From a virus, in IMG/VR virus record IMGVR_UViG_3300046373_000027, positions 1 to 25,450 of that record: 25,450 nt of DNA. One strand, given 5' to 3'. Shown one piece after another: positions 1 to 25,450 of this stretch (position 1 is its first letter; each line of letters starts with the position of its first letter). The notes below the pieces were generated by a model. The model was not told where the DNA came from and searched no databases. It saw only the letters and a program-made list of their open reading frames with translations. The position numbers and the translations under genes are program-made.

Positions 1-210
1 AACCGGCTGCACGCCAGAGTTTTCGATCCAGCCGTTCACATCAGGCTTCACGCGGTACTTGACAATGTCACCGTCGACATCTTCAAGACTCCAGTCGTAG
101 AAGCCTGCGTTGAACTTGCCTTGGATACGCCCATCACGTAGCTCCATCTCGATCATGGCGGCGCTGCTCACCGGCATGACGCCAGTATTTTCTAACCAGT
201 TACCTAACAT
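1..210 (-). CDS. Unknown phage protein, partial (N-terminal 70 aa)
   Basis: The gene starts with ATG at 210 behind a clear AGGAGAG site and runs off the left edge of the window, so only 70 residues are visible. It begins MLGNWLENTGVMPV and contains ELRDGRIQG, then YDWSLEDVDGDIVKYRV, and near the cut WIENSGVQPV. The W(L/I)ENTG/SG-V-PV motif thus appears twice, which suggests a tandem repeat of a short module. The pattern W-x-x-N-x-G-x-x-P-V, L-R-D-G, DGDI-x-x-Y-R is one I recognise from small phage and prophage proteins of unknown function. No function can be assigned. The preceding gene's TAA stop lies at the edge of this gene's ribosome binding site, so the two are likely co-translated. Confidence 0.85.
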   Translation of the reverse strand, partial: MLGNWLENTGVMPVSSAAMIEMELRDGRIQGKFNAGFYDWSLEDVDGDIVKYRVKPDVNGWIENSGVQPV

Positions 211-468
211 TTACTCTCCTTGTTGTATGAACTTGCTATGGAGCCACGTAGCCAGCATTGCACCTAAGCCAGCGCCGAAGCCAATTGCCAACACTACCCA
301 ACCCCAACCATTTTTTGCTACGGTAGCCACCACGTAGACCTCGCAGACGGCCATTAACATGCTCGTCGGCAGAATCCACCAGTATGCCTTATGTACTACG
401 TTTAACTGCTGGATTGACTTAAGCCCGACGAAGAAGAACGACGAAGCGAATGCCAGAGCGTACATCAT
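211..468 (-). CDS. Small multi-pass membrane protein, unknown function
   Basis: This 85-residue protein is very hydrophobic. Likely membrane segments are about residues 3-16 (short), 28-51 and 54-76, the last rich in glycine (GFGAGLGAMLATW). It would sit in the host inner membrane. The start is one of two consecutive ATG codons (468 or 465); the first overlaps the stop of the upstream basic protein in an ATGA arrangement and no strong ribosome binding site is seen, so translation is probably coupled. Holin, superinfection-exclusion or other membrane roles are all possible, and nothing in the sequence decides between them. Confidence 0.75.
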   Translation of the reverse strand: MMYALAFASSFFFVGLKSIQQLNVVHKAYWWILPTSMLMAVCEVYVVATVAKNGWGWVVLAIGFGAGLGAMLATWLHSKFIQQGE

Positions 469-656
469 ATGACGAAACCACGAGCGTCGAACTCGACATG
501 CACACGACGGTGCTGCTTGGAGCGTGGCTTACTACGGTTCTGCAGACGGCTATTTTCAATAGCTATCAAGCGTTTCTGCTCTTCCTTCAACTCTTTACGC
601 TCGTGAGCGTCATGGATACGGCGATTCGATTGGTCGTGCTTGCGTGGTGCTGACAT
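465..656 (-). CDS. Small basic protein, unknown function
   Basis: A 63-residue, strongly charged protein (MSAPRKHDQSNRR..., many Lys, Arg and Glu) with no cysteine and a middle stretch (about 15-40) likely to be helical (ERKELKEEQKRLIAIENS). It has an AAGGAA site before the ATG at 656 and its TGA overlaps the start of the membrane protein gene. The composition fits a small nucleic-acid-binding or host-factor-binding phage protein, but this is only a guess from composition. Confidence 0.65.
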   Translation of the reverse strand: MSAPRKHDQSNRRIHDAHERKELKEEQKRLIAIENSRLQNRSKPRSKQHRRVHVEFDARGFVI

Positions 657-690
657 TTGATTCCTTGTGGTTGTCTAATTAAACTACTTG

Positions 691-894
691 TTATACTGGG
701 CAGAGGCCGAAGAAGTCTTCGCTGTATGCTGCCTTAATCGAATCTTCAAAGAACTGCTGGTTCCCGAACTCGTGAGTAAAGATTGGCCGTCCTAACCGCT
801 TCTCTGCGTCTTCGTGGAACTTGCTGAATGGAATAGTTGTTATTCCAGTGAAACCCATAATTACAATTGCTTGCTGCTCAGTAAGTCTTTGCAT
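691..894 (-). CDS. Conserved small phage protein, unknown function
   Basis: A 67-residue protein opening MQRLTEQQAIVIMGFTG with later motifs FSKFHEDAEKRLGRP and THEFGNQQF. The pattern Q-A-x-x-I-x-G-(F/Y)-T-G followed by F-H-x-x-x-E-K-R-L-G-R-P-(V/I)-x-T-H-E-(F/L) is familiar from a widespread family of short phage proteins of unknown function (I believe covered by a DUF, number not certain). The ribosome binding site AGGGAG precedes the ATG. It follows the 133-aa gene with a 1-bp gap, so it is the same operon as folE. Confidence 0.8.
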   Translation of the reverse strand: MQRLTEQQAIVIMGFTGITTIPFSKFHEDAEKRLGRPIFTHEFGNQQFFEDSIKAAYSEDFFGLCPV

Positions 895-895
895 T

Positions 896-1297
896 TCACT
901 CCCTGTCGGTGTCTGTTTCGATGTAAGTATTATCGTTTAAAGTTTGATTCGCGTCAAGCATTTCGTCAATTATATTTTCAAACTTGGTAAAAGCTACTCG
1001 CTGCTGCTTCAGAGATTCCACAGTAATTAAAGTATGTCCTTCCTTATGTAACCAGGTGAGGAGCTTCCTTGCTTTAATCCTGTGGATGTTCTTGTCATCG
1101 ACCTTGGTTTCCAGAAGACCTCTTGGGAAGCCTGCCGGGAACTTCGTAATGTACGAGAAAGCTATTGTAACATCGTTCTCGCCAGAAATGATAGCTTCCA
1201 TGCAGGCTTTTACCAGTAAATCGTAGTCTGTTTTCTTCGGCTTGCGGAGAGTGGCGAGATAGGAGCCTTTCGGCTTCCCATGTCTAGTTACCTGCAT
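896..1297 (-). CDS. Hypothetical protein downstream of folE
   Basis: A 133-residue soluble protein starting MQVTRHGKPKGSY. No family is recognised. The N-terminal 20 residues are basic; the middle (about 30-95) looks like a mixed alpha/beta or winged-helix style fold (VKACMEAIIS, KFPAGFPRGLLETK, KARKLLTWLHKEGHTLIT), and the tail is acidic. The motif P-x-G-F-P-x-G-x-L and a helix-turn-helix-like stretch would be compatible with a small DNA-binding protein, but this is weak. The start overlaps the end of folE by 10 bp and has AGGAG 11 bases upstream, so it is probably translated from the same transcript as the modification genes. Confidence 0.75.
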   Translation of the reverse strand: MQVTRHGKPKGSYLATLRKPKKTDYDLLVKACMEAIISGENDVTIAFSYITKFPAGFPRGLLETKVDDKNIHRIKARKLLTWLHKEGHTLITVESLKQQRVAFTKFENIIDEMLDANQTLNDNTYIETDTDRE

Positions 1298-1836
1298 GCG
1301 TCTAAGAACTCCTGCCGCAGATTACCCTGCCGCAGCGTACCTTTAAAACTTCGTGTCTCTGTCTCACTTCCACTCTTACAGATGCCCCGCGACTCCATGC
1401 ACATGTGCCTTGCTTTAAGGTACACCCCCACACCCTTCGGAGCAAGGTGTAAGTCAAGTGCATCTGCGATCTGCGAGGTAAGGCGTTCCTGTACCTGCAA
1501 CCTTCGTGCATACATATCCACTAGGCGAGATAGTTTAGATAGTCCAACTATGCTTCCGTTTGGCACATACCCGATTGTTGCCACGCCGAAGAATGGTGCC
1601 ATGTGGTGTTCGCAATGCGTATAGAAAGGGATATTCTTGACTATGATTAGGTCATCGTCTTCGCTAGAGCCGTCTTCAAACGTCTTAAGTATGTCTCCCG
1701 CGTCCATCGCATAACCGCTAGTCCACTCGGCCCATGCTTTTGCGACCCGCGAAGGTGTATCTTGCAGCCCCTCTCGCTCTGCATCCTCTCCTATGCCTGC
1801 CAGTATACTTCGAATCGCCGCTTCAATATTGCTCAT
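1288..1836 (-). CDS. folE: GTP cyclohydrolase I
   Basis: FolE converts GTP to 7,8-dihydroneopterin triphosphate, the first step towards both folate and 7-deazaguanines such as preQ0. At 182 residues it is close to short bacterial enzymes. The zinc-site motif CEHHMAPF puts the ligands at Cys75 and His78, with the third at Cys146 in HMCMESRG. GLSKLSRLVDMYARRLQVQE is the usual subunit-interface and substrate helix. All key residues look intact, so the enzyme should be active. ATG at 1836 has an AGGAGAG site, and the queD stop overlaps it (ATGA). Placement after queC and queD shows it serves the DNA-modification pathway rather than folate synthesis. Confidence 0.97.
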   Translation of the reverse strand: MSNIEAAIRSILAGIGEDAEREGLQDTPSRVAKAWAEWTSGYAMDAGDILKTFEDGSSEDDDLIIVKNIPFYTHCEHHMAPFFGVATIGYVPNGSIVGLSKLSRLVDMYARRLQVQERLTSQIADALDLHLAPKGVGVYLKARHMCMESRGICKSGSETETRSFKGTLRQGNLRQEFLDACR

Positions 1837-2282
1837 TTACTCTCCTTGTATATTGCTGAGTTTGCCCCGTGTTCACTTACCTCCACTGATTCCAACCTAA
1901 CTCGTGGAGAGTATCCAGAGTCTAATAGCCACATTGCACCGACGCGGTATGCAACTTCAGCAAATTTCTCACAACCTGTGGCGTGTACTACTATCAAGTC
2001 CAGTATCCCGCGTGCGTCTGCCTCCTGAAACCAGTCCAACTGTGGATCATCTATAGCCACTACTGTCTTATGATCGAAGTACTGCTCCAAGTAACCTTTA
2101 AGCACCTTTAAGCCCCCAAAGTCAACCACCCAGTTCCTGTCATCAAGGTCATCCGATTCAAATACAAACTTTAGGGACAGGGCGTATCCGTGGAGTTTGT
2201 TACAGTGAGATGTGGCTCGCCATTGTCGAAACGCACAACTAAACCCCACCTCATGTCCGTACGTCTTTGTTGACTGATACAC
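1833..2282 (-). CDS. queD: 6-carboxy-tetrahydropterin synthase-like protein (QueD, variant metal site)
   Basis: QueD converts dihydroneopterin triphosphate to 6-carboxy-tetrahydropterin, the second step to preQ0. The family signature is clear: Cys27 in HCNKLHGYAL matches the catalytic Cys, VVDFGGLK (52-59), DHKTVV with Asp70/His71, and the C-terminal SEHGANSAIY. However two of the three zinc histidines of the classical enzyme are replaced: the FxAAH position reads FSCAF (Phe18) and HGH reads HGY (Tyr33), leaving His31; His26 and Cys16 are nearby. I have seen related sequences of this type, so it is probably a variant subfamily rather than decay. The start is GTG at 2282 with an AAGGGGG site; queC stops one base upstream. 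149 residues. Confidence 0.88.
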   Translation of the reverse strand: MYQSTKTYGHEVGFSCAFRQWRATSHCNKLHGYALSLKFVFESDDLDDRNWVVDFGGLKVLKGYLEQYFDHKTVVAIDDPQLDWFQEADARGILDLIVVHATGCEKFAEVAYRVGAMWLLDSGYSPRVRLESVEVSEHGANSAIYKESK

Positions 2283-2283
2283 A

Positions 2284-3012
2284 CTACACCCCCTTATAAT
2301 TATATGTTGTTGGTAACTCCATAAGCCCTTCTTCTGCAGCCCTTATTACTAGCGGGTCAGGAACTCCAGCCTCCTCAAAACCTCGCCTTCTAAGAATGGA
2401 TGCGTGATCCATTCCCGTAGGTGGGTACTTGCCGTCGTATGCAGTGTGAGACAGCGCCAATGCATCCATACACCCAGTAAGACTGCTCGCAAGCCTCACA
2501 GTGTCTGCCTTTGACAGGTGTAGCAATGGTACTAGAATCTTAAAGGCGTTATCTACGAACGTCCCTGCGTTGCAGGATTGCTCCAACGCTGATATAAACT
2601 CCAACCGGCAGTCGGGGTATCCTTCGCTATCTTCTGCGCAACACCCGTACACTACCGTATTTGCCCCGATGCAGTACGCATAATTCGCAGCCAGAGTGAT
2701 GAATAGTTGATTCCGCATTGGTACAAAAGTCTTCTCAAGCCCTTTCGGAAGGTTGTCTACATCGTCATACTGCTCTAGGTTAGAGGTTGACACTAGTGGA
2801 GACGTTCCCTGCAATGCTCCCGGTATTTCGATTACGATGTTAGGGACTCCCGCCAGTTTCGCTATAACTTTCGCACTTTCAAGTTCAATTGAATGGCGCT
2901 GGCCGTAGTCAATGCTGACAGTACTTACTTCGTATCCTTGATGTATTGCCCAGTACAGGCAGGTGGTACTGTCTTGCCCACCAGATAAAACTACTACTGC
3001 CTTTTCTTTCAT
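2284..3012 (-). CDS. queC: 7-cyano-7-deazaguanine (preQ0) synthase
   Basis: QueC is an ATP-dependent PP-loop enzyme that turns 7-carboxy-7-deazaguanine into the nitrile preQ0. The PP-loop SGGQDSTT lies at about residues 10-17 and GFEEAGVPDPL marks the family C-terminus. I chose the ATG at 3012 (MKEKAVVVLS) because AGGAG stands 7 bases upstream and it overlaps the queE stop as TAATG; an upstream in-frame ATG at 3072 lies inside queE. Length is 242 residues. Odd point: the C-terminal zinc motif (normally SCY...CGxCDxC..LR) reads SHTAY...TGMDHASILR, so all four zinc cysteines are missing. No amidotransferase (Gat-QueC) fusion is present. Confidence 0.95.
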   Translation of the reverse strand: MKEKAVVVLSGGQDSTTCLYWAIHQGYEVSTVSIDYGQRHSIELESAKVIAKLAGVPNIVIEIPGALQGTSPLVSTSNLEQYDDVDNLPKGLEKTFVPMRNQLFITLAANYAYCIGANTVVYGCCAEDSEGYPDCRLEFISALEQSCNAGTFVDNAFKILVPLLHLSKADTVRLASSLTGCMDALALSHTAYDGKYPPTGMDHASILRRRGFEEAGVPDPLVIRAAEEGLMELPTTYNYKGV

Positions 3013-3710
3013 TACTGTACTCCTATCACCTTGTGAAGCTGCAATTGTAGTATGTACCCATGTTTCATGCAAGACTTAAGTACTGCTGCCTGATTAAGGG
3101 TGTTGATAGTATCATCTTGTGCATCCATCGGTTGCAGATAAATGCGACGATTTCCAATGGACTTCGGCCTTGCAACAGATGGGTATGCGCTGTGATTCAA
3201 TGCCAATACTGGAAGCCCGTCTTCAGCAATACTATCATAGGACAGTACGTACTTGAATGCATCTGCCCTGCGCTCTGTCACTGCATTCATCTTGCCCGTC
3301 TTTGGACTGCACACAAGAAATGCAGTGGATGGGAAATTGGAAGGTGGTGGAAGCGTACCGTTTGTCTCTATCTGCACTGTGAATCCCGCCTCTGTCAGCA
3401 ACCAGCAAAGGCGCGAAATGTTCTGACGAAATGGCTCACCTCCTGTAATTACCACGAGATTTGCAGCCCCACATCTCTCTCGCACATCTTCTGCAATTCT
3501 CTCGTTAGTGAGAATACTTACATCGTGTCCAGTGTAAGTTGTGTCGCAGCTAGGGCATTGTAAATTGCACCCTGCCAGTCTCACGAACACTGCAGGGAAT
3601 CCTGTGAACATACCCTCCCCCTGTATCGTGTAAAATATGGAGTGAACTTGAAGTGAAATTCCCGAAGCTTGATCTACTTTTTCAATTGGTTGTATATTAA
3701 TAGTTTTCAT
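3012..3710 (-). CDS. queE: 7-carboxy-7-deazaguanine synthase, radical SAM
   Basis: QueE is a radical SAM enzyme that contracts 6-carboxy-tetrahydropterin to 7-carboxy-7-deazaguanine. The iron-sulfur motif is CNLQCPSC (Cys48, Cys52, Cys55, spacing C-x3-C-x2-C), followed by DTTYT as in QueE, TGGEP at 89-93, YLQPM near residue 190, and LQLQLHKVIGVQ at the very end, all diagnostic. 232 residues is a normal length. The ATG at 3710 overlaps the dpdA stop (ATGA), and its own TAA overlaps the queC start, so the four biosynthetic genes are tightly coupled in one transcript. No key residue is missing. Confidence 0.96.
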   Translation of the reverse strand: MKTINIQPIEKVDQASGISLQVHSIFYTIQGEGMFTGFPAVFVRLAGCNLQCPSCDTTYTGHDVSILTNERIAEDVRERCGAANLVVITGGEPFRQNISRLCWLLTEAGFTVQIETNGTLPPPSNFPSTAFLVCSPKTGKMNAVTERRADAFKYVLSYDSIAEDGLPVLALNHSAYPSVARPKSIGNRRIYLQPMDAQDDTINTLNQAAVLKSCMKHGYILQLQLHKVIGVQ

Positions 3711-4444
3711 TTTTCAATCACACCCTCCTCGATAAGCCACTCTCTGTCCCATACAGGCGCTGACTGGAATGCTTCAATCTTCTGCGCAATTCTTTCGTTC
3801 CCTTGCCACCTCTCTACCGCTGGATGGATGCCCTTCTTCATACACAGGTGTCCGTTTACTCCCGCGTTAGTGGAGTCTCCACTGTGAAGTGGGAGGTATT
3901 GGAAAAGCTTCACATCTAACATCCTGAGTCCGTGTACCTTACATGGTAGTACGCCGCGAGAGTCCGTAACTGTGTCCATGAAGTCTGCCATATACACCCA
4001 CCACTCTTTACTGCCGTTTCTAGGCCAGAGGCTGGTTGAACCAAAAGCCACTTTGCTAAACTTACTTGCGAGTCTAAAGAATCTGTCAATAGGTTCCCCC
4101 AGATGGTAAACAGGTATGCTAGGGAACTCAGACTCCCACTCGGCTATTAGTTTGTCATTCTCTTCGTCTGACCCCATTATTACGTCAGGGATTAGACAAA
4201 AGTCGAAACTTGGGTGTGTAGCCAGTTCATTTACAAACTTCTCATATGCAGGTACATCAATGCGCCCACCAGAAGCTTTCCAGATCGTGAAGGCACCATT
4301 GTCCAAGCAAAAACTCTCACAACATTCCAGCACCTCTGCGGTCTGTCCTGGATATGCAAAACTTATAAGGGCGTGCCGCCCTTTCAAAAACTTTATCGCG
4401 TCAAGTTTGGAGCCACCCACAGGGGTTCCGTGGTATTTAATCAT
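3707..4444 (-). CDS. dpdA: DpdA-like DNA 7-deazaguanine transglycosylase
   Basis: This 245-residue protein looks like a phage DpdA, a relative of tRNA-guanine transglycosylase that exchanges guanine in DNA for preQ0 or a derivative. Visible marks are LDNGAFTIW with Asp48, FCLIPDVI with Asp87, KVAFGSTSLWPR (gly-rich, about 131-142), a KVHGLRML segment (169-176) resembling the H-x-L-G part of the TGT barrel, and HSGDSTNAG with Asp190, a candidate nucleophile or DNA-contact residue. The main support is context: it is directly followed, with overlaps, by queE, queC, queD and folE. It should act on phage DNA in the cytoplasm, perhaps during or after replication. Which aspartates are catalytic is inferred by analogy. 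Confidence 0.88.
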   Translation of the reverse strand: MIKYHGTPVGGSKLDAIKFLKGRHALISFAYPGQTAEVLECCESFCLDNGAFTIWKASGGRIDVPAYEKFVNELATHPSFDFCLIPDVIMGSDEENDKLIAEWESEFPSIPVYHLGEPIDRFFRLASKFSKVAFGSTSLWPRNGSKEWWVYMADFMDTVTDSRGVLPCKVHGLRMLDVKLFQYLPLHSGDSTNAGVNGHLCMKKGIHPAVERWQGNERIAQKIEAFQSAPVWDREWLIEEGVIEK

Positions 4445-4468
4445 CTTTATCCTTTCGTCTATTGATCT

Positions 4469-4615
4469 TCATCGAACCCGCAGCAAGTCTCTTGCTTGAT
4501 TCATCAGGGAGATTGATTTTTCTTCCAGTTCGTACACCTCCATCGAGACATATTCATCCATTGTGACGCGATTAATTACCCATGTGAGCAGCCAGAGTGT
4601 AAATGCGTGCCTCAT
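4469..4615 (-). CDS. Small protein with N-terminal hydrophobic stretch, leader of dpdA operon
   Basis: A 48-residue open frame starting MRHAFTLWLLTWVINRVTMDEY and ending LLRVR. The first 18 residues are hydrophobic enough for a short membrane or signal-anchor segment; the rest is charged and helical (EVYELEEKSISLMNQARDLL). Its ATG overlaps the TGA of the 18-residue peptide (ATGA), the same coupling seen through the whole cluster, which is the main reason to accept it. It ends 24 bases before dpdA. Function unknown. Confidence 0.55.
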   Translation of the reverse strand: MRHAFTLWLLTWVINRVTMDEYVSMEVYELEEKSISLMNQARDLLRVR

Positions 4616-4668
4616 CGAAACACCACGAGAATGATGCATACGACAATAATTACTGTAAGTAAATCCAT
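4612..4668 (-). CDS. 18-aa hydrophobic peptide
   Basis: A very short frame, MDLLTVIIVVCIILVVFR, almost entirely a single membrane helix. It has a good GAGGA site 6-10 bases upstream of the ATG and its stop overlaps the next start as ATGA. It is the first frame after DNA polymerase and precedes the modification genes. It could be a real membrane micropeptide or only a translational leader. Coding status cannot be proved from one sequence. Confidence 0.45.
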   Translation of the reverse strand: MDLLTVIIVVCIILVVFR

Positions 4669-4676
4669 TGAATTCC

Positions 4677-4690
4677 TCTCATTAATAAGA
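4677..4690. repeat. Near-perfect copy of the 14-bp palindrome (13/14)
   Basis: Reads TCTCATTAATAAGA, one mismatch from TCTCATTAATGAGA. It sits immediately after the DNA polymerase stop codon and before the ribosome binding site of the 18-residue peptide, so it marks the border between the polymerase module and the 7-deazaguanine operon. See the perfect copies at 10437, 16056, 18797 and 24366. Confidence 0.6.
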
Positions 4691-7105
4691 TTAGTGACAT
4701 GTGCCCCAGTTTGTACCTAACATGTAGCCAGCAGACAACTCCACGTTCAGGTTGTAGTATTCACCGGACTCCCGCACTGCAATCGTTGCCAGTTCGCCAG
4801 CCCTGCAATAACCTCTGAACCACCCCGCATCACTGTGTACCGGATCGCTCCAGACCTTGCCGTCATCCGACTTGAATGCTTTACACTCGGCCTCGTCAGC
4901 AAACTTCTTCCACTTCACCATGCTCCGCCTTACCTCAAGCTGCGCTTCATCGTGATAGGCAATCAATTGCTGACAGAAGTCAGAATTGCGCCAGTCATCG
5001 CGGAAGAAGTCGACGTATATGCCTTCGTCTTTCAGCATCTGCTCGTGGATTACCATAGCTCTTTTCGCGCAGATTACGCCTGCTGACTGGAACGCCGTGT
5101 TAATTACATTGCCCTTGCTGCGAATAGGCAACTTTCTGCCATCCAGCCCTTTCAGGAATTTCTTCCCGCCAGTGGTCTCCCAATACTTCTGCATGTTCTC
5201 TTTCAAGAACTTCAGAGGCTCTGCCAGCAGCCAGAACGCATCAAAGATGATCTGCGCTTCAGCTAGTGTACAACCTACAGTTTTCGCTACGCGTGCCACC
5301 TGAGCGTTGTATGAGCATCCATACTTGACGTTCTTAGCGGTGCCACGAGGAAACGGTCGACCAAGGAGGACAGAGATACTTGAAGCCAACACAGTATGAC
5401 AGTCATTCGGTTTTTCTGCAACCAAAGAGACACCGTATTCCGGCCCACCTGGATACCTGTACACGTAGTGCGCTTCGATCTTTGCTTCCAGTGAATCGAA
5501 GTCATAGCCCAGTTGAATGAAGCCGTCCTCGACATCAACACCAAACATTCCCCGCATCCTAGCGCCATACAGCGACGTTACACGAGGGACGTTTGCTACC
5601 AGCCTGTGCTTGAATCGACTAGTACCAGCCCCGCAAGTATCAGCAGGAGTAGGAATACGATGGTCGACAGCAATGCGCTCTGACGCCATGAAACCCTTGA
5701 ATGCATAATCTTCGTCGTCGTCCATGTCATCAGGATCGAAACCGCCGCCAAGAATACTATTACGCCTATGAGCATAGGTAAGATACTCCGATACAAGTTT
5801 TGCATGTGGAAAGACACTTGCCAGTTCCAGCAATGCGGGGTCAATTTCCTTTTCCATGCCTACAGTAATCGTTGGATTAGTGTAGACCTTCAAGGGTCGT
5901 TTTATGTCGTGAGCCAGCAACCTGTCTCGTAGCTTCCTCCGGGTAGTTTCCAACTCTACCAGACGGTCACGCAGGAATGGACTCTCCAGTGACTGTTCGA
6001 CATACCGCTCAACAGCAGCCTCAAACTTCTCCCTTGACAGCTTATTCTTTTTGCTGTCGCAAGTTAGGTCGCGCTCTTTGTATTGCGTTGGCTTCCAGCC
6101 CAGTTCTACCAGATAGCCTTTGATATGCGTCGTGTCCTTCACCGTGGCTGGCTCATGCGTCAGAATCGGTTCCTGAGCCATTGGGAGCCTGTAGGACTTG
6201 CCGTAGAGGTCGTCGGCGTACCACCCTGCCGGTGTGTCTCTTAGCGTCCCTCCGTGCTTCTCAACCCACTTGACGATGTGTGCATGCGGGTCGAGGTTCT
6301 TCTTGAACTGTCCTGCTGGAGGTATGTACTGCTTCAGCTTCGTCAGGCCCATCGGTTTCGGCGGCAGCAACGGTTCCACGATTGCCTTGATTGCCTCCAT
6401 CTTCTCATCCAGGTCACGGACACTTTCTTCAGCTAGTGCCGTATCGAACCAGAATCCACGATGCTCTTGCCTCGTGATGATGTCCCTTACCTGCTGCTCA
6501 AGTGCAAACGGGCCAGACCAATCCCATGTGCCCCACTCTTTCATCAACGCATGATAAACTTGCTCGTTGACATCTACGTCTCTTTCGTTGTAGACAAGCA
6601 TTTCTGGATGGTACACAGCGAACTCAGCGCCCTTAGGAGCGTTGTAGGGTATCAGCCCTACCTCTACAGCCTTGCCTCGCCAGTCGATCTTCTCCAGCCC
6701 TAGACGGTCACCCCACGGCTCGATACCATGACCAAGATACCTGTCAGGGTTCAAGCACTTTGACAGCACCAGCGTGTCGATGATTTCGACATCACGAGTC
6801 ACGCCGTCAACTGTAATGGTGCAAGTCTCGCCAATGGTGTAGTCAATGCCAAGGTACAACTTGATCGCCAGCAAATCGAACCCGATCTGGTTATGAGCAA
6901 TCAAGGTCGTTGCCTTGGCAAGCAACTGCAAGAACTTGGTTCTGATTTCATCGCCTACGAAACGATAAACACGCTGTGTGTCAATGTCCTTGGCGACGAT
7001 GCAATGGAGTTTGTAGCTTGGTAGCAACACGTACGGGCTTGCTGTGTAGTCGATAGCAGTGTGATCCAGAAATCCTGTTGATTCAATATCCCATACTAAT
7101 CGCAT
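4691..7105 (-). CDS. DNA polymerase, family A (T7-like) with 3'-5' exonuclease
   Basis: An 804-residue replicative polymerase, about 100 longer than T7 gp5. The exonuclease domain has Exo I WDIEST (Asp6, Glu8), Exo II IAHNQIGFD (His71-Asp77) and Exo III YNERD (Tyr172-Asp176). The polymerase domain has motif A YDFDSLE with Asp535, motif B RGTAKNVKYG (Arg587, Lys591, Tyr595) and motif C YHDEAQ (His718-Asp719-Glu720). All catalytic residues are present, so the enzyme should both synthesise and proofread. Tyr595 is the position that governs ddNTP discrimination in this family. The ATG at 7105 has a strong AGGAGG site. The extra length lies in the region around residues 240-480 between the exonuclease and palm. 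It will copy templates bearing 7-deazaguanines. Confidence 0.97.
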   Translation of the reverse strand: MRLVWDIESTGFLDHTAIDYTASPYVLLPSYKLHCIVAKDIDTQRVYRFVGDEIRTKFLQLLAKATTLIAHNQIGFDLLAIKLYLGIDYTIGETCTITVDGVTRDVEIIDTLVLSKCLNPDRYLGHGIEPWGDRLGLEKIDWRGKAVEVGLIPYNAPKGAEFAVYHPEMLVYNERDVDVNEQVYHALMKEWGTWDWSGPFALEQQVRDIITRQEHRGFWFDTALAEESVRDLDEKMEAIKAIVEPLLPPKPMGLTKLKQYIPPAGQFKKNLDPHAHIVKWVEKHGGTLRDTPAGWYADDLYGKSYRLPMAQEPILTHEPATVKDTTHIKGYLVELGWKPTQYKERDLTCDSKKNKLSREKFEAAVERYVEQSLESPFLRDRLVELETTRRKLRDRLLAHDIKRPLKVYTNPTITVGMEKEIDPALLELASVFPHAKLVSEYLTYAHRRNSILGGGFDPDDMDDDEDYAFKGFMASERIAVDHRIPTPADTCGAGTSRFKHRLVANVPRVTSLYGARMRGMFGVDVEDGFIQLGYDFDSLEAKIEAHYVYRYPGGPEYGVSLVAEKPNDCHTVLASSISVLLGRPFPRGTAKNVKYGCSYNAQVARVAKTVGCTLAEAQIIFDAFWLLAEPLKFLKENMQKYWETTGGKKFLKGLDGRKLPIRSKGNVINTAFQSAGVICAKRAMVIHEQMLKDEGIYVDFFRDDWRNSDFCQQLIAYHDEAQLEVRRSMVKWKKFADEAECKAFKSDDGKVWSDPVHSDAGWFRGYCRAGELATIAVRESGEYYNLNVELSAGYMLGTNWGTCH

Positions 7106-7118
7106 CCGACCTCCTTTC

Positions 7119-7502
7119 CTATAGTTGTGCCTCGATTATATCCGCAAGTTGGGCGAATGTCCGACCTTTATCGTTCAGTTCTGCGACAGACGCGCTGCGT
7201 CCGTCAGCGTCGTAACCTATGACAGGGTTGTTCGACGGCAGGCCAGCCCAGTCACTTACATCGTCAAGCAGGATACCCTCTTCTTCGCCACCTCCTGCCA
7301 CAGTGTACAGAGCGGGACGACCTTCACTGTAACCTTGAATCCACTTACCTTCACCTGTCTCCTTGGCATGGATGTCAGACAGAACGCCAAGGCAGCACAT
7401 CCTGCCGTCTTGACACAACGCGCCAGTGCCCTGCTCGTACTCATTGCTACGCAGCGCTGCAAGCCATTTTGCTTTTACTTCTGGATTCATTTTGGTAGTC
7501 AT
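7119..7502 (-). CDS. Conserved phage protein, unknown function
   Basis: A 127-residue acidic protein. It begins MTTKMNPEVKAKWLAALRSNEYEQGTG and then has LCQDGRMCCLGVLSD, a pattern (K-W-L-x-A-L-R-S-x-x-Y-x-Q-G...F/M-C-C-L-G-V-L) that I recognise from many phage genomes where it is listed as a protein of unknown function. The later WIQGYSEG and LLDDVSDWAGLP fit the same family, and the tail is a short helix (TFAQLADIIEAQL). Cys29, Cys36 and Cys37 could bind metal. An AGGAGAG site precedes the ATG. It lies 13 bases ahead of DNA polymerase and is probably co-transcribed with it. Confidence 0.85.
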   Translation of the reverse strand: MTTKMNPEVKAKWLAALRSNEYEQGTGALCQDGRMCCLGVLSDIHAKETGEGKWIQGYSEGRPALYTVAGGGEEEGILLDDVSDWAGLPSNNPVIGYDADGRSASVAELNDKGRTFAQLADIIEAQL

Positions 7503-7529
7503 TTTTCTCTCCTCGTTAATTGATGCGTA

Positions 7530-7535
7530 ATTATA
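7530..7535 (-). promoter_or_regulatory. Possible -10 element upstream of the 127-aa gene
   Basis: A perfect TATAAT on the minus strand lies in the 53-bp gap before the 127-residue gene and DNA polymerase. No convincing -35 is found 16-18 bases upstream (TAGCAA at best), so it may be a weak promoter or chance. Confidence 0.3.
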
Positions 7536-7555
7536 ACCAAATTTACCAACTATTG

Positions 7556-8095
7556 CTAGTCTATACGAAATAATTCGATCTCTTGCCTGCCAAACTTCGG
7601 TTGAATCCTCTCTTCTGGTTCGCTGGTCAGCCTTGCTCTTATGTTGGCATCGGACAGCTTGCAGTGGCCTTGAGTCTTGATTAACTTGATAACTGCCGTT
7701 AATTGCTTCTTGTACTTCTCAATGTAGTGGTATGCAAATTCCTGCGCCGGATGCATGTCATAAGACCGTTCAAATTCCACACACTCTTTGTCGTATTCTT
7801 TCACACTCCATGAGTGCAACTCTATGAACGTGTACCTACCGTATTGCGGGTCACTGTACTCTCCAGTATCTTCGTCATGGACCAAGTAGTGGTAACCGAA
7901 CGTTAGATCAGATTTTCCCCAAGTACGAAGGCCAAGTACCAGCGAGACTCGTACTGACCGTCCCAAACTTGCGTATTTATCGCAGAACCCTTTGACATTC
8001 TCGAAACACTGCCCCGACTCAATTTTAAACCCTTCAACACTCTTTCCAAAGTGTCTCATCTCGTACTTGTATCTGTCTGCTTGCTGTATTTTCAA
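7556..8095 (-). CDS. Hypothetical protein
   Basis: A 179-residue soluble protein. I chose the TTG start at 8095 because AGGAG stands 6 bases upstream; the first internal ATG (residue 13) has no site. Seen features: a Tyr/Trp-rich middle (WGKSDLTFGYHYLVHDEDTG, then YGRYTFIELHSWS), then a lysine-rich helix (YIEKYKKQLTAVIKLIK) and a C-terminal basic part. The block Y-H-Y-L-V-x-D...G-x-Y-x-D-P-x-Y-x-R-Y-x-F resembles the style of small NlpC-like or transglutaminase-like phage proteins (with Cys30 in GQCFENV), but no full catalytic triad can be named with confidence. Function unknown. Confidence 0.75.
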   Translation of the reverse strand: MKIQQADRYKYEMRHFGKSVEGFKIESGQCFENVKGFCDKYASLGRSVRVSLVLGLRTWGKSDLTFGYHYLVHDEDTGEYSDPQYGRYTFIELHSWSVKEYDKECVEFERSYDMHPAQEFAYHYIEKYKKQLTAVIKLIKTQGHCKLSDANIRARLTSEPEERIQPKFGRQEIELFRID

Positions 8096-8103
8096 TTCGG
8101 CTC

Positions 8104-8856
8104 CTAATCATCTATGTCTACCGTAAAAGTCCTCAATCGCTCATACACGAGAGGGTGGACTTGGTCTTTAAAACGCTCCGCTAGGACTTTACCGTAGCTC
8201 TCTTTTGCTTTCTTATATGCATAAAATGCATCCTCGTGGTTGTGAAATACGCCAAGCCACTCTGCATCCCGTCCTCCAACCCTGCACCTAGCTGCAAAGT
8301 TTTTGTTGCGCTTGATGTAGTACACTCCTACAGGCCACGTGCCACGTCTGCTACTGTTTAAGTTAATAAATGAGTTTATATCAGGCGGGACAAATGTGCA
8401 AGTGCTAGGAGAATATATTCTATTCCCAGGATACATTATATCTTTATCAACATCCCAGTCTGGCTGCCTATAAGGCTCTGCCATGTACCACCCTGAGTAA
8501 TTCTCGTAGCTAAACCACTCATCGCAGACAGTGCAGTCCGCATATGTTGGGTTTTTGAGCCTCATGCCGTCGTCATAACATCTGCCTATCATAAGTGCCC
8601 ACCGTGCAGATATACTCTCGTCTCCGTACTGTAGATAGTCTGTATTTCCACGGTAGCCCCTACCGTACACAGTCTTACTATAGGGTGAGAGGAACTGCCC
8701 GTTTCTCAGGTGGTTTATTTGACTTTTTGATATATGCCCAGAGTCTGTAAATTTTATGGTTACATCTCTAGACGATTTGTACTCGATTACCTCGGCACTT
8801 TCATCCCACTTATTTACGAATATAGTCCCAACCACATCTGTTAATTTTCCTGTCAA
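8104..8856 (-). CDS. HNH-like/AP2 homing-type endonuclease
   Basis: A 250-residue protein with three parts: an N-terminal beta-rich domain (1-75, ending YSKTVYGRGYRGN), a central degenerate HNH-like core (ARWALMIGRCYD, PTYADCTVCDEW, DVDKDI, YSPSTCTFVPPDIN) and a C-terminal AP2-like DNA-binding domain (PVGVYYIKRNKNFAARCRVGG, LGVFHNHEDAFYAYKKAKE). Such proteins are selfish, site-specific nucleases common in phages. The TTG start at 8856 directly follows the helicase TAG and has a strong AGAGGAGG site. The related gene at 24386-24970 has the same last two parts. Insertion between helicase and polymerase genes fits a free-standing mobile endonuclease. Whether it still cuts DNA is unknown. Confidence 0.82.
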   Translation of the reverse strand: MTGKLTDVVGTIFVNKWDESAEVIEYKSSRDVTIKFTDSGHISKSQINHLRNGQFLSPYSKTVYGRGYRGNTDYLQYGDESISARWALMIGRCYDDGMRLKNPTYADCTVCDEWFSYENYSGWYMAEPYRQPDWDVDKDIMYPGNRIYSPSTCTFVPPDINSFINLNSSRRGTWPVGVYYIKRNKNFAARCRVGGRDAEWLGVFHNHEDAFYAYKKAKESYGKVLAERFKDQVHPLVYERLRTFTVDIDD

Positions 8857-10356
8857 CTATGCCTCCTCTAGTTCTTCTGATTTCTCTCTCGCCAAGTACT
8901 CAGAAGTCGTCTGATTAAATTCCAACCTGTCTATAGCTCTAGTGCAAGCAACGTAGAGTAGATTTTGTTCCTCTGTCGACAGCCCTATCCAATCGCCGTC
9001 TTCATTGTATGCCGATTTGAAATCTCCCTCTACACAGACCTGTGGCCAATCGCGCCCTTTACTTTTATGACATGAAGTGAACGTCACTTCAGGCTCATTA
9101 CTATTCACATGACTAGTAAGCGTCTGAATCCAGGTGTCAGCTTCGCCAGAGGCTACAACCTTTACTATTCTGGACAACTCCGGTGCGTGCTTGGCCTCTT
9201 CAGTCATCGACTCCCACGTCCTATATGGGAGTAGGCTCTCGTGTTTGACATCTTTCGTAATACCCTCCTTGAGAGCAACAGCAGACGTGAGTAGTTTCAC
9301 GAAATCCTTCACATCAATCTCAATAGAAATTCGTTTACGTCCTTGTATCGCCGTAATAGCCGCCTGTAAAAGTGCAGCATTGGTGCGAAATAACCGTGTG
9401 TACGGTTTTGACTTATCGACACACTGGAACGACGCAACGGAACTTATTTTATCGTTACCCTCTATACGCAAAGCACCTTCAAGTACAGCCGTAGCGATAT
9501 CCGCTATTGGCTGTCCGTATCGAAAAGACTTCGTCAGACTGCGGGATTCGCAATCAATCAACTGCATCGCGTTTACCGATCCACGCCACTGGTAGATGGC
9601 TTGCCGTGCGTCTCCGACAAAGACTATCTTCATTCTGCCGCGTTGTTGCAGAATGATATCCATTACACAAGGTGTGCTGTCCTGAGCTTCATCGATATAC
9701 AGTACGTCGAAGCCAGCCAGCTTCGGCTTGCTCAGTTGGTACATTTTCAGGTACGTGTCATGCGTTGCCAGAACGTTGCTGCTGTAGTCGATGCGATCTT
9801 TCCACAGAGCCTTGGCACCAGCGAGGATCACGCCTTCGGTGTAGGACATGTTAGCGCCGGTCTTCATCTGCAGTTCCATCAGTTCACCACGCGGGACGTG
9901 ATGCTGGCCGATTGCTTGGTCTGCCGACTGCTCGAAACGTGCCACAGTGGAACGAATCAGCAGGCCAAGAAATGCCGTTGACAGCCCTTCAGTCTTGCTC
10001 AGTTCGATAGGCGACAGCTTGTATTTCTTGCCGATTTCAGAGCCGGTGCCAGCCACGTTCACGTAGCCGCCAGTTGGGCGGGACAGCTTGTCACGCAGCT
10101 TGGTGCCGAATTTTGCGTAGGCCAGCGAGTGAGTCGTACGGCAGGTAACGTGATTTGGGAATTTCTCTGCTGCTTCGTTTGCAGTGACTTTGTTGAAGGC
10201 CAGATACAGCGATGGGGCAGTGTTTGCTTCAGCCATCATCGTCAGGGTGGAAGTCTTGCCAGCGCCAGCGCAGGCTTCGATCTTCAGCATTTGGATTGCT
10301 GTGTCGACTGCGGCTGCGATGCAGGATGCTTGTTGCAGGGTAGGTGTACGTGCCAT
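8857..10356 (-). CDS. UvrD/Rep-type superfamily 1 DNA helicase
   Basis: A 499-residue helicase. Walker A is ACAGAGKTS (Lys34), Walker B LYIDEAQD, motif III VGDARQAIYQWRGS, and motif VI LLYVACTRAIDRL near the C-terminus, the full set of UvrD/Rep/PcrA type 3'-5' helicases, in a compact version. The start at 10356 (MARTPTLQQA) is supported by AAGGAG 6 bases upstream; a longer frame to 10428 would run across a promoter and is rejected. It would assist replication or recombination, in the cytoplasm. It is the first gene of a module with its own promoter (10400-10428) preceded by a palindrome copy. Confidence 0.96.
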   Translation of the reverse strand: MARTPTLQQASCIAAAVDTAIQMLKIEACAGAGKTSTLTMMAEANTAPSLYLAFNKVTANEAAEKFPNHVTCRTTHSLAYAKFGTKLRDKLSRPTGGYVNVAGTGSEIGKKYKLSPIELSKTEGLSTAFLGLLIRSTVARFEQSADQAIGQHHVPRGELMELQMKTGANMSYTEGVILAGAKALWKDRIDYSSNVLATHDTYLKMYQLSKPKLAGFDVLYIDEAQDSTPCVMDIILQQRGRMKIVFVGDARQAIYQWRGSVNAMQLIDCESRSLTKSFRYGQPIADIATAVLEGALRIEGNDKISSVASFQCVDKSKPYTRLFRTNAALLQAAITAIQGRKRISIEIDVKDFVKLLTSAVALKEGITKDVKHESLLPYRTWESMTEEAKHAPELSRIVKVVASGEADTWIQTLTSHVNSNEPEVTFTSCHKSKGRDWPQVCVEGDFKSAYNEDGDWIGLSTEEQNLLYVACTRAIDRLEFNQTTSEYLAREKSEELEEA

Positions 10357-10399
10357 GTGAATCTCCTTGTGGGTTGCGTGTTGCGGTTGGTATGAAAGA

Positions 10400-10428
10400 A
10401 GTATGGGGCTTGCCAGACCCCATGTCAA
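10400..10428 (-). promoter_or_regulatory. Sigma70-like promoter for the helicase module, with inverted repeat
   Basis: On the minus strand TTGACA (10423-10428), 17-base spacer, CATACT (10400-10405). The spacer carries an inverted repeat ATGGGG...CCCCAT (10403-10408 / 10418-10423, 9-base gap) that overlaps both promoter elements and could be an operator. Transcription would start near 10393, giving a 37-base leader for the helicase gene. The 14-bp palindrome lies 9 bp upstream of the -35. Confidence 0.75.
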
Positions 10429-10436
10429 TACTTTTA

Positions 10437-10450
10437 TCTCATTAATGAGA
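10437..10450. repeat. 14-bp palindrome TCTCATTAATGAGA, copy 1
   Basis: Perfect palindrome. It contains the TAA stop of the 305-residue gene and lies just upstream of the helicase promoter. Four perfect copies and one near copy exist in the window. Confidence 0.85.
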
Positions 10451-11359
10451 ATATTCTTCGTTTAGCAACTCTCGGATAGCATCGTATTCGTCGTCCCATG
10501 CGTCAGGGATCGCCTTACCTGCCTTGGCATAGCGCAGCATGGCTTCAAGGATTTCCACAAGGCGCTGCTTCTCCAGGTCAGTCCGGTCGATGTCCGCAAT
10601 GTACCGTGGACGCAAGCCTAGTGGTGGACGTGGGTCGACTTCCAGTTCAGGGATCACAGGCACAAACTCGCCAGCCACTAGCTGCATCTCTTGGTACGCA
10701 GTTTCTTCGAAGAATACGTCATCCGTGCCAGATAGATAACTGTAGCTGATATATTTTCTGCCGCTGTCCTTGCCGTCTCCACAGTCCTCTGCATACAAAA
10801 ACTGTGCATCAAGGTAGTCATGTTTTGCGGTGCGGCCCAACCACTTATAGCCTGCAGCAAACAGTGTATCTTGCACTAATTGGCTATGCAGAGAGCCGTA
10901 GATGCGAAACTTCATGTTGCCGTAGACTTTCTTCGGCTCTATGTACTTCTCGACCTTGCCATCTTTGACGACGTACAAGTCTACGTCCCGTAGGTCTTGG
11001 TTGTATATCATCTTGCCCTCGCCCCACATGCCGGTGTGGATATAATCGCCAGCGCGTGGGCCGGGAGTGATTACACTCGTCTCGCCAGCCTGCCAAGTAT
11101 ATCCAAGAGCGAACAATGCCTCTTGAATCTCTTCTGCATGCTCATCGGATTCGACCAAGAACTGCATCTTCTTGAACTCTGGCAGTACCAGTTCGAAACG
11201 GTCAGATTGCCAGCTACCGTTATCGCCTCCAGCGAGTTCTACGAACACGTCGTAAGCATAAACCCCTGTAACCACATATTCACTACCTACTACGAGTCTC
11301 GAAGAAAGCTCTGTTCCACGGATGCACTTAACTTTGTCACCTACTTTAAAATTATTCAT
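10442..11359 (-). CDS. Hypothetical protein with SH3-like N-terminus and internal duplication
   Basis: A 305-residue acidic protein. Residues 1-60 (FKVGDKVKCIRG...VVGSEYVVTGV...DRFELVLP) look like an SH3/KOW-type small barrel, the same style as the repeats in the protein at 17924-18670. Two related segments follow: MQFLVESDEHAEEIQEALFA with LGYTW (about 65-90) and MKFRIYGSLHSQLVQDTLFA with AGYKW (about 149-173), each a strand, a helix and a G-Y-x-W motif. The C-terminal part (about 240-305) has PRPPLGLRPRYIADIDR and helices. An AAGGAGAA site precedes the ATG. No function known; the duplicated strand-helix units suggest a binding rather than catalytic role. The stop codon lies inside the 14-bp palindrome. 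Confidence 0.85.
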   Translation of the reverse strand: MNNFKVGDKVKCIRGTELSSRLVVGSEYVVTGVYAYDVFVELAGGDNGSWQSDRFELVLPEFKKMQFLVESDEHAEEIQEALFALGYTWQAGETSVITPGPRAGDYIHTGMWGEGKMIYNQDLRDVDLYVVKDGKVEKYIEPKKVYGNMKFRIYGSLHSQLVQDTLFAAGYKWLGRTAKHDYLDAQFLYAEDCGDGKDSGRKYISYSYLSGTDDVFFEETAYQEMQLVAGEFVPVIPELEVDPRPPLGLRPRYIADIDRTDLEKQRLVEILEAMLRYAKAGKAIPDAWDDEYDAIRELLNEEYSH

Positions 11360-11372
11360 ATTTCTCCTTGAG

Positions 11373-12296
11373 TTATTTAAACGGTTTTACGATTCCAGCG
11401 TCTAGCGCTGCTTGGAACTTCTTGAAGAAGGTGTCATTGTACACTCTTTCCACAAGATAGTAGTGTTCCCATGCAAATTCTCTCCACCAGCCAGATGTGA
11501 TGCTCGTGCAGACCTTCATTAGCGCCATCTTGAATGCTTCCTCTGGCGTCATTCCACCTGGATAAGGCACCAGACTGCGCTCGATTGCCAGCACGTAGGC
11601 TTCTTCCAGCACGGAATAAATCTTGATCATGTGCGGCTGCTTATCGAATAGCTCCCGGCTCACCATGACTTCGCTCTCGTCTTCCTTGAAGTAGCTGTAG
11701 GCTGGCTTCTTCATGTGCTTCACAGCCTCGTGAATCGAATCATGATCGTACGTGTACTCTACACCCGTTGCCACGGCATCAAAGAAGCCGTCCTTGCTCA
11801 CGTTGAGCTTGGGGTGGGCATAGGTGTAGGTGTCCTTCATGCGCTGCTCGTAGAAGGCTTTGTGGCCCTCTAGTATCTCTGCGCCCATCGCCCTCAAGTG
11901 CCAAATATCTTTCATCGTCTTCAGGAAGTGGGGCGAGTCCTTCAGATACCGATGGGACATCTTCAGCAGGAGTAGGACTTGGAGGTTAGGTAAGTCGACT
12001 TCATAACCCCCGTAGCCTTCCAACTCCACCACTTCAAGGTGGGCACGATCAACCGTTTCAATGAACTGAATAAACTTCTCAGCCCTGCTATCGGGCCATG
12101 CCACTTCCACCTCGCATATCTTGCCTGCAGCGTTGCGCATGAAGATGCTTTTGCCATGATTTATCGGGTAGAACGAAGTTGCTTGGAACACCTTCTTGAA
12201 GGCTACCGCTTCGTCATACGTGCCAACGAGGTCGAGGTCATTCGGGGTGATGCCTTCTTCATAGTACGCCAGAGCCGTGCTTCCAATTACAATCAT
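11373..12296 (-). CDS. Nucleotidyltransferase superfamily protein
   Basis: A 307-residue protein whose N-terminus, IGSTALAYYEEGITPNDLDLVG, carries the nucleotidyltransferase signature Gly5-Ser6 followed by D-x-D (Asp20, Asp22), as in MNT-type, KNTase and polymerase-beta-like enzymes. Residues 30-130 continue the alpha/beta fold (EVEVAWPD may hold the third carboxylate), and the remaining two thirds are helical, Tyr- and His-rich, with no recognised domain. Phages often carry such genes; the substrate is unknown here and could be a protein, RNA or small molecule. The ATG at 12296 has an AAAGGA site. Neighbours are the 305-residue protein and the paralogous pair, which do not help to assign it. 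Confidence 0.85.
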   Translation of the reverse strand: MIVIGSTALAYYEEGITPNDLDLVGTYDEAVAFKKVFQATSFYPINHGKSIFMRNAAGKICEVEVAWPDSRAEKFIQFIETVDRAHLEVVELEGYGGYEVDLPNLQVLLLLKMSHRYLKDSPHFLKTMKDIWHLRAMGAEILEGHKAFYEQRMKDTYTYAHPKLNVSKDGFFDAVATGVEYTYDHDSIHEAVKHMKKPAYSYFKEDESEVMVSRELFDKQPHMIKIYSVLEEAYVLAIERSLVPYPGGMTPEEAFKMALMKVCTSITSGWWREFAWEHYYLVERVYNDTFFKKFQAALDAGIVKPFK

Positions 12297-12316
12297 CGTT
12301 CAATCCTTTCAGTTAA

Positions 12317-12727
12317 TCAGCAGTGTACCGAGCTAGAGTTCCACAGGTAAGAGTTACCTTCCATCTCTTGCAGCAAGCTGTGCAACTGACTGACAGCATC
12401 GTTGCTGTATACGTCGTAGTCAGCATCTTCCACGTTTTCGATGTCGTTGCTGAGTGCGTTACCACCATCGTATGGCTCGTTGTAAGGGAGGTAGTATTGT
12501 ACGCCAGAGACCGAAGCAACAAGCTCAATTGCCTCAAGGATTTCTCCAGCTTCCGCTGCTTTCTGGTTTGCAACAGCGTAGTCTCCAGCGTTGTCAATAA
12601 CTTCCTTAACAAGCGCAGTAGCTTTTGCAATCTCTTCAGCAATGAATTTGCTCGCGCCCTGCTGGATTTCCGTACGTTGTGCCTTCAGTTCAGCAATGGA
12701 ATATCCGTTGATCGTTATATCTTTCAT
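12317..12727 (-). CDS. Small acidic helical protein, paralogue A
   Basis: A 136-residue acidic protein. The first half is a long helix (AQRTEIQQGASKFIAEEI and onward), the second half is Asp/Asn-rich (DIENVEDADYDVYSNDAV) and it ends NSYLWNSSSVHC. The downstream-of-helix order and the C-terminal W-N-S-S-x-x-C match the neighbouring gene at 12756-13013, so the two are probably a tandem duplication that has diverged. The insertion in this copy (VQYYLPYNEPYDGGNALSND) is absent from the shorter one. An AAGGAG site precedes the ATG. No family is recognised. Confidence 0.85.
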   Translation of the reverse strand: MKDITINGYSIAELKAQRTEIQQGASKFIAEEIAKATALVKEVIDNAGDYAVANQKAAEAGEILEAIELVASVSGVQYYLPYNEPYDGGNALSNDIENVEDADYDVYSNDAVSQLHSLLQEMEGNSYLWNSSSVHC

Positions 12728-12755
12728 GTGTTCTCCTTAGGTTGTATTTGATTGA

Positions 12756-13013
12756 TTAGCAGTTGGAAGAATTCCAGCTACCGTTAAACTCATCACGCAT
12801 ACTGTCGACAGTGTTGTACACGTCATCGAAGTCCAAATCTCCGATATTTGCAGCTTCAGCAATGTTGGAAATCTCTTGCAGCAAATCTTGAATCTTGCTG
12901 ATGTTTGCGGCAATTGCTTCATTTGCTTTCTGAATCACAATTGCCGACTCACGTTCAAACTCTTCCCGCTTCGACTTCAGAATTGCCAGATCAACGCTCA
13001 GGTTACCTTCCAT
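12756..13013 (-). CDS. Small acidic helical protein, paralogue B
   Basis: An 85-residue protein, MEGNLSVDLAILKSKREEFE..., mostly a coiled-coil-like helix from about 8 to 55, then DLDFDDVYNTVDSMRDEF and the ending GSWNSSNC. The terminal W-N-S-S-N-C and the order helix, acidic D-x-D-D-V-Y, W-N-S-S-C are shared with the gene at 12317-12727. An AAAGGAG site precedes the ATG at 13013; a GC-rich hairpin lies between this gene and the primase-helicase gene. The C-terminal cysteine may allow disulfide or metal-bridged dimers (inference). Function unknown. Confidence 0.85.
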   Translation of the reverse strand: MEGNLSVDLAILKSKREEFERESAIVIQKANEAIAANISKIQDLLQEISNIAEAANIGDLDFDDVYNTVDSMRDEFNGSWNSSNC

Positions 13014-13031
13014 GTGTACTCTCCTTTAAAG

Positions 13032-13050
13032 AGGGCGGCGAGTGCCGCCC
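13032..13050 (-). terminator. GC-rich hairpin, probable terminator or attenuator
   Basis: GGGCGGC (13033-13039) and GCCGCCC (13044-13050) form a 7-bp stem with a 4-base loop. On the minus strand the stem is followed by TCTTT, so the U-tract is short. It lies right after the primase-helicase stop and before the next ribosome binding site; partial termination or mRNA 3'-end protection is likely. Confidence 0.5.
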
Positions 13051-13055
13051 CTTAG

Positions 13056-14843
13056 TTATGCCTCCTTCGGCTTGAATCCCTTTTTAATTTCACCACTGTC
13101 GGGGTCAGTGAAGTCGACTGCAGGCTGTCCCGCAAGCCACTCTTCCTTGTCGTGCAATTGATGCGTATCGTTTTCATAGTAATACTCACCAGCAGGCCCA
13201 GTCATACCGTTATCACGGTTCTTGGAGATGTAAGCCTTGGTCGTATTACGGATGATCGGGTCTTCGCTCATCTTGTCACGCACCAGCAGAATGTTCAACG
13301 CTGCTGACTTAAAGATTGTCGAGGAGCCAGAGAAATCTTCCTCGCTGATCATAGCACCAGCACTGTTCTGTTGTCCACCACCGCCACTCTTACGGACGTG
13401 GTTGATGTTGATAAACGAGATGTTGTGCGACTTGATCAAACCCTTTTGCCACTTGAGGAAGACAGCTTGCTCTTCATTGCTCAATCCGTCAAGTATATCT
13501 TGAATCGGATCAAGAACAATCACCTTACAGTCACAGCCAATGACCAGTTGTTCGACCACTGCCTGCAGATCAGCGATGCTGCCATCACGATCATCAACCA
13601 GGTGGAACCTGTGGCTACCATCCTCGCGGAAGAATAGCTCTCGCTCCTTCTCTTTAACATACTCAGAATCGAGATATGCCAGCCGCTCTTCACGATTGGC
13701 TATGTTGCTGATCTTACGGCCTATGTGGCGACTCAGCATCGAGATGCCATACTGCCCTGCGTTCAACTCCATTGACACGACACCGACCCTGTGAGGGCTG
13801 TGGAATACCAAGTAGTAGATGATGCTGTCGACATACACCGTCTTGCCCAAGCCTGACGCTGCACCGATGTTGCAAATCTTACCCAGTGAGAGTCCACCGG
13901 CAGTCATTTCGTTGACCTTGTGCATGAATGGCGGGAATGGAATCTTCTCAGCATTCATCTCGTCACGCATACGTCCCGGTAGGTCACCAGAGCCTACGAT
14001 GCCTGCTGGCGTGTACGCTGCAGCATTCCAGAAGTCCTGAACGAAGTCACGCTCTTTGCCTGCCTTGATGTAGTCGTCGCTGTCCTTGAGTCGCATGTTC
14101 ATGATGTACACGCGGCCCTTCGGCAACACCTTGGCTATCTTTTCAGCAGCCTCGTGGCCTGCCTTGTCATTATCCATACAGACGATGATCTTGGCGAACT
14201 GGTTAAAGAACGCGTAACGGCTCTGAACCTGCTTGTGAGCGCCTGATTCACCCAGTGTGCTACATACTACGGCTGGAGGATCAAAATCCTTGCCACGCCT
14301 CTCCATATCGTCCTTGAGCATCTGCCACGTACTTGCCACCTTGGTTTCACCACCAGTAATGATGATGGTACGTGTGCCATTCCTGAAGCGTACCTCGCCA
14401 AACATGTCGCACTCTTTACCAACTTGCCCGATAGGCGCGGTGAAGTCCTTCGGCATACGCCTTGTGCGATACCCGACCAGTTCACCGTCGATAGTTGTTG
14501 GATAGAATTGCTTGACTAGCTCTGCCTCTTCGTCGTACTCGTGCCGGATGCCAAAGAACTTGTATGCCTCGTCCCTGATACCTCGGTAATTCAGCCCTTT
14601 GTACGTTGTGTAACCCTTAATCTTCTCTGCTTCTTCCGGCGTGATTGCTTCCCTTGTCATAACTTCTTCATCTTCCTCTTCCTCCTCATCTAATCCTAGT
14701 TCGGCTCGCCTCTCGTCAGAGAGGATAGTCTTTTCACAACTGTAACAATGCCCTCCCCTGCCTTCTCCGTACCAGTGGAACCCGTCGCTTGAGTTACAAC
14801 CTCGAAATGGGCAGGCATTTTTGCCTATTACAAACTCTGTCAT
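13056..14843 (-). CDS. DNA primase-helicase (T7 gp4-like)
   Basis: A 595-residue bifunctional replication enzyme that primes and unwinds DNA at the fork. The N-terminal zinc finger has CPFRGC (Cys11, Cys16) and HCYSC (Cys33, Cys36). The TOPRIM primase domain shows ITGGETK (Glu166), VCMDNDKAG (Asp224, Asp226) and LKDSDDYIKAGK. The RecA-like helicase domain has Walker A GAASGLGKT (Lys334), Walker B VIVLDPIQ (Asp445) and NHVRKSGG (His482). An acidic linker (DEEEEEDEE) follows the zinc finger. All key residues are present. The ATG overlaps the stop of the HNH/AP2 gene upstream (ATGA) with only a weak GCGGA site, so translation is probably coupled to that endonuclease gene. Confidence 0.97.
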   Translation of the reverse strand: MTEFVIGKNACPFRGCNSSDGFHWYGEGRGGHCYSCEKTILSDERRAELGLDEEEEEDEEVMTREAITPEEAEKIKGYTTYKGLNYRGIRDEAYKFFGIRHEYDEEAELVKQFYPTTIDGELVGYRTRRMPKDFTAPIGQVGKECDMFGEVRFRNGTRTIIITGGETKVASTWQMLKDDMERRGKDFDPPAVVCSTLGESGAHKQVQSRYAFFNQFAKIIVCMDNDKAGHEAAEKIAKVLPKGRVYIMNMRLKDSDDYIKAGKERDFVQDFWNAAAYTPAGIVGSGDLPGRMRDEMNAEKIPFPPFMHKVNEMTAGGLSLGKICNIGAASGLGKTVYVDSIIYYLVFHSPHRVGVVSMELNAGQYGISMLSRHIGRKISNIANREERLAYLDSEYVKEKERELFFREDGSHRFHLVDDRDGSIADLQAVVEQLVIGCDCKVIVLDPIQDILDGLSNEEQAVFLKWQKGLIKSHNISFININHVRKSGGGGQQNSAGAMISEEDFSGSSTIFKSAALNILLVRDKMSEDPIIRNTTKAYISKNRDNGMTGPAGEYYYENDTHQLHDKEEWLAGQPAVDFTDPDSGEIKKGFKPKEA

Positions 14844-15316
14844 TGTAAGTGATCCGCACGACTGTAGCCTAGATTCTCGATTTCGAATTTGTCTGCTGCT
14901 TCACATGCATCTTCAAACTTTGAAAACTGACCAACGTGGTGCCGCTTTTTGTCGACCTTAATCTCGACTCGCCATTTACTTCTGTCAGGTGCCCAGTACA
15001 CTCCCAGTCGTCCAGATTTATTAGTTTTGCGGCCCCTGTTGGAGCATTGCCGCGAGGCTGTCTCCCATTTGCAGTTGTCTTTGCAATACGCCCCACTGTT
15101 GTCAACCCGCTCAAGCCACGCCCCTTCTGGTTTGTCGCCCATGTCGCTATAGAAGTTAGTAAAAGACTTCCACTCGTCGCACAGCGTAACACCCTTATCG
15201 AAGTAATACCTAGCATTTGCGTGGTTTGGGTTTGTTGCCCTGTTCACCATCTCTGCCCATACCTGGTATATCTTGGTCTTGGACATGCCGTGCTTTGTGT
15301 AGTTTTCTCTTGCCAT
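14840..15316 (-). CDS. HNH/AP2 homing-type endonuclease
   Basis: A 158-residue protein. The nuclease core includes TKIYQVWAEMVNRATNP, GVTLCDEWKSFTNF, then ERVDNSGAYCKDNCKWETASRQ, a common variant of the phage HNH pattern (D-N-x-G-x-Y-x-x-x-N-C-x-W). The C-terminal 55 residues (SGRLGVYWAPDRSKWRVEI to GQFSKFEDACEAADK) form an AP2-type DNA-binding domain. It is a different subtype from the genes at 8104 and 24386. AAGGAGG precedes the ATG. It sits directly upstream of the primase-helicase with a 4-bp overlap, the typical placement of a free-standing mobile endonuclease beside a conserved replication gene. Confidence 0.88.
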   Translation of the reverse strand: MARENYTKHGMSKTKIYQVWAEMVNRATNPNHANARYYFDKGVTLCDEWKSFTNFYSDMGDKPEGAWLERVDNSGAYCKDNCKWETASRQCSNRGRKTNKSGRLGVYWAPDRSKWRVEIKVDKKRHHVGQFSKFEDACEAADKFEIENLGYSRADHLQ

Positions 15317-15327
15317 GTACCTCCTTA

Positions 15328-15564
15328 TTAAACCTTTTTGACGATGATTGCGTAGCTGCTGCTGTCAACTTCAAACTCATTGCGATTGACACCGGCATCA
15401 CGGAGGGCTGTGTAGATACCATGAGTGATGCCATGCACTGCGCAACGGCCAAGCAAGGCTATAACCGCCTCTGCCTCTTCCGTAGACAGTTCCAGCGACA
15501 CTGTTTGGACATCCGTGTAAGTGACCTTCTCGACTTGCTTAATTACTGCTTCTGCTTTTGCCAT
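15328..15564 (-). CDS. Conserved small phage protein, unknown function
   Basis: A 78-residue protein with VSLELSTEEAEAVIALLGRC and HGIYTALRDAGV. The pattern V-x-L-x-L-(S/T)-x-E-E-A-x-x-(L/V)-x-x-L-L-G followed by G-I-Y-x-A-L is common in short phage proteins of unknown function. An AAGGAG site precedes the ATG. It belongs to the row of small genes leading to the primase-helicase. Confidence 0.85.
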   Translation of the reverse strand: MAKAEAVIKQVEKVTYTDVQTVSLELSTEEAEAVIALLGRCAVHGITHGIYTALRDAGVNRNEFEVDSSSYAIIVKKV

Positions 15565-15575
15565 ATTGCTCCTTG

Positions 15576-15752
15576 TTAAGTTAAAAAGTGATGCCCGACT
15601 ACGACATTCTCTGCTTCTTCTCGTGTGTTGAACATCAGTTTTGATTCGCTTTCATGACCCCAACTCTCGTACCTTACTTCAAGCCAAAACTTGCCGTATG
15701 CCTCGTGCGGCTGATCCAGAATCTCTGTTACATACCCGTCGATCAGATTCAT
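15576..15752 (-). CDS. Conserved small phage protein, unknown function
   Basis: A 58-residue protein, MNLIDGYVTEILDQPHEAYGKFW, then EVRYESWGHESESKLMFNTREEAENVVVG. The string Y-G-K-(F/W)-W...(L/M)-M-F-x-T-x-E-E-A-x-x-V-x-x-G is familiar from many phage genomes. The ATG at 15752 overlaps the stop of the 96-residue gene (ATGA); a longer in-frame start at 15809 lies inside that gene and is rejected. Probably a small beta-rich protein; function unknown. Confidence 0.85.
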   Translation of the reverse strand: MNLIDGYVTEILDQPHEAYGKFWLEVRYESWGHESESKLMFNTREEAENVVVGHHFLT

Positions 15753-16039
15753 TCGACAGTCGCCAGCATGTGGAGTTTGTTCCAGCCTTCTTGCCACTGA
15801 CGCTCCCAACGGTTATCTTCGATAAGGCGTGCATACAGGGTCTTGTCTAGGCGCTGGTCGTCTGCAAGCATGCGGACATTGGCCTTCATTGCAGCGACTT
15901 CCTGACGCAGTTCATGGCGCTTCTCACCTACGCTGTTTCGGAAGTAGAATTTGGTGGTCACTACGTCGGCCTCAACTTGCCGGATGAAGTTTCGACGGCT
16001 GCTGATGCGTGACTGCAGGCGTTGCTGGATAGTTTTCAA
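15749..16039 (-). CDS. Hypothetical coiled-coil-like basic protein
   Basis: A 96-residue, Arg-rich, mainly helical protein (QQRLQSRISSRRNFIRQVEA, then KRHELRQEVAAMKANVRMLA, ending WNKLHMLATVE). It starts with TTG at 16039, one base after the 48-residue gene's stop, with AAGGAGAA 4 bases upstream. No family is recognised with certainty. Charge and helices allow nucleic-acid or coiled-coil binding, nothing more. Confidence 0.8.
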   Translation of the reverse strand: MKTIQQRLQSRISSRRNFIRQVEADVVTTKFYFRNSVGEKRHELRQEVAAMKANVRMLADDQRLDKTLYARLIEDNRWERQWQEGWNKLHMLATVE

Positions 16040-16040
16040 T

Positions 16041-16187
16041 TTATTCTCCTTGTATTCTCATTAATGAGATATTACCACGAACGACTGCGCAGATACTCTT
16101 GCTATCCTTTTCTCGTACAAGGTAAGGGACGCACAGCGAAAGGTAGTCGATTGACGGCCGGTTTCCTACTTGTGGGAACGTATTCAT
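16041..16187 (-). CDS. Small hypothetical protein (48 aa)
   Basis: A short frame, MNTFPQVGNRPSIDYLSLCV...ISLMRIQGE, with a strong AAGGAG site before the ATG at 16187 and a consensus promoter 30 bases further up, so it is the first gene of a transcript. Its stop ends one base before the TTG of the next gene and its last codons hold both the 14-bp palindrome and the next ribosome binding site. It may be a real protein or serve as a translated leader. No family is recognised. Confidence 0.6.
   Translation of the reverse strand: MNTFPQVGNRPSIDYLSLCVPYLVREKDSKSICAVVRGNISLMRIQGE
16056..16069. repeat. 14-bp palindrome TCTCATTAATGAGA, copy 2
   Basis: Perfect copy inside the 3' end of the 48-residue gene (read as ...ISLMR...), 17 bases upstream of the TTG start of the 96-residue gene. 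Confidence 0.85.
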
Positions 16188-16216
16188 TTTTAATTCTCCT
16201 TGTTTGGTAAGCAGCC

Positions 16217-16246
16217 ATTATAGCTGCATCATATTCTTTGTGTCAA
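16217..16246 (-). promoter_or_regulatory. Consensus sigma70 promoter with flanking inverted repeat
   Basis: Minus-strand TTGACA (16241-16246), 18-base spacer, TATAAT (16217-16222): both hexamers match the consensus. The -35 overlaps the stop codon of the oxygenase gene. GCAGC (16211-16215) and GCTGC (16223-16227) flank the -10 as a 5-bp inverted repeat. The predicted start near 16210 leaves a 22-base leader for the 48-residue gene and the following small genes. Confidence 0.85.
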
Positions 16247-16863
16247 CCCTTTATCGGGTGATTCCTGCATTCTGCGCGATCTTGCATGTCCCAGGTGTAG
16301 TCGAACAGGTAGTTATGAGCGTTACCTTTCAGGTTGTACTGATGCTTGCTCACTGACACCTTCACGAACGTCCTGAACCCTGACTTCCCCGCTGGCGCTA
16401 CTCGATGCACAACTGTGTTATCAAGGCGTAGCAGCGTGTTTGCAGGGTAGGTCTTGATATTCCAATCGTGGGCCTCGATCTGCATCTGCCAGAGCGACAG
16501 TTTGTGTGCGCTACTCAGTTCCATTGGCTGAATGCAGAACTCCGTCGGGCTGCTATCGTACCAGATAAAGTTCAAGTCATCTGTGCCATAGCCGTCGATG
16601 TGCCACTGCGGACGGTTGGGGTAGGCTCCAGCCTCGACATACATACACTTGGCAGTCACGTACACGTAGTAGTCGTCTCCAATAGGTACAAGGTGGTCGC
16701 CTATTGCTTCGTTGACGAGTGGTCTTACCCACTTCAGGTTGTCTGGTATCAGGATCAGTGGGTTCCCTGCCATACAAACCGGCATGTACTGGACATACAT
16801 GTACTCAGGACACTCCAGTTTGAATTGATCAATCACCGCTGGCGCATTACCTACTCGGTTCAT
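16243..16863 (-). CDS. 2-oxoglutarate/Fe(II)-dependent oxygenase-like protein
   Basis: A 206-residue protein with a double-stranded beta-helix oxygenase pattern: the metal triad His88-x-Asp90 in QWHIDGYG and His153 in TVVHRVAP, and Arg164 in SGFRTFVKVS as the likely 2-oxoglutarate contact. Such enzymes hydroxylate or demethylate proteins, nucleic acids or small molecules; the substrate is not evident. I chose the ATG at 16863 because it overlaps the lipoprotein stop (ATGA) and has AAGGTGG upstream; a longer start at 16932 lies inside that gene. In a phage with modified DNA, a role in base or tRNA modification is possible, but there is no linkage to the modification operon. Confidence 0.82.
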   Translation of the reverse strand: MNRVGNAPAVIDQFKLECPEYMYVQYMPVCMAGNPLILIPDNLKWVRPLVNEAIGDHLVPIGDDYYVYVTAKCMYVEAGAYPNRPQWHIDGYGTDDLNFIWYDSSPTEFCIQPMELSSAHKLSLWQMQIEAHDWNIKTYPANTLLRLDNTVVHRVAPAGKSGFRTFVKVSVSKHQYNLKGNAHNYLFDYTWDMQDRAECRNHPIKG

Positions 16864-17165
16864 GCGACCACCTTGTACTTCTCGACGCTGGCCTTCTCTT
16901 TGTCGACGTTCATGATCGACACGGATGCCCAACCATCGCCCTGTGGGCAGGTGCTGGTCTGCGTGGAGTCGCCGTGGCTGACGATCTTCAGACCTTGCAG
17001 CCGTGGGTTCTCGGAGCGGTATGCTGCAGCGTTGAACTCTGCGTTCTGGCGCGCCTGACTACGGGCATCTTCCAGCGTGTTGAACGAGACGGAGTCTTTG
17101 CCACAGCCTGCGATGAATGCTACGGACAGGGCTGCGAATACTGCGGCGCGATAGAATTTTTTCAT
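16860..17165 (-). CDS. Putative lipoprotein
   Basis: A 101-residue exported protein. Residues 1-20 are a lipoprotein signal (MKKFYRAAVFAALSVAFIAG) with lipobox I-A-G-C and Cys21 as the lipid anchor; G-K-D follows, and Asp at +3 rather than +2 does not force inner-membrane retention. The mature part is polar, with a helix (TLEDARSQARQNAEFNAAAY) and a later CPQGDGW. Phage lipoproteins often block superinfection, which is a reasonable guess only. The ATG at 17165 has an AAGGAGAA site; the longer frame to 17252 crosses the promoter and is rejected. It is the first gene after a regulated-looking promoter. Confidence 0.88.
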   Translation of the reverse strand: MKKFYRAAVFAALSVAFIAGCGKDSVSFNTLEDARSQARQNAEFNAAAYRSENPRLQGLKIVSHGDSTQTSTCPQGDGWASVSIMNVDKEKASVEKYKVVA

Positions 17166-17185
17166 TTGATATTCTCCTTGGGGTT

Positions 17186-17199
17186 GGCTCTGTTGAGCC
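17186..17199 (-). promoter_or_regulatory. Leader hairpin GGCTC/GAGCC before the lipoprotein RBS
   Basis: A 5-bp stem with a 4-base loop, 11 bases before the AAGGAGAAT site. The same hairpin followed by nearly identical bases precedes the gene at 17924-18670 (18691-18703), so it is probably a shared mRNA 5' element. Confidence 0.5.
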
Positions 17200-17214
17200 G
17201 GGTTGTTTGCTGCT

Positions 17215-17244
17215 AGAACACAGATCATATTCGACCTGTGTTCT
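17215..17244. promoter_or_regulatory. Inverted repeat (operator candidate) over the lipoprotein promoter
   Basis: AGAACACAG (17215-17223) and CTGTGTTCT (17236-17244) are a perfect 9-bp inverted repeat with a 12-base gap that contains the -10 and part of the spacer. The half-site spacing of 21 bp centre to centre is about two helical turns, as for a dimeric repressor. Confidence 0.65.
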
Positions 17245-17252
17245 GCTGTCAA
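17224..17252 (-). promoter_or_regulatory. Sigma70-like promoter for lipoprotein-oxygenase genes
   Basis: Minus-strand TTGACA (17247-17252), 17-base spacer, TATGAT (17224-17229). The start would fall near 17217, inside the right arm of the inverted repeat, leaving a 52-base leader with the GGCTC hairpin. Confidence 0.82.
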
Positions 17253-17255
17253 TAA

Positions 17256-17912
17256 TTATTTATCGTTGTAGACTGGGAACGCTGAATTAACTTGCTCTGC
17301 TATGAGGCGTGCCAGCCAGACATGCTCTGCCTGTGTTACACCTTCGTCAATACGCACGTCAAGATAGTGAATCCAAGAGCGCAGCGTACCGTTGACGTAT
17401 AGGCGACTCATGGTTAGTCCCTCAGGCAGGATAACTCGTGCGACCTCTTTAGCAATACCCTTCTCCAAGGCTTGTCCATACTTGGCCTTAACCAGGTCTA
17501 GTATCTCAGTCTGTGCTTCAGTCCACCATAGGGCCAATTGTTCGTCCTCGGTGGTAACACTGTTCTGGCGATTATTCGTGTCTTGCATGCGCAAGTCTCG
17601 CAGACAGAATGCGTTCTCCAACTGAGTCACGTCGGCATAGCGCTGACTGAACTCTTGAAAAGCAAACGAACGATGCCTCAACAATTGCCTTGCAATATCC
17701 CTTGGAGACTCTACTTCGACAACAGCGTTCGCCATTTCAAAGGGACTCCAATGCTTGTACTTCTGGAGGTATCCAAGTAACTTCTCTGCTGTATCCATGT
17801 TGTGTTGGTTTGCAGGATTACTGACCCTTGCACAGTAAGCTATAAGCTCCCGTACATCTCCTATACCCTCTACTACAGGTTGTGTTACCGCGATCAGTCT
17901 AGCTTTAAACAA
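17256..17912 (-). CDS. thyX: Flavin-dependent thymidylate synthase
   Basis: ThyX makes dTMP from dUMP with FAD, NADPH and methylene-tetrahydrofolate, supplying thymine for phage DNA. The ThyX signature RHR-x7-S is present as RHRSFAFQEFS (Arg79, His80, Arg81, Ser89) followed by RY. The C-terminal part has NGTLRSWIHYLDVR and TQAEHVWLARL, matching the conserved substrate-binding region. 218 residues is a normal length. The start is TTG at 17912 with AAGGAG 7 bases upstream; no ATG lies nearby. It is read from the same strand as its neighbours, 11 bases after the SH3-like repeat gene. It implies the phage does not depend on host ThyA. Confidence 0.95.
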   Translation of the reverse strand: MFKARLIAVTQPVVEGIGDVRELIAYCARVSNPANQHNMDTAEKLLGYLQKYKHWSPFEMANAVVEVESPRDIARQLLRHRSFAFQEFSQRYADVTQLENAFCLRDLRMQDTNNRQNSVTTEDEQLALWWTEAQTEILDLVKAKYGQALEKGIAKEVARVILPEGLTMSRLYVNGTLRSWIHYLDVRIDEGVTQAEHVWLARLIAEQVNSAFPVYNDK

Positions 17913-17923
17913 TATGTATCTCC

Positions 17924-18670
17924 TTATGCGTAAGCCAGTTCAAGAACAGCGTTGGCAAACATGCGGCTCTCTGTCATGTTCGGATCGAGATTGATGGTGA
18001 CACCGCCGTACGTGATGCTCAGTTGTGGCTTGATTTCCACAGCGACATCGACAGGCGTGTCTTCCGTCAGTTCGAAGTTGCCTGTCTCAATCTTTGGCGA
18101 GACACCGCTAACAAACTCAACTTCGAAGTTGCAGAAGTAGAATTCATCCCGGCCCTTGTAGAAGCTGACACCATTGGCGCGAGACACCTCTTCGACTACC
18201 TGCAGCGAACCGACAGCATACTCGGTAGGCCAGTCAGAACGCAGCAGGCGTACAGTGTCTCCGACTTGGTAGCGGCGAGGTTCGGCTGGCTGTTCTTCCT
18301 CGACCAGTTCAACTTCATCAAAGAAGAAGAACAGAGCGTCACCGTCACGGTCTTTCAGATACAGTCCACCTCGGCTGTACTCGTCTGTCGCTATAGTGCT
18401 ATCAACAGTAAGGACAGCCCCAACGCGAATGTACGGAGGGTAGTCAGAGTTCAGCACGCGGACGGAGTCACCTGCCTCGATAGCTGACGTTTGTGGCGCT
18501 GGCTCGACAGCTTCGAAGTCGGTCTCATCGTACGTCATGATATCGCCGTCAGTGTCAGTGATGCGGACATAACCGTTTGAACTGTCTTCGTAGACAACGT
18601 AGGTCTGGCCCTTGTTGATGTAGTAGCGGTCGTCGGTTGCGCAGCGAACGGTTTGGCCTTTAGTAAACAT
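17924..18670 (-). CDS. SH3-like repeat protein, unknown function
   Basis: A 248-residue acidic protein made of three similar small beta modules: about 1-56 (FTKGQTVRCATD...GQTYVVYED...), 65-124 (IEAGDSVRVLNSDYPPY...VGAVLTVD...) and 133-188 (YQVGDTVRLLRSDWPTE...VGSLQVVEE...). Each has G-D/Q-x-V-R, a short loop and V-G-x-x-x-x-V, as in KOW or SH3-like barrels. The last 60 residues are different. The ATG at 18670 is chosen for its AAGGAGAAT site; the frame extends to 18739 without support. An N-terminal module of the same style is seen in the protein at 10442-11359. It is probably a binding protein for nucleic acid or a partner protein (inference). Confidence 0.85.
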   Translation of the reverse strand: MFTKGQTVRCATDDRYYINKGQTYVVYEDSSNGYVRITDTDGDIMTYDETDFEAVEPAPQTSAIEAGDSVRVLNSDYPPYIRVGAVLTVDSTIATDEYSRGGLYLKDRDGDALFFFFDEVELVEEEQPAEPRRYQVGDTVRLLRSDWPTEYAVGSLQVVEEVSRANGVSFYKGRDEFYFCNFEVEFVSGVSPKIETGNFELTEDTPVDVAVEIKPQLSITYGGVTINLDPNMTESRMFANAVLELAYA

Positions 18671-18690
18671 TGAAATTCTCCTTGAGGTTT

Positions 18691-18703
18691 GGCTCTTCGA
18701 GCC
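18691..18703 (-). promoter_or_regulatory. Leader hairpin GGCTC/GAGCC before the SH3-repeat gene
   Basis: A 5-bp stem with a 3-base loop placed just upstream of the AAGGAGAAT site, with flanking bases nearly identical to those at 17186-17199. It lies between the hydrolase stop and this gene. Confidence 0.5.
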
Positions 18704-18704
18704 G

Positions 18705-19127
18705 TTATTTGTGCTCTGCACAGAAATTGTGCCTAGCAATCTTACGACACTTCATTTTATTTGCCCACTTGGGCTTATTACCTGAGTGAAAGAACTTCTC
18801 ATTAATGAGAATTTTATTTGAATTTCGTACATCTGTCAACATCTCTTGCAACTGGTACGTCATCGGCATCATTGGCTTCTTGCCTACCCAAGCAAACTGA
18901 TTCCGTTCCTTGATAATACCACAAGCTGATTTGCCTGTGGCAAGCATTCTGTTCTCTATGACATCTAGTACAGCCCTGCGTCCCGCTAATGGTTCTGCAC
19001 GAGCCTCGTAGTATATCGCATTGGCTATGCATCGATCATCAGCTAGGGTCTTGGGCACTCTTGGATTCGCTACTGGACTACTCACTACTGCTAAGATAAG
19101 TGCAAGAGCTACAACACACTTCCTCAA
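18705..19127 (-). CDS. Exported cell-wall hydrolase, SleB-like
   Basis: A 140-residue protein with an N-terminal signal or anchor (CVVALALILAVVSSPVA) and the pattern AIYYEARAEPLAGRRAVLDVIENR, matching the SleB/Hydrolase_2 family, in which the Glu of Y-E-A-R (Glu41) is the catalytic acid. CGIIKERNQFAWVG is the second family block. It should cleave peptidoglycan in the periplasm, as an endolysin or a transglycosylase acting at lysis or entry. The start is TTG at 19127, overlapping the TGA of the upstream membrane peptide, without its own clear ribosome binding site, so translation is coupled. A palindrome copy lies inside the frame. Residues 1-22 look like signal-anchor-release or a cleavable signal. 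Confidence 0.85.
   Translation of the reverse strand: MRKCVVALALILAVVSSPVANPRVPKTLADDRCIANAIYYEARAEPLAGRRAVLDVIENRMLATGKSACGIIKERNQFAWVGKKPMMPMTYQLQEMLTDVRNSNKILINEKFFHSGNKPKWANKMKCRKIARHNFCAEHK
18797..18810. repeat. 14-bp palindrome TCTCATTAATGAGA, copy 3
   Basis: Perfect copy, extending to 16 bp (TTCTCATTAATGAGAA), inside the hydrolase coding sequence, where it is read in a different frame from copy 2 (KILINEK). Confidence 0.85.
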
Positions 19128-19327
19128 AGCAGTGCGTCAGCGGCTACTACCAATACCAATGCCACACCAATGATTAGTAACACAACTTGAATATTCGTCA
19201 TTCTCTTCCTCTCTCTTGCCAGCCTAAGTGCCTCCAGGTTTGCTTCTAGTGAAAATAAGTGTCTGTTGGCATGTATCCTCCTGAACATTTCTGTTGTTTC
19301 TGAGTCTCTGTCTGGAACAGTGCGCAT
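19124..19327 (-). CDS. Small tail-anchored membrane protein
   Basis: If started at the ATG at 19327 this is 67 residues: a charged N-terminal part (DSETTEMFRRIHANRHLF, ALRLARERKR) and one membrane helix at the C-terminus (VVLLIIGVALVLVVAADALL). The GGGAGG before that ATG is rather close (3 bases). A second start at 19201 has a better GAGGAAG site and would give only the 25-residue membrane peptide, so both may be made. An upstream GTG at 19354 lies within the terminator stem and is rejected. It is translationally coupled to the cell-wall hydrolase, so a holin or spanin-like helper role is possible but unproved. Confidence 0.65.
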   Translation of the reverse strand: MRTVPDRDSETTEMFRRIHANRHLFSLEANLEALRLARERKRMTNIQVVLLIIGVALVLVVAADALL

Positions 19328-19339
19328 ATGCCTCCCATA

Positions 19340-19366
19340 AATAGAAAAGCCCACCGAAGTGGGCTT
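19340..19366 (-). terminator. Rho-independent terminator with UUCG loop
   Basis: AAGCCCAC (minus strand) and GTGGGCTT form an 8-bp stem (19347-19354 / 19359-19366) closed by the very stable C(UUCG)G tetraloop, followed on the minus strand by TTTTCTATT-type U-rich bases. It lies after the 320-residue gene and only about 15-40 bases downstream of a promoter. Confidence 0.88.
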
Positions 19367-19387
19367 GGTGTTTGTCAGCGAAAAGAC

Positions 19388-19417
19388 ATTCTAATACAGA
19401 ATGCCACGCCTTGTCAA
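19388..19417 (-). promoter_or_regulatory. Sigma70-like promoter just upstream of the terminator
   Basis: Minus-strand TTGACA (19412-19417), 18-base spacer, TAGAAT (19388-19393). A 6-bp inverted repeat CATTCT-aatac-AGAATG (19387-19403) covers the -10. Transcription would start near 19381 and meet the terminator within about 35 bases before reaching the 19327 gene. Confidence 0.72.
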
Positions 19418-19422
19418 TAACT

Positions 19423-20385
19423 TTAGTGCGTCTCTTGGACAGGAACATCGCTGAACTTATCAAACTTCTCGTCAATCACCGTGTCATTCCGAACAGTGGA
19501 AGCCAAGATGGATAGCTTTGCAAACAGCGCCTGAATATCCTTACCAGTGGTGCCGTAAGGGATGTTCAGTTGCAGTTCTCCAGCCATCATGATGACGCCA
19601 CGGTCTAGAGAGCGACGACCAGTCTTTGGCTCTGCTGCTTTCCTCTCTGCGACGGCTTCGCCAATCTGAGCCATCACAGCCGTGTCTGCAGCCGTTGGCG
19701 CTGCTCCTGCTACGCTGGCTGCTATGACCTCCTCAGGAAGCTCTACAGGGGCTGGAGCAGCCGTTGGTGCTGGCAACACTGTCGCTGCTACTGCTTTTGC
19801 TGCTGCAGCCTTACGATACGCAGCCGTATTCGTCTGACTTGGTTTGGAGCCGGTGGCCTCGGCAATGAAATCGTTTAGTCCCTTGAAGTCGTACTCCGTT
19901 GTGATGAACTGCCTCAAGGCATCGATTGCCCTACCCTCCTTGAAGCCGTCCATATGCTCCTGCACCATCGGTGCGCCCCACTTGTTGTACAGCTTGGCGA
20001 AGGTGTTCATCCGACGATGGCAAGTCTTGTAGTCTTCGCCTGTCGGGTCAGCATTGAACCCTGCCGCCTTGTACACGTCCATCACGAGTTGCTTCGTAGC
20101 CTTGCTCACGCCTTCCTTCGACGTGGCAAAGATGGTCAGAGCGATTGCAGCCTCGATGTGTAGAGCCTGCTTGCCGAAGCCGAAAGCCTTGGTCATCGCC
20201 GTGACACAAGCACCCTTGGAGATTTCCGTCAGGAACTTGTTCGCTTCCTTGTCAGCAGTCTTGCCCTCGTCCTTTGGAATTACTTGTGGCACCTCACCCT
20301 TGTTCAGAGTGTCCAGCACAGCCTTGCCGATGACTGATTTGTTCGGAGCAACTTTCTTTGCAGCAGATTTTTGAGCGGTGGTCAT
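19423..20385 (-). CDS. Ala/Lys-rich protein of unknown function
   Basis: A 320-residue protein. It starts with a basic tail (MTTAQKSAAKKVAPNKS), then a helical domain (about 40-185) with AMTKAFGFGKQALHIEAAIA and YKTCHRRMNTFAKLYNKWG, then a long low-complexity Ala/Pro linker (about 190-250: AAAAKAVAATVLPAPTAAPAPVE) and a C-terminal segment (RRSLDRGVIMMAGELQLNIP...). A GGAGAG site precedes the ATG. The layout of basic tail, domain, flexible linker and tail is seen in DNA- or protein-binding structural proteins. It follows the ligase genes and precedes a strong terminator, so it is probably well expressed. No recognised family; SSB-like function would be a guess. Confidence 0.85.
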   Translation of the reverse strand: MTTAQKSAAKKVAPNKSVIGKAVLDTLNKGEVPQVIPKDEGKTADKEANKFLTEISKGACVTAMTKAFGFGKQALHIEAAIALTIFATSKEGVSKATKQLVMDVYKAAGFNADPTGEDYKTCHRRMNTFAKLYNKWGAPMVQEHMDGFKEGRAIDALRQFITTEYDFKGLNDFIAEATGSKPSQTNTAAYRKAAAAKAVAATVLPAPTAAPAPVELPEEVIAASVAGAAPTAADTAVMAQIGEAVAERKAAEPKTGRRSLDRGVIMMAGELQLNIPYGTTGKDIQALFAKLSILASTVRNDTVIDEKFDKFSDVPVQETH

Positions 20386-20474
20386 TTGATACTCTCCAGT
20401 ATGTTCGCAGCAGCACTATTGCCCTGTCGATGTGTTGATACTACCTCATCTGTTACCGTCTGTGTTGACTTTAA

Positions 20475-20651
20475 TCAAACTATTTTCATGTCTGAATCAA
20501 GTTTGTCAATCAACTCAAGCCGTTCTTCGATCAGGCTGTCACGCATCACAACCTGCTCAAGTGATAACTTACCCGACTGTTCAGACTTAAGCAAGCGGTA
20601 TGTGCGACGAATCGCATTTATTTCTGCTTCCACTTCAATGATGGTCTGCAT
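20475..20651 (-). CDS. Small hypothetical helical protein
   Basis: A 58-residue protein, MQTIIEVEAEINAIRRTYRLLKS...VMRDSLIEERLELIDKLDSDMKIV, predicted as two helices that could form a coiled-coil hairpin. The ATG at 20651 has AGGAAG upstream; the longer frame to 20681 lacks a site. It overlaps the end of the 62-residue gene by 17 bp. Unknown function. Confidence 0.75.
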   Translation of the reverse strand: MQTIIEVEAEINAIRRTYRLLKSEQSGKLSLEQVVMRDSLIEERLELIDKLDSDMKIV

Positions 20652-20823
20652 GGGGCTTCCTGTCGTTAAGAATACGATCACAAATTACTAAGGACAGGGT
20701 CTTATTAGCGAGTCCGTATCGACGGATTGTAGGTGAGCTATTGCCGATCATCCGCTCGCTTGCAGCGTGCCGGTCTGTAGTCACCCAGTAGGCTACAAGA
20801 GACTTGACGTAGTCTCCTATCAT
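20635..20823 (-). CDS. Small hypothetical protein
   Basis: A 62-residue frame, MIGDYVKSLVAYWVTTDRHAASERM..., starting in an ATGA overlap with the DNA ligase stop. No strong ribosome binding site is seen, so it would be translated by coupling. It overlaps the next gene by 17 bp. It is basic and not similar to anything I recognise. Coding is plausible from position alone. Confidence 0.55.
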   Translation of the reverse strand: MIGDYVKSLVAYWVTTDRHAASERMIGNSSPTIRRYGLANKTLSLVICDRILNDRKPHADHH

Positions 20824-21755
20824 GACATGTCACTCGCTGGTCGGATGGTTACGAACGTGGGGAACCGTGGCTTATCCTTCACACCCTTCGGGAAGAACTT
20901 GAACTTAACTACTTGCCCAATAAGCTTCGTCTGGTTCAGCCAGTAGTCAGCCCGTTCCTCATGCGTCATTGCACCTGGGCCAACTATGACGATCTGGCCT
21001 GCAGTGAACAAGAGCTTGGTGCCGTCGTACACGTCCTTCAACATGCGACAGGTCATGTTGCCTACCATACCCTTGCCTACCAAGTTCTCCATGTGTGACG
21101 AGCGTTCTGAGCGTCCCAGTAGGTTCGTCACCTTTTCATTCTGGTTCTCCATCGCCTCTTCAAGGGACAGGACTTCTGCCTCCTCTTCGATGAATCGCTT
21201 GATGCGGAGATATGCGCCCTTGACAGTCGACGCACGGCCCGACTTATGCGGGGCATCCATTGCACGAAGCACGACACCTTCGAAGCCCTGCTCAAGCGCC
21301 CATTCTTCGAACGCAGCCAACTCTTCAGGGTTGTTGACGACAGTCATTGGAACTGCCTTGAGGTATGGCAGATTCAAACTCTTCACCACCTCGTACAGCG
21401 CAGAGATACGACCGATGTACGGAAGGTCGATGAAGTCAGGATGCAGGTAGTCGAACACATACCACACTGCGTCAGGCTCGTTGTAGCCACGGCTAACTGC
21501 CCCGCTGGTATCACGGCACAGGCTCGGGCTAGTCCAGTCACCGACTGCCAGTTCACCATCCATGCCAAGGAACTCAGGCTTGCTAAATCGCTCAGTGACG
21601 AATGGATTGCCGTGAGTCTTCAGGCTTCGGCCTGTTAGTGTACCGTTGAGGTTAATGCCGCGCACTCCATCGATCTTAACCATTGCGGCGCATGGAAACT
21701 TCTGCTTGGCTTCGTCGTAGTCACATGCCAGATGTGGTTTGAGTGGTTTGTTCAT
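20820..21755 (-). CDS. ATP-dependent DNA ligase
   Basis: A 311-residue ligase that seals nicks in phage DNA. The nucleotidyltransferase motifs are clear: motif I KIDGVRG with the AMP-accepting Lys27, motif III MDGEL, motif IIIa-like WYVFDYL, motif IV FEGVVLR, motif V LRIKRF, and a C-terminal OB-fold part with KFKFFPKG and PRFPTF, as in T7 gp1.3. Length is close to that of T7 ligase (about 359) but somewhat shorter. The ATG at 21755 overlaps the stop of the 34-residue membrane peptide (TAATG) and has GGAGAAG upstream. It works with the polymerase and primase-helicase of this window in lagging-strand synthesis. Confidence 0.96.
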   Translation of the reverse strand: MNKPLKPHLACDYDEAKQKFPCAAMVKIDGVRGINLNGTLTGRSLKTHGNPFVTERFSKPEFLGMDGELAVGDWTSPSLCRDTSGAVSRGYNEPDAVWYVFDYLHPDFIDLPYIGRISALYEVVKSLNLPYLKAVPMTVVNNPEELAAFEEWALEQGFEGVVLRAMDAPHKSGRASTVKGAYLRIKRFIEEEAEVLSLEEAMENQNEKVTNLLGRSERSSHMENLVGKGMVGNMTCRMLKDVYDGTKLLFTAGQIVIVGPGAMTHEERADYWLNQTKLIGQVVKFKFFPKGVKDKPRFPTFVTIRPASDMS

Positions 21756-21859
21756 TATTCTTCTCCGTCATCTTTGTGGTGGCGTTTGCGCCAGAAGTAG
21801 TATTCTAGCCCAAGGTACAGGATGAATGCAACAGTTATTAACAGCGTCCAGCCATTCAT
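21755..21859 (-). CDS. Small membrane peptide (34 aa)
   Basis: A short frame, MNGWTLLITVAFILYLGLEY, followed by a charged tail (YFWRKRHHKDDGEE): one membrane helix with a basic, then acidic, cytoplasmic end. AGAGGAG stands before the ATG, its start overlaps the GIY-YIG stop (ATGA) and its TAA overlaps the ligase ATG, so it is well supported as coding. It may be related to small phage membrane proteins of unknown role. Confidence 0.75.
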   Translation of the reverse strand: MNGWTLLITVAFILYLGLEYYFWRKRHHKDDGEE

Positions 21860-22533
21860 ATTGACTCCTCTAGTTCAAGTGGTTTTCGGTGGCGCTTCAG
21901 TGCAGCTTGTCGCAGTGCTTCTCTATGTGCCGCGCTCTTAGGTAGCCCTTTTAATGCCTTACTTATTTTAGCCTTATGGTCGTCTGTCTTCGGCAACTTT
22001 GCGCACTCTGCAAAGGCTTCGAACCTCTCAGGCTCTGTTGCATGGAGGTGCTTAAGCCTTTCGGAGTGGGATTTTCTGGCCGCCTCATCCCACTTCTCCG
22101 TAATGAACGCAGAATGCTCTGCTCTTCTGTCTTCCGTCCAAGCCGCTGCAGTGCTAAGAGCCTGCGACTCTTTGCGACCCTCACGCGCCCAACTCTTCAA
22201 TGACGCTGCAGACATCTTAGCACGATCAGTCTCAGTGAAATTATGACCATCGTGACCAACTGGCGCACCGTCTGAACCATTCTCCATCCTGAGGTTCGCC
22301 CACTGGTCTGATTCAACGATGTTGTTGTCCAGTGAGAACTTAAGGGCGACTTCTGTACACTCCTCTTGGCTTTCGAACTGCCCAATAATCTCAGTGTCGA
22401 CATCGTTGCCGTGCTTGGCAATGTGTCTACGCCACAACAGTCCCGAACCCCTGTAAGTCAGCGGGTCTCTGACCGTCTTTCCGAAGTATTTCAAACCAGT
22501 CACCCGATGAGTCTTGATGTACAGGTATATCAT
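21856..22533 (-). CDS. GIY-YIG homing-type endonuclease with NUMOD3-like repeats
   Basis: A 225-residue nuclease. The N-terminal domain reads YLYIKTHRVTGLKYFGKTV, the G-(I/L)-Y...Y-(I/F)-G motif in the phage Seg-type variant, with TYRGSGLLWRRHI giving the catalytic Arg area. The C-terminus has a NUMOD3-like DNA-binding motif (DDHKAKISKALKGLPKS). It lies between the RNA ligase and DNA ligase genes, overlapping the former's stop (ATGA), typical of a free-standing mobile endonuclease. Activity cannot be judged, but no frameshift is visible. Confidence 0.9.
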   Translation of the reverse strand: MIYLYIKTHRVTGLKYFGKTVRDPLTYRGSGLLWRRHIAKHGNDVDTEIIGQFESQEECTEVALKFSLDNNIVESDQWANLRMENGSDGAPVGHDGHNFTETDRAKMSAASLKSWAREGRKESQALSTAAAWTEDRRAEHSAFITEKWDEAARKSHSERLKHLHATEPERFEAFAECAKLPKTDDHKAKISKALKGLPKSAAHREALRQAALKRHRKPLELEESI

Positions 22534-23567
22534 TCCCCGCCATTCAAGAGAAATTTTGTGTTTATCACTTTGAAGCTGAAGTTCGGATTCTTTAACGATT
22601 TGAACACAACACCTTCAGCAATGGTATTGTTGATGCTAGGACGGTCAGCGTACTCAAGGAAGTCTTCGACAGTCTTGAATTGCCTTAGTGACGTGTAGTC
22701 GAGGATAGGCACTTGCTCCAGTTGTAGGTGCTTGCAAACCACAGCACGAGAGTGTGCATCCATGTACTCACCCGTATTGATATTGAAGATATCAAACACC
22801 TTGAATTGGTGGTCTTGCAGGCCCTCCCAGTTACCGTTGATGCCTACCCCATACAACTCGCCCTGAATGGCAATGTTAGCTCCGATCATCTTATTAAGTA
22901 GCTTGTCTTCAACATCCATTGAACGAAACATTTTCACAAACGAGTTGTCAGTATTGCTCTCATCCGTCTCAAGGTCAAGATTGCGGCTGCATACGCCTGC
23001 CTTACCGTCGTTAGAGTAGAACGTGGTAGAGCTACCGTCGATCTTCAACGTCACCTCGTACGTGTCTGCAATCTGCTCAGGCGTCAGCTTGCGGAAGATG
23101 TTCTGGATGCGCTCTTGATCCGTCTTACGGATGAACGATGGGAAGTTGCCACGAGCCATGCCTTGCATCTGAGTGGACAGTGGCTTCTCCCATTTCTTGA
23201 TGTTGAGGAGTTCAGACACATCCAACCCCTCGTACATAGGGTGGTCGTATGTCGGGAATACTTCGCCGGGTAGGACGCTCAATGGCATCACCAAGCCTTG
23301 AGAAAGCTCACCACGCAGTTTGATCGTACGTAGACGCTCACCGGACACTCCTTCGAACGAGCGTGGCTCCTTGCCCTTGCTAAGGAACGGCGCAATGTCA
23401 TGTGGTATAAAACTATCAATTTCGAAATACACGACAACGTCTTCAGCCTTGAACTCACCCTTCTTAGCAACACATTGCCAGCCGTCAATAATGACGAGGT
23501 CGAGTGCATCTGCATTGGTGTGTTGACGGATTTCAGCTACTTTGCGAATGGTTGCGAGGTTTCTCAT
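22530..23567 (-). CDS. RNA ligase, DRB0094 (Rnl5) type
   Basis: A 345-residue protein that matches the Deinococcus-type RNA ligase family in length and order: an N-terminal OB-like domain (about 1-130, MRNLATIRKVAEIRQHTNADAL and DVVVYFEIDSFIP), then the ligase core with motif I LKIDGSS (Lys175 as AMP acceptor), SRNLDLE, motif III IQGELYG, motif IV EGVVFK and motif V FSFKVIN. This family seals 3'-OH/5'-P nicks with an RNA 3' side. In phages it may repair tRNAs or RNA nicks made by host defence nucleases (family-level inference). The ATG at 23567 has AAGGAGAA. It is read with DNA ligase from the same transcript. Confidence 0.94.
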   Translation of the reverse strand: MRNLATIRKVAEIRQHTNADALDLVIIDGWQCVAKKGEFKAEDVVVYFEIDSFIPHDIAPFLSKGKEPRSFEGVSGERLRTIKLRGELSQGLVMPLSVLPGEVFPTYDHPMYEGLDVSELLNIKKWEKPLSTQMQGMARGNFPSFIRKTDQERIQNIFRKLTPEQIADTYEVTLKIDGSSTTFYSNDGKAGVCSRNLDLETDESNTDNSFVKMFRSMDVEDKLLNKMIGANIAIQGELYGVGINGNWEGLQDHQFKVFDIFNINTGEYMDAHSRAVVCKHLQLEQVPILDYTSLRQFKTVEDFLEYADRPSINNTIAEGVVFKSLKNPNFSFKVINTKFLLNGGE

Positions 23568-23580
23568 TTAATTCTCCTTG

Positions 23581-23793
23581 TTATTTGACTACTACGATTT
23601 CAGCTTCGATGCACCTGGATTTGTGATGCACCCTGTCTGATCCATATCCGTTATTAGAGTTGTCAAGCTTGAGTATCTCAGACCGCACTTTCTCACATTG
23701 TGCTTGCGTTACGAATTTACCGATAACATTGGTAATTCCTTCGCTACGACCATCGCTGATGGTGACGAGTATCCACAACAGAGCTACAGTCAT
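23581..23793 (-). CDS. Small exported or membrane-anchored protein
   Basis: A 70-residue protein. It begins with a short hydrophobic stretch (MTVALLWILVTISD) suggesting a signal anchor, followed by a helical part (TQAQCEKVRSEILKLD) and an end with CIEAEIVVVK. Cys33 and Cys62 could form a disulfide if it is exported. The ATG overlaps the previous stop (ATGA) and has AGGAG. No family recognised. Confidence 0.8.
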   Translation of the reverse strand: MTVALLWILVTISDGRSEGITNVIGKFVTQAQCEKVRSEILKLDNSNNGYGSDRVHHKSRCIEAEIVVVK

Positions 23794-24026
23794 TTGCTCC
23801 TCCGTGCCAGCATTGCATCAGCCATTCGGTATGCATCGTCTGCTACTTGGCGTGAGTCATAGAAGCCTGCTGGTGCAGAAACAGATAACACACCCGGTAT
23901 ACTAGCCATCGCAAACTCATCCCGCAGCGTCTTGCGCTCCATGACCAGTTCATCCACCACTGCTGCATCAATGCCAACTGCCCACAGGTGTCGCTTGATG
24001 TCTCGTTTCATTGCGTCGTCAATCAT
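23790..24026 (-). CDS. Hypothetical conserved phage protein
   Basis: A 78-residue protein, MIDDAMKRDIKRHLWAVGID..., ending YDSRQVADDAYRMADAMLARR. The C-terminal pattern A-x-x-A-Y-x-x-A-D-A-M-L-x-A/R-R is familiar from many small prophage and phage proteins of unknown function. The ATG at 24026 is chosen for AGGAGAAC and the ATGA overlap with the previous stop; a longer start at 24086 has no site. Confidence 0.8.
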   Translation of the reverse strand: MIDDAMKRDIKRHLWAVGIDAAVVDELVMERKTLRDEFAMASIPGVLSVSAPAGFYDSRQVADDAYRMADAMLARRSK

Positions 24027-24187
24027 TCTTGTTCTCCTGTCGCCTTGGCAATAGCTGCTCGTGCAGCACGTTCTTCGTCGTTCCACATCTTCGGGTTTGA
24101 GTACCCGTAGCGTTCAAGCATGAATTGCAATGCAGCAAGTAAGTCAGGCGCTGCATCGGCTAATCTTGTATCCACTGCGTGTTCCAT
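24023..24187 (-). CDS. Conserved small phage protein, unknown function
   Basis: A 54-residue protein, MEHAVDTRLADAAPDLLAALQF...ARAAIAKATGEQE. The A-A-P-D-L-L-x-A-L motif and E-x-A-A-R-A-A-I-A-K-A-T-G-E are hallmarks of a common short phage/prophage protein family of unknown function. The ATG at 24187 has a GAGGAG site. It is the first gene after the promoter at 24216-24244. Confidence 0.85.
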   Translation of the reverse strand: MEHAVDTRLADAAPDLLAALQFMLERYGYSNPKMWNDEERAARAAIAKATGEQE

Positions 24188-24215
24188 GTCTATCTCCTCG
24201 TGTTGATGTGCAGCC

Positions 24216-24244
24216 ATTATGATGACCTCGTTGGCACACGTCAA
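24216..24244 (-). promoter_or_regulatory. Sigma70-like promoter for the ligase module
   Basis: Minus-strand TTGACG (24239-24244), 17-base spacer, CATAAT (24216-24221). The start would be near 24209, leaving a 22-base leader for the 54-residue gene. Confidence 0.8.
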
Positions 24245-24282
24245 GAGTTATTTTCAAATTAATATGGCTCGATTACAGGCTC

Positions 24283-24345
24283 TACAAGGCGTTCAAACAG
24301 GCTCAGGCTAGTCTGCTATCAACCCGCCTCCGTTATCGCCTTGTA
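24283..24345. repeat. 9-bp inverted repeat in the gap before the ligase module
   Basis: TACAAGGCG (24283-24291) and CGCCTTGTA (24337-24345) are a perfect inverted pair with a 45-base gap that contains AGGCT repeats. It lies between the palindrome (24366) and the promoter (24216-24244), in a 198-base stretch without a gene. Without a U-tract it is not a simple terminator. Confidence 0.5.
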
Positions 24346-24365
24346 TACCCCTCTACGGCCTCCCA

Positions 24366-24379
24366 TCTCATTAATGAGA
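24366..24379. repeat. 14-bp palindrome TCTCATTAATGAGA, copy 4
   Basis: Perfect copy six bases after the stop of the HNH/AP2 gene and about 120 bp upstream of the next promoter. Confidence 0.85.
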
Positions 24380-24385
24380 ATGTAA

Positions 24386-24970
24386 TCAATCCTCGATATT
24401 GATCTGGTAGTTCATGAGCGCATCGTATGCTCGTGGATCAAGCACATAGCGATACTCTTCGGCACGTTGTTTGATAAATACCTCCTTCGCTTTCTTGTAC
24501 ACCTGGAAGGCTTCCTCTGGCGTGTCGAAGTATCCCAAGGTAGTCACTCTGCTATTACCCCTCGACATCTGCGCCCTGTACTTACTATTAGGTTTATGGA
24601 AAGTCACGCCAACAGGGAGTGCGCCACGGCTTGCACCAGAGTTGATCAGAAGCATGTTGAGTGGCTTTGGCAAGAACAGGCAAGTATCCTCACAGTAGTG
24701 ACTGTTGCCACGTATTAACAAGTCTTTATCCAGTTCACCACCCTCCTTGAACCCTACCTGAGAGTTGCACCAACCAGCAAACAACTGAAACTCCAAGAAT
24801 TCGTCACTCACAGAGCAGCATGTGTACGTCGGGTGAGATTCGTGAAACTTTGCATCATAGCAACGTAATAGTAACCCACGCCACAGGACGTATTCCTTTG
24901 TGGGCCTTCCGCCTACAGTTGCTTTGTAGACACCTCTAGTGTAGTTGCCAACTCCTCTTTTCCTTGCCAT
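24386..24970 (-). CDS. HNH-like/AP2 homing-type endonuclease
   Basis: A 194-residue protein related over its length to the C-terminal part of the gene at 8104-8856: LWRGLLLRCYDAKFHESHPTYTCCS, then ELDKDLLIRGNSHYCEDTC, PKPLNMLLINSG, and the AP2-like block PVGVTFHKPNSKYRAQMSR with LGYFDTPEEAFQVYKKAKE. It lacks that gene's N-terminal beta domain and instead has a short basic start. The ATG at 24970 has a perfect AGGAGG site; a frame extending to 25039 is not supported. It is the first gene downstream of the long structured leader, which is unusual for a selfish endonuclease. Confidence 0.82.
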   Translation of the reverse strand: MARKRGVGNYTRGVYKATVGGRPTKEYVLWRGLLLRCYDAKFHESHPTYTCCSVSDEFLEFQLFAGWCNSQVGFKEGGELDKDLLIRGNSHYCEDTCLFLPKPLNMLLINSGASRGALPVGVTFHKPNSKYRAQMSRGNSRVTTLGYFDTPEEAFQVYKKAKEVFIKQRAEEYRYVLDPRAYDALMNYQINIED

Positions 24971-25055
24971 TCGACCTCCTGTTGTTTTGTTTAAGTTTAT
25001 TTCGACTTTGCTCTTGCACTGGTTCAAAAACTCTGGCACCCTAAAGACTTATAAT

Positions 25056-25154
25056 AGACAAGACATACTTAGTTACTACTAATTTGTAATACTTAGTAGA
25101 GGGGTTTACACCTTATTTCATGTAACTAAAGATATAAACTAGTTGGTCTTGTCT
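25056..25154 (-). repeat. Nested inverted repeats in the leader of the first minus-strand gene
   Basis: AGACAAGAC (25056-25064) pairs with GTCTTGTCT (25146-25154); inside it TTAGTTAC (25069-25076) pairs with GTAACTAA (25122-25129); inside that CTACTAA (25076-25082) pairs with TTAGTAG (25093-25099). The transcript from the 25203 promoter would carry this as a long branched hairpin between its start and the endonuclease gene. Confidence 0.6.
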
Positions 25155-25202
25155 TTAATATAACTCTTAAGCTATATCTAAGCTTGCTTAAGCATGTCTA
25201 GT

Positions 25203-25231
25203 ATTATGGATTAGTTATTCCCACCTGTCAA
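25203..25231 (-). promoter_or_regulatory. Sigma70-like promoter driving the minus-strand genes
   Basis: Minus-strand TTGACA (25226-25231), 17-base spacer, CATAAT (25203-25208). Start near 25196 gives an unusually long leader of about 226 bases before the ATG at 24970. Confidence 0.83.
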
Positions 25232-25270
25232 GCCCTACGATACAATTAGTTCATATGCATGTCACATTGT

Positions 25271-25303
25271 TGTAGGCATACGACTACAGCCTGTGTAGGC
25301 ATA
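25271..25303. repeat. Direct repeat TGTAGGCATA between divergent promoters
   Basis: Two exact 10-base copies at 25271-25280 and 25294-25303, 23 bp apart. ACATTGT (25264-25270) and ACAATGT (25311-25317) flank them as an inverted pair. The position between the two outward promoters suits an operator. Confidence 0.6.
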
Positions 25304-25329
25304 ATCTTGCACAATGTTGGTGATAGTAA

Positions 25330-25358
25330 TTGACTTCATGCGTCATAAGCCTCATAAT
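25330..25358 (+). promoter_or_regulatory. Sigma70-like promoter for the rightward gene
   Basis: TTGACT (25330-25335), 17-base spacer, CATAAT (25353-25358). Start near 25365, 56 bases before the ATG at 25421. Confidence 0.75.
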
Positions 25359-25420
25359 GACTCTCGTTGGTGCAGCGGATGCAGCGACACAATAATCATA
25401 CAAACAATCAAGGATTCAAG

Positions 25421-25450
25421 ATGAATCGTAATGCCCTGTACTTCGCAGCA
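25421..25450 (+). CDS. Start of a plus-strand gene, partial (first 10 aa)
   Basis: ATG at 25421 with AAGGA 6 bases upstream, reading MNRNALYFAA up to the window edge. It is the only plus-strand gene supported here and shows that the genome switches coding strand at this point. Too little is visible to identify it. Confidence 0.6.
   Translation, partial: MNRNALYFAA

Follow-up and report, generated by a model that had tools for sequence, protein, structure and literature searches.

The DNA analysed here, referred to as the window, comes from an incomplete virus genome and is a contig of 25,450 bases (IMGVR_UViG_3300046373_000027). Its minus strand carries a replication module encoding a PolA-type polymerase, a helicase, a primase/helicase, a DNA ligase and an RNA ligase, with an HNH endonuclease gene at the head (Table 1); the AP2-like part of the endonuclease was judged from its sequence. 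A sequence-only reading of this DNA had placed a promoter at 25203, followed by about 226 untranslated bases and a perfect AGGAGG site. All of these elements are present, and AGGAGG lies at the 3' end of the leader, 4 nt ahead of the ATG at 24970. On the plus strand, a gene preceded by a divergent promoter starts at around 25405 and runs off the contig. Judging from their motifs, the promoters at 25231 (minus) and 25330 (plus) form a two-way control region. Between them, in the region 25261-25303, the exact direct repeat TGTAGGCATA occurs at 25271-25280 and 25294-25303. Beside this repeat, the minus strand carries ACAACAATGTGAC, which recurs in the divergent region of L003, one of the relatives retrieved with the RNA ligase.

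Table 1. Coordinates of the features in the window and of copies of the Pseudomonas leader RNA at other loci
Feature	Position	Strand	Basis or remark
Divergent promoter TTGACT-17-CATAAT	25330..25358	+	ahead of plus-strand gene
Sigma70-type promoter TTGACA-17-CATAAT	25203..25231	-	consensus scan, 11/12 bases; faces replication operon
226-nt untranslated leader of HNH gene and replication operon	24971..25196	-	start at ~25196 inferred from promoter
Most AT-rich 150 nt of window	25041..25190	.	GC 0.28 vs 0.49; possible unwinding element
Folded core with nested perfect 9-, 8- and 7-bp helices	25056..25154	-	shuffles and fold z-scores
9-bp helix	25154-25146/25064-25056	-	perfect pairing
8-bp helix	25129-25122/25076-25069	-	perfect pairing
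7-bp helix	25099-25093/25082-25076	-	perfect pairing
HNH endonuclease gene, first downstream of leader; AP2-like C-terminal part	24386..24970	-	PHROG 953, E 1e-62
Further noncoding stretch with strong folding, immediately downstream of HNH gene	24255..24385	-	z -3.68, 0/200 shuffles; second lowest scan window
Second minus promoter TTGACG-17-CATAAT	24216..24244	-	ahead of next small gene
Pseudomonas leader RNA copies	L112 4608-4867, L114 5045-5277, L115 5398-5658
Pseudomonas leader RNA copies	L122 406-663, L125 2498-2778, L126 1198-1462

The closest named relatives, as judged from the primase, are the Pseudomonas phages KoPa-4 and phiK7A1 and the Limnohabitans phage DC31, at about 50% identity each, and metagenomic relatives reach 73-83% identity on the primase or polymerase. 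A paper on Pakpunavirus Adele places the phage group in the Vandenendeviridae. The arrangement of divergent genes, a noncoding gap and the replication operon was found in G004, G007, G008, G011, G015, DC31, PseuGes_254, KoPa-4, phiK7A1, XD2, KIL2 and others, with a gap of roughly 130-590 bases, and was kept in every relative in which the strand switch was located. G004, DC31, KIL2, KoPa-4, XD2 and JG004 likewise have a TTGACA promoter facing the operon at this position. The DNA ligase query returned no relatives, a small operon gene used as query returned G003/G004 again and no others, and the RNA-ligase relatives L002/L003 have a short divergent gap with no leader. A palindrome, TCTCA-N4-TGAGA (mostly TTCTCA-N4-TGAGAA), occurs in the window at 10437-10450, 16056-16069, 18797-18810 and 24366-24379, ten times in G003, three times each in L025 and L026, and at L003 5413 and L002 5438. 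In the window and G003, its frequency exceeds expectation about 100-fold, and it is missing from DC31 and G007. Several copies precede a TTGAxx promoter by 5-7 or 16-21 bases, a placement resembling that of a regulator binding site; the SrpA sites of phage K5 were rejected as a match, as their sequence differs.

Our folding analyses revealed that the core of the leader contains all of the nested 9-, 8- and 7-bp pairs that had been claimed, with base 25076 common to the 8-bp and 7-bp helices. A lone 9-bp helix is common by chance (333 of 2000 shuffles); the nested set occurred in none of 2000 dinucleotide shuffles. The stretch 25200-25040 folds with a z-score of -2.94, and one of 200 shuffles folds as well, while the longer span 25200-24971 folds less distinctively (z -2.16; -1.75 for the full leader in another computation). 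When both strands were scanned, minus-strand 25051-25210 ranked third among 634 scan windows (z -3.97), and the opposite strand at the leader folds less well (z -2.64). In the minimum-energy fold, the 9-bp helix is kept and the 8-bp helix is displaced by an 11-bp hairpin (25139-25129/25114-25104). Because of this predicted displacement, it is possible that the leader takes two alternative conformations or forms a pseudoknot between a loop and downstream sequence. The repeated CTTAAGC words fared less well: GCTTAAG does occur three times at the leader and seven times over both strands of the window, but this is a weak signal, as 6 of 100 shuffles reach seven. BoxA-like TCTTTA words in the leader, seen by eye, were discarded as too weak.

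As a sequence, the leader appears to be an orphan among the collections searched, as no homologue was found in the viral contigs or phages, and the relatives retrieved carry other sequence in its place. In exact-pattern scans of the viral contigs, one leader motif gave 38 matches, approximately the chance number for 16 bases, and a two-arm pattern gave none. Rfam searches of the window and its relatives, at gathering and relaxed thresholds, returned nothing except tRNAs in the relatives. In G003/G004, the nearest relatives that have the region, an 11-bp tandem array stands in place of the window's leader sequence, and the leader there is not clearly better folded than chance (z -1.24).

At the same locus, Pseudomonas phages carry a conserved leader RNA of about 260 nt, which starts just after the TTGACA promoter, the expected transcript start lying just before its GGAGAGAYATGTC motif. 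The RNA was found in 154 records with a KIL2 query and in 184 records with an XD2 query, and its carriers include PaP1, JG004, K8, PAK_P4, KIL2, 16Q, M5.1, XD2 and KoPa-4. The covariation statistics were computed from an alignment of 11 diverse copies, in which RNAalifold predicted 45 pairs, 23 of them with compensatory double changes. An outer stem and a pseudoknot were put into the model by hand. The 5' part, including the pseudoknot, shows double changes in 17 of 27 pairs, with 88% of the cells paired; the same alignment had served to pick the helix of the pseudoknot and the register, so that the pseudoknot's share of the 17 is favoured. The 3' hairpin shows double changes in 10 of 21 pairs, with 96% paired. 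None of 500 shuffles reached the main covariation measures, and slid controls collapsed. In KIL3 and M5.1, second copies that precede another operon and had been left out of model building were recovered in both halves (103-114 bits for the 5' part, 49-50 bits for the 3' hairpin). Because the XD2 query hit 225 places in its 184 records, a second copy seems to be frequent but not universal at the sensitivity of this query. Some phage records carry hypothetical ORFs across the RNA, which matches no Rfam family. We regard this family, apparently uncatalogued and with strong covariation and a predicted pseudoknot, as the solid gain of the analysis.

Whether the window leader belongs to this family was addressed with two covariance models, R1 for the 3' hairpin and R2 for the 5' part. 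With filters off, neither found the leader: the best scores in the window were 8.9 bits (R1) and 5.0 bits (R2), both elsewhere, compared with 49-143 bits for the members. The leader was therefore rejected as a member on both models. It shares with the Pseudomonas RNA the locus, a TTGACA promoter just upstream, the replication operon downstream, and the character of a long, structured untranslated leader lying directly after the promoter in the divergent region. The Pseudomonas RNA, however, is about half G+C rather than AT-rich, is about 260 nt long, and has a conserved pseudoknot. In G007, which is more closely related to the window, R1 also matched a leader, that of a different operon, with 25.7 bits (E 4.6e-4 over 605 kb); R2 found no match there. 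On the basis of this one match, the family may reach beyond Pseudomonas phages. The G007 leader (L106 11557-12130, minus strand) has about 540 untranslated nucleotides and lies near a local GC-skew minimum.

The folded, AT-rich stretch is probably transcribed without coding for a protein, and the region probably serves for RNA-based control, as a replication origin, or for both. Our tentatively preferred reading, at somewhat less than even confidence, is that the replication operon has a cis-acting leader RNA here and that the same region is possibly an origin as well. The promoter sequence, the long untranslated stretch, the non-random fold and the conserved location are observed facts. The stretch 25196-24971 would be transcribed from the 25203 promoter and, as a structured nascent RNA, would act in cis. 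By analogy with the put RNA of phage HK022, its most likely target would be the transcribing polymerase, through processivity or antitermination, and the leader would supply the read-through that a long replication operon presumably needs. It would then be the positional counterpart of the Pseudomonas leader RNA, not a recognisable member of the family, and the same DNA may double as a replication origin. The suggestion that the element is an RNA regulator or antitermination site gains from its position and from the covarying Pseudomonas RNA, which occupies the same locus and heads a second operon in two genomes. Against it stand the lack of a homologue of the window leader in viral contigs or phages, the failure of the models, and the tandem array and unremarkable leader fold of G003/G004. 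A sequence scan also found no convincing examples, near the leader, of the downstream terminators that polymerase was supposed to pass.

The origin reading, in which AT-rich inverted-repeat DNA between divergent operons starts replication, perhaps primed by the 25203 transcript, with the pairing reflecting DNA sites for replication proteins, ranks close behind and is nearly as likely; both readings can hold together. The leader region has the lowest GC of the window, and the cumulative GC skew is lowest in the divergent region, or no more than about 420 nt from it, in DC31, G003 and G015 and, once detrended, in G007. An AT-rich noncoding locus at a GC-skew minimum is thereby assembled from the AT-richness of the window and the skew of four relatives, and it is confounded by divergent transcription, which alone also predicts such a minimum. 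Tandem arrays lie at the same place in G004 (12 x 11 bp) and PseuGes_254 (13-bp AT units), and the 11-bp array is the top-scoring array of the whole G003 genome, yet none was found at the window leader. Ori-Finder predicted the origin of PseuGes_254 in the divergent region (PMC11512268), although this published origin is a software prediction. Moreover, the locus is not AT-rich in KoPa-4, phiK7A1, XD2 or KIL2 (GC 0.47-0.49), and the window fold favours the transcribed strand. The array unit is TAGTATTCTTC, with about 12 copies in the G004 divergent region (L090 7671-7801). The G003 contig both starts and ends inside this array (G003:C1 1 and 87297; L091 1-135 and the end of L100), and the assembly therefore broke there.

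Another possibility would be that the leader is a long 5' untranslated region of the usual kind with no particular role, and that its pairing arose by chance in a short, AT-rich sequence. The modest z-scores of the full leader and the lack of demonstrable conservation in viral contigs and phages would suit this explanation, which we nevertheless consider unlikely in view of the nested helices missing from every shuffle and the third-best rank of the leader among the scan windows. The HNH gene offers a further alternative. In G004, it is absent at the matching place, and the counterpart of its downstream promoter there is TTGACT-17-CATAAT. Because a gene-free interval of about 340 bases separates the matching two minus promoters of G004, the HNH gene was, most simply, inserted in a noncoding region of the window. 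The leader might serve the HNH gene only, its flanking folds having arrived with the mobile gene or being remnants of a carrier intron. Two of the three best-folding windows border the gene exactly, and the leader and the stretch behind the gene share a 10-base perfect complement across it (ACCCCTCTAC/GTAGAGGGGT; 15 of 500 shuffles). However, a group I or II intron was rejected, given that Rfam covariance searches around the gene gave no match even at a relaxed threshold and that the two folded stretches, when joined in constructs, mostly fold independently. Nor do similar flanks accompany the related HNH genes of the loci retrieved, and we judge this explanation improbable.

A wider picture would be that elaborate leader RNAs acting in cis, a class absent from Rfam, occupy the head of the replication operon in this phage group and serve read-through or replication timing. 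The conserved pseudoknotted RNA would represent them in Pseudomonas phages, and the window would hold a fast-diverged version of that RNA or a replacement for it; we offer this as a rather doubtful generalization. PaP1/JG004-type phages are widely studied phages of Pseudomonas aeruginosa, and yet the conserved leader RNA with which their replication operon opens has apparently gone unannotated. Since this RNA starts just after consensus sigma70-type promoters and heads two operons in two of the genomes examined, a role in antitermination or timing is directly testable. If the locus is also a replication origin, early transcription would be coupled to replication; the only origin that we found reported for the phage group is software-predicted. 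That predicted origin, of vB_PseuGesM_254 (70,536-70,927), resembles the window locus in being divergent, intergenic, AT-rich, and located beside primase and DNA polymerase genes. It differs in having a tandem array of 13-bp AT units, which the window lacks, and in a partly inverted gene order.

Among known phage RNAs, sRNA1 and sRNA2 of PAK_P3, another lytic Pseudomonas phage, are non-coding RNAs identified by RNA-seq (PMC4933390). They are about 100 nt long, late, and located at other intergenic places, in contrast to the Pseudomonas leader RNA of about 260 nt. A parallel in placement is provided by HK022, whose put RNAs (putL and putR) sit after both early promoters (PMC9378689), just as the Pseudomonas RNA precedes two operons in KIL3 and in M5.1. 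A put RNA has about 70 nt and two stem-loops; the window leader has 226 nt and a different predicted fold. In HK022, the nascent RNA placed after the early promoters prevents termination in cis, and no phage protein is required.
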